Shown here: piece after piece, positions 1-64,000 of the stretch
How positions within the stretch are numbered: the first letter of the stretch is position 1
Layout: every line of letters starts with the position of its first letter
Source of the DNA: an archaeon
GTDB taxonomy: Archaea; Thermoplasmatota; Thermoplasmata; Methanomassiliicoccales; Methanomethylophilaceae
Assembly: GCA_024399275.1 (NCBI GenBank)
Contig: JAKSHS010000001.1
Location: 1 to 64,000, forward strand
Length of the DNA: 64,000 bases
Direction: 5' to 3'
Position numbers and translations under genes: made by a program
The notes under the pieces: model-generated
Databases searched by the model: none
What the model was told of the DNA's origin: nothing
The model's input: only the letters and a program-made list of their open reading frames with translations

Positions 1-5
1 GCCGT

Positions 6-81
6 GCCGTGGTAACTCAGTTGGGAGAGTGCAAGACTGAAGATCTTGAAGTCGCTGGTTCGAGCCCGGCCCGCGGCACCA
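6..81 (+). tRNA. tRNA-Phe (GAA)
   Basis: A full cloverleaf can be drawn: acceptor GCCGUGG/CCGCGGC, D stem ACUC/GAGU, anticodon stem CAAGA/UCUUG around loop CUGAAGA with anticodon GAA (39-41), and T stem GCUGG/CCGGC with loop UUCGAGC. Discriminator A at 78 is followed by an encoded CCA (79-81). It faces the 3' end of purM; its promoter lies outside the window. Confidence 0.97.
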
Positions 82-116
82 TTAGTTGCAAATAAGGTTA
101 GGACATTATAACGTTC

Positions 117-1136
117 TCAGTAGCGATTATAAATGACATCGCCCGAGCTACAGAACACTCCCTCTCCACTCTCAACAATTCCCGTAATTTTTGCATTTTT
201 CCACTCTTTTGCAATCAACTCTGCATCCTCTTCAGGAGTAATAATATCAAATCCCATGCCCATATTGAACGTCTGATAAGCCTCTTTCATAGAAATGTTT
301 CCTATTTCCTGAATTTTTTTGAAAATAGGATCGGGTTTAATAGGATCATTAATATTATATCGACACCTTGGATTCATCCTAAGGATGTTCCTCAAGCCTC
401 CACCTGTAATATCTACTAGTCCATGAACTGTATGCTCTTTAACTATATCCAGAACCTGCTTCACATAAATCTCAGTAGGCGTTAAAAGTTCTTCCCCTAT
501 AGGCTTAGAAAGCCCTGAGACTTTTTCAGTAAGTTGATATCCTGCGCTTTCAAAGACTTTTCTTGCAAGAGTCAAACCGTTGGAGTGTATTCCAGAAGAC
601 TTCAATGATACTATCAGGTCCCCTTCAGCACATTTAGAACCTGTTATGACTTTGTCTTTAGAAACATACCCAAGACATGCACCCGAGAGATCAAGTCCAT
701 TAACTATTTCAGGCAGAATCGCAACTTCTCCACCAGCAATTTCTATGTTGGATAATCTTGCGCCTATAGAAAGACCCCTTCCAATGGATTCAAAAATTTT
801 TTCATCTGGCTTGTCGACAGCTATATAATCAACAAACGAAACAGGCTCTGCTCCCATGCAGACTGTATCATTTACATTCATCGCTATACAATCAATACCT
901 ATAGTATCCCAAATGCCAAGTTCTTTAGCAACTAGTATTTTTGTTCCCACACCATCAGTAGCCATCGTAAGATATTTGTCTCCAAAATCAATCAAGCCGG
1001 CAAAGAGATTTTTAGTACGCACTATACGACCAATACCATCTCTCGAACACTTTAATTCTCCAACAAGAGATGCAATTACGCTTGATTTCTTATCAATATC
1101 TACACCTGACTTACTATAGGTCCAATCTTCTTCCAT
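117..1136 (-). CDS. purM: Phosphoribosylformylglycinamidine cyclo-ligase (AIR synthetase)
   Basis: PurM converts FGAM plus ATP to 5-aminoimidazole ribotide, the fifth step of purine synthesis, in the cytosol. The 339-residue protein has the usual family length and begins with the typical YSKSGVD motif. The glycine-rich ATDGVGTK and the later HGLVDITGGGLRN segments belong to the PurM/ATP-binding fold. A longer reading frame begins at 1223, but the ATG at 1136 puts the conserved N-terminus in register and lies about 35 bp downstream of a TATA-like element (1168-1176). The gene stands alone here; purD is encoded 32 kb away. Identity is secure, and the start is an inference. Confidence 0.96.
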   Translation of the reverse strand: MEEDWTYSKSGVDIDKKSSVIASLVGELKCSRDGIGRIVRTKNLFAGLIDFGDKYLTMATDGVGTKILVAKELGIWDTIGIDCIAMNVNDTVCMGAEPVSFVDYIAVDKPDEKIFESIGRGLSIGARLSNIEIAGGEVAILPEIVNGLDLSGACLGYVSKDKVITGSKCAEGDLIVSLKSSGIHSNGLTLARKVFESAGYQLTEKVSGLSKPIGEELLTPTEIYVKQVLDIVKEHTVHGLVDITGGGLRNILRMNPRCRYNINDPIKPDPIFKKIQEIGNISMKEAYQTFNMGMGFDIITPEEDAELIAKEWKNAKITGIVESGEGVFCSSGDVIYNRY

Positions 1137-1475
1137 TGCAAGCACACAGTCGAGCATTAGTCTAATAATTTTATACTTTGTTCTGATAACAAATGATTTC
1201 GCAATAAGAAAGTATTCTGTCAAACCTAATATTCACTCTAAGAAAAATATAAGCTAAATTGCATCCCCGAGCTAGCACTCCACTCTTACAATATATTTAC
1301 AAAATTGACTAAAACCTAGCCAGAAAACTTACGGCACTGAAAGCACCCATAAGTACCAACTATCCATCAACTTAACGCTACACCGCAGCAGAATGCACAA
1401 TTATTATTCTGTGTAACGTTCGATCTATTAAACATAGGAATAACAGATATATCGTACTCACACTTGCGAGTGTCC
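1137..1475. other. Intergenic region between divergent purM and rlmE
   Basis: About 340 bp holding two promoters: the purM TATA box and an AGATATATCG element (1445-1454) some 25 bp before the rlmE ATG. A short inverted repeat ACACT-TGCG-AGTGT (1460-1473) abuts the rlmE start. I see no further gene. Confidence 0.5.
1168..1176 (-). promoter_or_regulatory. TATA box for purM
   Basis: On the minus strand this reads GTATAAAAT. It is centred about 36 bp upstream of the purM ATG, giving a predicted transcript start about 10 nt before the start codon. Confidence 0.5.
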
Positions 1476-2159
1476 ATGTCCATGCATGTAAGATGGCTCG
1501 ACGAAAGACGCCGAGAACATTATCACAAGCTCGCAAAAAAAGAAGGATATCGTTCAAGAGCTTCATTTAAAATCATGCAAATAGACGATCATTTCAATAT
1601 TTTCAGAAGAGGAAATTCTATTGTTGATCTTGGAGCATCTCCTGGCGGATGGCTTCAAGTTGCCAGAGAACGCGTCGGCGCGAGCGGCGTGGTCATTGGT
1701 GTCGATCTAAAACCAATCAAACCAATCAAAGGAGTAACCACAATTGTCGGAGACATCACAGACAATAACACAGTATTTGAGCTTCTTAACAAGCTTAAAG
1801 GCAAGGCGGACATTGTTCTTTCGGATATGGCACCTAATGTTACAGGATGTTACTCAATAGATCACGCAAGATCAGTTTACTTATGCATGAGTGCAGTCAA
1901 CATTTGCAATCTAATCTTAAAAATGAACGGACAATTTGTAACAAAAGTCTTTATGGGAAATATGTTCAATATCTTGATGAACAGGTTAAAAACACACTTT
2001 CAAAGCGTAAAAATTTACTCACCTGATGCCTCAAGACCAACGTCTTCTGAAGTCTATATAATATCCAAGGGATTCCTCCCAAGCATAACTTCTGACATCA
2101 AATGTATTGAACGACCTAAGAATGAGAATGAATTCTATAAACGGGGAGATCTACTATAG
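1476..2159 (+). CDS. rlmE: 23S rRNA (uridine-2'-O-)-methyltransferase RlmE/FtsJ family
   Basis: SAM-dependent 2'-O-ribose methyltransferase predicted to act on 23S rRNA. The family's N-terminal basic segment (KKEGYRSRASFK) supplies the first catalytic Lys. DLGASPGGW is the SAM-binding motif I, SDMAPN gives the catalytic Asp, KVFMG the second Lys and SSEVYIIS the Glu, so the K-D-K-E tetrad is complete. The protein has 227 residues from the ATG at 1476, which sits about 25 bp after an AGATATATCG TATA-like box and is probably leaderless. A TTG (1464) and a second ATG (1482) are alternatives. The stop is TAG, followed by 18 further open codons before a TGA. Confidence 0.93.
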   Translation: MSMHVRWLDERRREHYHKLAKKEGYRSRASFKIMQIDDHFNIFRRGNSIVDLGASPGGWLQVARERVGASGVVIGVDLKPIKPIKGVTTIVGDITDNNTVFELLNKLKGKADIVLSDMAPNVTGCYSIDHARSVYLCMSAVNICNLILKMNGQFVTKVFMGNMFNILMNRLKTHFQSVKIYSPDASRPTSSEVYIISKGFLPSITSDIKCIERPKNENEFYKRGDLL

Positions 2160-2312
2160 CCACAAACTCCAAAAGACAGCCCAGCTGAAGCATCCTCAAC
2201 TAAATCCTATACTTGAATCTGAATCCACATAATATAGCACAGGCCCCCATAACCACATAGCAAATAATACACCCTTAAACAACTAAGACTTAATTGGATA
2301 CTCACGTCTAAT

Positions 2313-5054
2313 TTAATCCCAAAATCTTTTATTCTTTGCGAATGTAACCTCGGCGCTAAGAATATCCATAAGGAATTCATCATCGTCCGCGTGCAAAGTT
2401 CTAAGAATTTTTGAAGCAGAATGTGGACCAATGCCTCTTGCCGCCAATACCATACACGCAAGTTTTCCATTTTCATTTACCAAGCTGGCAATTTTTCTCA
2501 CATGCGTAATTTGCTTCTTGTCTAAATCTGTAAGTTCTCTCTTTGCAAAGAGCTTAACAAGATCTCTTTCATATTCTTTTAATATAGCAATCATTGTGCC
2601 CCCACATCTTTGACAAACAAATTGTTCAGGAACATCACAAACCCTCACTCTCCACTGCAAGTGACAATTTAAACACAACGAATAAAAAATTTCGTTCTCC
2701 AACCTTTTCTTTAACGATACAAGAATCGAATGCGTAGCACGTGTCGGCTGCATAAGTTCTCTGGATTTTACAATTCCTTCCATTCCTATCGGGGACGTCG
2801 GTGTAACGCAAATTTTAATGGAATTATTAGCAATGGCTGACACAACTCTCTCAGTGTTCGCAATATCAAGATCTTCCCACAAAACTTTGTTAATCGCTTC
2901 GTTGTAAACAGGAGTGTTCTTATGTATGTCAAGTAACCTTTTAAAATTCATGAAACTGTAATCGGCATCTTTGTCTACAATGCCAAATTTTTTTGCTACG
3001 TAAACAAATCTCCACTTCAGAAAGGTTGAGTTACCAATTATAATTTTGACAATATCTTCTACAGTTCCCGGTTTCACTGATGGTATCAATTCAACAATTA
3101 TACCTTCCGAGACATTTCTCGGCAATTCCAACATTATTCTATATGGGTCTATAGAAACTCCAATACTTTCCCCAATACGTGCCATCAATAAAGCCGAGTA
3201 TATTTTTCCCAACGTCTCATTAACACGCGTCCCAAAACATGCATTGATGATGACAATCTTTTCCCCAATTTCAATAGTAATTGTTTCATCTGTCGGAACA
3301 ACATAATTTCCCTGTTTTATAACAAAATCACTAACGCACTTTTTTGCCTTTGAATTACCAGGATAGTCGTCTAAATTAAGCATTCTTCTTAATTTTCCAA
3401 CTTCCATGGCAATTTCAAACGGGACTGGAATATCGGACCCTGTCCACGAAGGAACTGATCCAATTTCTTTAGCTTCCCCTACGAGTAATTCACAGTCATG
3501 AACTTCAATCACACGCCATGTGTGCCCTCTCATAATGAACATCGAATTGCAATCATTAATAAACGCAGCCACAAAACTTTCGTCAAGTGTACCTATAACT
3601 CTTCTGGTTACTATATTTCTAACAGTATACGTTCTCTCATCTGGAATCATTGATATGTTGCTATAGAAGTACTTCATTCCCTTTTTAGAGCGTCTAAACC
3701 CATTTTTATCCTCAAATACCATCTTAATAGATTTCAATTGCTCCACAACATTGTCCATTTCTTTCCTGTCAAGATTTCGAAATATGTGGGTTCTTCTAAA
3801 TGTTGTGTAGGCTTGATCTCTGGTAATACTCCCCCTCATAGTCATTGCCACAAGCTGATTTGCCACAACTGTTAGTGGATTCTCTCTCCCAACTTTCTTT
3901 TCTAATTTTTTAACACTAGCTCTTCTAGCAATAACAAGTGCTTCTGCTACATCATCTGGCGATATTGCAATAATTTTCGCTTTAATATTTCTATTAACAC
4001 AATGCCCTGCGCGACCTGCACGTTGTATCATTCTAGAAACTTGTCTGGGGGAATTATATTGGATAACTAAATCCACAGTGCCAATATCAATTCCTAATTC
4101 CAGGGACGACGTGCAGATTATGGCTCTCAATTCCCCCTCTTTAAATTTATCTTCCACACATATCCTATCTTCTTTTGAAAGAGATCCATGATGAATATCA
4201 ATAGAAAAGCATTCATCTAATAGATGATATCTCGACACCATCCATTCTGCCGCTTCTCTCGTATTCACAAAAAGTAGTGTAGAATTTCCTTTCTCGATAA
4301 GTTCTTTGATTCTACATATTGCCCCTAAAATATATGGTTCACACCGAAGTTTATCAAGAAGTTCACTATCGCTACATGCGTTCGCACACTCTACTTCGAT
4401 ACTAAAATCTCTGTAAGTATCATACTTACAAACCGTAACTTGTCTTTCTGCACCTACAAGAAATCTCGCAACTTCGTTCACATCGCTAACGGTGGCAGAA
4501 AGACCGATTCTTTGATATTCCCCCGCAAGATGGAAAAGACGCTCCATCGCAACAGACATTTGCGCTCCTCGTTCAGAGAATGCCAACTCATGTATCTCAT
4601 CAACAATGAACCACTCAACATGTCTCAAGTGCTCCGACAATCTACTTCCTATAAGAAGAAGCTGAAGCGTTTCAGGTGTAGTTATAAGTATCTCTGGAGG
4701 ATGAAGCGCCTGTTTATTCCTCTCAGATGGTACGGTATCTCCATGTCTTACGCCAACTGATATTCCAAGCGCTTCACCATAATCGCGTATCCTCAGCAAA
4801 ACATCTCTGTTCAAAGACCTTAATGGCGAAACGTAGACACACCTTATGCCAGGCTTCCCCCTTGAACTGAGAATAGCATCAAAAACAGGAAGCATGGCGG
4901 CCTCCGTTTTCCCGGTGCCAGTAGGTGCTACAATAAGAACATTAACTCCTTTAGCAATCTTCGGAATCGCACCTGCCTGCGGCTCTGTTGGCTCCGTTAT
5001 TCCGCGATCTTCAAGTACAGAAGCAACCTCGCAAGATAGACCTTCAAACGGCAT
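2313..5054 (-). CDS. lhr: Lhr-type ATP-dependent DNA/RNA helicase
   Basis: Superfamily 2 helicase of the Lhr (large helicase-related) group, an archaeal DNA-unwinding enzyme linked to repair and replication. In order: TEPQAGAIPKI Q-motif region, APTGTGKTEA Walker A (about residues 43-52), DEIH motif II (about 150), LSATVSD motif III, then the second RecA domain with TSSLELGIDIG and QRAGRAGH motif VI. The C-terminal part holds a Lhr-specific region and a four-Cys zinc site (CLNCHLQW followed by CQRCGG). Length 913 residues fits Lhr-core plus extension. It lies 34 bp from the stop of hdrD on the same strand, so the two could share a transcript. Confidence 0.93.
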   Translation of the reverse strand: MPFEGLSCEVASVLEDRGITEPTEPQAGAIPKIAKGVNVLIVAPTGTGKTEAAMLPVFDAILSSRGKPGIRCVYVSPLRSLNRDVLLRIRDYGEALGISVGVRHGDTVPSERNKQALHPPEILITTPETLQLLLIGSRLSEHLRHVEWFIVDEIHELAFSERGAQMSVAMERLFHLAGEYQRIGLSATVSDVNEVARFLVGAERQVTVCKYDTYRDFSIEVECANACSDSELLDKLRCEPYILGAICRIKELIEKGNSTLLFVNTREAAEWMVSRYHLLDECFSIDIHHGSLSKEDRICVEDKFKEGELRAIICTSSLELGIDIGTVDLVIQYNSPRQVSRMIQRAGRAGHCVNRNIKAKIIAISPDDVAEALVIARRASVKKLEKKVGRENPLTVVANQLVAMTMRGSITRDQAYTTFRRTHIFRNLDRKEMDNVVEQLKSIKMVFEDKNGFRRSKKGMKYFYSNISMIPDERTYTVRNIVTRRVIGTLDESFVAAFINDCNSMFIMRGHTWRVIEVHDCELLVGEAKEIGSVPSWTGSDIPVPFEIAMEVGKLRRMLNLDDYPGNSKAKKCVSDFVIKQGNYVVPTDETITIEIGEKIVIINACFGTRVNETLGKIYSALLMARIGESIGVSIDPYRIMLELPRNVSEGIIVELIPSVKPGTVEDIVKIIIGNSTFLKWRFVYVAKKFGIVDKDADYSFMNFKRLLDIHKNTPVYNEAINKVLWEDLDIANTERVVSAIANNSIKICVTPTSPIGMEGIVKSRELMQPTRATHSILVSLKKRLENEIFYSLCLNCHLQWRVRVCDVPEQFVCQRCGGTMIAILKEYERDLVKLFAKRELTDLDKKQITHVRKIASLVNENGKLACMVLAARGIGPHSASKILRTLHADDDEFLMDILSAEVTFAKNKRFWD

Positions 5055-5088
5055 AACAGCAAGTCAGACATAGCCAATTAAACAAGCT

Positions 5089-6693
5089 TCATTCTTCTTC
5101 ATCAACCTTAGAGTCACCGAGATTCTTTTTGTAAATGGTCCTAATTTCCGCTATCTGACTCTTACCGTCAGTTATGTCTTCACTCTTGTATCTTAGAACT
5201 ATCCAACCTCTATCTATAAGATCTTTGTCATGCTCCTCAGCAGCTCCAGTTTCCGTAATAAAAACGGCAATTTTTGGCTTGACAAATGCAAATTGGATGT
5301 GTTCGCTGCCATAATCTTTCCTATACCTCAAGCCCTCTATCCACATAGCTCTTCTGATAACTGCTTCTGGAGTCATCTCTGAGCCTTCAACATCCTCCTC
5401 TACGTCATCAAACATCGTTTTTTTTATCTGTATCTCGTCATCGGCCTTTACAGCAGGCACTGGCTGATCTGCATCATGTTTCTTAACTACAGGCTCCTCA
5501 ATTTTAGGTGCTGTGACCTGCAACAGGATCTCCGTTATATCCATGACTTTAACTTTTGATCCAATCTTTTTAGCCCCCTGTCTCAGATTGAGAACACAAA
5601 ATGGACACGCCGTTGCAATAACTTCCGCCCCCACTGCCTCAGCATCCTTAACTCTTTCCGCTGCAATATCTACCGCAAAATTATTAAACGCAGATTTGTA
5701 GCCTCCCCCTGCACCACAGCATCTTGAGTCTTCTCTATTCCTCTCCATTTCTACGAAATCAATTCCTTTTATCTTCTTCAGAATACGACGAGGTTCCTCA
5801 TAGACCTTTGAGTGTCTTCCAAGATGGCACGGATCATGATACGTCACCCTTGCCTTAAACTCATTATTAAGCGGTAGTTTCCTTTCACTGATCAGTTTAT
5901 CTACGTATTGGACAATGTGATAGACATTCTGCCCAGGCTTTCCATAGTAGTCTATATAGTTACTAGAGACAGTCTTATAGCAGCCAGAACAAGACATAAC
6001 CATGTCTTTCGCCCCTAACGCGTCGGCTTTCGAGACAACCTCCTTACTAGCTTCGAGAGAATGAGCAACAATACCAGTCCTGAGTAAAGGCGATGTACAA
6101 CAAACCTCGCTTTCCCCTAGACAATTCACAGTAACACCTGCCCGATCAAGAACCACAACTGACGCGCGAGGAATATCTTGCATCCTATATGATCCCGTGC
6201 ATCCAGCAAAGAAGATCGCCTCTGGCGGCGTTGTTCTCTTAACATCCGACGGCCACCACGCATCCCTATTTTTCCGCGGCTCTCCGTAAGGGTTCCCATT
6301 CAAGGCAATGCTCCTTTCAAGCTTTCTATGAACTGGAAGAGGTGCCATCCCTTCATTCGTCATCCATTTTCTAACCTTTTCCCAGAGCTCGACAAGCTTA
6401 ATCTTCGCATGACAAACTGCCTCACAATTCCCACATCCCGTGCACTTATACACTGCATCAACAAACTCCGGACTAAGCCTTGCTCCTCTTCCAAGGATTT
6501 TGTCCATCAGTCCGGTTCCCACTTTGTCCAATTGATTGAGGTAGTATATCTTTCCCCTCGCTGTTACTGACTCCCACGGGGTTTGTCTATGTGCCTCGCA
6601 AACCTCAATACAGTATCCGCACATCTGACATTGCGTCATTTCTTTCTGGATACGCGGAAGTTTAACAAACCTCGGTCCTTCCAGTCTTGTCAT
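5089..6693 (-). CDS. hdrD: CoB-CoM heterodisulfide reductase subunit D with extra C-terminal Vsr/DUF559-like domain
   Basis: HdrD is the catalytic iron-sulfur subunit that reduces the CoM-S-S-CoB heterodisulfide at the end of methanogenesis. Two 4Fe-4S motifs are visible (C22-C25-C28-C32 and C84-C87-C90-C94). Two CCG domains follow, with key cysteines C165, C198-C199, C235 and C238, then C289, C325-C326, C363 and C366. No hdrE is adjacent. After residue 400 there is an acidic linker and a domain (about 441-523) unlike HdrD, with GLRYR, KPKIAVFI and DRGWIVLRY segments resembling Vsr/DUF559 nuclease folds but lacking the usual Asp/His residues. The ATG at 6693 follows a GAGGATG ribosome site; the longer frame would need a TTG at 6741. 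Role is secure, the C-terminal call is inference. Confidence 0.9.
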   Translation of the reverse strand: MTRLEGPRFVKLPRIQKEMTQCQMCGYCIEVCEAHRQTPWESVTARGKIYYLNQLDKVGTGLMDKILGRGARLSPEFVDAVYKCTGCGNCEAVCHAKIKLVELWEKVRKWMTNEGMAPLPVHRKLERSIALNGNPYGEPRKNRDAWWPSDVKRTTPPEAIFFAGCTGSYRMQDIPRASVVVLDRAGVTVNCLGESEVCCTSPLLRTGIVAHSLEASKEVVSKADALGAKDMVMSCSGCYKTVSSNYIDYYGKPGQNVYHIVQYVDKLISERKLPLNNEFKARVTYHDPCHLGRHSKVYEEPRRILKKIKGIDFVEMERNREDSRCCGAGGGYKSAFNNFAVDIAAERVKDAEAVGAEVIATACPFCVLNLRQGAKKIGSKVKVMDITEILLQVTAPKIEEPVVKKHDADQPVPAVKADDEIQIKKTMFDDVEEDVEGSEMTPEAVIRRAMWIEGLRYRKDYGSEHIQFAFVKPKIAVFITETGAAEEHDKDLIDRGWIVLRYKSEDITDGKSQIAEIRTIYKKNLGDSKVDEEE

Positions 6694-7089
6694 CTTGACA
6701 TCCTCTCTATTCTGGGAGAAAATCGACAGCTTCCTCTCCAATGGGCTTTATGATAAGTTGAGCATATAAGTATCTTTGTTCGATATTGGCAGAGTCATGT
6801 ATTCTGTACACATAAGTACGTGAGTTTATAAGATACTCAACCATCCTTGGTGATGATTAGACACTAAAAATCGGTTTGAAAAACCATGCAAAACTAACGT
6901 CTGACTTCTAAAATATCCCACTGATCTGACTTCCAAATTCGTGTACATGTCTAGCAAATCCATTCAATACGAGAATTATTAACCTCAAAATTTTGCTTAT
7001 TATAGCCCATCATCGTACTAGAAAAACTACACGTAACAGCCACATGTTAACTCTGAATGTTTATCCGTACGTATTATCTTCATCCTCTC
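6694..7089. other. Intergenic region between divergent hdrD and cysteine desulfurase
   Basis: About 395 bp, A+T-rich. It contains the hdrD TATA box, a second TATA-like stretch GTTTATAAGATAC near 6815-6827, and a weak GTTTAT element (7057-7062) about 28 bp before the desulfurase ATG. No open frame here looks like a gene. Confidence 0.4.
6763..6772 (-). promoter_or_regulatory. TATA box for hdrD
   Basis: The minus strand reads CTTATATGC here, about 75 bp upstream of the ATG at 6693. This predicts a transcript start near 6740 and a leader of about 45 nt carrying the GAGGATG ribosome binding site. Confidence 0.5.
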
Positions 7090-8241
7090 ATGGTGCCAGA
7101 AATCGTGTATTTTGATAACGGTGCAACTACAGCTATAGCACCAGAGGTGCTGGAATCGATGATGCCCTATCTTACTACCGAATACGGAAATCCTAGTAGT
7201 GTCCATTTTATGGGAAACACTGCCGCAAAAGGCTTGCGTATGGCAAGAGAACAAGTCGCAAATTCTTTGGGATCACTGCCATCAGAGATAGTCTTTACAT
7301 CCGGAGGCACAGAATCAGATAACTTAGCATTGATTGGTTCAGCCACTGCGTGCAGAAAAAACGATCCCAAAAGAAATAGAATCGTTACCACATGTATAGA
7401 GCATGAAGCTGTACTCGAAACATGTGAAGAGCTAAAGAGACGTGGATTCGATGTAACTGTGTTAAGTGTTGATAAAGAAGGGTATTTAGATCCTTCAATT
7501 CTCGATGATGCAATGAGCACTGACGTTTGTCTTGTTTCAATCATGGCAGCGAACAATATTATTGGAACAATCCAGGACATTGCAGATTTATCTAAAGTAT
7601 CCCATGAATATGGCTCATACTTTCACACAGACGCCGTGCAAGGGTACACTAAGATGAACATAAACGTAGAGAGAGATAAAATTGATATGCTCTCTCTTTC
7701 AGGACATAAAATACATGCGCCAAAGGGAATAGGGGCCCTATACGTAAGGTCTAACGTCCCAATATCCCCAATTATCTTTGGAGGTGGGCAGGAAATGGGA
7801 CTAAGATCATCAACCGAGAACATTCCTGGAATAATCGGTTTAGGCAAAGCTGCGGAAATGTCAATGGAAAGCATGGATAAGGACATACAATTAATGACAA
7901 AACTCAGGGACGAAATCATTGACGATATGCTAAAAATGAACGGTGTACATCTGAATGGCCCAATCGGCAAAAAAAGACTCTGCAACAATGCGCACTTCCG
8001 ATTTGATAAATTGAAAGGAACAGATGTAGTATTAGCCCTCAGTAGGGCTCGAATTGCAGCATCTTCCACATCTGCATGCTCCGCCGGACTGTCAGAGCCG
8101 TCATATGTACTAACTTCACTAGGACTCTCCCCCAAACAGTGTACATCTACTCTTAGGGTATCATTATCAAGATACAACACTGAAGACGATATCGTACACT
8201 TAATAAACGCTATGAAAACAATACTTCGTGACCACTCTTAA
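7090..8241 (+). CDS. Cysteine desulfurase (NifS/IscS family)
   Basis: PLP enzyme that releases sulfur from L-cysteine for Fe-S clusters or tRNA thiolation. The start MVPEIVYFDNGATT is typical of the family, as are TSGGTESDNLAL and IEHEAVL. SLSGHKIHAPKG carries the PLP lysine, and STSACSAG in a C-terminal loop carries the catalytic persulfide cysteine. Length (383 residues) is normal. An ATG 33 bp upstream is in frame, but the one at 7090 matches the family start. No iscU or thiI partner is next to it. The Cys-containing loop resembles group I enzymes; I cannot tell from context whether it serves Fe-S or tRNA sulfur. Confidence 0.93.
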   Translation: MVPEIVYFDNGATTAIAPEVLESMMPYLTTEYGNPSSVHFMGNTAAKGLRMAREQVANSLGSLPSEIVFTSGGTESDNLALIGSATACRKNDPKRNRIVTTCIEHEAVLETCEELKRRGFDVTVLSVDKEGYLDPSILDDAMSTDVCLVSIMAANNIIGTIQDIADLSKVSHEYGSYFHTDAVQGYTKMNINVERDKIDMLSLSGHKIHAPKGIGALYVRSNVPISPIIFGGGQEMGLRSSTENIPGIIGLGKAAEMSMESMDKDIQLMTKLRDEIIDDMLKMNGVHLNGPIGKKRLCNNAHFRFDKLKGTDVVLALSRARIAASSTSACSAGLSEPSYVLTSLGLSPKQCTSTLRVSLSRYNTEDDIVHLINAMKTILRDHS

Positions 8242-8313
8242 TGGCCATCCCAAAGTAAAACACACAACCCAACAGCGTCGCCCAGAGGCCCCAACTACTA
8301 GCAATACCAGACG

Positions 8314-8335
8314 AAAAAAGACCCCCAGAGGGTCC
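8314..8335 (-). terminator. Hairpin plus U-tract terminator after the tRNA-Asn/tRNA-Met pair
   Basis: On the minus strand GACCC-TCTGG-GGGTC forms a 5-bp stem (8320-8334) followed at once by a CTTTTTT tract, about 20 nt beyond the tRNA-Met 3' end. The layout resembles a factor-independent terminator. Some structures of this kind act only as processing signals in archaea. Confidence 0.6.
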
Positions 8336-8356
8336 AGCAACAACTAATGACCGCAG

Positions 8357-8430
8357 TGGGCCTTGCCGGATTCGAACCGACGACCGTCAGGTTATGAGCC
8401 AGACGCTCCGCCAAACTAAGCTAAAGGCCC
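8357..8430 (-). tRNA. tRNA-Met (CAU), elongator type
   Basis: The minus strand folds with acceptor GGGCCUU/AAGGCCC, D stem GCUU/GAGC, anticodon loop CUCAUAA (anticodon CAU) and T stem GUCGG/CCGGC with loop UUCGAAU; discriminator A, no encoded CCA. The anticodon stem lacks the three G:C pairs of the initiator found at 55170 and has a central U:U mismatch. A CAU tRNA could also be the Ile tRNA whose C34 becomes agmatidine, but the body looks more like elongator Met. Confidence 0.88.
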
Positions 8431-8456
8431 ATCTCCACGCGACGCTGCCGAAAGCA

Positions 8457-8532
8457 TGGCGCCGTCGCACGGGATCGAACCGTGGACCTTGTGATTAACA
8501 GTCACACGCTCTACCTACTGAGCTACAACGGC
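8457..8532 (-). tRNA. tRNA-Asn (GUU)
   Basis: The minus strand gives acceptor GCCGUUG/CGACGGC, D stem GCUC/GAGC, anticodon stem UGUGA/UCACA with loop CUGUUAA (anticodon GUU), and T stem CACGG/CCGUG. Discriminator G and an encoded CCA (8459-8457) follow. It precedes tRNA-Met by 26 bp and probably shares its transcript; a TTTAATA element upstream (about 8557-8567) is a candidate promoter. Likely substrate of the GatCAB enzyme encoded at 49-52 kb. Confidence 0.96.
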
Positions 8533-8664
8533 ACGAGGCGCCCTACGGTAGTTCTGTATTAAAGTGTTGTGGTGTGTCACAACTCCAAGCATACACAGGT
8601 CTAATATCAGGAATCGCTGCACAGCTACCAAAGCCGAACTACAAAGGTAAATCAAAAACAGCTT

Positions 8665-8823
8665 TTACCTGCCATACCAGTGTCCTTTTCCCCATTTACT
8701 GTAATTAACCATCCAGCCCTGGATAGCCGACCCACAGCATTTGAGGGCAGCCTGCTCTGTCTTATGTGTCCTATAACAACCAAGACACTGATACCTAATC
8801 TGAGGTTCTTCACGCCCCGCCAT
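8665..8823 (-). CDS. 52-residue Cys-rich (zinc-ribbon-like) protein of unknown function
   Basis: A short uninterrupted frame of 52 codons from ATG (8821-8823) to TAA. The product starts MAGREEPQIRYQCLGC and has a CxxC pair (C13, C16), then C29-C30, suggesting a metal site. The tail is rich in Trp, Gly and Tyr (GWMV, KWGKGHWYG), which is unlike a random translation. A TTTATTTA box centred about 25 bp before the ATG predicts leaderless transcription, supporting a real gene. I do not recognise the family and infer no function. Confidence 0.65.
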   Translation of the reverse strand: MAGREEPQIRYQCLGCYRTHKTEQAALKCCGSAIQGWMVNYSKWGKGHWYGR

Positions 8824-8841
8824 ACGTCCGGATCAATCGAA

Positions 8842-8853
8842 CAGTAAATAAAG
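8842..8853 (-). promoter_or_regulatory. TATA box for the 52-residue protein
   Basis: The minus strand reads CTTTATTTACTG. Its centre lies about 25 bp before the ATG at 8823, so the start codon should be at or next to the 5' end of the transcript. Confidence 0.5.
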
Positions 8854-8932
8854 ATTATTCAAATTCTCACCTCACCACACTTTTCAAAACTAATGATGTT
8901 TTAAATAACATAAGAACGGTCGCACGTCGGTT

Positions 8933-9433
8933 ATGATTAGAATCAAGGTCGTTAATGAACCGTCTGAGCTTGTCCCAATGTTAAGATCGGTCGACACAGC
9001 TGTGAAAAGAGACGTATTAAAGGAAGTGACCTTGGAATGGAAGACGGCGGACGAGATTGAAAAAAAATATGGTCCTGAAGGAAGGGATGCAATCTTGTTC
9101 TTCGAAAAGATAAAACTAGTGGAGAGCCGCTGGACAGCATCCGGAGAAAATTACCCCGAAAAATCCTTTCATACTTACTACACTTCCTTCCAAATTAATG
9201 CCCAATGGCCAGTATATGAAATAAGTGACGTTCTTGCAGCGGCGATGATGAGCGAAGAAGAGTACGTCAACATTGAAAAACAGATACTAGAAAAAGTAGG
9301 AAGCGCCGGTAGATTTTCAGGAGACGTTGCTGAGGAACTAGGGTTAACGTCAACAATGTTAAAAAGTCTTGTCCGTAGATCTGTTAAAATGGACTTTCGC
9401 GGTCATAGGATCGAGATTCGGTGTGATGAATAG
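8933..9433 (+). CDS. ArsR-family HTH transcriptional regulator
   Basis: A 166-residue protein resembling the archaeal ArsR-type regulators whose sequence begins VNEPSELVPMLRSVD and continues with a winged HTH (about residues 20-70, containing EWKTADEIEKKYG). A middle region with HTYYTSFQINAQWP is typical of this methanogen family. The C-terminal part (about 115-160) looks like a second helix-rich segment with SGDVAEELGLTS. No cysteine metal-sensing motif is evident, and the ligand is unknown. It stands alone between tRNA genes and an HD-domain gene. ATG start; TAG stop, followed shortly by another in-frame stop. Confidence 0.8.
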   Translation: MIRIKVVNEPSELVPMLRSVDTAVKRDVLKEVTLEWKTADEIEKKYGPEGRDAILFFEKIKLVESRWTASGENYPEKSFHTYYTSFQINAQWPVYEISDVLAAAMMSEEEYVNIEKQILEKVGSAGRFSGDVAEELGLTSTMLKSLVRRSVKMDFRGHRIEIRCDE

Positions 9434-9581
9434 GCTGTCGATATTCAATAATCAGAGTCATCTTTCCTAACGCCGCCAGACTAAGTCTACTGTAATTATC
9501 ATTCGTCTTTAGAGCAGTCAAATCCCTGAGTGCCACTTTAGCAAGAGTAAATAGTACATTCAAAAGAATCTGGTGAGCCAA

Positions 9582-10169
9582 TTGTCAATATATCCAAGTG
9601 AATCCGATTGTATTAGCATTTTAAGAAATGCAGGATGTAAAAAGAGAATCATTGTTCACTGTTGTATCGTCAAGACTGTAGCAGAACAATTTATGAAGAA
9701 TATAGATTGTGATAGAGATGCTGTTATTGCGGGAGCAATGCTTCACGACCTTGGACGGGCCAGAGACCACTCCATTTTTCATGCAGCGATAGGTGCTGAT
9801 ATGGCAACAGGCCTTGGTCTTCCCAACAATATTGTAGACATAATCAGAAAGCATACTGGGGCCGGTTTAGATCTACAGGATGTTATAGATATGGGCCTTC
9901 CTCCAGGAGACTACATGCCTTCAACTATAGAGGAAAAGATTGTCGCTCATTCAGACAATATGGTTAGTGACAATCTAATTGTGCCTCACACACATTCTGT
10001 AAATAAATTAATGAAAAAAGGCCTCATTCGCGGAGCATTAAGAATCCAAAATCTTCATTTAGAACTTTCCAAAATATATGGAGCAGATTTGGATATCATT
10101 GTTAATGTTCTAGGTGAACATCCAGTTATTACTGGCCCCTGCGGACACATCATCAATCAATCTTTATAA
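9582..10169 (+). CDS. HD-domain phosphohydrolase-like protein (archaeal TIGR00295-like)
   Basis: Small archaeal HD-superfamily protein of 195 residues. The metal-binding signature is present: HCCIVKTVA (His), AMLHDLGRARDH (the HD pair) and RKHTGAG, with a later AHSDN. Substrates of this group are not established; nucleotide phosphohydrolase activity is typical of the superfamily. Two starts are possible: GTG at 9573, or TTG at 9582. I chose TTG because a GGTGA ribosome site ends 5 nt before it, the same arrangement as rpoH and rps3 in this window. It precedes thioredoxin by about 70 bp but has its own promoter context. Confidence 0.82.
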   Translation: MSIYPSESDCISILRNAGCKKRIIVHCCIVKTVAEQFMKNIDCDRDAVIAGAMLHDLGRARDHSIFHAAIGADMATGLGLPNNIVDIIRKHTGAGLDLQDVIDMGLPPGDYMPSTIEEKIVAHSDNMVSDNLIVPHTHSVNKLMKKGLIRGALRIQNLHLELSKIYGADLDIIVNVLGEHPVITGPCGHIINQSL

Positions 10170-10180
10170 CACCCCTAATC

Positions 10181-10190
10181 TTTATACTAT
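10181..10190 (+). promoter_or_regulatory. TATA box for thioredoxin
   Basis: TTTATACTAT, about 50 bp upstream of the ATG at 10238. The predicted start near 10210 leaves a short leader containing GGAGGTTG (10228-10235) as ribosome binding site. Confidence 0.5.
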
Positions 10191-10237
10191 AGCAGGATCC
10201 TTACACACAGAGGACAACTCAAACGCGGAGGTTGAGT

Positions 10238-10570
10238 ATGACAGTAGATCTCACCGAACACACATTTGATTCATTTGTTAACAACAATAACTGCGTAATC
10301 GTTGATTGTTGGGCTCCCTGGTGTGGCCCATGCAGAAGAATGGGGCCAATAATTGAAGAAATATCAAAAGATCTCCATGAGAAAGTCGCGGTTGGGAAGC
10401 TAAATACAGACGAAGCCCCAGGTATTGCTGCAAGATTTCAAATCAATGCAATTCCCACGCTTTTAGTATTTAAAGACAAGTTATTAGTGGGGTCTCTAAT
10501 AGGGTTACGATCAAAACAAGACATTATTGACTATTTGACATCAAATGACATTATACAAGGACGTAGGTGA
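10238..10570 (+). CDS. trxA: Thioredoxin
   Basis: Cytosolic dithiol-disulfide oxidoreductase of 110 residues. WAPWCGPCRRM contains the WCGPC active site at about residues 28-33, and the cis-proline segment NAIPTLLVFK follows, both diagnostic of thioredoxin. The ATG at 10238 is chosen over an in-frame TTG at 10232 because GGAGGTTG lies just upstream. A likely electron donor, a thioredoxin-reductase-like flavoprotein, is encoded 245 bp downstream with its own promoter. The spacer (10571-10814) shows no gene. Confidence 0.96.
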   Translation: MTVDLTEHTFDSFVNNNNCVIVDCWAPWCGPCRRMGPIIEEISKDLHEKVAVGKLNTDEAPGIAARFQINAIPTLLVFKDKLLVGSLIGLRSKQDIIDYLTSNDIIQGRR

Positions 10571-10814
10571 AATGTCTGTCTTTGTTGGACTACAATGTGG
10601 AATGTACTCTCCTACTCAGGAAGATCGTCGGTAGCATAGGAATTCCCAGGGTAAACCTACTAAAAGGCTTGGCATGTTAACTAAGAACAAAGATTTCGGA
10701 ATTGATCTATTCCTAATCCCAATTTTTAGAAATGGAAAACACACCAATGTCTTTTGTAGGCTTCAATCCATCTTTCACCCCAGAAAGTCGAGTATATTAT
10801 TTTGAAGTGTTAAA

Positions 10815-11720
10815 ATGTCACAAACTGACATTGCAATAATCGGTGCGGGACCATCCGGTATACAAGCTTCCATATACGTTGCAAGAAGAACGATCGATGT
10901 AACAGTAGTGGGAAAGCCATCGGACAGTGCAGTACATGATACAAATGTAGAAAATTATTTTGGATTTTTTGGAAAAATTAAAGGAAGTGACATACTCAAT
11001 GCGAGCATAAGGCAAGCTACATCATTTGGAGTGAAATTTATTAGAAGTAATGTCGTATCATGCAGACACGACCAAAATATTTTCAAACTCGTTACAGAGG
11101 ACGACGTCATCATAGAATCTAAAGCAATAATCATTGCCTCCGGTATTTCCAGAAAAAAGTTAGACGTCCCAGGTGAAAAACGATTCTTCGGAAAAGGTGT
11201 TAGCTACTGCGCATCTTGTGATTGTAACTTCTACAAAGGAAAAACCGTAGCCATAGTCGGAAACGACACCGAATCCTCCATGTCTGCCGAACTCATGACA
11301 CACTACGCACGAAAGGTATATTGGATTGCCAATAACATTAAAGCATCACGAGTTGCAATCGACAAAGCTGTCAATTCTGGCGTTACTATAGTAGACGGCA
11401 AAGTAAAATCAATAGAAGGTGACCAAAAAGTCAACTCCATAAACATTTCAAATGGGGACGCAATACCTATCGATGGTGTTTTTATCGAACTTGGTGCCAA
11501 ATCTGCAGCCGATATTGCAATGGAAGTTGGTGTCATGCCAAAAATCGATGACACTATTGGGGTTGACCAAAACTGTTTTACGGGTGTTAAAGGGGTCTTC
11601 GCATGTGGCGACGTGACAGGAAAGCCATGGCAAGTCGCGAAAGCAGTAGGACAAGGTGCAGTGGCGGGAATAGCAGCATCTGACTTTATCAAAGGCATAC
11701 ATATCAATAATCGACCATGA
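10815..11720 (+). CDS. trxB: Thioredoxin reductase-like FAD/NAD(P)-disulfide oxidoreductase
   Basis: Low-molecular-weight thioredoxin-reductase family flavoprotein, 301 residues. N-terminal IIGAGPSGIQASIY binds FAD, VSYCASCDCNF contains the redox CxxC (CASC), AIVGNDTES is the second dinucleotide motif and VFACGDVTGKPWQ is the family's C-terminal FAD signature. The second nucleotide motif is GND rather than the classical GGG/GGD, so the electron donor may not be NADPH; some archaeal members use F420H2. An AGTATATTAT box (10791-10800) lies close upstream, consistent with leaderless transcription. It probably reduces the thioredoxin encoded just before it. Confidence 0.88.
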   Translation: MSQTDIAIIGAGPSGIQASIYVARRTIDVTVVGKPSDSAVHDTNVENYFGFFGKIKGSDILNASIRQATSFGVKFIRSNVVSCRHDQNIFKLVTEDDVIIESKAIIIASGISRKKLDVPGEKRFFGKGVSYCASCDCNFYKGKTVAIVGNDTESSMSAELMTHYARKVYWIANNIKASRVAIDKAVNSGVTIVDGKVKSIEGDQKVNSINISNGDAIPIDGVFIELGAKSAADIAMEVGVMPKIDDTIGVDQNCFTGVKGVFACGDVTGKPWQVAKAVGQGAVAGIAASDFIKGIHINNRP

Positions 11721-11965
11721 GGTAAAAATAGACCACATCAGAGTAATGTCTTAACGAGCTTAATACGGTCTCAATTATGCTCGTGTGCAGCCTCAAAACC
11801 AGACACTAATCTCAATCCCACTCACTCATATCACCTGTAAGAATCCTGTACACTATACAACACTCAATTTTATAAACACGCAGACCAAGAGTAATGTATG
11901 GGAGCTTCCTCCAAGGAATTAAAATATGACTTTTATTCTCTCGCCCCTATTGTAAGGCGGATTGT

Positions 11966-12436
11966 ATGTTTAAACTTCAAGTTGTCAACAATGTACCTCT
12001 CACTTCCATCAACGACATAAACATTGTAGCAGAAACGTTTCTCGTACAGATTGGATACATCTCAAGCAGAGACAATCCAAGAATACCAACCATCAATATA
12101 AGAAACAGCATTCCATACCGCCTTTTTATGGATTATCTGATAAGCAATCCATCTAAAGCGTGGTCAATAGAAGAACTTTCAACACTCCTTAAAACGTCGA
12201 AACCAACCATTTACAGATACATTGATAAATTAAAAATGCTCGATCTCCTAGAGGTTGTGGACGTTAAATATAAAGAACAGCTCCGCAAAGGATACCGAAT
12301 AAGATTTGGAGATTTAACCAAAGCATGGAAATTCACAGTTGAAAATGTTAACATGGCCATTGAAAATTATGGAAAAACAGTGGAGCACTTTCAGCTATTA
12401 ATAAACAAGCGCAGGGAAGGGTTAGATGATAACTGA
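11966..12436 (+). CDS. HTH-domain protein (putative transcriptional regulator) of an Elp3 cluster
   Basis: A 156-residue protein with a winged-helix segment at about residues 60-100 (WSIEELSTLLKTSKPTIYRYIDKL is a recognisable helix-turn-helix). The N-terminal 45 residues are strand-rich and the C-terminal part is helical. I do not recognise a specific family. The following Sm-like gene overlaps its last codons by 11 bp, and that gene overlaps elp3, so the three are translationally coupled. A role with Elp3 (tRNA wobble modification) is inferred from this arrangement alone; HTH folds also bind RNA. Start ATG with AAGGCGG upstream. Confidence 0.72.
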   Translation: MFKLQVVNNVPLTSINDINIVAETFLVQIGYISSRDNPRIPTINIRNSIPYRLFMDYLISNPSKAWSIEELSTLLKTSKPTIYRYIDKLKMLDLLEVVDVKYKEQLRKGYRIRFGDLTKAWKFTVENVNMAIENYGKTVEHFQLLINKRREGLDDN

Positions 12437-12674
12437 AGAATTTATGTTAAACATTAATGGAAGATATCTTATAAGAGTTGCCGAGGAAGATGATACAATC
12501 GGTGTGTTTAAGGGATACTCAGCACTCGGTAGTGATACAGCTATAGTCATAGAAATGGACGGCGGTAGAATTAGGCTTATCCCAGTTGCTCAAGTCATCT
12601 ACATAGATGTTCTTAGTTCAGGAGAATTTGAGATTAAGGATTCTGATAAAAACAGAGGCCTATACTACGGATGA
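12426..12674 (+). CDS. Small Sm-like (LSm fold) protein candidate next to Elp3
   Basis: 82 residues. The stretch from about residue 9 to 62 reads like an Sm fold: a basic strand (GRYLIRVAEEDDTIGVFKG) ending in a GxxKGY-type turn, then AIVIEMDGGRIRLIPV and the terminal VAQVIYIDVL, which resembles the Sm2 (RG..V..I) strand. Sm proteins bind RNA as rings. The match is by eye and the Sm1 signature is imperfect. It overlaps both neighbours (11 bp with the HTH gene, 4 bp ATGA with elp3), which points to coordinated production with the tRNA-modifying Elp3. Function is not established. Confidence 0.6.
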   Translation: MITEEFMLNINGRYLIRVAEEDDTIGVFKGYSALGSDTAIVIEMDGGRIRLIPVAQVIYIDVLSSGEFEIKDSDKNRGLYYG

Positions 12675-14215
12675 CTCCCAAATTTGAAAAGTTCAGCAGA
12701 CGTCTTATTGAGATGATAATAAACGGCGAAGTTAAAAATAGACGTCAGTTTCAAAGTAGTAAGATCAGGTTATGCAGGGAATTTGACCTCAACATAGTTC
12801 CTCCAAACTCCGCAATATTGCAATATACAAAACTCGATGAGAAAAAGAAAGTTATTCCGTATCTCTTAAAGAAACCAGTACGGACTATGAGTGGCGTAGC
12901 GGTTATCGCAGTGATGACCTCCCCTTACCCATGTCCACATGGAAAATGTACCTACTGCCCTGGGGGGGTAGACAACAATTCGCCACAATCCTACACTGGA
13001 AAAGAACCTGCCGCCAGACGAGCCAATCGAAACAACTTCGACCCTTACAAACAAGTCTCTGAGAGAATACTTCAACTGGAAGCTATCGGGCACGTCACCG
13101 ACAAGATAGACCTAATCGTCATGGGAGGAACGTTTACCTCTCGCGAGGAAGAATATCAGACATGGTTTATTAAAAGATGCTTTGATGCCTTAAATGGTCA
13201 TGATGCATCAGATATTGCTACTGCACATAAATGGAACGAAAGCGCAAAACATAGATGTGTGGGTCTCACCATAGAAACAAGACCAGATATATTCAACGAC
13301 ACTCAAATAGAAAAAGCATTAAAATTAGGCGCAACTAGAGTAGAGTTTGGTGTACAAATACTTGATGATGAAATATTAAGGCTTGTTAGACGTGGACATG
13401 GAATTAAAGAAGTCATAGAAGGAACAAAAAGATGTAAGGACCATGGATTGGGAGTATGCTATCATCTCATGCCTGGGCTTCCAAGATCATCACCTAAACA
13501 TGATCTCGAATGTTTTAAAAAGGTATTCGATAGCGATAGTTTCAGGCCAGATATGCTAAAATTTTACACAACTTTAGTTGTAGCAGGAACAGAGCTATAC
13601 AAAATGTGGAGTGTTGGAGAATACACACCGTACAATGTCGAGGATGCTGTTACCCTACTTGCGGATATGAAGGCCCTAGTGCCGGATTATGTTCGCATAC
13701 AGAGGGTACAACGCGATATTCCCGCTCCCCAGATCGTGGCAGGTATTCTTAAAAGCAATATACGCCAACTTATTCAAAAGAAACTACAAGAAACTGGAAG
13801 AAAATGTCGATGTATTAGATGTAGGGAAGTCGGTCATAACAGTGGCTTGCCAGATAGTTTAGATTTCATAAAAATGCACGATTTAGTATACAATGCATCT
13901 GAGAAAGAAGAACATTTCATCAATATTTCATGCTCTGATAAATTAATCGGATACTTGCGCCTAAGGCTAGACTCCCAAATATGGTCAACAGTTAGAGAAT
14001 TGAAAGTTTTCGGAAAGTCAGCAGAAATTGGAAGTTACGGAGAAAATTGGCAGCATCAAGGTTTTGGTAAAAAACTCGTCGCTGAAGCAGAAAGAATAAC
14101 CCTGACTAGTGGAAGATCAAAAATTAGAGTAACAAGCGGAGTCGGTGCCAGGGGGTACTATAAGGCACTCGGATACTTCCTTGAAGGAGTATATATGGTT
14201 AAAAATATACAGTAA
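12671..14215 (+). CDS. elp3: tRNA uridine(34) 5-carboxymethyl-forming Elp3 enzyme (radical SAM/GNAT)
   Basis: Archaeal Elp3 forms the carboxymethyl group at C5 of wobble uridine in tRNA using acetyl-CoA and radical SAM chemistry. The 514-residue protein has the N-terminal tRNA-binding part, the radical SAM cysteines C88-X4-C93-X2-C96 within CPHGKCTYCPGG, the conserved ETRPD segment, a zinc-type Cys cluster (CRCIRCREVG), and a C-terminal GNAT acetyltransferase domain (about 390-514, with QHQGFGKKLVAEAE as the acetyl-CoA motif). The start ATG overlaps the stop of the Sm-like gene. Identity is secure. Confidence 0.96.
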   Translation: MTPKFEKFSRRLIEMIINGEVKNRRQFQSSKIRLCREFDLNIVPPNSAILQYTKLDEKKKVIPYLLKKPVRTMSGVAVIAVMTSPYPCPHGKCTYCPGGVDNNSPQSYTGKEPAARRANRNNFDPYKQVSERILQLEAIGHVTDKIDLIVMGGTFTSREEEYQTWFIKRCFDALNGHDASDIATAHKWNESAKHRCVGLTIETRPDIFNDTQIEKALKLGATRVEFGVQILDDEILRLVRRGHGIKEVIEGTKRCKDHGLGVCYHLMPGLPRSSPKHDLECFKKVFDSDSFRPDMLKFYTTLVVAGTELYKMWSVGEYTPYNVEDAVTLLADMKALVPDYVRIQRVQRDIPAPQIVAGILKSNIRQLIQKKLQETGRKCRCIRCREVGHNSGLPDSLDFIKMHDLVYNASEKEEHFINISCSDKLIGYLRLRLDSQIWSTVRELKVFGKSAEIGSYGENWQHQGFGKKLVAEAERITLTSGRSKIRVTSGVGARGYYKALGYFLEGVYMVKNIQ

Positions 14216-14387
14216 CAACGTCCGTCAAATCCTAAATGTGCCCGGAACTAAATCATCCTAATCGGAGCCATAAAATATTGGAATGTGGTAGCCACGGACC
14301 ACAGATCATCCCTCCACCACTAAAGAACATGGCATTTAACTGCCCGCAGTAGTCAGATCTAAACTCACAGTCGCCACACGTGACAAG

Positions 14388-14401
14388 TATTAAATATAAA
14401 T
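14388..14401 (+). promoter_or_regulatory. TATA box for the tRNA-Lys/RNA polymerase operon
   Basis: TATTAAATATAAAT lies about 45 bp before the tRNA-Lys 5' end, predicting a start near 14420 and a short 5' leader. I see no other TATA-like element between the tRNA and rpoH, so the tRNA and the polymerase genes may share this promoter. Confidence 0.45.
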
Positions 14402-14438
14402 GGCTTCTCCGGGGCCTTAAAAGCTTTAAGCTATCCGA

Positions 14439-14512
14439 GGGCCTGTAGCTCAGCTAGGTAGAGCATCTGACTTTTAATCAGGTGGTCAAGGGTTCGAATC
14501 CCTTCAGGCCCG
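14439..14512 (+). tRNA. tRNA-Lys (UUU)
   Basis: Acceptor GGGCCUG/CAGGCCC, D stem GCUC/GAGC, anticodon stem UCUGA/UCAGG around CUUUUAA (anticodon UUU at 14473-14475), T stem AAGGG/CCCUU with loop UUCGAAU; discriminator G, no encoded CCA. It lies 118 bp upstream of rpoH on the same strand with no clear promoter between them. Confidence 0.97.
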
Positions 14513-14629
14513 CTGGTGGTCTTCATGAGCGATCAGGATGAAAGATCAAGTATGAGGAGACGGAACGTCTGACACTTTTTCAATCGGTTGCCCACTGACC
14601 GGTAGTGGGAAAGAGTAGGGGTGAACAAT
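14513..14629 (+). promoter_or_regulatory. Structured leader between tRNA-Lys and rpoH
   Basis: Two clear stem-loops: AGACG-GAA-CGTCT (14558-14570), followed after 5 nt by TTTTT, and CCCACT-GACCGGT-AGTGGG (14591-14609). The second ends 9 nt before the GGTGA ribosome site of rpoH (14621-14625). The first resembles a terminator or attenuator. Function is inferred only from the structures and position. Confidence 0.5.
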
Positions 14630-14899
14630 TTGGTAGCAGAAGAAATTTCGTACAATATCCTTGAACATGAGCTCGTACCTGCGCATGTATTATTGTCCGA
14701 AGAAGACGCAGAGAAAATGCTCACAAAGAAAAAAATACTCGCAGAGAACCTTCCAAAAATCAAGAGAAGCGACGCGGCTGTCAAAATTCTAGAAAACGTT
14801 ATCGGTGAGCCAATAAAAACCGGAAGAATTATAAAAATTACGAGAAAAAGTGCCACAGCAGAGGAATTCGTTGCTTATCGACTTGTTACAGAGAAGTGA
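14630..14899 (+). CDS. rpoH: DNA-directed RNA polymerase subunit H (Rpb5 C-terminal homologue)
   Basis: Small RNA polymerase subunit of 89 residues, homologous to the C-terminal domain of eukaryotic Rpb5. HELVPAHVLLSEEDAEKML is the family's signature start, and RIIKITRKSATAEEFVAYRLV its end. It is the first protein gene of the classical rpoH-B-A'-A''-rpl30e-nusA operon. I chose the TTG at 14630, which lies 5 nt after a GGTGA ribosome site; the in-frame GTG at 14621 would overlap that site. It ends where rpoB begins. Confidence 0.95.
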   Translation: MVAEEISYNILEHELVPAHVLLSEEDAEKMLTKKKILAENLPKIKRSDAAVKILENVIGEPIKTGRIIKITRKSATAEEFVAYRLVTEK

Positions 14900-14904
14900 T
14901 TTTC

Positions 14905-17900
14905 ATGAGGGATCTGGTCAAACTATACTTCGAAGACCGAAGCATCGTCAATCACCACATAGCATCATTCAATAATTTTCTTGCTACGGATGATAACGTC
15001 AATAGCAGAATGCAAAAAGTAATTGACGAAATGCGTGTGCCAGCTGATGATGCGGAACCTGGGGTTATTAAGCTTGAAGTCGACAGAGAGCGTTATTCAA
15101 ACAAGGAAGTCACTATTCGTTTTGGGAGAAAAAGGGATTCTGACGGAAATATCGTTGATAAGAATCCAACCATACACATAGGAAAACCTGCGGTTATAGA
15201 AGTCAACGGATGCCGCCACAGTATAACGCCGATGGAAGCTAGACTTAGAAATCTTAACTATTGCGCACCCGTTTACGTTGATTTTGTTATATCAAAGGGC
15301 TCGGAAGGGCTTCAAAAACAAACGGCTCTTGTTGGATGGTTCCCAATCATGGTCAGATCCGCACTCTGCGCTCTTAACAAAAACGTTATGGAAGAGGAAG
15401 TCAACCACAATCTCACAGACGCAGAGTATAGACAGAGACTCATCGATTCCAAAGAAGATCCAAAAGACCCCGGCGGCTACTTTATCATAGGAGGCACAGA
15501 AAGAGTTCTAATCACACTCGAAGATCTCGCGCCTAACAGAGTACTCGTTGAACGTTCTGAAAGATATGGTGCACAGGTCGAAGTTGCAAAAGTTTTCTCT
15601 CAAAAAGACGGCTTCAGAGCTCTCACATTTGTTGAAAAGAAAGATGGGCTGATAATGGTTACTGTTCCCGCGGCCCCCACCTCTATTCCAATTGTCGCGT
15701 TAATGAAAGCCCTGGGTATGGAACAGGACAAAGATGTTTTCGAAGCCATTGCTGGAAATAATGACAGTATGGCAAGCATTGTCTATGCCAATATAGAAAA
15801 CAGCATGGACGGAACAGCATACCCGCCAAGTGGGTTCCATACCACTTGTGATGCTATCAATTTTCTAGAAAGAAATTTCGCATCCGGACAGGCTAAAGAA
15901 TACAGAGTAAAAAAGGTAGAGAGCATATTAGATCACTCACTTTTACCGCACCTAGGCAATACAATAAACGATCGTATGAAAAAGGCAATCTTTCTTGGTC
16001 GCATCGCACACTCAGTTCTTGAATTGGCCCTTGGCATCAGAAAAGAGGACGATAAAGATCACTATGCCAACAAAAGGCTCAGACTCTCTGGAGATCTTAT
16101 GGAAGACCTTTTCAGAACAAGTTTCAGCAGCCTAATGAAAGATCTCAAATATCAGCTTGAAAAGAGTACAAACAGAAAAAAGGACATCATCATCGAGCAT
16201 GCTATTCGTAGAGATTTATTTACAAACAAAATAGTCCATGCCCTTGCAACCGGTAATTGGGTTGGAGGTCGTGGAGGAGTATCACAACTTCTAGACAGAA
16301 CATCGTACATGTCTACAACATCTCACCTTAGAAGAGTTGCATCATCGCTAACGAGAAGCCAACCCCATTTCGAAGCTCGAGATCTTCACCCCACACAGTG
16401 GGGAAGGCTTTGTCCTTCAGAAACACCTGAAGGACAAAATTGCGGTCTCGTAAAAAATACAGCACTAATTATAGACGTTACGGAGGGAATTTCAGAAGAA
16501 GAGCTCAATTGGCATCTCAAAAACGAAATGGGCATAAGAGACATCTCAAAGAAAATGTCATCTCCTAACACAACGCGCATCCTTGTTAATGGAGACCTTA
16601 TCGGCTATACTGAAGACGCAGAATCATTTGTCAACAGCATCCGAGAAGACAGAAGAAGCAACCTCATTTCTGATCAGATAAATGTTCGATACGACAGGGA
16701 GATGAAAGAAGTCATCATCAATTGTGATGATGGACGTCTCAGAAGACCTTTGATAGTTGTCAGGGATGGCAAAGTCACATTGACTAGGAAAGATCTCGAG
16801 GACATCCGAGATTCAAAGATTAAATGGGATGATTTGTTCCGCAAGGGTATAGTTGAATGGATTGACGCTGAAGAAGAAGAAGACGCTTTCATTGTCGTAG
16901 AACCTTTTACAACTCCTGAAAGATGTCCCATCTGCAGAGTACCGTTATCAACCACAGATATAGAATGGATGAACCCCGGGGAGGATGGAGACGCAATTCT
17001 TAAATGCAAGACATGTTGCGAAACTTTTGCTGTTGAATCTTTTGTGACAAAAGAACATACACATGTAGAAATTGACCCGATGATCATCCTTGGAGTGGCA
17101 GCAGGACTTGTTCCATATCCAGAGCATAACTCATCACCCCGTGTAACATTGGGTGCCGCGATGGCCAAACAAGCGTTAGGTGTCCCGGCAGCAAATTATC
17201 GCGTAAGGCCAGATACACGCGGTCACCTTCTCCATTATCCTCAGATCCCCATGGTTCAGACTGAGACCATGAAATTCACCGGATACAACGACCGGCCAGC
17301 AGGACAAAACTTCTGCATTGCTGTCCTTTCTTACCACGGTTACAACATAGAAGATGCATTGGTCATGAATAAAAGTTCAGTACAAAGAGGGCTTGGCCGC
17401 TCTACTTTTATGAGAACATACCGTGCAGAAGAGCGCCATTATCCCAATGGAGTCAGCGACAGATTCTGCATTCCATCATGCGATGTATTCGGTGCACGTG
17501 CCGATGATAGCTATAACAGTCTCGATGAAGACGGATTCATACAGCCAGAGTTCAAGGTTAACGGTGGAGATGTTCTCGTTGGAAAAATTTCACCACCAAG
17601 ATCTCCTGGAGAAGGTCTAGGATTTATGGACGAGAAAAAATGGGATGAAACCTCAGAAACAGTCAAACATGGAGAAAGTGGATTCGTTGACTCTGTCATG
17701 ATCACAGAGGACATCGAAGGATCACGGCTCGTAAAAGTCAAAGTAAGAGAACAAAGGGTACCTGAACTTGGAGACAAATTTTGTTCAAGACACGGTCAAA
17801 AAGGAGTTATCGGGCGACTCGTTGATCAATGCGATATGCCCTTCACTTCTGACGGAATTACACCTGACCTTATCGTCAACCCTCACGGCATCCCATCCCG

Positions 17901-18510
17901 TATGACGGTTGCACATGTCCTTGAAATGATAGGTGGTAAAGTTGGATCTATGGAAGCTCGGCTAATAGATGGTACAGTCTTTTCAGGAGAGACAGAAGAA
18001 TCTATACGTGATGAGCTTGTGAAAAATGGCTTCAAACGCACCGGAAAGGAAATAATGTATGATGGAAGATCAGGAAAGCAAATCCCAACAGAAGTTTACA
18101 CAGGGGTTATTTTCTACAAAAAACTTCATCATATGGTTAGCGGAAAATTGCATGTAAGATCAAGAGGGCCTGTCCAAATTCTTACACGTCAGCCAACAGA
18201 AGGCCGTTCGAGACAAGGAGGCCTTAGATTTGGAGAAATGGAGCGCGATTGTCTTATCGGACACGGGGCCTCAATGGTTATCAAAGATCGACTTCTTGAC
18301 GAATCTGACGGTACCATACAATATGTATGCGGGAACCCTAAATGTGGTCACATTGCAATCAAAGACAGAAACGGATCAATTTACTGTCCAGTTTGCAAGA
18401 AAAATACTGACATTCACCCTGTGCAAACATCCTATGCGTTTAAACTGCTTATGGACGAGTTACTATCTCTTGGTGTTGCAATGAGACTTCAGTTGGAGGA
18501 TTTGAGATGA
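14905..18510 (+). CDS. rpoB: DNA-directed RNA polymerase subunit B (unsplit)
   Basis: Second-largest polymerase subunit, which with A'/A'' forms the active centre. At 1201 residues it is a full-length single chain, whereas many methanogens split it into B'' and B'. Recognisable parts: the fork/lobe region with PSETPEGQNCGL, the hybrid-binding domain with GYNDRPAGQNF and GYNIEDALVMNKSS, PELGDKFCSRHGQKG, GGLRFGEMERDCLIGHGAS, and a C-terminal zinc site (CGNPKCGH followed by CPVC). A GTG at 14896 overlapping the rpoH stop is an alternative to the ATG at 14905. Its last bases overlap rpoA' (ATGA). Confidence 0.97.
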   Translation: MRDLVKLYFEDRSIVNHHIASFNNFLATDDNVNSRMQKVIDEMRVPADDAEPGVIKLEVDRERYSNKEVTIRFGRKRDSDGNIVDKNPTIHIGKPAVIEVNGCRHSITPMEARLRNLNYCAPVYVDFVISKGSEGLQKQTALVGWFPIMVRSALCALNKNVMEEEVNHNLTDAEYRQRLIDSKEDPKDPGGYFIIGGTERVLITLEDLAPNRVLVERSERYGAQVEVAKVFSQKDGFRALTFVEKKDGLIMVTVPAAPTSIPIVALMKALGMEQDKDVFEAIAGNNDSMASIVYANIENSMDGTAYPPSGFHTTCDAINFLERNFASGQAKEYRVKKVESILDHSLLPHLGNTINDRMKKAIFLGRIAHSVLELALGIRKEDDKDHYANKRLRLSGDLMEDLFRTSFSSLMKDLKYQLEKSTNRKKDIIIEHAIRRDLFTNKIVHALATGNWVGGRGGVSQLLDRTSYMSTTSHLRRVASSLTRSQPHFEARDLHPTQWGRLCPSETPEGQNCGLVKNTALIIDVTEGISEEELNWHLKNEMGIRDISKKMSSPNTTRILVNGDLIGYTEDAESFVNSIREDRRSNLISDQINVRYDREMKEVIINCDDGRLRRPLIVVRDGKVTLTRKDLEDIRDSKIKWDDLFRKGIVEWIDAEEEEDAFIVVEPFTTPERCPICRVPLSTTDIEWMNPGEDGDAILKCKTCCETFAVESFVTKEHTHVEIDPMIILGVAAGLVPYPEHNSSPRVTLGAAMAKQALGVPAANYRVRPDTRGHLLHYPQIPMVQTETMKFTGYNDRPAGQNFCIAVLSYHGYNIEDALVMNKSSVQRGLGRSTFMRTYRAEERHYPNGVSDRFCIPSCDVFGARADDSYNSLDEDGFIQPEFKVNGGDVLVGKISPPRSPGEGLGFMDEKKWDETSETVKHGESGFVDSVMITEDIEGSRLVKVKVREQRVPELGDKFCSRHGQKGVIGRLVDQCDMPFTSDGITPDLIVNPHGIPSRMTVAHVLEMIGGKVGSMEARLIDGTVFSGETEESIRDELVKNGFKRTGKEIMYDGRSGKQIPTEVYTGVIFYKKLHHMVSGKLHVRSRGPVQILTRQPTEGRSRQGGLRFGEMERDCLIGHGASMVIKDRLLDESDGTIQYVCGNPKCGHIAIKDRNGSIYCPVCKKNTDIHPVQTSYAFKLLMDELLSLGVAMRLQLEDLR

Positions 18511-21416
18511 ACGGGATGGACGGAATCACAAAAAGAATCGGAGCAATTAAATTTTCATGCCTTTCCCCTGAGGAAATCAGAAACATGTCTGCTACTAAGG
18601 TTCTTACAGCTGACACGTACGACGATGAAGGACATCCGATTGACCTTGGACTCATGGATATGAACATGGGGGTTGTTGATACACATAACCGTTGCAAAAA
18701 ATGCGGATGTAGGCGCGATGAATGTCCCGGACATTTTGGCCATATAGAACTCGCAAGACCTGTAATCCATGTTGGATTTATCAAGGACATTAAGATACTT
18801 CTAGAAAGCACCTGTAGCAAATGTGGACGACTCCTCCTTAATGCGGAAGAAGTTAAACAACGTAAAGGAAGAATGGATCGAATGATCGAGCTTGGAGGAG
18901 ATTCAGTAGATATCAAAATGTTCTCCAAAGAAACAGCAAAAGTAACATCCAAAATCTGTCCGTATTGCCACACCCAACAGAAAAAAATCAAGCTAGATAA
19001 ACCTACAACATTTCGTGAAGAAGGCGGCACAGATAAACTCACACCCGCAGATGTTCGTGAGAGACTCGAACGCATTCTCTACGTCGATGAAAAAGGTAAA
19101 ACGAAAGCCGAAATTGAAACAGAAATCGAAGAAAGAAAAGAAGGTCTTAGAACCCTAGGCATCAATCCCGACACATGTAGGCCTGAGTGGATGGTTTTGA
19201 CTGTTCTACCTGTGCCTCCAGTAACAGTTAGGCCATCGATTACGCTTGATAACAGTGACATGTCGGAAGATGATTTAACACACAAGCTAGTTGACGTCAT
19301 AAGGATTAATCAAAGACTCAGAGAAAGTCGTGATCAAGGGGCCCCTCAATTAATAGTTGATGACTTATGGGAACTTTTACAATATCACATAACTACATAT
19401 TTTGACAATCAGACAACAGGCATTCCACCAGCTCGACACAGATCCGGCCGCCCACTAAAAACATTGACACAAAGGCTTAAAGGGAAGGAAGGGCGCTTTA
19501 GATCAAATCTTTCAGGTAAGCGCGTCAATTTTTCGTCTCGTACGGTAATTTCTCCAGATCCATTACTTTCTATCAACGAGGTAGGTGTACCAATTAAAAC
19601 AGCAAGAGAACTTACAGTTCCAGTTCGCATTAATCAATATAACATTGAAGCAATGAAGGATCTCGTCAAGAGAGGAGTCGAACCTTCAGATATAAACGGA
19701 AAATACATTCCAGGAGTCAACTACGTTTTTAGACCAGATGGAAGAAGAATAAAAGTCAACCAGCGAAACGCAGAAGAAATATCTAAAGGGCTTAGTGTTG
19801 GATACACTGTTGAAAGACAGCTCCAAGACGGAGACGTTGTTTTATTCAATAGACAACCTTCACTTCATAGAATGTCTATGATGGCACACCTGGTAAGAGT
19901 CATGAGTGGTCGTACATTCAGGTTCAATCTTTGTGTTTGCCCTCCTTATAATGCTGATTTCGACGGGGATGAAATGAATCTTCACGTCATTCAAAGTGAA
20001 GAAGCACGTGCCGAAGCTCAAGTTCTTATGCTCGTTCAGGAAAATATCTTGTCTCCTAGGTACGGTGGCCCAATTATCGGAGCAATACACGATCACATAA
20101 CAGGAGCTTATTTTCTAACTCATAATAATCCTCGTTTTACGAAAGAGGAGGCAATGAACATACTCACAAAACTTGATAACATCACTGTCCCCGATCCTAA
20201 AAAAGATGAAAATGGAAATGAGTATTATGATGGAAGGCAACTTTTTTCAATTGTGCTTCCGAAATGCGAAGAACATCCTTTCAACACATCTTTTAAAGCA
20301 CAGATATGTCAAAGCTGTGCTAAATGTAAAAAAGAGAAGTGTGAATATGACGCATACGTTAAAATTGTAAATGGAGAACTTATCTGCGGCACTATCGACG
20401 TAAGAGGCATTGGAAATAGCAAAGGCAAAATTCTTGACCGTATTGCGCGTGATTATGGGGCATCAGTAGCGTGCAGATTTATCAATCAAGTAACAAGAAT
20501 TGCATTGGGCGCAATTATGAATCATGGATTCAGCACCGGCATCGATGACGAAGATCTTCCTATCGAGGCAAGGTTACAGATATCTAGTTTCAATGAGGAG
20601 CAAATGAACAAGGTGAACGACCTTATTGCCTCGTTTAGAGACGGCACACTTAGACAAATGCCAGGACGTTCACTCGAAGAAACACTAGAAGTCAAAGTTC
20701 AGGACGAACTAAACGAAGCCCGTCAAAATGCCGGTAAAGTTGCAGCAAAATATCTTGTTGGATCGTCAATTGGTAGAAACGAAAAAGATGCTATCGGTTC
20801 AAATCCTGCAGTCATTATGTCTAAAATTGGATCAAGAGGCTCAATGTTAAACCTCTCACAAATGGCTGGTTGTGTCGGTCAACAAACCGTCCGCGGAGAC
20901 AGACTTTCAAGGGGATACGAGGGAAGAACACTCGCACACTTTAAGAAGAATGATCTTGGTGCACACGCCAGAGGGTTTGTCACTCACTCTTACAAGACAG
21001 GGCTTTCACCCACAGAATTTTTCTTCCACGCTATGGGCGGAAGAGAGGGGTTAGTCGACACAGCAGTTAGAACATCAAGATCAGGATACATGCAGAGAAG
21101 ACTCATTTCGGCTCTTGAAGATCTTAAACTTACAAGCGATGGATCTGTTAAAAACACTGCAGGGACAGTCATTCAATTCGTATATGGCGAAGATGGAAGT
21201 GATCCAGCGAGAACAGTTGCAGGAAAAATTGTTGACATGGACGACCTGTTTAGAGAAGCACTTGGAGAAGAAAGAGCTGAAGCTTTTCTCAAACATGAAA
21301 TCAGAGATGTCGGTGATGATTACAGTGTACGAAACGATGACGTGAATGACTTTAGTGACGAGGGCGATGGAGAAGAACTCGGAGAAAATGATACTGAAGA
21401 ATACGACGGTGAATGA
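18507..21416 (+). CDS. rpoA1: DNA-directed RNA polymerase subunit A' with acidic C-terminal tail
   Basis: Largest-subunit N-terminal part. Zinc-binding cysteines occur at the N-terminus ([19 protein letters not shown]) and near residue 100. The catalytic magnesium motif [10 protein letters not shown] is at about residues 482-491, and QKGRGS-type bridge-helix sequences such as [13 protein letters not shown] and [18 protein letters not shown] follow. It has 969 residues. After the conserved body the protein ends in about 30 strongly acidic residues (about 940-969). It is coupled to rpoB by a 4-bp overlap and the A'' start lies 1 nt after its stop. Confidence 0.97.
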
Positions 21417-21417
21417 A

Positions 21418-22851
21418 ATGGCCAAAAAAGACACTGTTGATGCATTAGTCAGAAGGGGCGTAGACGAAGAGACAGCAAAAATTCTAGTCAGTAAGTTTGG
21501 CTCGTTGAAGATGATCGCCAATACAGAAATCTCCAATCTTACAGATCTTGGACTTTCAGAAGAAACTATCAATGATATCATGTCTAAGATCGGAAGTTCG
21601 AAAAAGACGTTAACTAAGACAAGATGCGTAAAGACAGACGATACTAAACCTTTAAAAATGGATATTCCAGACAAGTCACGCAAGCCTTTGGAAGAAGAGT
21701 CTAGAATCCAACAACTCTGCAAGGAACTTAACGTCAACATACCTTTAAGAGTCATCGTTGACATCGCTTCGTATCTTAAAAGTAGCGACAGCCCACTAAA
21801 CGACGAAGAATTAAGAAAGGTTATTAAAATCGCCGGAGAAATGTGCGAAAAACATAGAATGGATCCAAATGAATCCGTAGGTATCGTTGCTGCCCAATCG
21901 ATTGGTGAACCAAGTACCCAAATGAATATGCGTACTTTTCACTATGCGGGAGTTGCCAACATCAACGTCACTCGCGGTCTTCCAAGATTCATAGAAATTG
22001 TCGATGCACGCCATGAGCCTAGCACGCCATCAATGACAATCCCTCTCCGGGGATTTGCAGCGGAAGATGAAAGCGTAGCAAGACATGTTTCCTATGATAT
22101 TGAATCCATAAAACTTGCCAACATCGCTACTATTGTGACCGATATTTCAAATATGTGCATCATCGCAACGCCAGATCTACATGAAATGAAAGAGAGAACA
22201 ATAAGTATAGATGATATAGTCGCAAAACTCTCTGGAAGTAAACTCATACAAGGTATCGTCTCCGTCGACGGCTATAAAATTATCGTAAAGTCGAAAGAGT
22301 CTTCATACAAAAAATTATATCAGATTTCCGAAGCAGTCAAAAATGTAAAAATTAAGGGGATCGACGATATAGAAAGGGCAGTCCTAAACAAAACTAGCTC
22401 TGGAAAATGGGAAATTGTCACAGAAGGCAGCAATCTCAAGGAAGTTATCAAAGTTAATGGAGTAGATTGTAGTAGAGTAACAACTAACAACATCATCGAA
22501 ATTTCAAACGTCCTCGGTGTAGAAGCTGCCAGACAAGCAATTATAAATGAGGCTTGCGGAACACTCAGCGAAGCCGGTCTTGACGTTGATATAAGACACA
22601 TAATGCTAGTCGCAGACCTCATGACAAATGATGGAGATGTGAAGGCTATCGGCAGACACGGTATTTCTGGAAGAAAGTCAAGTGTTCTCGCAAGAGCCGC
22701 ATTCGAAATAACTGCACCTCACTTAATCCGCGCAGCAATGGGAGGAGAAGTGGACAGCCTTGAAGGTGTTGCTGAAAACATCATCGTTGGTCAGCCAGTT
22801 ACACTTGGAACAGGTGCTGTTAAACTTATTTATAAACCTAAACCCAAATGA
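21418..22851 (+). CDS. rpoA2: DNA-directed RNA polymerase subunit A'' with N-terminal HhH-like extension
   Basis: Largest-subunit C-terminal part, including the trigger-loop region: [25 protein letters not shown] and the later [25 protein letters not shown]. At 477 residues it is longer than typical A'' (about 390-420). The surplus lies at the N-terminus: about 85 residues that include a helix-hairpin-helix-like stretch ([19 protein letters not shown] then [15 protein letters not shown]), followed by a Lys/Asp-rich linker. The start at 21418 follows the A' stop by 1 nt. The domain sits exactly at the A'/A'' split. Core identity is secure; the extension is my reading. Confidence 0.96.
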
Positions 22852-22862
22852 GGGGATGAACA

Positions 22863-23141
22863 ATGATTGACATAGGTAAAGCATTAAAAGCTGCAATTAC
22901 CACAGGACACGTGGAATTTGGAGTAGACCAAACAGAAAGGGCAGTAAGATCTGGGAAAGCGCTAATGGTAATAGTATCGAAGAATTGTCCCAGTGAGAAG
23001 CTCACATCCGGAGATGTTGGCGTAAAAATACATGTATACAACGGCAACAATATGGAATTGGGAGCTCTTTGTGGAAAGCCATTTTCTGTCTCTGCACTTG
23101 CAGTGATTAACAAGGGTACTTCTAATATCCTAACGCTGTGA
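22863..23141 (+). CDS. rpl30e: Ribosomal protein L30e
   Basis: Archaeal/eukaryotic large-subunit protein of the L7Ae/L30e fold, 92 residues, normal length. DIGKALKAAITTGHVEFGVDQT at the start and IHVYNGNNMELGALCGKPFSVSALAV near the end are characteristic. It has the conserved place between rpoA'' and nusA in archaeal RNA polymerase operons. A GAGGGGATG ribosome site precedes the ATG. Its stop lies at the nusA start region. Confidence 0.95.
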   Translation: MIDIGKALKAAITTGHVEFGVDQTERAVRSGKALMVIVSKNCPSEKLTSGDVGVKIHVYNGNNMELGALCGKPFSVSALAVINKGTSNILTL

Positions 23142-23146
23142 GGAAC

Positions 23147-23575
23147 ATGCCATCTGAAATCGTGCTCACTGAAGACGCAATTAGGCGTATCAGACTGTTT
23201 GGAGAAATTACAAAAACATCATCCGTAGACTGCATAGAGACGGAAGACAAGTTAATATTTTTAGTTGAAAAAGGCAAGGGAAATGTGGCAGTTGGAAAAA
23301 AAGGCAAACACGTGATAATGCTAAAAGAAAAAACTGGAAAAAACATACAAGTTGTTGAAAAATCACCAGACCCGAAACAATTTGTCATGAATGTATTTCA
23401 TATATACAATCCTCAAAAAGTTGAAATTGAACAACGTGGAAAAATAACACATGCAACTATCACAGTAGATCCTAAATTCAAGGGTAGAGCAATTGGTAAA
23501 GCAGGCAAAAATCTCAGAATCGCTAGAGATATTGTCAACAGATACCATGAAATCCAAAGCATCAGTGTGGACTGA
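23147..23575 (+). CDS. nusA: NusA-like transcription termination/antitermination factor (two KH domains)
   Basis: Archaeal NusA homologue, 142 residues, made essentially of two KH RNA-binding domains: GKGNVAVGKKGKHVIMLKEKTGK is the first GxxG-type loop and KGRAIGKAGKNLRIARDIV the second. It lacks the N-terminal polymerase-binding and S1 domains of bacterial NusA, as usual in archaea. I chose the ATG at 23147; a GTG at 23138 overlapping the rpl30e stop is an alternative. In most archaea rps12 and rps7 follow, but here the next gene (a radical SAM protein) is convergent. Confidence 0.93.
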   Translation: MPSEIVLTEDAIRRIRLFGEITKTSSVDCIETEDKLIFLVEKGKGNVAVGKKGKHVIMLKEKTGKNIQVVEKSPDPKQFVMNVFHIYNPQKVEIEQRGKITHATITVDPKFKGRAIGKAGKNLRIARDIVNRYHEIQSISVD

Positions 23576-23625
23576 ATTTCTAACGGCCCAAGACAAAATA
23601 CACTTTACGGTAACCTTATAACAAT

Positions 23626-24684
23626 TCAGTTAAGAGGTCTCCGCTCCACTTCAAGCCTGTCGGCGGTCGGATATTCTTCGACTTCATAACACTCAAACGG
23701 AAGTTCACTCGCTATCTCCTCCAACACATACGAAGCAATTTCAAGTCTATTTCTCTCCCTATCCATGAACATAAGTTTATCTGGTACATCGAAACCATTC
23801 TTAAGGAGTAAAAATGCGGCATCTAGGTCTTTTGGGTAAGCGACACCTTTGATTATAGTTCCGTCTTCTGTAATCATATCATACTCCCTAGCAGTACAAT
23901 TTGCCCTTCGGATGAGTCTGTTCCTCAACTGCACGCCATCCTTAAAACTTGACGAACAAAAGTGTATTGAAAGTTCAGGATATTTCTCCATCATACGAAA
24001 CGCCAAATTTTCAGATCCTTCAATAGCTGCTGAAGTATCATTTTTTATGTGGTATCCATGATCAATCATCATACCCCAATTTCCCTCCGAAAATTCTAGT
24101 TCATTTAAATTTACAAATCCTATTCCAATTTTTAATGCATAGTCGAGAAGTGATGACAATTCATTCTCATAATCTGGTAACACTGGTACCTCTATTCCAA
24201 CATCAACATTCATTCTCAATATTTCTTCCAGCTCAGTTGTCTCCATTGTATTCCAATTTGATACCTTCGGGTGAAAACGAATCTCATCAAGGCCTACTTT
24301 TACAAGTTCCTGAACTTTTACTGGATCAATTGTAGATGTGTATAAATGAATATGATGAGACTTACCGTACTGTCTTTTCAGGATTTTAATGACATCTAAT
24401 GTTTGGTCAATGTTTACTAAGGGATCACCTCCGGTGATGCCTGTTCCCGTTGCCCTCATCATTTCAGCCTCTTTAAAAATATCATTTTTACTCGAAATTT
24501 TCATTTCATTGGCATACATCACGTCGAAATCTTTCTTCTCCAACGATATAGGGCAGTAAAAACAATTCGTTCTACATTTCCCTGTAATAAAAAGCACCAT
24601 TTTACTTCCATTAATACAATGCTTGCACCCTTCAGCAAGAGAACCATTATAGACTGAACCGAACGTCTGATGTCTCACATTCAT
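23626..24684 (-). CDS. Radical SAM protein related to pyruvate formate-lyase activating enzyme (COG2108-like)
   Basis: 352 residues. A CxxC pair (CKHC) precedes the canonical radical SAM motif C-X3-C-X2-C in GKCRTNCFYCP, and GTGITGGDPL corresponds to the SAM-binding GGEP motif. The protein resembles the archaeal COG2108 group, which has no established reaction. No obvious partner or substrate is nearby. The ATG at 24684 is about 29 bp from a TATA box shared with divergent pyrF, so it is probably leaderless. A function should not be assigned beyond Fe-S radical chemistry. Confidence 0.82.
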   Translation of the reverse strand: MNVRHQTFGSVYNGSLAEGCKHCINGSKMVLFITGKCRTNCFYCPISLEKKDFDVMYANEMKISSKNDIFKEAEMMRATGTGITGGDPLVNIDQTLDVIKILKRQYGKSHHIHLYTSTIDPVKVQELVKVGLDEIRFHPKVSNWNTMETTELEEILRMNVDVGIEVPVLPDYENELSSLLDYALKIGIGFVNLNELEFSEGNWGMMIDHGYHIKNDTSAAIEGSENLAFRMMEKYPELSIHFCSSSFKDGVQLRNRLIRRANCTAREYDMITEDGTIIKGVAYPKDLDAAFLLLKNGFDVPDKLMFMDRERNRLEIASYVLEEIASELPFECYEVEEYPTADRLEVERRPLN

Positions 24685-24707
24685 AATGAATAAATTGTCG
24701 TACGATG

Positions 24708-24718
24708 CTTTATAATTC
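24708..24718. promoter_or_regulatory. Shared, near-symmetrical TATA box between radical SAM gene and pyrF
   Basis: CTTTATAATTC reads as a TATA box on both strands (TTTATAAT and AATTATAAA). It lies 23 bp from the pyrF ATG and about 29 bp from the start of the divergent radical SAM gene in a 51-bp spacer, suggesting bidirectional use with leaderless transcripts. Confidence 0.5.
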
Positions 24719-24735
24719 TCACTTTATTAACAGAC

Positions 24736-25389
24736 ATGACAGACATGAAGATGGACACAAGGATAGTATTGGCGCTTGACGAAATTGATACCGAGAAAGC
24801 TATCTCCATTACAAAAGATCTAGTCGGACATATTGACGCAGTCAAAATTAACTGGCCATTAATTCTTACTGCAGGCCCCGACATAATTACAAAATTATCG
24901 AAACTAACAGATGTAATTTGTGACTTTAAAGTTGCTGACATTCCAAACACAGTGGATCTTATCGTAAGTAATACCGTAAAAAAAGGAGCATCAGCTGTTA
25001 TTGTTCATGCTTTCACAGGAGCAGACTCCCTCAGAACCGCAGTAGAATCGGCAGGTGATGCTGAAATATATGCAGTCACAGAAATGAGCCATCCAGGTGG
25101 AAAGACGTTTACTGCACTTCATGCCGAAGAAATGGCAAAAATCGGAATTAATTGCGGTGTATCAGGTTTTATCGCGCCCGCTACACGCCCGGACCGTATC
25201 ACAGTTATCAGAACAATAATTGGCGATAAAAAAATTCTTTCCCCTGGAGTTGGAGCTCAAGGAGGATCAGCGACATCTGCGATTAAAGCCGGTGCTGATT
25301 ACATAATAGTTGGCAGATCAATTTATAAGGCCAACAATCCCAAAATAGTAGCAGACACAATCGCCAACGAAATTAGAAATGTGTTTTAA
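24736..25389 (+). CDS. pyrF: Orotidine 5'-phosphate decarboxylase
   Basis: Last step of UMP synthesis. The TIM-barrel enzyme has 217 residues, typical for archaeal PyrF. RIVLALDE at the start gives the first catalytic Asp, VICDFKVADIPNT holds the DxKxxD catalytic signature, and LSPGVGAQGG with YIIVGRSIY forms the phosphate-binding loop. The first ATG is used because the TATA box lies 23 bp upstream; in-frame ATGs at 24745 and 24751 are alternatives. No other pyr gene is near. Confidence 0.96.
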   Translation: MTDMKMDTRIVLALDEIDTEKAISITKDLVGHIDAVKINWPLILTAGPDIITKLSKLTDVICDFKVADIPNTVDLIVSNTVKKGASAVIVHAFTGADSLRTAVESAGDAEIYAVTEMSHPGGKTFTALHAEEMAKIGINCGVSGFIAPATRPDRITVIRTIIGDKKILSPGVGAQGGSATSAIKAGADYIIVGRSIYKANNPKIVADTIANEIRNVF

Positions 25390-25471
25390 TCTCTCCCGTA
25401 ACTGAGATTTTTCCAAATGCGGTACTTTAAATAAACTATCACTGTCAATCAGCGCCTGCAAGAAACCAAGC

Positions 25472-25481
25472 GTTATATATG
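25472..25481 (+). promoter_or_regulatory. TATA box for the STT3-like gene, followed by an inverted repeat
   Basis: GTTATATATG is a strong TATA box 44-53 bp before the ATG at 25525. Immediately after it lies GCAGC-N9-GCTGC (25481-25499), where a repressor could block polymerase. An AGAGGGAAG ribosome site follows (25507-25515). Confidence 0.55.
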
Positions 25482-25524
25482 CAGCGTACAATCGGCTGCC
25501 GTTTCTAGAGGGAAGAACCACAAA

Positions 25525-28500
25525 ATGCTAGGAATCAGTAGCAAGAAATCCATCACTAGCAAAACGGAGAGATCTCACCGGACAATCAGTATGAGGGATA
25601 GGCCAGAAAGAGATTTACAGCTGACCATCACTATCGCACTCGTCGCGCTAGTAGCGATAGGACTAAGGGTCGCATTCTCCTATAGTATATCAGTAGGCAG
25701 CAATTTCGCCCTTTCCGGTGGAATAAGTTCTTCTGAACACCTACATAGAATCACAGAACTTGTCACAAATAAATCATTTTTAAGAGTAGACAACCTCGAT
25801 TATCCAATTGGGCCACCTAATTCATATCCAGCATTATTTGACCTCATTATGGTGCCGTTTGTGATGGCTGGAAAAATTCTAGGTTTTGATGTAAGCACAT
25901 CAATATCCATGGTATTAGCATGGTCCGGTGCAACTTTCGGCGTTTTATGTGCAGTATCTGCCTATTTTCTAGGTAAAGAAGTACTTGAATCAAAAAAGGC
26001 GGGATTTCTTACATCATTATTTATCGCAATATGTCCTATTTCCATCTCGCAATCAATATTTTCAAACGGCACAGGAATTTCATTCTTAGCGTTTTTGTTT
26101 ACAGCCTTTGTATACTTTGTATTTAAAGGTGTAAAGAGCTACGACAGTTTTTCAGAATATCCAAATTTTCTTTCTATTTTCAAGAAAAACAAAACATCTT
26201 TAAAATACGCACTTTACTCCGGCCTTATCCTTTCGATAATGACCCTCTCATGGAACGAATTTCGCCCTATCGTTACAATAACCATTTTTTGTATGGGAAC
26301 ACTCGTACTCGTCGACCGTTTGACAGGCAAAGATTCAAGAGTGTCTGCAGTATTCTTTTCAGTAATTCTATTTACCGCTATTATTTCCTACGAAATATAC
26401 TACGCATCGTTAAATCTTTGGCTATCCGCTTTTCCAGGAGTCTTTATTCTATCTGTATTCTCAGCAGTCTTATGTCTAACTTTTTCACTAGTACAGAAAA
26501 AACCATGCCTATTCACAATTCCCACGTTCGCAACTTTCATTGCTACGGTATTTACTGTTCTGTACTTCTTTGAACCTACTCTTTTTCATAATATCATTTT
26601 CGAAGATGGCATACCCGGAGAGGTAGACATAACCACTGTAAAATCACACCTTTCGCTCTCTAAAATTGCAGTCTTTTTCGGACCATTAACAATGTGGTTC
26701 CCGTTCGTTGTAATTGGCGCAATGTTATCCGGTATCAAAAAAAGAATTTCCTCCTCCTCATACGTCTGTACTATAACGCTACTATGTTTTGCCACTCAGT
26801 ATGCTATTCAAAAAACTGAACTGGCAACAATATTCGCACCTATGTTTGCTATTAGTTTTTCATATGTTACCATTTGGCTATTTGCACATGTCAATTTTCG
26901 ATCTTACTTCACAAGTTTAAAAACCAAAAGAATAGGTCTCGTAATTAGAAGAGCATTCAAACCCTTGCCTTTTGTTTCAATTTTTATAATCCTGGTAGCT
27001 GTATGCGCTCCGAACGCCCTGTATGCCATTGACGCAAGCATTCCTAATAATTCCAATGAGTACAACGGTATTGATTTAGGTGCTCTTGGTTGTAATATAA
27101 AAACAGATGATGAGTGGAAAAAGAACAGCGTACTCTCAGAATATAATGGCGTCCAACACCCTGGTTTAATGGCCACATGGATCAACAACGCTGACGAGGC
27201 TGCCGCATTTGGTAATTTTGATGTTACCGTTAATTCGAAAGGAAGTGGTGCAATACCGACAGCCAACATATTCCTTTCAAAATCACCAACAGCGGCTATG
27301 CTTTTACATAATATAAAATGCAACGGATTCAACGAATCCAAAAATATTCTTTTGGCCTCCGGAATGACCGAAGACCAATTCACCAAAATAAAGAATTGTT
27401 TTGATTCGCCTGATAAAAAAATCATCAACGATACCGATATATATTCTGACATTAAAACAGGCATTTTAGATGAAAATGTCTCATATTTAACAGCAGAAAA
27501 CATCCTCACGAATAGCTTCTCAGAGCAAGAGCTATCTAAATTCTACAGAAAACTGTGCGATTCCTCTAACAAAAATATTGAATACATAATGGTCACGAGT
27601 GACATGTTCCCAATGTCTCCTAACATAAATTCAAGTTTTACCGCATTAGCAAATGCTGGTGGATATGCCACAAATGATCAGGGAATTATTCCTCGATTTT
27701 TCGATGTAAGCAATGGATCACATTCTATGGTGGCCTACAACTACACAGACACAATGTATAGCACCGCCCTTTGGAAGGCATACATAGGTATGTCGCCAAA
27801 AGAAGCGGGGAAAGCCACATCGTATGATTATCTCACTTCGCTAACGCTCAGTAATGGAGAATATAGAGCAACTCCTGGACACGGTCTCTTTAACTATACT
27901 GTTGATAGTGACCACTGGTATGTAACGTACAATAGCAATCCGAATGCAACGCTTTCTTCAAATGGCTGGACAAAAATGAAAGCCATCGATGCACAAAAGG
28001 AACAAATAACTAACGGAGGACTCATTAACTATCTCAGTGGATTCCCTGTTATTCTAAAGTATACACCCAATTCGGAGCTCGACCACACCATTAATGGACG
28101 CGTAGAGATGAGCAACGTTCCAGTTAGAGGCATTTATGTTGCTGTAATGGATAAAGACAAAACAATACATTCGTATGACTATACTGATGCAAATGGGAAG
28201 TATGAAGTCACAGCACGTGAAGGTCAAAAAATTATCTTTGCATCATCCATAGCTGCATTCGATGCTGAAGATATGATTTTCATAAAAACGTACAATGGAG
28301 CCTCTGACAATCTTAACATAACGATACCTCCAACATCTCTATCAGGCAGAATTGTCGGAAGCAGTGACGAGCCACTCAGAATATCATCTCCTTTCAAAGT
28401 GACTTTTACAGGGAGAAATACAGGCAATATCCTATCTGCGATACCAGATCACAACACAAGATTTTCATTTGAATCTATTGTCCCAGACACATATGACATT

Positions 28501-31197
28501 ACAATAGTAAACGAAAATGGGAGCAACATTTGTGAAAAACAATCTTACAAAGTCATTGCCGGAGCAAACAATAAAGATGTAAACATAAAAGTTGCCACAT
28601 GTAGGGTCACCATCAATACGGTTAACGACTCAGGCATACCAGTTTCCGGCGATACTATAATAATGACTGAAAAGCACGGCACAAAGTTTGAGGGAACAAG
28701 CTCGAACGGCATTACGATAATAAACGTTATGCCCGGAACGTATACATACAGTGCGAATCACGGCAAGATAATCACTCTTCCAGTATCCGTAATATCCAAT
28801 GATACTTCTATCGTGGCAAAACTTCACAACTCAAAAGAAGTAACAATAAATGGTCTAGATGGTGGAACAGCGATTATTTATTCAAAAGGATACTTTAACC
28901 TATGCACAGGCAATAAAGCGTGCGTACCCACCGGTTCTGGTAATACAGCAACATACACTTTTTATTCGATCACAGAGCATGGTGTGTGTCTTTCTAAAAT
29001 TGACAAGAGCACAGACGAACTCGATATACCATCTTTATCCCTGCCAGCGGTTGAAGTCAGCGGAGTACTAATGAATAGTTCAAATAAGGCAGTCAGTGGA
29101 ACTATTGTATTCATTAAGGATGAAATGGAAGTGCCTGTCTCATCCGATTCTAAGGGATTCTACAAAGTTTTACTTCCTAAAGGAACGTACTCAATCTATG
29201 CTAATCATGGCTCGGAAGTTAAAATCACGAAAGAATTCGTATCTGTTGGGCTTAAAGACGTTAAAGATCAAAACATCAAACTATCAAGTGGAACTAGGAT
29301 TTCAGGACATACATATTGGAATAGCCCATCACAATTAACAACTCTCAGCTATATCCCTATCAGAGTATCTTCAATTCCTGGAGTTGAAGAAGTTTCATTT
29401 ACAGTTCTCTCTGGACCAGATGGGTCTTATTCCTTCTACATTCCCAGTTGTGGTACATGTACACTGACAGGATCTATCGATGCAGAAAATTCAAACTACT
29501 ACTACAATGAACCTATGGGAATAACAAAGAAAGAAGTGCTAAAAGTTGATGGGGAAGAAAACTTTATTGCAAACGCCAAAGAGGTCGAGGTCATCAATAA
29601 AACTGACCGTGATGTTTGGATTGATGAAACAATAATAGGTGCACACGAAAATAGCATGATAGCAGTTAAGGGGTCCACATGGAAAGCAACGTTACATTAC
29701 AAAGAAACGCCATGTGTTATTTCAGAATCTATAATTCCCGTCTCAACGACAGAAATTACACCATCACTTTTCGCTAATTATGCCCTCTGTACGCTTACTT
29801 TAGAAGGCACTATAGATGAGGATGTTGTAACAATACGAACACTGGACAATAGTACCATGCTGTACAAGACAATAGCCGAGGGAACACAATATCTTGTTGA
29901 AAGTGATAAACAATTTGTTGTAATTGTAACAGGCCCGGAAGTTGGATCAGTTTATAAAATTACAAAACTATCGGGAGACACTACCTTTAACGTTAATGAT
30001 TTTAACGATTACGACTTATTCCATGTTAGTGGATATGTAGGAATATCCAAGCCAGGAATTCTTAAAGTGTTATCATACAACGACAAAGAACAATATGAAT
30101 CGCAATGTGCCATTGATTCCGATGGAAGATACAATATCGATCTGTCTATATCATATAAGCACAAACTTTATGCGCATATTTCGGTCGAAGATAAGGACAA
30201 GCTTATCCGTTACATATATTCAGGACAAAGAGAACTAGATGAAGATTTTGAAGTAGGAAAAACATATACACGTAACCTAGCCGTAACGTCGCAGGAATAC
30301 AGATCAAACGACATAACAATTAAAGACATTAACATCGAAAAAATGACTAATGATGTGAAGTCTAAAATTGATTTCAATTTCGTGATTACAAATAACACAG
30401 GGGAAAACACAACTCTATTGATGCACGCTGGTTCCGGGTGGACAGACTTAGCCTTTTATGGCTCCGATAAATTTGGTAAATGTACAGGTGAGCAGATAAG
30501 CTCAATAACTATCGACAAATTCGTGAAAATCCACGCTACAGGCAGAATTGATAAAAATATATCTGGGTTAGGTTCAGATAGCTTATCAATTGGTATTACC
30601 GATATCAAAAATAAGATGATTTGTATCGGGATACTTGATTGTGATTCAAACTGGGACAAGACCGCAAATAATAAATCTTTAATTAGTCACGGGGTCAATT
30701 CAATTACAGACCAAGAGTACAATTACTCCATAAAAATCAAGAATTGTGATAACTTTAACAAAAAATACAGCATAACGACAAGTGGTATCAATGGTCAGTG
30801 GTTCCAAACATTAGTCAATGGGAACAAGATTTGCACTATAGATGAGGGTATAGTCATACATGGATATGAGGAAGCAACAATATACGTAAAAATTACTACA
30901 GCTAATGGTAAAGAAACAGGAGTACCAGATATTGATATCGAAATCACCCGTCAAAATGAAATATTTTCAACAACCAACAATGCAGGTAAAGTTGAAATTA
31001 CTGACAATTCCGTTATCATAAAATCGATCGTACACAAAAAGATCATTGAAATCCGTAACATGTTTGCTTCTGGAGATAGTTTATACACAGAGGACTCTAT
31101 TCAACCTTACATCTGGGTACTTATTGGAATTGTCATACTTACCGTAACATCATTGGCATGGCCCTCAATAAAGGGGATGTTATCACGCAAAAAATGA
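25525..31197 (+). CDS. Giant STT3/AglB-like membrane protein with a long extracellular beta-domain array
   Basis: 1890 residues. About 13 hydrophobic segments span residues 31-500, and YPIGPPNSYPALFD (93-106) fits the loop-1 end of STT3/AglB oligosaccharyltransferases (GT-C fold). The catalytic marks look lost: SSSEHLHR stands where a DxD-type motif is expected, FSNGTGISF where the second Asp motif sits, and MATWINNADEAA (549-560) where WWDYG would be. From about 501 to 1860 the chain is extracellular, with repeated carboxypeptidase-regulatory-like beta units (for example NGRVEMSNVPVRGIYVAVMD and SGVLMNSSNKAVSGTIVFI). One C-terminal transmembrane helix and a basic tail end it. A non-catalytic surface or scaffold role is inference; a divergent glycosyltransferase is possible. 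Confidence 0.7.
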   Translation: MLGISSKKSITSKTERSHRTISMRDRPERDLQLTITIALVALVAIGLRVAFSYSISVGSNFALSGGISSSEHLHRITELVTNKSFLRVDNLDYPIGPPNSYPALFDLIMVPFVMAGKILGFDVSTSISMVLAWSGATFGVLCAVSAYFLGKEVLESKKAGFLTSLFIAICPISISQSIFSNGTGISFLAFLFTAFVYFVFKGVKSYDSFSEYPNFLSIFKKNKTSLKYALYSGLILSIMTLSWNEFRPIVTITIFCMGTLVLVDRLTGKDSRVSAVFFSVILFTAIISYEIYYASLNLWLSAFPGVFILSVFSAVLCLTFSLVQKKPCLFTIPTFATFIATVFTVLYFFEPTLFHNIIFEDGIPGEVDITTVKSHLSLSKIAVFFGPLTMWFPFVVIGAMLSGIKKRISSSSYVCTITLLCFATQYAIQKTELATIFAPMFAISFSYVTIWLFAHVNFRSYFTSLKTKRIGLVIRRAFKPLPFVSIFIILVAVCAPNALYAIDASIPNNSNEYNGIDLGALGCNIKTDDEWKKNSVLSEYNGVQHPGLMATWINNADEAAAFGNFDVTVNSKGSGAIPTANIFLSKSPTAAMLLHNIKCNGFNESKNILLASGMTEDQFTKIKNCFDSPDKKIINDTDIYSDIKTGILDENVSYLTAENILTNSFSEQELSKFYRKLCDSSNKNIEYIMVTSDMFPMSPNINSSFTALANAGGYATNDQGIIPRFFDVSNGSHSMVAYNYTDTMYSTALWKAYIGMSPKEAGKATSYDYLTSLTLSNGEYRATPGHGLFNYTVDSDHWYVTYNSNPNATLSSNGWTKMKAIDAQKEQITNGGLINYLSGFPVILKYTPNSELDHTINGRVEMSNVPVRGIYVAVMDKDKTIHSYDYTDANGKYEVTAREGQKIIFASSIAAFDAEDMIFIKTYNGASDNLNITIPPTSLSGRIVGSSDEPLRISSPFKVTFTGRNTGNILSAIPDHNTRFSFESIVPDTYDITIVNENGSNICEKQSYKVIAGANNKDVNIKVATCRVTINTVNDSGIPVSGDTIIMTEKHGTKFEGTSSNGITIINVMPGTYTYSANHGKIITLPVSVISNDTSIVAKLHNSKEVTINGLDGGTAIIYSKGYFNLCTGNKACVPTGSGNTATYTFYSITEHGVCLSKIDKSTDELDIPSLSLPAVEVSGVLMNSSNKAVSGTIVFIKDEMEVPVSSDSKGFYKVLLPKGTYSIYANHGSEVKITKEFVSVGLKDVKDQNIKLSSGTRISGHTYWNSPSQLTTLSYIPIRVSSIPGVEEVSFTVLSGPDGSYSFYIPSCGTCTLTGSIDAENSNYYYNEPMGITKKEVLKVDGEENFIANAKEVEVINKTDRDVWIDETIIGAHENSMIAVKGSTWKATLHYKETPCVISESIIPVSTTEITPSLFANYALCTLTLEGTIDEDVVTIRTLDNSTMLYKTIAEGTQYLVESDKQFVVIVTGPEVGSVYKITKLSGDTTFNVNDFNDYDLFHVSGYVGISKPGILKVLSYNDKEQYESQCAIDSDGRYNIDLSISYKHKLYAHISVEDKDKLIRYIYSGQRELDEDFEVGKTYTRNLAVTSQEYRSNDITIKDINIEKMTNDVKSKIDFNFVITNNTGENTTLLMHAGSGWTDLAFYGSDKFGKCTGEQISSITIDKFVKIHATGRIDKNISGLGSDSLSIGITDIKNKMICIGILDCDSNWDKTANNKSLISHGVNSITDQEYNYSIKIKNCDNFNKKYSITTSGINGQWFQTLVNGNKICTIDEGIVIHGYEEATIYVKITTANGKETGVPDIDIEITRQNEIFSTTNNAGKVEITDNSVIIKSIVHKKIIEIRNMFASGDSLYTEDSIQPYIWVLIGIVILTVTSLAWPSIKGMLSRKK

Positions 31198-31757
31198 CAG
31201 TACTCGGGATCTTAGCTATCACAGTCATAGCATGCTTCTGTTACATGCCAGGTAGCCCTACATCTCCCAACGAAAGTGTAGGTGCCGAAAGTAACACAAA
31301 TAATAGTTTAGCTCAGTTAGAAGCCGAAATCGAAGCCGTAGAGAATAATAAATCCACTGAGGAAAAGGACAAGGAAAAAGATAACAACTTAGTTGAATTG
31401 ACAGCTACCATAGCCAACAAGGGATGTACTGATATCACCTTCGATGCATACTTCATTATTAATGGACAAAAAATAAATGACAGCATACAAACAATAAACA
31501 TTACTGCCGGTGGGCAAACTGATTTTACATACAGCTACATACAGGAGGGTACTGAAGATATCACATATAGTATTTCAACAGACGACATCTTGATTCTATC
31601 TGCATCAAACTTTGACAAAAGAGATACATTTCACACTTTAGGGAGCAATTACAGCCTCTTAACTGTCGCACTTGTCTCCACGCCTGCTTTTCTTGTGATG
31701 CTTTTAGTCTATCTATTCTGCACCAGAAAGCCTAGAAAGAGCAGAAAAAGACGATGA
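31194..31757 (+). CDS. Small surface-anchored membrane protein coupled to the STT3-like gene
   Basis: 187 residues from the ATG at 31194, which overlaps the stop of the giant upstream gene (ATGA). The N-terminus (MTVLGILAITVIACFCY) looks like a signal peptide or anchor. An acidic, coiled-coil-like segment (EAEIEAVENNKSTEEKDKEK) follows, then a beta-sandwich similar in feel to CARDB/DUF11 adhesion domains, a transmembrane helix (about 160-178) and a basic Lys/Arg tail that should face the cytosol. No enzyme motif is seen. Overlap with its neighbour suggests that the two act together at the cell surface. Confidence 0.72.
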   Translation: MTVLGILAITVIACFCYMPGSPTSPNESVGAESNTNNSLAQLEAEIEAVENNKSTEEKDKEKDNNLVELTATIANKGCTDITFDAYFIINGQKINDSIQTINITAGGQTDFTYSYIQEGTEDITYSISTDDILILSASNFDKRDTFHTLGSNYSLLTVALVSTPAFLVMLLVYLFCTRKPRKSRKRR

Positions 31758-31832
31758 ATACATATTGAGATTCTCCTTTCGTTAAACCCTTTCTACATTT
31801 ACAAAACACACAATCTTTAAATGAAGACTATC

Positions 31833-32612
31833 TTACAGTTGAGAGAAAAAACCATTTTCTAACGCATTTATAAGCCTCTTTTCCTTCAGTCGTTTGTTAT
31901 ATTGCCTATTTCCCGAACATAAAAATTTTACATCATTGTATGTTACCTCCATCAGGGTCAAAGCATCAGGCCTGGCTATGCCAAAATTAATATCCTTCCC
32001 ATTCAACGCATCTTCAATATCGTCTAATGAGTGCACGCCTTTCCCAACCGACTCTATCGCAGACACAATTCTTCTAATCATATTCCACAAGAAACATCTC
32101 GAGCAAAAAGTTAAAATTATAAACCTATCGTTCTGGGATACCTCTATATCCTCCATATCCAAAACTGTGTTTCTATCATCCGATTTGCAAAATTTCATAA
32201 AATTATGTTTTCCAACAAACAATTTGCTACACTCTACTACTCTATTAAAATCGATCCCTTCTGAGTAAAGGCTATACCTATACGTCCTGAGATCAGCAAA
32301 TCTTGGATTGAACGTCTGATCTACCTCGGCCACACATTTGTAAAATATTCCCTCAGAAACGCTATTAAGCGCCTCAAGAAGAGCAAATACGTCATCGAAT
32401 CTAGTATTAAAAACGACAACATTGTCCAAAGCGTTAACTCCAGCATCTGTTCTACTGGCGACCTTTAAGCCAAGCCATCTTCTATCTGTATCCTTGGTAA
32501 CCGCCTCAATATCCGAGTAAACGTCACCTACAACAGTTTTGAAGCCAGGTTGATACTGAGAACCATTATAATCTCGACCAAGATAGGCGATTTTAACTGC
32601 TACTCTTTTCAT
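31833..32612 (-). CDS. truA: tRNA pseudouridine synthase A
   Basis: Converts uridines 38-40 of the tRNA anticodon stem to pseudouridine. The 259-residue protein carries the catalytic Asp in SRTDAGVNAL, the preceding YNGSQYQP motif, RTYRYSLY and FLWNMIRRIV, all typical of TruA. It overlaps the 3' end of purD by 20 bp and is last in the hypB-purD-truA unit. Length and motifs are complete. Confidence 0.95.
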   Translation of the reverse strand: MKRVAVKIAYLGRDYNGSQYQPGFKTVVGDVYSDIEAVTKDTDRRWLGLKVASRTDAGVNALDNVVVFNTRFDDVFALLEALNSVSEGIFYKCVAEVDQTFNPRFADLRTYRYSLYSEGIDFNRVVECSKLFVGKHNFMKFCKSDDRNTVLDMEDIEVSQNDRFIILTFCSRCFLWNMIRRIVSAIESVGKGVHSLDDIEDALNGKDINFGIARPDALTLMEVTYNDVKFLCSGNRQYNKRLKEKRLINALENGFFSQL

Positions 32613-33936
32613 TTTGTCCTAAGCACAACTTCTGTAGATGTTCAACATGATTTCGTATCAAATTTCTTCTTCCAATGTCATGTCGCACGAAAATATGTTT
32701 GCTCCTAACAAATTTTAATGCATTTTCACAATTTTCTTCCGCCATATCGATTGTATCTGCGATACCAACTATACCCAAAGATCTTGATGTTCCAGTTAGC
32801 AACCTACCATTATCCTGGTTAACGTTTGCATAATATAAGGTTGCATTTGCACGTTTAATACCCTCTTCGTCCACAAAAATCTCTTTTCCTGATACTGGTT
32901 TGGTACCATATCCTTCTGGTACAACATATTTACACACAGATGCTTTTCTCTCAAATTTCACGGCTTTAGTCAATGTACCTGTGGCCATTCTATAGCATAT
33001 ATCAGCAAAATCACTCTCAAGAATCGAAAGAACATTCATCGCCTCTGGATCACCAAATCTCGCATTAAATTCGATAATTTTAGGCCCATTGGGGGTAAGC
33101 ATGAATTGTCCATAAATCGGTCCACAGTACTGACAAGAATCCTTATTCATAGCACTTACAACATCCCTCACAATGTTAAATGCAGCAACCCTATCACTTT
33201 CCTTAACAAATGGAAGAAGATGATCCGAATCTGAATAAGATCCCATCCCGCCTGTATTTGGTCCAATATCGTTTTCATATGCCCTTTTATGATCTTGAAC
33301 CAATGGCATTGGCTCTATGTGTTTTCCATCACAAAAGGCCATCTGCGTAAATTCTTCCCCACTAACTTTCTCTTCAATAATAATTCCAGCCTTCCCTATA
33401 CTTGCATTAAAAACCTCATCAATATACCTTGACACATCACGGACAGAATGCAAATGCTCACCTTGCACCTTCACTCCTTTTCCACCTGTAAGTCCAACTG
33501 GTTTTACGACAACCTCACATTCTATGCCATCGACGTATCTCTTAGCATCCTCTGGATTATCAAACGATGCATAGCCGACATTCCCTGCAATATTATGTTT
33601 ATTGATTAACTCCCTCATAAACAATTTAGATGTTTCGATTCTTGCCGCAGCTTTCGTAGGTGCAGCGCACAAAACACCCATCTTTTCAAGAGAATCTGAC
33701 AATCCAGCTTCTAGCGGAGCTTCTGGGCCAATATACGCTAACTCTGCTCCAACATTCTTAGCATATGCACATACTTCCCCAACCTTCGTCTCTTCAATTA
33801 TTTTATACTTTTTGGACCTTTTGATAATTCCGGGATTCATATTCTTCATTACAGCATAAATTTCAGCGCCACATCTATAAAGTGCCTCCACTGCCGCATG
33901 TTCACGCCCCCCGCCTCCAATCGTTAATACTCTCAT
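32593..33936 (-). CDS. purD: Phosphoribosylamine-glycine ligase (GAR synthetase)
   Basis: ATP-grasp enzyme of the second purine step, joining glycine to phosphoribosylamine. 447 residues. N-terminal TIGGGGREHAAVEAL is the family signature. VVKPVGLTGGKGVKV belongs to the ATP-grasp, PNTGGMGSYSDSDHL and FNARFGDPEAMNVL are the conserved substrate/metal segments. It starts 2 bp after the hypB stop, so the two genes are co-transcribed although functionally unrelated. Confidence 0.96.
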   Translation of the reverse strand: MRVLTIGGGGREHAAVEALYRCGAEIYAVMKNMNPGIIKRSKKYKIIEETKVGEVCAYAKNVGAELAYIGPEAPLEAGLSDSLEKMGVLCAAPTKAAARIETSKLFMRELINKHNIAGNVGYASFDNPEDAKRYVDGIECEVVVKPVGLTGGKGVKVQGEHLHSVRDVSRYIDEVFNASIGKAGIIIEEKVSGEEFTQMAFCDGKHIEPMPLVQDHKRAYENDIGPNTGGMGSYSDSDHLLPFVKESDRVAAFNIVRDVVSAMNKDSCQYCGPIYGQFMLTPNGPKIIEFNARFGDPEAMNVLSILESDFADICYRMATGTLTKAVKFERKASVCKYVVPEGYGTKPVSGKEIFVDEEGIKRANATLYYANVNQDNGRLLTGTSRSLGIVGIADTIDMAEENCENALKFVRSKHIFVRHDIGRRNLIRNHVEHLQKLCLGQNEKSSS

Positions 33937-33937
33937 T

Positions 33938-34594
33938 TTAATACAACTCTAAATTCTCCAAAACACTATCTAAACCAACATCTTTTTTCGCGCTCGTTTT
34001 CAAAATTTTCTTGCAACCATTTGTGAGGCTCTCATAATCTTTAACAATTATCTCGGGATCTACATCAACAGCATCGGCGATATCAATTTTATTAAGAATC
34101 GCAAGATCAGAACAGATAAAAATACCTGGATGTTTTCTAACCATATCATCGCCCTCTGTCGTAGAGATTACTACAACTCTATAGTCAGTTCCCAAGGGAA
34201 AATCTGCAGGACAGACTAGATTTCCGACATTCTCTATAAAAAGAACATCGATCTCATCTAAATTCATTGAATGTATCTTCCTATGAATTCCCATCGCAGT
34301 GAGATGGCATTCTTTTCCAGTATTACAATTGATAGTTTCAATTCCAGAGTTTTTCATTCTCGTATAGTCGTCCACTCCGGTAACATCCCCCGCAATGGCA
34401 ACTACTTTCCTACCTTTAATTTTGAGTTTTTCTGCAAGTTTAATTATAATAGCAGTTTTACCGGAACCTATTGACCCCATAAAATCGACAGACACAATAT
34501 TATGTTCTTTGAGCATGCGATAATTCTCACTAGCTATTTTGTCGTTTTCCTTAAACACATCAAACTCCATATCTACGTCCACAATCTTATGCAT
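33938..34594 (-). CDS. hypB: Hydrogenase nickel incorporation GTPase HypB
   Basis: GTPase that delivers nickel during maturation of [NiFe] hydrogenase. The P-loop GSIGSGKTAI, the CNTGKECHLTA metal-site motif (Cys and His at the dimer interface), ENVGNLVCPADF and the NKID guanine motif are all present in 218 residues. It lacks a His-rich N-terminal nickel-storage stretch. hypA is not adjacent. HypB presence implies a [NiFe] hydrogenase, in line with hydrogen-dependent methanogenesis. First gene of a likely operon with purD and truA. Confidence 0.93.
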   Translation of the reverse strand: MHKIVDVDMEFDVFKENDKIASENYRMLKEHNIVSVDFMGSIGSGKTAIIIKLAEKLKIKGRKVVAIAGDVTGVDDYTRMKNSGIETINCNTGKECHLTAMGIHRKIHSMNLDEIDVLFIENVGNLVCPADFPLGTDYRVVVISTTEGDDMVRKHPGIFICSDLAILNKIDIADAVDVDPEIIVKDYESLTNGCKKILKTSAKKDVGLDSVLENLELY

Positions 34595-35224
34595 AGTTAA
34601 ATCGTAAGGCTAGGCTAGATAATAAAATAACATACGAAAAACAAAATTTTAAGTTTTTATTTCTGACAAAATATGTCAAAATTTCGCAGTGTCAATTTCA
34701 GAAAGGGACATCTATGTAAATGCATAATGCCTCCTAATAAACACAGAATACTTTCTTCCGTCGTTTATTTCATCCCCATGATACTTCTTCGAAAAACTAA
34801 TAAGTCAGATTAAAATTAACTTTATAGATCTAACTAGAACAACAGTCATAGCTTATTCTATACAAGTTACATTCATCTCACACATGATATATCGCCAACA
34901 TATAAACAAAAAATTGATTCATGAATTTAAAGTCAATGATCTTATTAAAAACAAATTAAACACAGACTCCAAACCATCAGATAATATCAACCATAATGAC
35001 TTCCAATAACGTTATGCTTAGTTATAGAACTGGAGATTCTGTATCTATCTCAGAAATCCCAATGAAACGAACAATATACTGACGCGGTTTCTTAATTGAT
35101 AATTTATATATTTGACACTGCACCGCCTTAAAGATCATTTTCATCGGGATAGTTATTATCACAAATTTTCACACATTTACAGTTATGAAATAAAATAAAT
35201 ATAGCGAATCGCATAAGCCCCCAC
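34595..35224. other. 630-bp A+T-rich intergenic region
   Basis: No open frame here looks like a gene. It holds hypB control signals: a GTTATTTTATTATC stretch (minus strand, about 34620-34633) and an inverted repeat TGACA-AAATA-TGTCA (34664-34678) upstream of it. At the right end, AATAAATATAGCG lies about 27 bp before the GTG of the small membrane protein. Another TATA-like TTTATATATTTG occurs near 35103-35114, with no gene immediately after it. Confidence 0.45.
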
Positions 35225-35443
35225 GTGAAACGGCATATCGCTTACTCGGTATTGATAGGGGTCATCGTAGCAGCTTCGGCAGAAGTCATCGCCACCATAC
35301 TAGTGAAAAATCAGGTGCCTTACAGTGACCTCATTATTCCATCCCTAATACTGGTCTTCGCTCTAGCTGTCGTTGCCATCGGTATCACGAAAATTACAAA
35401 GTGCATTTGTAAGAAATCCTGTAAGAAAGAATCTCAAAAATAA
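35225..35443 (+). CDS. Small two-helix membrane protein of unknown function
   Basis: 72 residues, starting at GTG, with two hydrophobic helices (about 8-27 and 34-54) separated by a short loop with NQVPYSD, and a Cys/Lys-rich tail (KCICKKSCKK) that could bind metal or membrane phosphates. An A+T-rich element about 27 bp upstream suggests a leaderless transcript. I do not recognise a family. It lies alone between hypB and the convergent hem operon. Confidence 0.6.
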   Translation: MKRHIAYSVLIGVIVAASAEVIATILVKNQVPYSDLIIPSLILVFALAVVAIGITKITKCICKKSCKKESQK

Positions 35444-35487
35444 ACAATTCTCTCTAGCAGATTGAAATAACGGACACCATCGCTACA

Positions 35488-35507
35488 CCCAGCGGGCAAC
35501 CGCTCGG
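35488..35507. terminator. GNRA-capped hairpin between convergent genes
   Basis: AGCGG-GCAA-CCGCT (35491-35504) forms a 5-bp stem with a GCAA tetraloop, extendable by CC/GG across one mismatch. It lies between the ends of the small membrane gene and hemD, where a bidirectional transcription barrier or RNA end-protecting structure would be expected. No long T tract follows. Confidence 0.4.
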
Positions 35508-35553
35508 CCTTTCGACAACTCACACCGCCAACTAAGTGGTACCGAGATCTGTA

Positions 35554-36306
35554 CTACTTCCTACTAAAGTATCCGGTTATGGATTCCAAAAGTTCTCCAA
35601 ACACAGCTTTTTTCGGTACAATATCCACATGTATTCCTCTACTTTCCAACTCAATCTTCGTAGGTTCGCCAATTGCAGCGACAACCGCATTTGTAAATAT
35701 TTGCTCTAACGGCATTTCCATAGCATCGACAAATGATTCCACTGACATTTTACTAGTAAATGCAAATACATCAACCACGCCACTTACAACTGCCTTCCTT
35801 ATATTGTCGATGTCTCCTTCATGCTTCTTCAAAGAATAGGCAATGAGTTCATCAACAGAAAACCCCAAATCAATCAATCCATTCTTAAGAACTGGCGACC
35901 CCTTATCAGAATGGACTATCAAGACTTTTTTACTTTCATATTGTCTCATATGGCTCACAAGGCCAGATGAGGTATAATCAGATGGCATTGATGAAGTCTC
36001 TATGCCATTTGACAAAAGTGATAAGCGAGTCTTCGGACCAATTGCAACTACATCCATTCCAGAAAATAAGGATGTAAACTTATTTCCCCACTCAGTAAAG
36101 CACTCCTCAACTGCGGTCGGAGACGAAAATATTGCTACTTGATACGATCCATCCACAAGTTTTCTCTCAATTTCAAAATACTGATCCTTTTTCCCATGAA
36201 TTACGTCAAGAGATGGAGCAGCTATAACATTAAAATTAGCCTTTTTCGCTTGTTCTATAGACTCCTTCAAACGCCTGGAAGGTCGAGTAAATACTAATGT
36301 TATCAA
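35554..36306 (-). CDS. hemD: Uroporphyrinogen-III synthase
   Basis: Closes hydroxymethylbilane into uroporphyrinogen III. HemD is poorly conserved; 250 residues with the family pattern of two alpha/beta domains: TRPSRRLKESIEQA at the start, IFSSPTAVEECF, VVAIGPKTRLSL, then VFAFTSKMSVESF and VVAAIGEPTKIELESRGI. It is last in the operon and overlaps the preceding hemC/SUMT fusion by 4 bp. The stop is TAG. Context makes the call firm. Confidence 0.92.
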   Translation of the reverse strand: MITLVFTRPSRRLKESIEQAKKANFNVIAAPSLDVIHGKKDQYFEIERKLVDGSYQVAIFSSPTAVEECFTEWGNKFTSLFSGMDVVAIGPKTRLSLLSNGIETSSMPSDYTSSGLVSHMRQYESKKVLIVHSDKGSPVLKNGLIDLGFSVDELIAYSLKKHEGDIDNIRKAVVSGVVDVFAFTSKMSVESFVDAMEMPLEQIFTNAVVAAIGEPTKIELESRGIHVDIVPKKAVFGELLESITGYFSRK

Positions 36307-37892
36307 TGAAGATCACCTAGTCTTTTACGTTCCGAAACCACATCGCCAATAACTATTATTCCTGGAGCCTTCAAGTTATTTTCTTGTACGGTCTCCCCCA
36401 ATTTGTCCAAAGTAGTCAAAACAACACATTGATCAGATTTTGCACCACTAGATATAATCGCGACTTCAGTACGTGGTGCTTTCCCTCCGTCTATAAGCTT
36501 TTTCGAGATCGTTGCTGCATTGCTTATTCCCATCAATACTACAAGCGTGCCATCCATCCTCGCAGCTGATGTCCAATTAACATTACCTCCATCCTTACTA
36601 TGTCCAGTCAATATTGTTACTGCCGACGCACAATCCCTGTGTGTGACAGGTATGCCGGCTAATTCCGGAACTGCAATAGCAGAAGATACACCAGGAATCA
36701 CCGTAACAGGTATGCCAGCCCCTCTTAAAGCAGCAACTTCTTCTGCCCCCCTTCCAAATAAAAAGGGATCGCCTCCTTTAAGTCTAACAACTCTTTTCCC
36801 ACGCTTTCCATAATCGACCAAAAGTTCGTTTATCTCAGTCTGTGTTTTAGTATGGTTATTGCTTCTCTTTCCAACATCTACTAACTCCGCAGACTGGCAT
36901 TCTCTGAGAAGAGATACATCTATTAACGCATCGTAGACAACAACCTCAGCCGACCGAAGTAAATCAAGACCTCTTATCGTAATTAAGTCATAATCTCCTG
37001 GGCCAGCTCCCACCAAATAAACGTGCCCTCCATTCCTGCCGCGAAGAGTATTAGCTACATCCTTCAGAATCAACCTACTGCATCCAATAGACATAGTGCC
37101 CTTAAAGAAAGTTTTAGTGCCAGTCTCGAAGGATACTGCGTTAACTGCTATTTTGTTACCTGCCGCCTTAGCATTAATGCCAATTGGCGACGAGCAACCT
37201 GCACCCATCAACTTCATTAAGTAACGTTCGGTCTCAACTTCTGAACGAGTCTTATCGTCATCAAGGCCCTTTAATAAATCAACTACCTTCTTGTTGTCAG
37301 ATCTACAAACAGCAGCAATAGCTCCTTGAGCAGGCGCTGGTACGAAAACCTCTGGGTCTAGAACTGACATCGGCCTATCAACGCCCAGTCTATCTATTCC
37401 GGCCTTAGCCAAAATGATAGCGTCATATTGTCCAGAATCTAATTTTGAAATACGGGTTCTTACATTTCCTCTAAGTAACTTTACTTTTATGTCTGGCCTA
37501 ATTTCTCTTAAAATAGCTGCCCTACGTATTGATGAAGTTCCAACTACTGCTCCATACTTCAATTCCTCTAATGAACAGGGAATACATACGTCTCTAACAT
37601 CTGCTCTAGAGAGCACGGCAGGCACGCATAAATCCTCACGAATATCTATAGGCATGTCCTTCATAGAATTAACAGCAACGTCTATTTCCCCATGCAGAAG
37701 TGCGAGGTCTAACGCTCCGACAAAAGCCCCAGAACCCTGAAATTCATGTAAAGGAGATTCTAGATCAATGTCGCCAGAAGGGCAAATCGGAACTATTTCT
37801 GCATCAACATCCGGATCCACGAATTTCAGCGCATCTAAGAATATATCCACCTGCCTTAAAGCAAGTTCACTTTCCCTCGTTCCTATCTTCAT
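36303..37892 (-). CDS. Fused porphobilinogen deaminase (HemC) and uroporphyrinogen-III C-methyltransferase (SUMT)
   Basis: One 529-residue chain carrying two enzymes. Residues 1-285 are HemC: IGTRESELALRQ, GTSSIRRAA, LRGNVRTRISKLD and the dipyrromethane cysteine C233 in GAGCSSPIG. The usual AVHSxKD motif reads AVNSMKDMP, a His-to-Asn change. Residues 289-529 are SUMT: VYLVGAGPGDYDLIT, DALI, RLKGGDPFLFGRG and GVSSAIAVPELAGIPVTHR. HemD, which acts between them, is encoded next. The fusion ties bilane formation to precorrin-2 synthesis. Both domains appear complete. Overlap of 4 bp with hemL and hemD shows tight coupling. Confidence 0.93.
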   Translation of the reverse strand: MKIGTRESELALRQVDIFLDALKFVDPDVDAEIVPICPSGDIDLESPLHEFQGSGAFVGALDLALLHGEIDVAVNSMKDMPIDIREDLCVPAVLSRADVRDVCIPCSLEELKYGAVVGTSSIRRAAILREIRPDIKVKLLRGNVRTRISKLDSGQYDAIILAKAGIDRLGVDRPMSVLDPEVFVPAPAQGAIAAVCRSDNKKVVDLLKGLDDDKTRSEVETERYLMKLMGAGCSSPIGINAKAAGNKIAVNAVSFETGTKTFFKGTMSIGCSRLILKDVANTLRGRNGGHVYLVGAGPGDYDLITIRGLDLLRSAEVVVYDALIDVSLLRECQSAELVDVGKRSNNHTKTQTEINELLVDYGKRGKRVVRLKGGDPFLFGRGAEEVAALRGAGIPVTVIPGVSSAIAVPELAGIPVTHRDCASAVTILTGHSKDGGNVNWTSAARMDGTLVVLMGISNAATISKKLIDGGKAPRTEVAIISSGAKSDQCVVLTTLDKLGETVQENNLKAPGIIVIGDVVSERKRLGDLH

Positions 37893-39154
37893 TTCTTCAT
37901 AATCTCCACATATTGGCCAAACTTTTCACAAAACCTCTCTACAACATCATAACTATGCGCTGTTGATAGAAATTCAACCTCCATTTTCGACGGGGGAAGG
38001 TAAAAACCCTCTTTTAACATGAATCTAAAGAAATCATAGAATATCTTGGAATCAGCTCCCCTTGCATCCACAGCATTAAGTACCGATTCTTTTCCAAAAA
38101 ATATCTGAAACATAGATGGCGCGCTATTCAATGTCGCTGTTATATTCTTATCATTTATGATATCATTCACGGCCTTAGTTACTATCTCCGTTTTCCTTTT
38201 CAACTCTTCATATTTGACGCTTGTCATATTTTTAATTGTTGTCAATCCAGCAACGGCTGTAATTGGATTGCCCGAAAAAGTTCCAGCTTCATAAATCGGA
38301 CCTGATGGAGCTACCATTTCCATTATGTCAGATCTACCTGCAAACGCCCCAACGGGAAATCCACCACCAATTATTTTTCCCATTGTACACATATCTGGCA
38401 CTACACCAAAGAGCTCCTGGGCCCCGCCCTTTGCAACTCTATATCCCGTAATTACCTCATCAAATATTAGAAGGACATCATTTTCCTTCGTGATACGTCT
38501 TACCTCGCTAAGGTAACCCTTTTTAGGTAATATAACCCCCATATTGCCAGGAATCGGCTCCATTATAACGGCCGCTATGCTCTTATCAGATTCAAGCAAA
38601 CTCGATAGAAATTCCGTATCATTATACGATACAATCCTAGTATTACGAATCGAATCCTCTGGAATCCCTTCCGAAAAAGGCGTTATTTTTTGGCCATTTC
38701 CATTAACCATGAGATCGTTATGTGATCCATGAAACCCGCCATCGATCTTAACAATTGCACTTTTTTTTGTGAATCCCCTGGCCAAACGTATTGCGTGCAT
38801 AGTTGCTTCCGTTCCAGAATTAGTAAGACGAACGGAATCTGCACAAGCTACATCTTCACATATCCTTTTTAAAAGTTCCATCTCAGCTTCTGATGGCATG
38901 CCGTAAACGCATCCCTTAAGCATCTGTTTTCTAACCGCCGTTACTACTGAGGGATGACAGTGTCCCAGTATTAGGGGGCCGTAAGCCATACACATATCAA
39001 CATATCTATTTCCGTCCTGATCTTCTATAATTTCTTTATCTCCCAATTTTGCAAATAATGGATAAGGCTTAAATGCCCGTACAGGGCTAGACACACCTGC
39101 GGGTGTCAAACCCAACATCATTGAATACATCTCTTCCGATTTTTTAGTATTCAT
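37889..39154 (-). CDS. hemL: Glutamate-1-semialdehyde 2,1-aminomutase
   Basis: PLP enzyme that converts glutamate-1-semialdehyde to 5-aminolevulinate. 421 residues. PGGVSSPVRAF-type start (AGVSSPVRAFK), RLTNSGTEATMHAIRLARG, FDEVITGYR, GKIIGGGFPVGAFAG with the PLP lysine, and GTFSGNP are all present. Together with HemA it forms the C5 route from glutamyl-tRNA, standard in archaea. It overlaps the downstream fusion gene by 4 bp and starts 4 bp after the hemB stop. Confidence 0.97.
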   Translation of the reverse strand: MNTKKSEEMYSMMLGLTPAGVSSPVRAFKPYPLFAKLGDKEIIEDQDGNRYVDMCMAYGPLILGHCHPSVVTAVRKQMLKGCVYGMPSEAEMELLKRICEDVACADSVRLTNSGTEATMHAIRLARGFTKKSAIVKIDGGFHGSHNDLMVNGNGQKITPFSEGIPEDSIRNTRIVSYNDTEFLSSLLESDKSIAAVIMEPIPGNMGVILPKKGYLSEVRRITKENDVLLIFDEVITGYRVAKGGAQELFGVVPDMCTMGKIIGGGFPVGAFAGRSDIMEMVAPSGPIYEAGTFSGNPITAVAGLTTIKNMTSVKYEELKRKTEIVTKAVNDIINDKNITATLNSAPSMFQIFFGKESVLNAVDARGADSKIFYDFFRFMLKEGFYLPPSKMEVEFLSTAHSYDVVERFCEKFGQYVEIMKK

Positions 39155-39158
39155 AGCA

Positions 39159-40124
39159 TCATCTTAAGACCCTTGCAGCGTTTTCTGCAAAATATGTTAT
39201 TATCATATCTGCCCCGGCCCTTTTGATAGAAACCAAAGATTCCATCATCGCTCGATTTCCATCAATCCAGCCATTGGCAGCCGCCGCCTGTATCATTGCA
39301 TATTCCCCAGACACCTGATATGCTGCAATCGGATTGTCGAACCTATTACGAGCCTCTCGAATAATGTCCATATACGGTAGTGCTGGCTTAACCATAATTA
39401 TGTCCGCTCCCTCATCAATGTCCAATGCTATTTCGCGCATTGCCTCCCTACTGTTCCCACATTGCATTTGATATGTGGAACGGCTCCCTTTAAATGAAGA
39501 ATCCACAGCATCCCTAAATGGCCCGTAAAATGAGCTACAGTATTTTGCACTATATGCCATGATCGAAACATCTGAAAAATTGGCATCATCCAACGCCATT
39601 CTTATCGCACTTACTTGTCCATCCATCATCCCACTTGGCGCAATTATATCTGCCCCAGCCTCTGCTTGTGAAACTGCTATTTTGCCATATTGCAACAATG
39701 TCTTGTCATTATCAACAACACCATTACGCACAATGCCACAATGTCCGTGATCCGTGTATTCACACATGCACAAGTCAGCAATAACTACAAGATGAGAGTT
39801 ATCTTTCAATCCCTGTATCGCCCGTTGTGAAACGCCATCAGGTGCACTAGCCTGAGTTCCACATATGTCCTTCCTCTTCGGTGTGCCGAAGACCATTACA
39901 GACTTTACTCCACTCTCTTCTATAGCATTTCCAACTTGTTCATATCCTGACAACGGATGATTAACAACCCCTGGCATTGAGGATACTGGCCTGTCCACCG
40001 AGATATTTTCATCAAAAAACAATGGAAGTATAAGATCAGATGAAGTAACAGTAGTCTCTGCAACAAGATCCTCTATATTCTTACTTTTCCTAAGTCGCCT
40101 CATCCTTACCTCTGGATACTTCAT
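39159..40124 (-). CDS. hemB: Delta-aminolevulinic acid dehydratase (porphobilinogen synthase)
   Basis: Condenses two 5-aminolevulinate molecules into porphobilinogen. 321 residues. MRRLRKSKNIEDLV-type start, the zinc-binding cluster DLCMCEYTDHGHCG (three Cys), the first active Lys in MAYSAKYCSSFYGPFRDA and the second in IIMVKPALPYMDI. The Cys cluster marks a zinc-dependent rather than magnesium-dependent enzyme. Its start overlaps the hemA stop by 4 bp. Confidence 0.97.
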   Translation of the reverse strand: MKYPEVRMRRLRKSKNIEDLVAETTVTSSDLILPLFFDENISVDRPVSSMPGVVNHPLSGYEQVGNAIEESGVKSVMVFGTPKRKDICGTQASAPDGVSQRAIQGLKDNSHLVVIADLCMCEYTDHGHCGIVRNGVVDNDKTLLQYGKIAVSQAEAGADIIAPSGMMDGQVSAIRMALDDANFSDVSIMAYSAKYCSSFYGPFRDAVDSSFKGSRSTYQMQCGNSREAMREIALDIDEGADIIMVKPALPYMDIIREARNRFDNPIAAYQVSGEYAMIQAAAANGWIDGNRAMMESLVSIKRAGADMIITYFAENAARVLR

Positions 40125-41365
40125 TTGTTATCAACCTCGAAAAGATTTGCAGCCACATCACAAATATCCATGTGTCCGCTTCTTGAAGCCTCCTTCAACT
40201 TATCAAATAATCTAGCAAAAAGTTTAGAAACCAGTGCATGAGACAAACCATCTATAACTTCATTCACATCTGCCCCCCCTCTCACTCTTGATTTAGCAAA
40301 ATTAGTCTCCCTTAAACATACTTCTGAGGACATGGACAATATACTAGCAATTATCGCGCTAACCTTACGTTCCTTCATTTCAGTATCAATATTTTTAATT
40401 TCTGAATCGACAATCCTCTCCGCAGACACTATTTCATTTCGCCTGTTTGAAAGATTTTCCTGCGCAATTGCATTTATGTCTCCTATTGAGTCAACTTCAA
40501 CATTCTTCAGTTCGTTCAAATCATCGGATACATTGCGCGGAACAGAAATATCTATTATTAAGAGTTTTGAAGATCTGCCTTTCATACCCTCTTCCGCAAT
40601 ATCTTTATTTATCAGTATATGTGGAGCATTCGTAGCAACTATAACTAGGTCAGACTTTCTAAGAACTTTCGCAACATTGCAGAAATTCACTGCCCTCCCG
40701 CCAATCTCATTAGCAAGAACCTTAGCATGATCAAACGTCCTGTTCGACACAAATATAGAGTTAAGATTTTTCCCTTTTAGATTCTTAGCAATAACAGTTG
40801 CCATATCCCCCGCTCCCACAATAGCAACTACTTTACCAGAAAGGCCCCCAAGCTTCCTCTCAGCCAGTTGTACAGCAGCCGATCCAACGGATATAGCACC
40901 AACGTTTAACCTAGTCTCTGTCCTTACTTTCTTCCCCGTATAAAGTGCCTTTTCAAAAACCATGCCCATAACGCCGGAAATATGTCCTTCTTCTTTTGCT
41001 TTTAAATATGCGTTCTTAACCTGATTCTGTATTTGGTCTTCACCTACCATTAATGAGTCCAACCCACACGTAACTCTAAACAAATGTCTCACACATGCCA
41101 TGTCCATCAAAATATACCAAATAACGGAACTCCCAGCAAAAGGTATTTCTCTTCTGGCATACCCTTCTAACAAAAGTTTCATCTGCTCCGGGCTATCTGT
41201 TGAAAGATATATCTCAAACCTATTACAAGTCCTAAGAATAATATACTCCTTTATAAGAGCAGTACTGCAAATAAATTTCTTCGCACCATTCTCCACGATT
41301 GGCATAACATCAGCAATCGTGTCTAGACCTGCAGATGAATGTGTAACATGTAAACTCATTAACAT
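40121..41365 (-). CDS. hemA: Glutamyl-tRNA reductase
   Basis: NADPH-dependent reduction of glutamyl-tRNA(Glu) to glutamate-1-semialdehyde, first committed step of tetrapyrrole synthesis. 414 residues. ILRTCNRFEIYLS contains the catalytic cysteine, GEDQIQNQVKNAYLKA and VGAGDMATVIAKNL (Rossmann motif) are typical, and a C-terminal dimerisation helix region closes the chain. The ATG at 41365 follows a GGGGGGA stretch and overlaps the end of met8; an in-frame ATG at 41359 is an alternative. Confidence 0.96.
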   Translation of the reverse strand: MLMSLHVTHSSAGLDTIADVMPIVENGAKKFICSTALIKEYIILRTCNRFEIYLSTDSPEQMKLLLEGYARREIPFAGSSVIWYILMDMACVRHLFRVTCGLDSLMVGEDQIQNQVKNAYLKAKEEGHISGVMGMVFEKALYTGKKVRTETRLNVGAISVGSAAVQLAERKLGGLSGKVVAIVGAGDMATVIAKNLKGKNLNSIFVSNRTFDHAKVLANEIGGRAVNFCNVAKVLRKSDLVIVATNAPHILINKDIAEEGMKGRSSKLLIIDISVPRNVSDDLNELKNVEVDSIGDINAIAQENLSNRRNEIVSAERIVDSEIKNIDTEMKERKVSAIIASILSMSSEVCLRETNFAKSRVRGGADVNEVIDGLSHALVSKLFARLFDKLKEASRSGHMDICDVAANLFEVDNK

Positions 41366-41988
41366 TCAAATCCCCCCTTTTTCAGAGCCACTGCCCTAGC
41401 CTTTTCAACGCACCTGTTCTCGATAAGAGACTGAACTTCTTCATCGTACATTATTAATCTCAAAAATTCACTCCTTTCACGTTGAGACTTAATTACCTTC
41501 TTAGCTCTACCACGAATTTCAACCATCAAACTTAACATATAATCATACTCCTCACCAAGAAACGAGTCAAGCCTTTTAACAACATAAGGCGGAAAACCTG
41601 GAACACGCCCTTCGGATGATACAGCTACAGTATAACACTCGCGCTTAAGAACCGACGGTATTAAGACAGTGCCTCCCCCATGAGCTGAATTTACATATAT
41701 TCCCATAGAAAAAGCATCGTCCCGTATGGAATTATTAATCACTTCACTATCAGTGGCAGCAATAACCATATCATATGCTTTCATCATCGTTTTCACATCC
41801 TTAGGAATCTCTCTAATAATTACCTCCGATGCTAACCTCCTTAGTTCTGGAAGAATACTTTTTGATACAATGGTTATTTTCGAATTTCTAAAATATTTAC
41901 ACTTTCTCAGTGCGACACTACCCCCTCCAAATACAATTATCTTCAAATTAGACGCGTTTATGAACACCGGAATAAACTGATCACTCAT
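41359..41988 (-). CDS. Precorrin-2 dehydrogenase / sirohydrochlorin synthase (Met8/CysG-N type)
   Basis: NAD-dependent oxidation of precorrin-2 to sirohydrochlorin, the branch point to sirohaem, F430 and cobalamin. 209 residues. VFINASNLKIIVFGGGSVALRK is the Rossmann start, YDMVIAATDSEVIN and VAVSSEGRVPGFPPYVV are characteristic of Met8. It is the first gene of the met8-hemA-hemB-hemL-hemC/SUMT-hemD operon, so the six genes together run from glutamyl-tRNA to sirohydrochlorin. A GGTGAG site lies upstream of the ATG. Confidence 0.94.
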   Translation of the reverse strand: MSDQFIPVFINASNLKIIVFGGGSVALRKCKYFRNSKITIVSKSILPELRRLASEVIIREIPKDVKTMMKAYDMVIAATDSEVINNSIRDDAFSMGIYVNSAHGGGTVLIPSVLKRECYTVAVSSEGRVPGFPPYVVKRLDSFLGEEYDYMLSLMVEIRGRAKKVIKSQRERSEFLRLIMYDEEVQSLIENRCVEKARAVALKKGGFEC

Positions 41989-42523
41989 AACAAATCATCT
42001 TCTCACCAGGTACTTATTCAATACATAATCTATATTCTCGTTTTCATAAACTTTAACGACATTCACAGTCTCAAACTTTTGTCTTCCTAAAATCTTCTAA
42101 CAGCAAATATTCATCTTGTCAATATAAGGCGATCGTCACCAAATTCTTCCATTTGACAACGTGCTATATTGTTAATAGAAAAAACATACCACTTCATCAG
42201 TAAGAATTATCAATAAACCAAAAATCTGTTACCCGTTACCATGAACCAAACTACAAATTTTACTCTGTTACAATCCGACAAATATAACCACTTCACAAAA
42301 TAGCAATTGTTAAACTCACTATCTAGTACTGCCAGAAAATCAGGTGCTACTAACATGGTCCTAACTACTTCCTATACGAACTTCGTGTGTCATGCATAAA
42401 GTTCATTCATAATTTGACCCTTCAAAGTACTTCGCTTATAGAGGAGCGCCTCCCCCACATAGATTATAAAAGATTAAATAAAGACTGCTACATGCCTCCA
42501 CCCGCATTCATAGAGGATGAAAA
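41989..42523. other. 535-bp intergenic region between divergent hem operon and small membrane gene
   Basis: A+T-rich, without a convincing gene. The left edge holds the hem operon leader and a TATA-like ATATAGATTATG on the minus strand (about 42023-42034). The right edge has GATTATAAAAGATT (about 42462-42475), predicting a start near 42494, and GAGGATG (42513-42519) as ribosome site for the gene at 42524. The middle shows nothing I can name. Confidence 0.45.
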
Positions 42524-42835
42524 ATGGTCGCGGATATTGCCTTTAGTTGGCTTGACTTCTGTACGGTTACTCTTTTGGCATTTGCCTTTGTCCTAATGCT
42601 CGCAGGAATCTTTTCTGCGTATTTTGGTAACGGAAAAAGCCGGGTTTTTGGATCTATCATGATTGTCACAGGGCTGCTCATTGGAGCAACCTGGACGTAT
42701 CTATGCATAGATGGAGTCATCTGTAATGTTGACGTCTGGCACGTATTCACGAACGCATTTATCAACATGCTTGCCGTCCTGGTAGGGGCATCAGCCGCTG
42801 TGGCTATATTCCTAATTTCAGTTCTAAAGAGTTAA
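42524..42835 (+). CDS. Small membrane protein with three predicted helices, unknown function
   Basis: 103 residues with three hydrophobic helices (about 12-34, 41-62 and 76-100). A short charged loop with GNGKSR lies between the first two and CIDGVICNVDVW between the second and third. No family is recognised. GAGGATG 5 nt before the ATG, the same ribosome site as hdrD, supports the start. Its DNA is richer in G+C than the flanking spacers, as expected for coding sequence. It stands alone with a hairpin 45 bp downstream. Confidence 0.68.
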   Translation: MVADIAFSWLDFCTVTLLAFAFVLMLAGIFSAYFGNGKSRVFGSIMIVTGLLIGATWTYLCIDGVICNVDVWHVFTNAFINMLAVLVGASAAVAIFLISVLKS

Positions 42836-42879
42836 AGCAACCTTCGATTGCACCAGCCAAGTCTATTCGCATAATCTAA

Positions 42880-42900
42880 ATCCTGCTTGAAGGACAGGAT
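42880..42900 (+). terminator. Hairpin downstream of the small membrane gene
   Basis: ATCCTG-CTTGAAGGA-CAGGAT is a perfect 6-bp inverted repeat 45 bp after the stop codon. No T tract follows, so it may stabilise the RNA 3' end rather than terminate transcription. Confidence 0.35.
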
Positions 42901-43405
42901 ACTTCATTGGAATTGCTGTCGAGAGTGCAAATTATGTACGCTAGACACTTTAACTCCAACTGTATGGAACTAACTGAAGGGGGCCTATCACCTGTATCTA
43001 AAAGACAAGGCATAACACAATTTCTCAAGTGTCTACATTTCAGTAAACCCACGCCGCTCTGTGTAAAAGTAGTAAGACATAAACAAACACATAACTTGCA
43101 AACTCGTACGCCCGGCGGCTAACAATTCATTTAAGGCTCTATATCAAAATATACGGGCCGTGTCGATTCACCGCTAAGCTAGCACCTCATCTACATCATA
43201 TCGTAAAATTTCAGATGCCAATAATTAGCCCCTTTTGCTTATCAAACACACTTGACAATTTCCCAAATACTAATTCATAACGCACACAGCCAGACCACAA
43301 AATCTTAAAAATTAACTCCTTAAAGCTCCGCCACATTATTCTCAATAGACAATTGTTTCACTTTGCAAAGAGCCGCCTTATTCATCACACTCGTCTTCTC
43401 TGTTA

Positions 43406-43417
43406 TTTTTATATACA
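43406..43417 (+). promoter_or_regulatory. TATA box for the zinc finger/aEF1B pair
   Basis: TTTTTATATACA centred about 26 bp before the ATG at 43438, so transcription should begin at or next to the start codon. Confidence 0.6.
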
Positions 43418-43437
43418 GTAATAATGATCGCACGCGT

Positions 43438-43605
43438 ATGGTGATTGAAAGGACGTGTTCATCTTGTGGCATAAGGCTTCAAGGTTCAGGTAGTACATTC
43501 TTTAAATGTCCAGATTGTGGAAACGAAGAAATTGGAAGATGCGCCCAGTGTCGTGATCAAAGCGTAAAGTATGAGTGTAAAAAATGTGGATTTGTTGGCC
43601 CTTAG
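43438..43605 (+). CDS. HVO_2753-type zinc finger protein
   Basis: 55 residues with four CxxC-type knuckles: CSSCG, CPDCG, CAQC and CKKCG, the pattern of the small archaeal two-zinc-ribbon proteins related to HVO_2753. These are linked to translation or cell-surface phenotypes in haloarchaea but have no defined biochemical role. The ATG at 43438 is favoured by a TATA box 26 bp upstream; a longer frame adds 25 hydrophobic residues unlike the family. The gene is followed in the same frame, after a single TAG, by aEF1B, a neighbour also seen in other archaea. Confidence 0.9.
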   Translation: MVIERTCSSCGIRLQGSGSTFFKCPDCGNEEIGRCAQCRDQSVKYECKKCGFVGP

Positions 43606-43614
43606 GTGAAGTCT

Positions 43615-43884
43615 ATGGGTCAAATTGCATCTGTATACGATATCATGCCAGACGACTCGGGTGCCGACTTGCATGCAATCATCGAGAATATCCCAAATGT
43701 CATCCCAGTAGGCGTTGAACTTAAAGAAGTCAAAATTCAACCTGTCGCCTTCGGAATCAAAAAAATAGTAGCATTTTTCGTTATCGATGACTCTGATGAC
43801 AACGTAGGATCCAAACTTGAGAAAGGACTACGTAGCATCGATAGTGTCAGCGAAATTGAATGTACCGACAGCACAGTCCTCTAA
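43615..43884 (+). CDS. Translation elongation factor 1-beta (aEF1B)
   Basis: Nucleotide exchange factor for aEF1A, 89 residues, typical of archaea. QIASVYDIMPDDSGADLHAI at the start and LKEVKIQPVAFGIKKIVAFFVIDD are conserved. The ATG at 43615 follows AGGTGA, which itself overlaps the TAG of the zinc finger gene, so translation of the two is coupled. Identity is well supported. Confidence 0.94.
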   Translation: MGQIASVYDIMPDDSGADLHAIIENIPNVIPVGVELKEVKIQPVAFGIKKIVAFFVIDDSDDNVGSKLEKGLRSIDSVSEIECTDSTVL

Positions 43885-44006
43885 CCTGCGTTAAATAATA
43901 CGATTTCTGGACAAGATTCTACGGGCACCCCGCATTCCCGACTCCTCAAATCTAGCCCAGCTCACTACAGGACAAACTAGACGTACCGTAAGGTCCAAAG
44001 TGAGCA

Positions 44007-45428
44007 TTACTCTTTATATTCTTTTATAAAACCTAGTTCCATCATTTTTGCAGTAAGAGACCTTGACCTTCTAATCGTGGATTCGATTCTATCACGAAGC
44101 TCTTGCGCACCAAGTTTTAATCTTGCAACTCCCTGTTTGATCGCCTCCTCGCCAACAACAACAGCTTCACTAACAAAAGCCTCAGTTTCTAACATAGTTG
44201 GAATAATGTAATCGGGAGTAATTCCTCCTTTATGATCCTCTTCAGCATACCTCGCAAGCTCCTTTGCTGCAGCAATACACATTTCATCAGTAATTGTTCT
44301 TGCTCTAACATCAAGAACACCACGAAAAATAGCAGGAAATCCCATAGAATTGTTAATTTGATTTGGAAAATCAGAACGACCTGTTGCAAACACTTTACAC
44401 CCATGCGCTTTTGCATCCCACGGCCAGATTTCTGGAGTTGGATTTGCCGTCGCAAAGACAACAGGGTCGTCTGCCATAATATCAATGTATTCAGAAGGGA
44501 TTGTTTTTCCTCCTGGCTTTGAAGCTGCAATAACAATATCTGCGTCCACAAATGCCTCTTTCATACCTCCCCTTTTTCCAGCACCGTCGGTTATCTTACA
44601 GATATCCCACTTCTGCCTAAAATTACTCCCCTTAATATCATCTCTTTCTGCGTTCAGGATTCCTTTGGAATCACAAACACACACGTTCTTACAATTAAAT
44701 CCAGCTGCAATAAGAAGCCTAAAGGTTGCAATAGATGCCGCCCCAGCACCAATAATAGCAACATTAGCATCAGCAGGTTTCTTTCCAACAATTTTCATCG
44801 CATTAATAGCTCCAGCTAATTCAACAGTTGCCGTACCTTGCTGATCATCATGCCACACTGGTATTTTGCAATTTTTTCTTAATTTATCAAGAACATCAAA
44901 ACATTTCGGACTCGAGATATCCTCAAGGTTAATGCCGCCAAACGAAGGTGAAATGAGCCTAACGGTCTCAATAATCTTATCTGGATCTTTAGTATCTAAA
45001 CATATTGGAATGCAGTCCACTCCTCCAAGATACTTAAAAAGCATAGCCTTTCCCTCCATAACAGGCATTGCGGCTTCTGGTCCAATATCTCCAAGACCAA
45101 GGACCCTAGTCCCATCGGAAATTATTGCAACAGTATTCCATTTCCATGTATGCTCATACACCATGTCATTATGACCCGCAATGTCCCTGCAGGGTTCAGC
45201 AACACCCGGTGAGTACCACACTGCAAAATCATCAAACGACCTCACACACGCTTTAATCGCAATTTCAATCTTACCGCCGTAGTATGGATGCATTTTCATA
45301 GCATCTTGTCCAGGCCTTTCCGCCTTAGCAATAAGTCTCTGTATTAAGAGGGCATTTTCATCAGAAAATACCTTTTTATCCTCCGGCTTGTGAGCTGTAA
45401 GTCGTCCATCTCTTATATCGTTCATCAT
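44007..45428 (-). CDS. NAD(P)-dependent malic enzyme
   Basis: Oxidative decarboxylation of malate to pyruvate. 473 residues, the short bacterial/archaeal class without a phosphotransacetylase tail. Motifs: VWYSPGVAEPCRDIA, the catalytic GDIGPEAAMPVMEGKA (Lys), the metal-binding region VWHDDQQGTATVELA, the nucleotide fold NVAIIGAGAASIATFRLL and ATANPTPEIWPWDA. It supplies pyruvate or reducing power. A CTATAAATAT TATA box (45461-45470) lies about 37 bp before the start. Two adjacent ATGs are possible starts. Confidence 0.95.
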   Translation of the reverse strand: MMNDIRDGRLTAHKPEDKKVFSDENALLIQRLIAKAERPGQDAMKMHPYYGGKIEIAIKACVRSFDDFAVWYSPGVAEPCRDIAGHNDMVYEHTWKWNTVAIISDGTRVLGLGDIGPEAAMPVMEGKAMLFKYLGGVDCIPICLDTKDPDKIIETVRLISPSFGGINLEDISSPKCFDVLDKLRKNCKIPVWHDDQQGTATVELAGAINAMKIVGKKPADANVAIIGAGAASIATFRLLIAAGFNCKNVCVCDSKGILNAERDDIKGSNFRQKWDICKITDGAGKRGGMKEAFVDADIVIAASKPGGKTIPSEYIDIMADDPVVFATANPTPEIWPWDAKAHGCKVFATGRSDFPNQINNSMGFPAIFRGVLDVRARTITDEMCIAAAKELARYAEEDHKGGITPDYIIPTMLETEAFVSEAVVVGEEAIKQGVARLKLGAQELRDRIESTIRRSRSLTAKMMELGFIKEYKE

Positions 45429-45730
45429 GACTACTTCTTCACGTCAAATAAAGCGCAATTCTATAAATATAGGGCATACACAGTCACAGACGCCAATCTC
45501 ATAAACTAACATAACATCTTCACCACTTTCGTGAGCGCGTGACTGTCATTCTCGTACAGGTAGCCTTAGTACACAGTAAAACAATAGTCACAAAACGTCT
45601 TGCTGAACTTCCTACAAGTTAAGTCTCCAACAGATTGATGAATATCGATTCTACTCCCAATTCTAATATAAATACAAACTACTGCAGTTACTAACGCAAA
45701 ATCCATAATATTTGAGCATTTCTCTATGTA
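45429..45730. other. 300-bp spacer between divergent malic enzyme and radical SAM gene
   Basis: Contains the malic enzyme TATA box and, near the right end, TAATATAAATAC (about 45663-45674) and TAATATTTGAG (about 45708-45718) as candidate promoters of the radical SAM gene. No gene seen. Confidence 0.4.
45461..45470 (-). promoter_or_regulatory. TATA box for malic enzyme
   Basis: ATATTTATAG on the minus strand, centred 37 bp before the ATG at 45428; predicts a leader of about 10 nt. Confidence 0.5.
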
Positions 45731-47338
45731 ATGATGGATGTCAAAGCAGTCCTCATAGACGGTTATACTGACGATCCTGCCGCACTAGGTGTTCCACCGT
45801 ATATTTCTCCAGTATCAAGAGCAGTCGCGGGTGCTATTCTAGATGCAGGTAGCGAGGTAGAATACATAACTATCGATAAAATAAGAAGAGGTTACAGAAT
45901 TCCTATATCAAAAATTTCAGTTCTGATATCTGGAAGCACAGTTCCAGGAAAGTACATAAGATCCATGCCCATGTCTCTCAAAGAAATAGGAGAAATGCTC
46001 CCTTTTTTTAAAGGACGAAAACTTATAGGCGGCGCCGCTGCCTTTTCACCAATCGCTAATGAGTTTGACTTTGCTGCTAAAAACGATCCTGCTGCATTGG
46101 TATATGACATACTGACAGAAAAGAAAATTACAGATCGATTTCGAACATTAGATGAATGGAACAGATGGATGATTCTTGGTGCTAGCATTGTCACACAACA
46201 TCAAGACTATCCCTGTCCCTTGATAGCCGAGATAGAAACATACAGAGGCTGTCACAGATATATCAGTGGCGGTTGTTCCTATTGCACAGAGCCCCTTAAA
46301 GGAAAGCCCTTAATGCGCTCTCCCAAAGACATCCTGATGGAGGCAGAAAAACTTAAAAAGTTCGGAGTACGCAATATTCGTGTTGGTGGGCAAACATGTA
46401 TCATATCATATGGTTCAAAAGATAATTCTGATACGCCTAGACCAAACCCTAATGCAATATACGAATTATTTCAAGGCCTTCAAAAATTAAATTTTGACGT
46501 ACTCCATGTAGATAATGCCAATCCTGCAGTAATCTCCAAATACCCAGAAGAATCAAAAGAAATTTTGGATACTCTTGTGAAGTATTGCACTTCAGGCAAT
46601 GTTCTAGCTCTTGGCATGGAAAGTGCCGACATGAGAGTAATTAAAGAAAATAATCTGAACAGTACTCCAAACCAAGTGTTAACTGCCATCAGAATAATTA
46701 ACGAAGTCGGAAGAGAAGTAGGAGAGACTGGTATGCCTCGTCTTCTTCCTGGTATCAACTTTATTGTTGGTCTGGATGGAGAAAGTAAGGAGACATACTA
46801 TATGAACAAAGAATTTCTCCAAAAACTTGTAAATGAAAATCTCAAGGTTCGACGTATAAACATAAGGCAGGTGCTCCCCGTCAGAAGAAATTTCGACACC
46901 AAAATCAATTTAAGCTTTTTCAAAAAGTACAAACACGACATCCGTACAACGATAGACCACAATATGTTACAAACAATTGTTCCAAAAGGAACAATTCTTA
47001 GAAAAGTATTCATGGAAATCAATCATGGCAATATTACATTTGGAAGACAAATTGGATCATACCCCCTTCTTGTCGGCATTCCATATCATCTAAAGTGTGG
47101 AAGATTCTATGACATAAAAATTACTGATTGGGGATTTCGGTCTGTAACAGGAGTAGAATATCCTTTTAGAATTAACCATGAAATAATGAGCGCTATCGCC
47201 TCTCTTCCCGGAATCGGTAAAAAAAGGGCAGCTAGCATCATCAGAAACAGACCATATCATTCATTAGATGAACTTTCCAGAGTCATAGGCGATAAAGAAA
47301 TAACAGCAAATCTAAGAGACTTTACATCATTTGAATAG
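45731..47338 (+). CDS. Archaeal radical SAM protein with C-terminal helix-hairpin-helix (COG1031-like)
   Basis: 535 residues. An N-terminal cobalamin-like alpha/beta region (1-130) precedes a radical SAM core whose cysteines are spaced C174-X7-C182-X2-C185 (in RGCHRYISGGCSYCTEP) rather than C-X3-C-X2-C. Conserved downstream segments are VGGQTCIISYG and LGMESADMRVIKENN. The C-terminus carries a helix-hairpin-helix (SLPGIGKKRAASIIRNRP, about 489-507), suggesting nucleic-acid binding. This matches the archaeal COG1031 group of unknown reaction. An RNA or DNA substrate is inferred from the HhH. Two adjacent ATGs are possible starts; stop is TAG. Confidence 0.85.
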   Translation: MMDVKAVLIDGYTDDPAALGVPPYISPVSRAVAGAILDAGSEVEYITIDKIRRGYRIPISKISVLISGSTVPGKYIRSMPMSLKEIGEMLPFFKGRKLIGGAAAFSPIANEFDFAAKNDPAALVYDILTEKKITDRFRTLDEWNRWMILGASIVTQHQDYPCPLIAEIETYRGCHRYISGGCSYCTEPLKGKPLMRSPKDILMEAEKLKKFGVRNIRVGGQTCIISYGSKDNSDTPRPNPNAIYELFQGLQKLNFDVLHVDNANPAVISKYPEESKEILDTLVKYCTSGNVLALGMESADMRVIKENNLNSTPNQVLTAIRIINEVGREVGETGMPRLLPGINFIVGLDGESKETYYMNKEFLQKLVNENLKVRRINIRQVLPVRRNFDTKINLSFFKKYKHDIRTTIDHNMLQTIVPKGTILRKVFMEINHGNITFGRQIGSYPLLVGIPYHLKCGRFYDIKITDWGFRSVTGVEYPFRINHEIMSAIASLPGIGKKRAASIIRNRPYHSLDELSRVIGDKEITANLRDFTSFE

Positions 47339-47688
47339 TGGTGCGTCAGCATTTTCAGACTCCAAGCGTCCTCTTCATTCATCTAACCCTCTACACACTT
47401 TAGGTCAAAAACTCAATGCATAGTGAAAAAACCGTATTTTGTTCAATGTGAACACCCTCCATTATATTCTCTTCACCTTATTATTCAGAAAGTCAACACA
47501 TACATCGATAAGGTTTTAATAGAATTTCTTCTAGGTAAAATAAATTCTTTTCATAAACCGACTAGCAAACAAGATAGTCAAGCATTTTGTGGCATATTCT
47601 TTTCACATATTTACCCTCGTATCCCAAGGTTATTAATATGGTGCCTATAATGGCCGAGCGACTGGGCTCTACGAGAGGGATATAAATT
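47339..47688. other. 350-bp spacer before aspS
   Basis: A+T-rich with no convincing gene. The right end holds the aspS promoter (TATTAATATG, 47631-47640) and a short leader in which GAGC/GCTC can pair just before the GAGAGGG ribosome site. Confidence 0.4.
47631..47640 (+). promoter_or_regulatory. TATA box for aspS
   Basis: TATTAATATG centred about 54 bp before the ATG at 47689, predicting a leader of about 27 nt that carries GAGAGGG as ribosome site. Confidence 0.45.
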
Positions 47689-49509
47689 ATGAGGAGAACG
47701 CACACCTGTGGAGAACTCAAGCCATCCGACATAGGCAGTAAGGTATGCCTAGAGGGCTGGGTAAGATTTTCTAGAGATCACGGGGGAGTAGCTTTTATCG
47801 ACTTAGCTGACAGATATGGAGTCACTCAAGTCGTGTTCGATCCAGAAGATACTCCAATTGGTATTAACGTAAGTGCGCTATCCAATACATTAAAAACATT
47901 TACGCGTGAATCTGTCATTTCCGTCAATGGTATCGTCAGGAAAAGAATAGCAGGGACAGAAGACGATCGAAGCAGTACAGGCAGAGTAGAAGTATTAATC
48001 ACATCAGCAGAACTTCTTAACAAATCGGCTGTTCCTCCCTTTGAGATTGGAGATCAGAAAGAGGGAGCTTTACCCAACGAAGATATTCGTCTCGAGTATA
48101 GATATATGGATCTTAGAAGAACCGAGATGATTCACGCGATTGAGTTCAGAAGCAGATTCCTCCACCTTGCAAGACAATATTTCGAATCTCAAAACTTTCT
48201 TGAGATAGAAACACCAATACTGGCGAGAGGTACACCGGAGGGGGCAAGAGATTATATTGTCCCATCTAGAATAAATTCAGGAAAATTCTACGCACTTCCG
48301 CAATCACCTCAGCTTTATAAACAAATGCTAATGATAGCAGGGCTTGACCGTTATTATCAAATCGCAAAATGCTTTCGTGACGAAGATTCGCGTAAAGACA
48401 GACAACCGGAATTCACACAGTTAGATATAGAAATGTCTTTTGTCGACGAGAGTGATATTCAAAGTTATGTTGAAAATATGCTCGCCTACGTGTGGAAAGG
48501 TTTGTATAACAGAGATCTTCAAACACCATTTCCTCGAATATCATACATAGAAGCAATGGAAAAATATGGCTCAGACAAACCAGACCTAAGGTATGAACTC
48601 CAACTCGAAAATCTTACAAATATCTTTAAAGAAACCAATTATGAGATATTAAGAAAAATTGTTGCAGACGGTGGAATTGTTGTCGGTATAAATGTAAGCC
48701 ATAACATACTAAAAGAGAAGATCGGCCGAAACGACATAGATAGGTACATAAACCTTGCTAAAAAGTTTGGTCTTGGCGGTCTTACATGGGCGAGAGTTGT
48801 AAATGGGGAGCTCGAAAGCAACATAGTGAAATATTTCACATCTAAGAATAAAATCGACATCAAGAATATTATGGATGCTAAAAACGGCGACCTCATTTTC
48901 CTAATGGCAGGGCCAAAGAGAAGGACACTAGAAGGTGCAGGCTTAATGAGGAAACAACTTGCAACCGATCTAGATCTTATTCCCAAAAACACGTTCCAAT
49001 TTCACTGGCTGGTGGACTGTCCCATGTTCGAGATAGATCCTATCTCCGGTAAAAAAGACGCGTTTCACCATCCGTTCGTATTGCCATATGATAATTTTAA
49101 AAAAGGGGCATGTTTTGACATTCTTCTTAATGGAAATGAATTGGGCTCCGGCTCAATGAGAATTAACAAGCCTGAAATTCAAATCGATGTTTTCCATCAA
49201 ATAGGATTGTCTGACGAGGAAATAGAAAAAAATTTTGGCTGGTTTGTTAAAGCGCTTGGATACGGAGCACCACCTCACGGCGGTGTTGCAATTGGGATTG
49301 ATAGAATTATATCAATTCTCCTAAATAAAGAAACAATTCGAGACACTATAGCATTTCCAAAAAATAAGAAAGCACAATCGTTAGTTGATAAATCACCTAG
49401 TAGAATTGACAGTGAGAGGCTAGAAGAGCTTCAGCTTATATCCATGGCTGATGACGACGCAGACCTGCCTGCGATTGAAGAATACACCGACGAACAGCTC
49501 CAAGGTTAA
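47689..49509 (+). CDS. aspS: Aspartyl-tRNA synthetase, bacterial type, probably non-discriminating
   Basis: Charges tRNA-Asp, and probably tRNA-Asn, with aspartate. At 606 residues it is the long bacterial architecture: N-terminal OB-fold, class II core with QSPQLYKQMLM and FRDEDSRKDRQPEFTQLDIEMSF, the bacterial GAD insertion (about 300-430), and motif 3 in GGVAIGIDRIISILL followed by IRDTIAFPKN. Typical archaeal AspRS is about 430 residues without GAD. In the anticodon-binding fold RDHGG has His31, the position reported to mark non-discriminating enzymes in Pseudomonas. The gatCAB genes converge on it. Acquisition from bacteria is inferred. Confidence 0.93.
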   Translation: MRRTHTCGELKPSDIGSKVCLEGWVRFSRDHGGVAFIDLADRYGVTQVVFDPEDTPIGINVSALSNTLKTFTRESVISVNGIVRKRIAGTEDDRSSTGRVEVLITSAELLNKSAVPPFEIGDQKEGALPNEDIRLEYRYMDLRRTEMIHAIEFRSRFLHLARQYFESQNFLEIETPILARGTPEGARDYIVPSRINSGKFYALPQSPQLYKQMLMIAGLDRYYQIAKCFRDEDSRKDRQPEFTQLDIEMSFVDESDIQSYVENMLAYVWKGLYNRDLQTPFPRISYIEAMEKYGSDKPDLRYELQLENLTNIFKETNYEILRKIVADGGIVVGINVSHNILKEKIGRNDIDRYINLAKKFGLGGLTWARVVNGELESNIVKYFTSKNKIDIKNIMDAKNGDLIFLMAGPKRRTLEGAGLMRKQLATDLDLIPKNTFQFHWLVDCPMFEIDPISGKKDAFHHPFVLPYDNFKKGACFDILLNGNELGSGSMRINKPEIQIDVFHQIGLSDEEIEKNFGWFVKALGYGAPPHGGVAIGIDRIISILLNKETIRDTIAFPKNKKAQSLVDKSPSRIDSERLEELQLISMADDDADLPAIEEYTDEQLQG

Positions 49510-49523
49510 ATCAACTGTATGGC

Positions 49524-49541
49524 CCTCCACCACTAAGGAGG
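49524..49541. terminator. Hairpin between convergent aspS and gatB
   Basis: CCTCC-ACCACTAA-GGAGG, a 5-bp stem 15 nt after the aspS stop in the 75-bp convergent spacer. No T tract; a weak candidate for a transcription end on either strand. Confidence 0.3.
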
Positions 49542-49584
49542 TCTAACCCACTTTAGCACTACATCGGAGAGCACGAGGACTACA

Positions 49585-50937
49585 TCATAAATCTTTGACA
49601 GACGTACACATCCTCTCAATCAGTCTATTTGTTGTCGCAACAATATCGGATGACGAATATTGCCCTTTAGTGCGTTTCATAACGATTCCAATAATTCTAT
49701 TCCCGGCCCTTTTATTTTTCAGGTAGTCTTCGAGAACTGTAGGGTTTTCTTTTATTACTTTTTCCACAAGCATATCAAGATTCATGGACTCCGTAGGGGG
49801 CATTCCAATATTTTTTCCAGTCACAAGTGCCTTTAATTTCAAGTTACACTCTATGTCAGTAATTTTTCCCTCAAAAAACTCAAGAACTATCTCCTTTAAT
49901 TCTTCTACCTTATCATTCATAATTGGTTCAAATGTTTTCCAATTAGCGGCAATTATCCCAGTAATCAATGATCTAGATGTGCCAACATCAGAAATTTTTA
50001 TTAATTCTTCAAATAAATCCGCAAGTTTCATCGACGTATTAACGATCTGCCTCGCTGCAGACTCGCTCATTGAATAATCTTTTTGAAACCTTGCGATTCT
50101 AACCAATGGCCCCTCATAAACCTGGATACTGTCTGCAATCCTTAACAAATGATATATCCCAAGATCTGGCTCCCCAATATATCCATAGTCAGATTCAACT
50201 TCTTTTTTCCTCGATGAGAACGTAGCCTTTCTAACTTCATCAAAACGTCTAGTCTCACGCTCAATTACTCCTCCAGCTTTGATAAGTTTTGTCTGTCTCA
50301 CAACCTCGTACCTTAAACAAAGTTCAACATTTTTCAATCCAGTAACATTCTTTACTTCACACCTTTCTCTTCCAACTGAAATGTTACAATCGCATCTAAT
50401 GCTGCGCCTCTCATCATTAAGATTAATAGCGCTCTTTATTTCGGCAAGAAGAGAAAACAAGAACTCTCTGGCCTCTAAGGGAGATGAAATATCAGGCTCC
50501 GTGACAATTTCAATAAGTGGGACACCACTCCTGTTATAATCTATCAGTGATAGTCCATTCTCAGTTCTCTTAATCCTCCCCGGATCCTCCTCGAGATGAC
50601 ATCTTTTTATCCTAATTAACTTCTTTCCAACGTAAAATATGCCATCTTTTCCAATGGGCATATCGTACTGTGTAATCTGAAAATGCTTGCATAGATCTGG
50701 ATAAAAATAACTTTTTCTCGAAAACCACGTAGTGTCAGGTATTGTGCACTTCAACTTCTTGGCAATAGTCAGACCTAATTCTACTGCCCGTTTATTTAAA
50801 GATGGTTTTGATCCTGGCAGTCCAAGACACACCGGACATACATATGTATTTGCCGCATCTGTACTATCTGTTGGACACGAACAAAACATTTTTGACCTTG
50901 TTGGAAGCTGAATATGAATCTCCAATCCAATTTTCAT
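49585..50937 (-). CDS. gatB: Asp/Glu-tRNA amidotransferase subunit B
   Basis: GatB binds the misacylated tRNA and carries the kinase activity that phosphorylates the aspartyl group before amidation. 450 residues. GLEIHIQLPTRSKMFC is the family start, with a zinc site from CSCP and CPVCLGLPG. HLEEDPGRIKR, DYNRSGVPLIEIVTEPD and RCDCNISVG are characteristic, and the C-terminal YqeY-like tail binds tRNA. It overlaps gatA by 4 bp. It is GatB rather than GatE because it lacks the AspRS-like insert. Confidence 0.96.
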   Translation of the reverse strand: MKIGLEIHIQLPTRSKMFCSCPTDSTDAANTYVCPVCLGLPGSKPSLNKRAVELGLTIAKKLKCTIPDTTWFSRKSYFYPDLCKHFQITQYDMPIGKDGIFYVGKKLIRIKRCHLEEDPGRIKRTENGLSLIDYNRSGVPLIEIVTEPDISSPLEAREFLFSLLAEIKSAINLNDERRSIRCDCNISVGRERCEVKNVTGLKNVELCLRYEVVRQTKLIKAGGVIERETRRFDEVRKATFSSRKKEVESDYGYIGEPDLGIYHLLRIADSIQVYEGPLVRIARFQKDYSMSESAARQIVNTSMKLADLFEELIKISDVGTSRSLITGIIAANWKTFEPIMNDKVEELKEIVLEFFEGKITDIECNLKLKALVTGKNIGMPPTESMNLDMLVEKVIKENPTVLEDYLKNKRAGNRIIGIVMKRTKGQYSSSDIVATTNRLIERMCTSVKDL

Positions 50938-52250
50938 ACTATCACATCCGCATGTCTAACATCAAACGCTAAGTCCCACCTTTCGGCAATATCTATAAGG
51001 GCGTCCTCGTTCCAATGCGCAGATGTGAATAAAAGTCCAATCGGCATCTTTTCTGAATACCCACATGGAACTGACAAATGAGGTAACCCTGCTATATTTG
51101 GAGGGACTGTCAAGAAGTCAACTTTGTACGAATCAAGCGCAGACATGACAGAAATATCGTCAAATTTCGGAGATATAAAAGGCATCGTCGGAGTTATAAC
51201 TGCATCGAACCTCTCGAAATGTTTCCTATAATCAGCAATAATCGCCTCTCTTACGCGAACAGCCTTGTTATAATATTTATCCGCATACCCTGCCATTCTA
51301 GCATAAGTTCCGAGAAGAATCCTCCTTTTTGCCTCCATACCAAAATACCGTGAACGGAACGATGAAAAATAATCATCGAACTTTACTGTAAGATCTCCTT
51401 CTTGCTGCCCATATCTCATCCCACAATACCTTGCAAGATTAGTAGATGCTTCAGAAGTCGCTATAACGTAATACGCAGGTATCGAATATTTCAAAATAGG
51501 CATCGATATGTATTCGACATCAATAGACATACTCTTCAGAATCTCAATCGATTCTTCAAAACATTTCAAGACATCTTTACTAATATTCCCCTCCATCAAC
51601 GCCTCCCTGGGAATCGCAACAGATTTCATCACTTTTTGGCCCAACTTAAGATCGGGCTGTACAGCAGAAGTTGGATCATGCTCATCTATACCAGAAATTA
51701 CTGGCAGATACTTTCTTAAGTCCGATGCCCTAAATGATAACAATCCCACTTTATCTAAAGAATTTCCATAATCAATAAGCCCGTACCTTGACACTCGGCC
51801 ATATGAAGGTGTTAAACCGTACACCCCACAAAATGACGCAGGGCATGCTATGGAACCTCCCGTTGAAACCCCCAACGAAACATGATTGTCAAAAATAGCT
51901 GCCGCGCAAGCGGAACCACCAGATGAGCCTCCACACGATCTCTCAGTGTCAAATGGATTTTTTGGTATTCCAAATGCTGAATTAACAGAAAAAGTTCCAA
52001 ACCCAAACTCATCCATATTGGTTTTCCCAATAAGAAATCCTCCTGCCTCTCTCATTTTCCTAATAGACGTTGCATCAAAAGGGGGCCTATACCCCTTAAG
52101 AATCATCGATCCAGCTGTAGCCTCAAATCCCTTCGCTACCAAACTATCTTTAGCTGAAAAAGTAAACAGTGTGTCGGTTTCCACATCTCCCACAAACGAC
52201 GAGAACACATTGTATTTTTCATTTACCAACTCAAGATTCTCAACTTTCAT
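50934..52250 (-). CDS. gatA: Asp/Glu-tRNA amidotransferase subunit A
   Basis: Amidase that releases ammonia from glutamine or asparagine for transfer to tRNA-bound aspartate. 438 residues. The Ser-cisSer-Lys triad can be read: Lys in TFSAKDSLV, cis-Ser in GGSSGGSACAAA, and nucleophile Ser in VSTGGSIACPASFCG. GKTNMDEFGFG is the family substrate loop. It lies between gatC and gatB with 4-bp overlaps on both sides, so the subunits are made in step. Confidence 0.96.
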   Translation of the reverse strand: MKVENLELVNEKYNVFSSFVGDVETDTLFTFSAKDSLVAKGFEATAGSMILKGYRPPFDATSIRKMREAGGFLIGKTNMDEFGFGTFSVNSAFGIPKNPFDTERSCGGSSGGSACAAAIFDNHVSLGVSTGGSIACPASFCGVYGLTPSYGRVSRYGLIDYGNSLDKVGLLSFRASDLRKYLPVISGIDEHDPTSAVQPDLKLGQKVMKSVAIPREALMEGNISKDVLKCFEESIEILKSMSIDVEYISMPILKYSIPAYYVIATSEASTNLARYCGMRYGQQEGDLTVKFDDYFSSFRSRYFGMEAKRRILLGTYARMAGYADKYYNKAVRVREAIIADYRKHFERFDAVITPTMPFISPKFDDISVMSALDSYKVDFLTVPPNIAGLPHLSVPCGYSEKMPIGLLFTSAHWNEDALIDIAERWDLAFDVRHADVIV

Positions 52251-52528
52251 ATAATCTTTGGTCCCCTTACGTACCCATCATACAATTTCATGCCTCTCAT
52301 GCATTCTTCTGCAGGTACCTCCATCAATGGGACATCATCTCTAAAAACATCCGCAACCTCTACCGGGTTAAAACCTCTACTATCAATTCCAGGAGCTTCA
52401 TCCAATATCTCAAAATACCCAAGAATGTCTTTAAGTTCAAGGCTATACCTGTCTACTTCTTCCTCTGTCAAACTAAGATGTGCGATTCGCGCTACTTTTT
52501 CAACAGTTTTCCTATCCATAAAAACCAA
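52247..52528 (-). CDS. gatC: Asp/Glu-tRNA amidotransferase subunit C
   Basis: Small belt subunit of GatCAB, 93 residues. ARIAHLSLTEEEVDRYSLELKDILGYFE is the conserved N-terminal helix pair and the C-terminal RDDVPLMEVP fits the family. First gene of gatC-gatA-gatB. No asparaginyl-tRNA synthetase gene occurs in the window. Confidence 0.94.
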   Translation of the reverse strand: MVFMDRKTVEKVARIAHLSLTEEEVDRYSLELKDILGYFEILDEAPGIDSRGFNPVEVADVFRDDVPLMEVPAEECMRGMKLYDGYVRGPKII

Positions 52529-52617
52529 ACTACCAATTATTTTGACGTATTATATCTTAGCGGAGAAATGAATAACAATCTTTAAACATACCTTTTCTAT
52601 CGAAACATACGATTGTA

Positions 52618-53124
52618 ATGACTAGCAATCTTGCAGAAAAACTGGCAGCCGGCATGAAAACAATGGATAATGGCGATTTTGAAAAGGCATACTGTGACTT
52701 TAAAAAACTCTGCAATGAAAATCCAAAAAATGCAGAATGCTGGTATTATAAGGCAGAATGTGGAAGTATGGCGGCAGGCATGTTTGGCACTAAAATCAAT
52801 GACCAAGAAATTTTAGAAGCATACAACAAAGCCATAAAACTCGATCCACAATGTGACTACTACGAATCATATGGCATTTTTTGCATATCTATCGGCAAAT
52901 ATGACGAAGCGGAAATGGCATTCTGCAAAGCGGCTGAAACCAACGAATCCAGAGCAGCCAACCTTTACTCAGAGTTCGCTGTTGAATATTTCAACAATAT
53001 CATGGCATCATATGGCGAAATTATGGACGACCCAAAGGCAAGAGCTCCGTATCTACAGAAAGCTCTCAGGTACATGCTCAAGGCACTAGAAATTGAACCA
53101 GCAGAAGCGAAGGCACTACTATAA
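52618..53124 (+). CDS. TPR-repeat protein
   Basis: 168 residues with tetratricopeptide-like helices: DNGDFEKAYCDFKKLCNENPKNAECWYYKAEC, then a unit around AYNKAIKLDPQCDYYESYGIFCISIGKYDEAEMAFCKA, and a last one ending ALRYMLKALEIEPAEA. Such repeats bind proteins; there is no catalytic motif, signal peptide or membrane helix. A CTTTAAACATA stretch (about 52581-52591) lies near the expected promoter position, so it may be leaderless. Function and partners are unknown; flanking genes do not suggest any. Confidence 0.8.
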   Translation: MTSNLAEKLAAGMKTMDNGDFEKAYCDFKKLCNENPKNAECWYYKAECGSMAAGMFGTKINDQEILEAYNKAIKLDPQCDYYESYGIFCISIGKYDEAEMAFCKAAETNESRAANLYSEFAVEYFNNIMASYGEIMDDPKARAPYLQKALRYMLKALEIEPAEAKALL

Positions 53125-53129
53125 ACGAC

Positions 53130-54008
53130 CTAAAGACGACTCCTAAGCTCCCCCATCATCGCTATCCTCTCAGCAAAGGCATTATGTTTGTGAATCGATT
53201 CCTCCGATTCACTCCTTACTGTAACTACAATATCGTCTGGCATATATGTGTACAACTCCACAATCTTTCTAAGAACTTCTCTCACTACATCTTCGACGAA
53301 CTTTGGATTATTATGGGCATTAATTACGACTATGGCCTCGTCATCTCTCTTGAGAATACCAAATGTAGGCGATGAATAACAATCGTTGACCAAATCAATG
53401 AGATCATCAGCCCTTACCTCTACGCCTTCTCCTAGTTCCATCACGACTGTGCATGTGTTTCTCTGATTATGTGTGATGGTCGGCCATTTCTTTGAACATC
53501 CAAGAATCCGTGCTGCATTTTCTTGGGCGCACGGGCAAGCAGTCATTCCAGTAACTTGGACTCCAAGCGTTTTGACAATCTTCCCGCCCCTAGTACATTT
53601 CGATTTACCAATAAGCTTACAAACCTCTGTCGTTCTCCTCCCGCGTGGCGTTACACTTTCTTTAAAATATTCAGCTTCAATACTAACATTAGAGACTAAT
53701 GCGTAGCTATGTTTATCAAGTAAGGTTTTTCCCATAGCCACTGCCACACTTTCAATTCCCACCAGTGGTTTATCATCGCATCCATCAACAACCTCATCAA
53801 TAACCTCAAGATTTCTCGACATATGTGATCCTTTCTGATCTGCCGGAAGATCTACATAAGCATCAATAGAACATATCATGGGAACAGATTTTTCTTCAGA
53901 TTCAGGCTTACCAACCTGGATGATTTTTCTTACACCTACAACCCCGACCCTGGTAAGACTAAATCCCTTCTCATTTTTAAGGCTTTGAACGTCACAGATT
54001 GCGGTCAT
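53130..54008 (-). CDS. mptA: GTP cyclohydrolase MptA (GTP cyclohydrolase IV / FolE2 family)
   Basis: Opens GTP to give 7,8-dihydroneopterin 2',3'-cyclic phosphate, the archaeal entry to pterins; in archaea this family also feeds preQ0 and archaeosine. 292 residues. SRNLEVIDEVVDG, TTEVCKLIGKSK, GMTACPCAQENAARI with the metal-binding cysteine region, PTITHNQRN and RKIVELYTYMPDD fit the family. The ATG at 54008 starts the usual N-terminus; a TTG- or ATG-type start further out adds 6 residues. The stop is TAG. RaSEA, an archaeosine enzyme, is encoded 3.5 kb away. Confidence 0.94.
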   Translation of the reverse strand: MTAICDVQSLKNEKGFSLTRVGVVGVRKIIQVGKPESEEKSVPMICSIDAYVDLPADQKGSHMSRNLEVIDEVVDGCDDKPLVGIESVAVAMGKTLLDKHSYALVSNVSIEAEYFKESVTPRGRRTTEVCKLIGKSKCTRGGKIVKTLGVQVTGMTACPCAQENAARILGCSKKWPTITHNQRNTCTVVMELGEGVEVRADDLIDLVNDCYSSPTFGILKRDDEAIVVINAHNNPKFVEDVVREVLRKIVELYTYMPDDIVVTVRSESEESIHKHNAFAERIAMMGELRSRL

Positions 54009-54114
54009 GGTACAGTGCCAAAACACTAGTTATAAATAAAGAAATAGGTCCAACTGTCAAGGCACTGACAAGTCATAGAATTAACATTAATATCCACGAA
54101 TCAGATCTGGGCCC

Positions 54115-54756
54115 GTGCTTTGCGGTATCGACGAAGCTGGCAGAGGCTCTATTTTGGGTCCATTGGTTGTTGGAGCAGTTTACGCCGAAGATGATACAAT
54201 TTTTAAAAATCTGGGTGTCAAAGATTCTAAGAAACTGACGCCGAACAAAAGAGAATTGTTGTTTAATCAAATAATTGATGTCGCATCAAATTACTCTGTG
54301 ATAATTGCCACTGCAGAAGAAATTGACAAACGTAGGAAAAAAGAGTCTCTTAACGACATAGAGCTAAATATGTTTGTAGAGGGAGCATCTAAAGTTTCCG
54401 TAAGAAAAGTGTATGCCGACTGCCCATACGCAAACGAGAATAGGTTTTCGGATATACTCTCTCTTAAACTGGGAAATATCGAAGTTGTCGGACGACATAA
54501 AGCAGATGAAACATATCCTATAGTATCAGCAGCGTCCATACTGGCCAAAGTCATCAGAGACCGAATGATTCGAGACATTGCTTCAGAATTCGGCGTAAAT
54601 ATTGGAAGCGGCTATCCCAGCGATCCAAATACTATGACATTCATAAAAAAATGGATAAAAAATAATGGAACTGTACCAAAATATACTCGTAACACATGGG
54701 AACCTATGCGCAGATTGTCCGTCGAACATGCTAACACAAAAATTACGGATTGGTAA
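54115..54756 (+). CDS. rnhB: Ribonuclease HII
   Basis: Removes RNA primers and single ribonucleotides from DNA-RNA hybrids. 213 residues. CGIDEAGRGSILGPLVVG holds the first Asp-Glu pair and GRG substrate motif, VYADCP gives the next Asp, and GRHKADETYPIVSAASILAKVIRD the fourth. Starts at GTG (54115) with the protein beginning directly at the catalytic motif, as usual. The SCP2-like gene begins 2 bp after its stop. Confidence 0.95.
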   Translation: MLCGIDEAGRGSILGPLVVGAVYAEDDTIFKNLGVKDSKKLTPNKRELLFNQIIDVASNYSVIIATAEEIDKRRKKESLNDIELNMFVEGASKVSVRKVYADCPYANENRFSDILSLKLGNIEVVGRHKADETYPIVSAASILAKVIRDRMIRDIASEFGVNIGSGYPSDPNTMTFIKKWIKNNGTVPKYTRNTWEPMRRLSVEHANTKITDW

Positions 54757-54758
54757 AA

Positions 54759-55094
54759 ATGAGTGCTAAGCCTCTAATTCAACATGCAATAGATAAATTT
54801 AACAGAAAAATCTCCGAAAATAAAGAAGCCAGAGATGATGTCGAACTCTTAACTAAAACTGTCAATATTAGCTTGGATGATGAAGTCTATTCCTTCAAGT
54901 TAGAAAAGGCTGAGATTACCGATTTCAAATCTGTACTGCTTGATAATGCCGACATATCTATTGCAACGACAGTAGAAAATCTAAAAAAATTAATCGATGG
55001 AACTCTTCGGCCCATGAGAGCCTACGTAACAAAGAAAATCATAGCTAAAGGCAACATACAAGATCTCTTACACCTCAAAAAATTTTTTGACTAA
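54759..55094 (+). CDS. SCP2-like sterol-carrier-fold protein
   Basis: 111 residues. The pattern of alternating strands (VNISLDDEVYSFKLEKAEI, ADISIATTVENLKKLIDG) ending in LRPMRAYVTKKIIAKGNIQDLLHLKKFF is that of the SCP2 fold, whose members bind lipids or act as accessory domains. No catalytic residues are recognised. Placed 2 bp after rnhB, it is probably co-transcribed with it, but the two have no evident functional link. A TTG at 54750 is an alternative start. Confidence 0.78.
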   Translation: MSAKPLIQHAIDKFNRKISENKEARDDVELLTKTVNISLDDEVYSFKLEKAEITDFKSVLLDNADISIATTVENLKKLIDGTLRPMRAYVTKKIIAKGNIQDLLHLKKFFD

Positions 55095-55137
55095 ACACTT
55101 AACTAAGGGATTGTGCACCTCTCACACTTATGGAAAG

Positions 55138-55147
55138 TATATATATA
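55138..55147 (+). promoter_or_regulatory. TATA box for initiator tRNA
   Basis: TATATATATA centred about 27 bp before the 5' end of the initiator tRNA at 55170, a textbook archaeal spacing that predicts almost no 5' leader. Confidence 0.7.
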
Positions 55148-55169
55148 GCATTAGAGTAGCCAGCAACAT

Positions 55170-55244
55170 AGCGAGGTGGGGTAGTCAGGATATCCCGTCG
55201 GGCTCATAACCCGGAGACCGGTCGTTCAAATCGACTCCTCGCTA
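55170..55244 (+). tRNA. Initiator tRNA-Met (CAU)
   Basis: Starts with A1 as archaeal initiators do: acceptor AGCGAGG/CCUCGCU with discriminator A; D arm GGGGUAGUCAGG; anticodon stem with the three initiator G:C pairs (CGGG/CCCG) around CUCAUAA, anticodon CAU. No CCA encoded. It is distinct from the elongator-type tRNA-Met at 8357. Confidence 0.96.
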
Positions 55245-55269
55245 TCGCTCATTCTTTTGCAGAACACTC

Positions 55270-56064
55270 CTATTGCTGATAAATATGCAAAGCCTTACAC
55301 GTTATCGATGCATCACACACTTGCACTCCTTCAGGGCATACCACGCCATCAATATACCCCGCCCAGTAGACTACAATGCCTGGGCCAAAGGCCTCTGTAT
55401 ATGGAATAAGTTGTTTCTTAGAATCTCGGCTCACTTCAATATTATCGCCAAATGCAGCTTTACTTTCCACCCAGCACACTCTTTTCCCATCACACTCTAA
55501 GGGCTGATCAAAAAGCACATCTGGGGTTTTTTTGCAAATTCCTTTTAAATCCTTTTCAGTGCGATATTCAATTCCTTGTCTGTTAAGCCATAAATGAAGA
55601 AGATTCTCTCCATATATTCCTCTTCTTCTCCCCTCCTCACTTGCCGCCGGAGAATAAACTAGATCCTTTTCTACAGCCTCCTCCACTATCTTCGCAGTAT
55701 TCATGTCAAGTGTACCATATGGGTCTTCAACACACTTCCAAAATCCTCTCTTACTAACGCCACGCTCCTGAAAAATAAACATCGCAATAAGAACTGGAGG
55801 AAAATTAAATCTAAGGGCTATATCTACAATTGATTGATTTTCTATCCCTCTCTCGAGCAACTGCTTAACCTTTTTTTTGACTATGTAAAACCTTTTCTTC
55901 ACGTCTCTATTAACTTTTTGCGTGAATAGTACCTTGATGAGATTTGGATCATGTCCTTCTTCAATGCATCTATACACATCCTGAACAGAGTTAAGTCTAC
56001 TATACAGTTTTCTATATTCTTGATATTCCACGTTCTCTTTCCTAAAATCTAGAGCACAAGTCAT
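55270..56064 (-). CDS. CDIN1/C15orf41-like TPD-motif nuclease
   Basis: 264 residues. An N-terminal helical half (1-130, with repeated helix-turn patterns such as NQSIVDIALRFNFPPVLIAMFIF) precedes a restriction-endonuclease-like domain. Its catalytic set is intact: E153 in YGENLLHLWL, D182 in the TPD motif (residues 180-182), and E200/K202 in VESKAAFGD. This arrangement matches the family of human CDIN1 (C15orf41), mutated in congenital dyserythropoietic anaemia and related to Holliday-junction resolvases. Its start overlaps the end of the upstream FAD-oxidoreductase gene by 23 bp. Nuclease activity is inferred. Stop is TAG. Confidence 0.85.
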   Translation of the reverse strand: MTCALDFRKENVEYQEYRKLYSRLNSVQDVYRCIEEGHDPNLIKVLFTQKVNRDVKKRFYIVKKKVKQLLERGIENQSIVDIALRFNFPPVLIAMFIFQERGVSKRGFWKCVEDPYGTLDMNTAKIVEEAVEKDLVYSPAASEEGRRRGIYGENLLHLWLNRQGIEYRTEKDLKGICKKTPDVLFDQPLECDGKRVCWVESKAAFGDNIEVSRDSKKQLIPYTEAFGPGIVVYWAGYIDGVVCPEGVQVCDASITCKALHIYQQ

Positions 56065-57382
56065 CGGCTGCTAAAATTACTACATCTCTAACTGTAGAAA
56101 CTAATGGACAGTATGCATTTTCTGAGTTAATTATGAAATTCTCTACAGTCATGCCATTTATCATCGCAGAGGTAAGCCAATTAATACGCCCAGTTACGTC
56201 CTCTCCTGCAATAATTTGCGCGCCAATCATTCTATGTGATGTGACATCTGCGATAATTTTAACCACAAGTTTCTTCTTCTCAGAACAGTACCTCGCACGT
56301 GTGAAGCCAACTGATTTACCCTCCACTATCTTAGCTCCACTTCGTAACGCTACATAACTCGAAAGTCCTGAGCCAGACACATACAAACTACCAATAACAC
56401 TAACCCATGGGCTTGCAACAGGCCCAATAACTTTGTTACAACCAGCTGCATTCATGCCTGCAACAATTCCCTGTCTAACAGCTGTCGAGCCAAGCTGACT
56501 CATCACTGGAGTATCCATCACTGCTGATTGACACTGAACAACATCACCTGCAGCGAACACATCCGACACCAGGCAGCCTCCCTTATACGGTTGCATCGTC
56601 GGTGCGACTAAAACAGCCTCAAATTGACCAATATCAAGACCCAACAACTTAGGGATCGAAAGATCAGCACGAACTCCTGTTGCAAAAACAACCATATCAC
56701 ACAGGTACTCCCCACTCGTTGTCACAATGGCTTCCACCCTCTCGCTGCCTCTAACCGCCAATATTGACGTTTTCATGATAAATTCAACGCCATCCATCTC
56801 CAAATGCTTCTGAACTAGATCAGCCATATCGTCATCCATGACACGAGACAATACTTGGGCCATCATTTCAACAATGATGACCCTCTTTCCCATCTTTCTA
56901 AAAGCCATGGACATCTCGAGGCCAATGGTGCCAGCACCGACTATAACTACAGTTTTCGCGTTTCTAGCTGCAACCTGGACTGCCTTACCATCGCTAACAG
57001 TCTTTACAGTAAACACTCCCTCCAAATTTTTTCCATCAATAGGAGGAACAAAAACAGTTCCGCCTGTGGCAATAATGAGGGAATCGTAACTATACGTTTC
57101 CATATTCGCCACAACAGTCTTATTTACGCTATCAACAGCGGTAACCATCGTTTTAACGTAAACTTCTATCCCTCTCTTCTTATAATAGAGCGGATCATGC
57201 ATTATAATGTCTTCCCATTTTATCTTGCCCTCTATTGCCCATGGCATTGCACAGGGAGAATATGCTACATGTTCATCTTTCGTAAAAACAAGGACACTAG
57301 CATCAGGATCGCTCCTTTTTGCAGCAGACGCAGCGGTCATGCCAGCCGCACCGGATCCAATTACTATTATGTTCCTCGTCAT
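56042..57382 (-). CDS. FAD-dependent CoA-disulfide reductase / NADH oxidase-like protein
   Basis: 446-residue pyridine-nucleotide disulfide oxidoreductase. IIVIGSGAAGMTAASAAKR binds FAD, YSPCAMPW has the single redox cysteine (C44) typical of CoA-disulfide reductases and NADH oxidases, VVIVGAGTIGLEMSMAF binds NAD(P)H, and VFAAGDVVQ closes the FAD site. A C-terminal dimerisation domain is present; no rhodanese domain follows. The ATG at 57382 fits the family start better than one 27 bp upstream. It may handle thiol/disulfide balance or oxygen; substrate cannot be told from sequence. The stop is TAG. Confidence 0.88.
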   Translation of the reverse strand: MTRNIIVIGSGAAGMTAASAAKRSDPDASVLVFTKDEHVAYSPCAMPWAIEGKIKWEDIIMHDPLYYKKRGIEVYVKTMVTAVDSVNKTVVANMETYSYDSLIIATGGTVFVPPIDGKNLEGVFTVKTVSDGKAVQVAARNAKTVVIVGAGTIGLEMSMAFRKMGKRVIIVEMMAQVLSRVMDDDMADLVQKHLEMDGVEFIMKTSILAVRGSERVEAIVTTSGEYLCDMVVFATGVRADLSIPKLLGLDIGQFEAVLVAPTMQPYKGGCLVSDVFAAGDVVQCQSAVMDTPVMSQLGSTAVRQGIVAGMNAAGCNKVIGPVASPWVSVIGSLYVSGSGLSSYVALRSGAKIVEGKSVGFTRARYCSEKKKLVVKIIADVTSHRMIGAQIIAGEDVTGRINWLTSAMINGMTVENFIINSENAYCPLVSTVRDVVILAADDLCSRF

Positions 57383-57486
57383 AGAATAACAAAGCACAGT
57401 AATGGCCAATTTATAACAGTTACCAATATCAGCAGCATGTTCGTGTCTCTTTTATAGAAATGAATCAATCCGACCCTCGAATCTAG

Positions 57487-58494
57487 ATGAAAGGCAGAAC
57501 GCCCTATGAGCTAGAAGCTCTTTGGAAAGAAAAAGACATGGTTGATGGTAAAGTTGTGGACACAATGGTAATCATCATGCGCACAAATGGCTGTGTCTGG
57601 GCAAAAAGTGGGGGATGCACAATGTGTGGCTATCACTCGGCATCTTTAAGAAATGTAACTCCTGAGAACCTCCTAAAGCAGTTGGATCAAGCTCTCCTGC
57701 ATTACGACGGAGAACCATTCGTTAAAATATACACATCTGGCAGTTTCTTAGATGAAAACGAGGTGCCAGCAAAAGTTAGAAAAGATATCTTTGAATCATT
57801 TTCTGAATGTAAGCGTATTCTGTTTGAGAGTAGACCAGAATTTGTAACGGAAGAAATCGTGTCTCATCTCCCCTCGTCGACAACTATCGCGCTAGGTCTT
57901 GAAAGTTGTAACCCCACAGTCACAGAAAAAAGCATTAAAAAAGGATTTACACCAACCCAGTGTCAACTTGCAGGCGAACTCATAAAGAAGAATAATCTTT
58001 CTGTTCGCTCATATCTCCTCTTAAAACCTCTGTTCTTACAAGAGAAAGCAGCCATAGAAGATACAATTATGTCTGCAAAATTCGCAGATAACTTCTCCGA
58101 TGAAATATCGATTAACCCAGTAAATGTTCAGAGAGGAACAACTCTCGAACGAATATGGAAAAGAGGAGACTATCGAACGCCGTGGATATGGTCGTTAATA
58201 GAGGTTATGAAGCAATTATCTGGCACAGTTACTGCGAGACTTATGACATCGCCCTCTGGAGGTGGAAGTCAAAGAGGGATTCATAATTGCGGTAAGTGCG
58301 ACGAAGCCATGTTAAGTGCTTTAACTAAGTTCTCGTATTCCCAGGATCCTAAGAATCTCAGCATTACGTGTGAGTGTATCGAGGAATGGAGGAATTACAT
58401 GATGTCAGAGGTAATGCTCGGGACGACTGCAGACCTTGACAGAGAATTCAAAAGCGAAATGATGATCGGAGGCAAGCATGGACTACGACATTAA
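57487..58494 (+). CDS. raSEA: Archaeosine synthase radical SAM subunit RaSEA
   Basis: Radical SAM lyase that, with ArcS, converts lysine-modified preQ0 in tRNA position 15 to archaeosine. 335 residues. The iron-sulfur cysteines are spaced C36-X7-C44-X2-C47 (NGCVWAKSGGCTMCGYH), as in this family, and KIYTSGSFLD and FESRPEFVTEEIV are conserved. A C-terminal Cys set (CGKCDE and CECIEEW) may bind a metal. ArcS and tgtA are not in the window. The following gene overlaps its end by 17 bp. Confidence 0.93.
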   Translation: MKGRTPYELEALWKEKDMVDGKVVDTMVIIMRTNGCVWAKSGGCTMCGYHSASLRNVTPENLLKQLDQALLHYDGEPFVKIYTSGSFLDENEVPAKVRKDIFESFSECKRILFESRPEFVTEEIVSHLPSSTTIALGLESCNPTVTEKSIKKGFTPTQCQLAGELIKKNNLSVRSYLLLKPLFLQEKAAIEDTIMSAKFADNFSDEISINPVNVQRGTTLERIWKRGDYRTPWIWSLIEVMKQLSGTVTARLMTSPSGGGSQRGIHNCGKCDEAMLSALTKFSYSQDPKNLSITCECIEEWRNYMMSEVMLGTTADLDREFKSEMMIGGKHGLRH

Positions 58495-58822
58495 AAAAGG
58501 ATGGATGAAGAACATCAAAGGGGATCTCCTACCTAACATCATGAAAGAAGTCTTCGGAAATGTAGAGTGCCATGATGGTAAATTTATATCATCTTACGGC
58601 GTCATGGCGAAGATCGGGGTAAAAATCATATCAGAAGTATCAATGAATATTGAAACCGAGAACATTTCCGAACTTCATACTAAATATTCGGGAGAAGCAC
58701 TGGATGAAGCGGTCATCGATAGTAAGAGAAAACTAAACATTTTTGTCGAAAGAGCTACTGGTTTTAACGTTAAGGCAAGAAAACGAAGAATTCAAGAAAA
58801 GGCCAAAAAAGGTATGCTTTGA
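58478..58822 (+). CDS. DUF5611-like protein coupled to RaSEA
   Basis: 114 residues. The sequence begins with KKGWMKNIKGDLLPNIMKEVFG and has a mixed alpha/beta centre, ending in ERATGFNVKARKRRIQEKAKKGM, a strongly basic helix. It resembles the archaeal DUF5611 group, which has no known role. The 17-bp overlap with RaSEA shows coupled translation. A part in tRNA modification is inferred from this overlap and the basic tail only. Confidence 0.7.
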   Translation: MDYDIKKGWMKNIKGDLLPNIMKEVFGNVECHDGKFISSYGVMAKIGVKIISEVSMNIETENISELHTKYSGEALDEAVIDSKRKLNIFVERATGFNVKARKRRIQEKAKKGML

Positions 58823-58865
58823 TCAATATCCTCACTATTATCCTTCGAAGCGCTGGACGAGATGC

Positions 58866-58873
58866 TTATATAT
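58866..58873 (+). promoter_or_regulatory. TATA box for the S10 ribosomal operon
   Basis: TTATATAT about 195 bp upstream of the rpl3 ATG. The predicted start near 58897 leaves a leader of about 165 nt, long for this genome where many genes look leaderless. Confidence 0.5.
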
Positions 58874-58896
58874 CGAATGGCAGTACCGCCCACCTG

Positions 58897-59062
58897 GATT
58901 GATGCGCTAGATGTTCGACCAGACACATCGGGCAATGCAGAAGCAACCCAAATCCTGGTCTCATGTCGATCTTGTCGAGATGCGGACGCGGTGTCACGGT
59001 CGAGGATTGAGACGTTCAGATCAGCTGAAATGCGGAACTGCGGTTGCCGCAGGATGTGAAAG
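58897..59062 (+). ncRNA. G+C-rich structured leader of the S10 operon (candidate regulatory RNA)
   Basis: Markedly richer in G+C than other spacers and open in several overlapping frames on both strands, as structured RNA often is. Visible stem-loops: GATGT-N10-ACATC (58910-58929), CAT-G-TCGA-TCTTG-TCGA-G-ATG (58962-58982), TTCAG-ATCAG-CTGAA (59015-59029) and CTGCGG-TTG-CCGCAG (59038-59052), the last ending at the ribosome site GGATGTGA of rpl3. Autoregulation by a ribosomal protein is a reasonable guess. A 60-residue frame (58877-59059) exists but starts next to the TATA box and is probably not translated. Confidence 0.45.
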
Positions 59063-60061
59063 ATGCCACAGAAGAGACGTCCGACGAGAGGGTCGCGCGC
59101 GTACGGGCCTAGGAAAAGAGCCCAGTCGCAAACACCTCGATTTGACTCTTGGCCCGAGACTTCAGGAGCACCCAAAATTCAGGGGTTCGCCGGGTACAAG
59201 GCGGGAATGACACACGCTCTCGTAATCGATAAGCGTGCAAATACAACTACATCAGGAATGGAACTCCAAGTTCCAGTAACAGTTATCGAATCCCCTCCGA
59301 TGAAGATAGCTGCGGTCAGATTATATGAAAACACAGTATACGGATTGAGAACGTTAGGTGAAGTCTGGGCTCAGAATCTTGACCCTTTACTTTCAAGACG
59401 TTTTAGTCTACCCAAATCAACTAGTGACAGTTCTATTTCTAAATACGACGACGCTGACATAGAAGACGTCCGTGTCATAGCATATACTCAGCCAAAAATG
59501 GTAAAGGGAATACCTAAAAAGGTCCCTGACATAATGGAGCTTAGGATTGGCGGAGGATCGATTAGTGAAAGGATTGCTTACGCGGAGAGTGTTCTTGGTA
59601 ATGATATCACAATTAATGATTTTGCCGGAGAGGGAACATTTATCGATGTTATCGCAGTCACAAAGGGCAAGGGTTTTCAGGGAGTTACGAAACGGTGGGG
59701 GGTTAAACTCTTGTCACACAAGAACAGTAAGCACCGTCGTGGAATTGCAAACCTAGGTCCTAAAAGACCGGGATATGTCAGGGGAACAGTTCCAGGATCA
59801 GGTCAGATGGGATACCACCAAAGAACTGAATTTAATAAGCAGCTCATGAAGATCGGCTCAAATGGGTCGGAGATTACTCCCAAAGGTGGATTTTTGTGTT
59901 ACGGAGACATTGTTAACAGTTACGTTCTTATTCATGGATCTGTCCCTGGTCCTGTAAAAAGACTAGTTAGATTCAGAGATGCCGTAAGGATCCCAAAGAA
60001 AGCCGATACTCAGTCTACAGAGATTACTTTTGTTTCTGAACAATCCAAGCAGGGGGCATAG
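59063..60061 (+). CDS. rpl3: Ribosomal protein L3
   Basis: First protein of the archaeal S10 operon, 332 residues. The start MPQKRRPTRGSRAYGPRKRA and GFAGYKAGMTH are typical, and VTKGKGFQGVTKRWGVK with RRGIANLGPKRPG reaches the peptidyl-transferase region of the 50S subunit. It is preceded by a long structured leader and followed after 3 bp by rpl4. The stop is TAG directly followed by TAA. Confidence 0.97.
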   Translation: MPQKRRPTRGSRAYGPRKRAQSQTPRFDSWPETSGAPKIQGFAGYKAGMTHALVIDKRANTTTSGMELQVPVTVIESPPMKIAAVRLYENTVYGLRTLGEVWAQNLDPLLSRRFSLPKSTSDSSISKYDDADIEDVRVIAYTQPKMVKGIPKKVPDIMELRIGGGSISERIAYAESVLGNDITINDFAGEGTFIDVIAVTKGKGFQGVTKRWGVKLLSHKNSKHRRGIANLGPKRPGYVRGTVPGSGQMGYHQRTEFNKQLMKIGSNGSEITPKGGFLCYGDIVNSYVLIHGSVPGPVKRLVRFRDAVRIPKKADTQSTEITFVSEQSKQGA

Positions 60062-60064
60062 TAA

Positions 60065-60838
60065 ATGACAACTCAAACAAACGTCTATTCAATCGATGGA
60101 AACGTTACAGAAAAAATTGATGTCCCCACAGTTTTTGAGACCGTGTACAGGCCAGACATAATAAAAAGAGCAGTTCTTGCTGCTGCAGCAAACAGCCGGC
60201 AGCCCTATGGGCCTACAAGAATGTCAGGTATGAGACACGCAGTCAGCACACGTGGGAAGGGAACAGGATCTGCACGTACTCAAAGAATTCATGGTCTTGG
60301 AAAAGCCTCGGAATCGCCAAACAATGTCTCTGGGCGCAGAGCCCACCCGCCTGTCCCAGAAAAAATATGGAAACTCAAAGTTAATCATAAAGAACGCATC
60401 ATTGCGCGAGAATCAGCTCTCGCAGCTACAGCACGCGCAGAGTGCGTTAAGGCTCGTGGGCATAAATTTAGTGAAAATATTTCCTTCCCTATCGTCGTCA
60501 ATGACGAGGTCCAGGATATCTCTGCTACAGCAGATATTCACAACCTCTTTGAAAAAATTGGAATAAGTTGTGATATTGACCGTGCGAAAAGAGGAACAAA
60601 AATTCGTGCGGGCAGAGGTAAAATGAGAAATAGGAAATACCGCACACCAACATCAATCCTTCTTGTTGTATCAAGTGGGGATGCTCCCATACTAAGAGGA
60701 GCGTGTAACTTACCAGGTGTTCAGGTCAAAACTGTCAACAGTATCAGTGCGGCTATCCTCGCACCTGGGGGCGACGCAGGAAGGCTGACAGTATACACTA
60801 AATCGTCAATCACAAGCATCGGAGAGTGGAGCCGATGA
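60065..60838 (+). CDS. rpl4: Ribosomal protein L4 (L1e)
   Basis: Archaeal L4 of 257 residues. NSRQPYGPTRMSGMRHAVSTRGKGTG and GRRAHPPVPEKIWKLKVNHKER are the extended loop conserved in archaea and eukaryotes; RAGRGKMRNRKYRTPTS follows. Its stop overlaps the rpl23 start (ATGA). Confidence 0.97.
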   Translation: MTTQTNVYSIDGNVTEKIDVPTVFETVYRPDIIKRAVLAAAANSRQPYGPTRMSGMRHAVSTRGKGTGSARTQRIHGLGKASESPNNVSGRRAHPPVPEKIWKLKVNHKERIIARESALAATARAECVKARGHKFSENISFPIVVNDEVQDISATADIHNLFEKIGISCDIDRAKRGTKIRAGRGKMRNRKYRTPTSILLVVSSGDAPILRGACNLPGVQVKTVNSISAAILAPGGDAGRLTVYTKSSITSIGEWSR

Positions 60839-61107
60839 ACGCAAGTAATATACTCATCAGGCCGGTTTTTGCAGAGAAGGCAATGAGTGCCATCGGAACC
60901 CCTAATACCAAGGGGGGCAACAAAATCGAATTCATTGTCCACAGAAATGCGAGTAAAACAGAAATAAAAACCGTTTTCGAAGAACGCTTCGAAGTAAAAA
61001 TTAAGAAAATTTGGACTAAGATTCAGAAAAATGGAAAACACGCAATAATAAAACTCACAGAAAACTACTCAGCAGAAGACGTTAGCACGAGGGTTGGATT
61101 ACTATAA
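60835..61107 (+). CDS. rpl23: Ribosomal protein L23
   Basis: 90 residues, binding 23S rRNA at the tunnel exit where signal recognition particle docks. NILIRPVFAEKAMSA, NKIEFIVHRNASKTEIKTVFEERFEVKIKKIWT and the terminal AIIKLTENYSAEDVSTRVG are conserved. The ATG at 60835 overlaps the rpl4 stop; a GTG 9 bp upstream is less likely. Confidence 0.96.
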   Translation: MNASNILIRPVFAEKAMSAIGTPNTKGGNKIEFIVHRNASKTEIKTVFEERFEVKIKKIWTKIQKNGKHAIIKLTENYSAEDVSTRVGLL

Positions 61108-61118
61108 GGTGAGCGAAT

Positions 61119-61814
61119 ATGGCAAAGAGACTGAGAACACAGAGAAGAGGCGCAGGGGGAAACGGATACCGTTCTCCTAGCCATAGACATGTGGATGATA
61201 TTCGACTCCCTGTCTTTAACGAAAAGGATGGAATTGTCAAAGATCTTATACACGCGCCCGGAAGAACGTCTCCTCTAGCAATCATTGATTATGATGGCAC
61301 ATCAACCTATCAAATTGCAGCAGAGGGAGTAAGTGTCGGACAAAAAGTTGCTGTCGGCGGCACAAAAATTACTCCAGGAAACATTGTAAAACTCTCAAGC
61401 ATTCCAGAAGGAACAGCAATTCATAATATCGAAGGGTCCCCTGGCGATGGTGGCAAATATGCTAAAGTCGCAGGGGCCTCAGCGATGATTGTTAGCAGAG
61501 GATCAACCATTGTTGTCCAAATGCCATCTGGCACATTTAAAGAATTCAATCCTAACTGTCGTGCGGCTATTGGGGCTGTTGCTGGTAATGGAAAGATGGA
61601 CAAACCTCTAGTAAAAGCAGGAAAGAATTATCACAGACTTCACACAAGGTCAAAAGCGAACTTTCACGTAAGCGGAGTCGCAATGAATGCGGTGGATCAC
61701 CCGCATGGTGGAGGAAGCCATCCTCATATTGGAGGGCCGAGCACCAAGAGCCGTAACGCATGGCCTGGTCAGAAAGTAGGTCGTCTCTCGCCCGAAAAGA
61801 AAGAGAGGAGGTAA
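61119..61814 (+). CDS. rpl2: Ribosomal protein L2
   Basis: 231 residues, normal for archaea. Starts KRLRTQRRGAGGNGYRSPSHRH; the functionally key histidine region is MNAVDHPHGGGSHPHIG with the essential His of the peptidyl-transferase vicinity. A GGTGA ribosome site lies 6 nt before the ATG. Confidence 0.97.
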   Translation: MAKRLRTQRRGAGGNGYRSPSHRHVDDIRLPVFNEKDGIVKDLIHAPGRTSPLAIIDYDGTSTYQIAAEGVSVGQKVAVGGTKITPGNIVKLSSIPEGTAIHNIEGSPGDGGKYAKVAGASAMIVSRGSTIVVQMPSGTFKEFNPNCRAAIGAVAGNGKMDKPLVKAGKNYHRLHTRSKANFHVSGVAMNAVDHPHGGGSHPHIGGPSTKSRNAWPGQKVGRLSPEKKERR

Positions 61815-61816
61815 TT

Positions 61817-62284
61817 ATGGGAAAGATTAAAATTGCAGGATCGGCAAAAGCCTCCAGAAGGAGATCTAGAAAGCGAGCAAGCCTAATTCAGGCAAGAAGA
61901 AAAAAGGAATTTCTCTATCGTGGTTACAGCATCAAAGAACTTTCCACGATGTCTTTTACGGAAGTCTTAGAACTCATGCCATCTAGAGCGAGAAGGACGT
62001 ATGCTCGAGGTCTCAACTATGAGCAGCAGACCCTCTTCAATAGCTTGAAGGCAGCAGGCGAAGGAGAGACCATTAAAACACATGTCAAATCACTTCCGAT
62101 CACTCATGAATTTGTTGGTAAGTCTGTCAGCATTTACAACGGAAAGGAATTTAAGAGCTTCGAAATCAAGCCCGAAATGATTGGGCACTTCCTCGGCGAG
62201 TTTGTAACTACAAGAAAGATACCAATTCACTCTGGACCTGGTGTTGGTGCGACAAGATCCTCGAAGTTCATGCCTTTAAAGTGA
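61817..62284 (+). CDS. rps19: Ribosomal protein S19
   Basis: 155 residues. FLYRGYSIKELSTMSFTEVLELMPSRARRT is the archaeal/eukaryal S15e-type start and FKSFEIKPEMIGHFLGEFVTTRKIPIHSGPGVGATRSS the conserved end. A longer frame begins inside rpl2, but the ATG at 61817 follows GAGGAGGT and is the proper start. Confidence 0.96.
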   Translation: MGKIKIAGSAKASRRRSRKRASLIQARRKKEFLYRGYSIKELSTMSFTEVLELMPSRARRTYARGLNYEQQTLFNSLKAAGEGETIKTHVKSLPITHEFVGKSVSIYNGKEFKSFEIKPEMIGHFLGEFVTTRKIPIHSGPGVGATRSSKFMPLK

Positions 62285-62295
62285 AGTGTTAGACT

Positions 62296-62742
62296 ATGAA
62301 AGGATATACAGCAATTTTAGATCCTGACACATCGGCTAAAGCAATCGGGAAAGAAATACCAATCTCTCCAAAATTCGCGTGTGAGGTGTGCAATATGGTT
62401 CGTGGACTAAAGATCAACGATGCAATAAAAATTCTCGAGGGCATTGTTTCACTTAAGATTCCAGTTCCACTAAAAAGATACAACAAACGCGTTTCACACA
62501 AGCAAGGGGTTGGCCCTGGGAGATACCCAAAAAAGACCGCTTTAGCTATTCTCAACGTCATTAAAGGAGTATCCGCTAACGCAGAGTACAAAGGTTTCAA
62601 CGTGGATAGTATGGTAATTCAAACTATTTCTGCAGCGAGAGGAAAAGTCACATCTGGTCATATGCCAAGAGCGCATGGACGGGCGACTCAATGGAATCAA
62701 GAAACAGTTAACCTCGAAGTAATCGCTAAAGAGGTGAAATGA
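62296..62742 (+). CDS. rpl22: Ribosomal protein L22
   Basis: 148 residues. GKEIPISPKFACEVCNMVRGLKINDAIKILEG and HMPRAHGRATQWNQETVNLEVI are characteristic; the beta-hairpin lines the exit tunnel. Located between rps19 and rps3 as in other archaea. The ribosome site of rps3 overlaps its last codons. Confidence 0.96.
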   Translation: MKGYTAILDPDTSAKAIGKEIPISPKFACEVCNMVRGLKINDAIKILEGIVSLKIPVPLKRYNKRVSHKQGVGPGRYPKKTALAILNVIKGVSANAEYKGFNVDSMVIQTISAARGKVTSGHMPRAHGRATQWNQETVNLEVIAKEVK

Positions 62743-62743
62743 A

Positions 62744-63445
62744 TTGGCAGCCGAGAGAAAATTTGTCGCTGAAAATGCCCGCAGAGTTCTCCTGAAAGAG
62801 TACCTTATGAAAGAAGTCAATCGCGCGGGATTCGGCGGTCTCAATGTTCAGAGAACACCAATGGGAACAAGTGTAACACTTCTAACGGAACGACCTGGCC
62901 TAGTTATTGGAAGAAAAGGCCAGATAATCAAAAATCTAACAACAGCGATCGAAAGACAATTTGGATTCGAGAATCCGCAAATTGAAGTAAGAGAGGTGGA
63001 GAATCCAAACTTAAACGCTCAAATCATGGCGGAAAAACTTGCATTTTCACTCGAAAGAGGTTGGCATTTTCGTAGAGCTGGACACTCATCCGTACGCAGA
63101 ATCATGGATTCAGGAGCAAAGGGATGTTACGTTATCGTTGCTGGAAAACTCACTGGTCAGCGGCACAGAACAGAAAAGTTTAAAGAAGGCAATATTAAGT
63201 TTTGCGGTGAGCCAAAAGCAAACTTTATGGGCCACGGCTACGCGGTAGCCAAATTAAAAATGGGTATCATAGGTGTGACGGTGCAGATCATGGCACCTAA
63301 TATAAAACTCCCAGCGGACACAGTAGTCCTTGGAAAAACAGAAGCTGCAGAAAAATTCCCGCAAATTTTTGTGGAAGAAGAAATAGTGCCAAGCGTTGAA
63401 GATACAACAATAACCGATACGCCCGAAGTAGAAGAGGAAAAATAA
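62744..63445 (+). CDS. rps3: Ribosomal protein S3 with acidic C-terminal tail
   Basis: 233 residues with an N-terminal KH domain (RPGLVIGRKGQIIKNLTTAIERQFG) and the C-terminal S3 domain (RRIMDSGAKGCYVIVAGKLTGQRHRTEKF). About 35 residues at the end are rich in Glu and Thr. Starts with TTG at 62744, 6 nt after GAGGTGA; no ATG or GTG is available at the right place. Its stop directly precedes the rpl29 ATG. Confidence 0.96.
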   Translation: MAAERKFVAENARRVLLKEYLMKEVNRAGFGGLNVQRTPMGTSVTLLTERPGLVIGRKGQIIKNLTTAIERQFGFENPQIEVREVENPNLNAQIMAEKLAFSLERGWHFRRAGHSSVRRIMDSGAKGCYVIVAGKLTGQRHRTEKFKEGNIKFCGEPKANFMGHGYAVAKLKMGIIGVTVQIMAPNIKLPADTVVLGKTEAAEKFPQIFVEEEIVPSVEDTTITDTPEVEEEK

Positions 63446-63646
63446 ATGGCACTCAAAATTCCGGAAATTAGAGATATGACTGCAGAAGAACGCAACCAAA
63501 AACTCAAAAAACTTCGTGACGAACTCATGAAAGAAAGGGGAGCTTCTGCATCAGGCGGCGCACCGACAAGCCCAGGTGTGATTCGCGCACTGAGAACAAG
63601 TATCGCTCGCATTTTGACCGTTCAAAGAGAGGAGGAAGAACTCTAA
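63446..63646 (+). CDS. rpl29: Ribosomal protein L29
   Basis: 66 residues, normal length. IRDMTAEERNQKLKKLRDELMKERG and the terminal IRALRTSIARILTVQREEE are typical. Begins immediately after the rps3 stop, and its last base is shared with the aSUI1 start. Confidence 0.95.
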   Translation: MALKIPEIRDMTAEERNQKLKKLRDELMKERGASASGGAPTSPGVIRALRTSIARILTVQREEEEL

Positions 63647-63945
63647 TGGCGGAGATCTGTCCAGTATGCGGTTTACCTAAAGAACTGTGTATGTGTGAGG
63701 AAATCGCACGTGAGCAACAGTCTGTAACGATATCGGTTGATAGCCGAAGATATGGCAAAGTCGTAACGGTAATCGACGGAATTGACGAGAACGATATCGA
63801 CATCAACGATTTGTCCAAACAATTAAAGAGTAAGTGTGCAACAGGAGGCACCTCTAAGGACGGACGTATTGAGCTTCAAGGCGACCATAAGAAAAAGGTG
63901 AAAGCAGTACTGGAAGATATGGGTTTTCGAACGGAAACAAGGTAA
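63646..63945 (+). CDS. Translation initiation factor aSUI1 (aIF1)
   Basis: 99 residues. An N-terminal zinc knuckle (CPVCGLPKELCMCEE) precedes the SUI1 fold with RYGKVVTVIDGID, LKSKCATGGTSKDGRIELQGDH and the C-terminal helix. aIF1 guards start-codon choice on the small subunit. Its place between rpl29 and the RNase P protein gene is conserved in archaea. Confidence 0.95.
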   Translation: MAEICPVCGLPKELCMCEEIAREQQSVTISVDSRRYGKVVTVIDGIDENDIDINDLSKQLKSKCATGGTSKDGRIELQGDHKKKVKAVLEDMGFRTETR

Positions 63946-63946
63946 A

Positions 63947-64000
63947 ATGAATAAAAGGAATCTCATGAGAATGGAATTCATTGGGTTAGACGTGAACGTG
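63947..64000 (+). CDS. rnp1: Ribonuclease P protein component 1 (Rpp29/Pop4), partial
   Basis: Only the first 18 codons are in the window, starting at ATG 1 nt after the aSUI1 stop: MNKRNLMRMEFIGLDVNV. The ELIGL-type start and its position after aSUI1 match the archaeal RNase P subunit Rpp29, which helps process tRNA 5' ends. The call depends on gene order; the remainder lies outside. Confidence 0.75.
   Translation, partial: MNKRNLMRMEFIGLDVNV

Follow-up and report, generated by a model that had tools for sequence, protein, structure and literature searches.

In the methanogenic archaea, the HdrD of Methanosarcina HdrDE and the HdrD1 of Methanomassiliicoccales share a complete core consisting of two 4Fe-4S motifs and two CCG domains. 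Methanosarcina HdrD has HdrE as its partner, whereas HdrE is absent from the whole order Methanomassiliicoccales (PMC10804542; PMC4153887, three genomes), and it has been proposed that HdrD meets the membrane-bound Fpo-like complex there (PMC10804542, PMC6147122, PMC4153887). A different line of work concerns the fold of the DNA-repair nuclease Vsr (PF03852; PDB 1CW0, 1VSR), which in the RAP domain of the FASTK family has been reused as a C-terminal module devoid of nuclease activity (PMC11879112). The RAP/FASTK proteins are RNA-binding proteins of eukaryotic organelles, and one of them, FASTKD4, is Vsr-like, nuclease-inactive and binds RNA (PMC11879112).

Here we describe an HdrD from a member of the Methanomethylophilaceae, encoded in a 64,000-nucleotide stretch of DNA (the window), that carries a tail domain of the Vsr/DUF559 type. 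In a literature search that covered few subscription journals and is hence no proof, no published description joining a heterodisulfide reductase with DUF559 was found, and none of the top-listed papers on heterodisulfide reductase mentions Vsr; in the one paper where the term "C-terminal extension" appears alongside HdrD, it refers to MtrA. We regard the tail as a degenerate offshoot of the Vsr/DUF559 lineage that is new, as is the architecture in which it occurs.

HdrD core and linker

The ORF at 5089-6693 on the reverse strand, on which all features of the window named below are also encoded, is 534 amino acids long when counted from ATG; an alternative TTG start at 6741 is possible upstream. 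Residues 1-396 (5506-6693) make up the catalytic core, and HdrD1 orthologues across the order show 51-96% identity. The first 4Fe-4S motif, C22-x2-C25-x2-C28-x3-C32 (6598-6630), is conserved in the HdrD alignment, and the second, C84-x2-C87-x2-C90-x3-C94 (6412-6444), is invariant in it. The cysteines of the first CCG domain (C165...C198 C199...C235/C238) are located at 5980-6201 and those of the second (C289...C325 C326...C363/C366) at 5596-5829. Pfam detects CCG in two stretches (E = 1.4e-34), the best of which spans residues 283-371, as well as Fer4_8, and every expected cysteine is there. Judged by its sequence, the core is thus a complete HdrD, in agreement with an initial annotation of this DNA that had placed the end of the intact protein at about residue 395.

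The same annotation described an acidic linker behind the core. Residues 397-439 (5377-5505) are predicted to be disordered, with pLDDT values of 24-41 (all below 50 for residues 402-439) while the tail domain is predicted to be folded, and the net charge of residues 397-441 is -8. In genus g5 (G121; L090 and L223) a helical-looking segment (AYEYAREKNAKNVEDDKYDQKRADAFESQ...) is repeated within the HdrD linker.

Fold and relatives of the tail domain

The tail domain comprises residues 440-534 (5092-5376). AlphaFold2, run with 64 homologues, predicts the order H-E-E-E-H-E-H at a mean pLDDT of 80.9; the predicted alpha-beta-beta-beta-alpha-beta succession within it is that of the PD-(D/E)XK core. 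When this model was compared with the PDB using Foldseek, four chains from three entries were matched at a probability of at least 0.99, namely the EDxHD homing endonuclease I-Bth0305I (3R3P), the endonuclease-like NGO0050 and a Toxoplasma mitoribosome protein. The best E-value is modest (1.8e-3), and for the next match the probability drops to 0.1. I-Bth0305I and DUF559 (PF04480) are the nearest structural neighbours. Among predicted viral proteins (BFVD), many DUF559 proteins, Vsr proteins and homing endonucleases are found in the list of matches.

Profile comparisons point to the same branch. Pfam Vsr matches the window tail alone at E = 1e-4, with 22.6 bits that fall below the curated cut-off of 27, and no DUF559 match is listed for this copy. 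Of 17 tail domains compared with Pfam, nine match DUF559 weakly and six match Vsr, the only recurrent families; one further match is to a third restriction-endonuclease family, and no RAP match was obtained for the window tail or among the 17. A homologue with six copies reaches 63 bits for Vsr (cut-off 27) and 47 bits for DUF559 (cut-off 20.6), but only as a score summed over all copies, and it is only in this way that the Vsr cut-off is passed. True Vsr genes of the Methanomethylophilaceae are matched by the tail profile as well, and the weaker matches that were inspected are Vsr. A direct sequence search of the PDB with the domain profile gave no match; the homology link was instead reached via the Vsr enzymes of the same genomes, to which the tail profile aligns with hhalign at E = 2.9e-15 (probability 98.5, 30% identity). 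These sequence comparisons indicate that tail and Vsr have a common ancestry. In the domain tree the tails form a single clade separate from Vsr (support 100/99). Searches of the window's own genome, which is 79% complete, found neither DUF559 nor a Vsr gene.

With Vsr the tail shares the core fold and the rhythm LRxxLWxxGLRYRK...F...KVAVF...GWxVLRF, but it is a C-terminal module on other proteins and has no N-terminal DNA-binding helix. To the RAP domains it bears a resemblance in fold class only. The initial annotation had proposed a Vsr/DUF559 fold from the rhythm of the sequence and suggested structure prediction as a check, naming a different fold, or a disordered tail without homologues, as evidence against itself. 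The predicted fold is restriction-endonuclease-like, its top structural matches are Vsr-like and DUF559 endonucleases, and homologues exist, so neither of these alternatives applies.

Loss of nuclease residues

The functional residues of E. coli Vsr are E25, D51, the T63/H64 region, D97, the zinc ligands and the intercalating aromatics. By hhalign column mapping, the position of the catalytic Asp (E. coli Asp51) corresponds to Gln467 of the window protein (5293-5295). Across 65 copies of the domain this column contains Pro in 61, Gln in three, Glu in one and Asp in none; D51 of Vsr is also named in PMC11879112. The absence of a catalytic Asp likewise separates the tail from DUF559 and I-Bth0305I. 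The second Glu of the Vsr helix, invariant in Vsr, is Ala in 64 of the 65 tail copies. In the hhalign comparison the tail has a gap where Vsr has about 29 residues comprising the FWHG motif and the segment after it. Because the catalytic Asp has been lost from all 65 copies and this insert, with active-site, zinc-binding and aromatic residues, is deleted, the tail domain is very likely nuclease-dead on the evidence of its sequence. The initial annotation had considered nuclease activity unlikely, as borne out here, on the grounds that the Asp and a downstream His/Asp were replaced. The first of these substitutions is real; the downstream residues have not been replaced but are missing as part of the deleted stretch.

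Distribution, gain and loss

The tail profile matches 88 of 102 Methanomethylophilaceae genomes, two of which match only through apparently genuine Vsr genes under a later profile, and the count is therefore given as 86-88 of 102. Elsewhere in the order, 45 genomes yielded a single marginal match (E 0.006), and in a phylum sample of 293 genomes those from outside the family have no match at E <= 1e-8. In neither the order sample nor the phylum sample, then, is the domain seen with confidence outside Methanomethylophilaceae. When one genome from each of 84,980 species was scanned, 65 loci were identified, all of them labelled as this order, as Thermoplasmata/Euryarchaeota or as "archaeon". The initial annotation had recommended a survey of HdrD lengths. 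In the order's remaining families HdrD1 stops without a nuclease-fold tail, most open frames being about 390-450 amino acids long; basal genera of the Methanomethylophilaceae are also tail-less.

On a tree of the HdrD core, the presence of the tail, assigned by hand, requires five changes. Apparently, HdrD gained the tail once, after genera g7, g9 and g14 had branched off, and then lost it in G002, G031, g3 and g12. Some near-complete genomes (G002, g14 and part of g3) have no copy at all, and hence the domain is dispensable. G002 belongs to the same genus as the window genome and has cleanly lost the domain; a remnant downstream of its tail-less HdrD was sought and not found. In genus g8, HdrD carries 4 to 6 tandem copies. 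One g8 contig has seven matches, the HdrD start of that gene being on another contig.

Membrane proteins with the same module

The module is also found at the C-terminus of six-TM proteins (open frames of about 366-1161 residues) and ends a few single-TM or signal-peptide proteins. In these membrane carriers it is preceded by a long acidic or low-complexity linker, and the C-ends that bear it are predicted to be cytoplasmic. All carriers seen are either membrane proteins or HdrD. Most genera also have six-TM relatives that lack the domain, with open frames of close to 200 amino acids. HdrD is the only carrier in g2, g5, g6, g8 and most of g1, a membrane protein is the only one in g3 and g12, both occur together in g4, g10, g11 and g13, and neither occurs in g7, g9 and g14; contig breaks in G073, G086, G072, G104 and G120 make single assignments unreliable. 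Three losses of the HdrD tail (g3, g12, G031) fall within the clade in which the membrane carrier occurs, and all three are in lineages that possess that carrier. One carrier, in G064 of genus g12 (L089:3-1304, forward strand), has three copies of the domain, of which the first two are strongly diverged.

On the domain tree, which is weak in being based on 97 columns only, the HdrD and membrane copies of genus g11 are sisters (99/91), and the hypothesis that all HdrD copies form a single clade is rejected (p-AU 0.016). From these two results it appears that the module has passed from one carrier to another.

Selection and charge

When the window genome is paired with its closest relative, the core has a dN/dS of 0.03, compared with 0.17 in the linker and 0.10 in the domain; in other pairs for which dS could be computed, the domain value is 0.06-0.33. 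With dN/dS at about 0.1, the domain is constrained by purifying selection. In addition, 14 columns are invariant across 65 copies from different carriers. The N-terminal half of the tail is basic, with a mean charge of +6.2 that is at the level of genuine Vsr enzymes (3 to 8), and the C-terminal half is acidic. The window copy is diverged (35-47% identity to other copies), and its C-end is acidic rather than Lys-rich.

Possible role of the tail

Taken together, we think it probable that a dead nuclease of the Vsr/DUF559 branch has been exapted as a portable binding module that acts as a hook at the cytoplasmic face of the membrane. A PD-(D/E)XK nuclease that had lost its activity would have become a binding module tethered by a long, flexible and acidic linker, gained by HdrD once inside Methanomethylophilaceae and later also placed at the predicted cytoplasmic end of membrane proteins with six TM segments or one. 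As anchors for a module that holds a ligand, HdrD and these membrane proteins would then be interchangeable. The location at the membrane, and with it the interchangeability of the anchors, is suggested because all other carriers are membrane proteins and because HdrD-tail losses fall where a membrane carrier exists; both are based on few independent events, and docking of HdrD to the membrane is itself only a proposal in the literature. Binding in place of catalysis, and a ligand common to all carriers, may be presumed. The module is probably a conserved binding part and not a random tail, as some species have it in tandem arrays of as many as about six copies and the same module is present on membrane proteins. 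Neither the tandem repeats nor the membrane carriers were visible to the initial annotation, which had thought of a protein- or nucleic-acid-binding add-on. A conserved add-on with homologues it is, and binding is the part that we infer.

As to the ligand, the chances of a nucleic acid, RNA being more likely than DNA, are about even, and those of a protein partner are somewhat below that. FASTKD4 (PMC11879112) provides, by analogy, an RNA-binding precedent for a nuclease-inactive Vsr-like fold. For the window species the case for a nucleic acid is weakened by the acidic C-half and the missing basic C-end. A specific form of this idea, in which HdrD serves as a membrane-side nucleic-acid anchor whose dead Vsr domain binds RNA or DNA and holds transcripts, ribosomes or the nucleoid, a job transferable to membrane proteins with the same domain, is tentative and on balance unlikely.

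Other explanations can be weighed against a binding module. Residues corresponding to Vsr E25 and D97 are acidic in 48 of 65 copies each, and an active nuclease that uses rearranged residues might be imagined; given that no copy retains the central Asp and that the deletion has removed the second active-site motif along with the intercalating aromatics, this is extremely improbable. That the tail has little or no specific function, being a decaying nuclease-gene fusion tolerated on HdrD, would fit the near-complete genomes without a copy (G002, g14, part of g3) and the diverged copies and one clean loss in the window's own genus. Low dN/dS, the invariant columns shared by different carriers, repeated amplification and what seems to be transfer from one carrier to another make such decay very doubtful.

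The initial annotation also proposed that the tail replaces contacts normally made by HdrE. HdrE (PF02665) was found in none of the 102 family genomes, with Methanosarcina acetivorans detected as a positive control, and the tail is by AlphaFold2 prediction a soluble domain, unlike the transmembrane cytochrome b of HdrE. HdrE is also missing where HdrD is tail-less, in basal genera and in other families of the order; HdrD without HdrE therefore works without the tail, which is no general HdrE replacement, and a substitute role is rejected on distribution. A homotypic scaffold, in which the HdrD module pairs with that of a membrane protein and tethers HdrD as a partial functional stand-in for HdrE, would be in line with the absence of HdrE, with the presence of one module both on HdrD and at the predicted cytoplasmic C-ends of membrane proteins, and with co-occurrence of both carriers in g4, g10, g11 and g13. 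The two are not co-dependent, however, with HdrD alone in g2, g5, g6 and g8 and the membrane protein alone in g3 and g12, and the HdrE-less HdrD of basal genera and other families has no module. Obligate pairing is thus unsupported by co-occurrence across genera, and we consider the scaffold improbable.

If the tail is a binding module, a central energy-conserving enzyme of host-associated (gut) methanogens would have acquired a non-catalytic accessory from a DNA-repair nuclease fold, an accessory repeated in tandem and common to HdrD and membrane proteins. It would offer a natural case for studying how dead nucleases turn into binding modules, in parallel to the organelle RAP domains, and a handle for finding other contacts of an HdrD that functions without HdrE in Methanomassiliicoccales.

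Neighbouring genes and other HdrD fusions

Downstream of HdrD and co-directional with it, outside the tail domain, is a gene for an Lhr-type helicase (2313-5054; NCBIfam helicase models). In many genomes of the family such a gene lies 3' of HdrD in the same direction, mostly within tens of bases. The helicase was rejected as a functional partner of the tail because the adjacency is kept in tail-less genomes too.

The six-TM carrier (L075-L087; L231:1442-2062) has nearby genes whose products look like PCNA, transketolase and a beta-CASP nuclease, and G013 has an apparent six-TM orthologue in the same kind of locus with the domain absent. Genera g10 and g4 encode a second HdrD-type protein, a fusion of 788-792 amino acids. 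At L229:1072-3435 (reverse strand) it begins with a LarA-like lactate racemase (Lar_N, LarA_C), after which comes an HdrD-like part, and the product of L230:77-2452 (forward strand) has an N-terminus similar to that of the L229 racemase-HdrD fusion.
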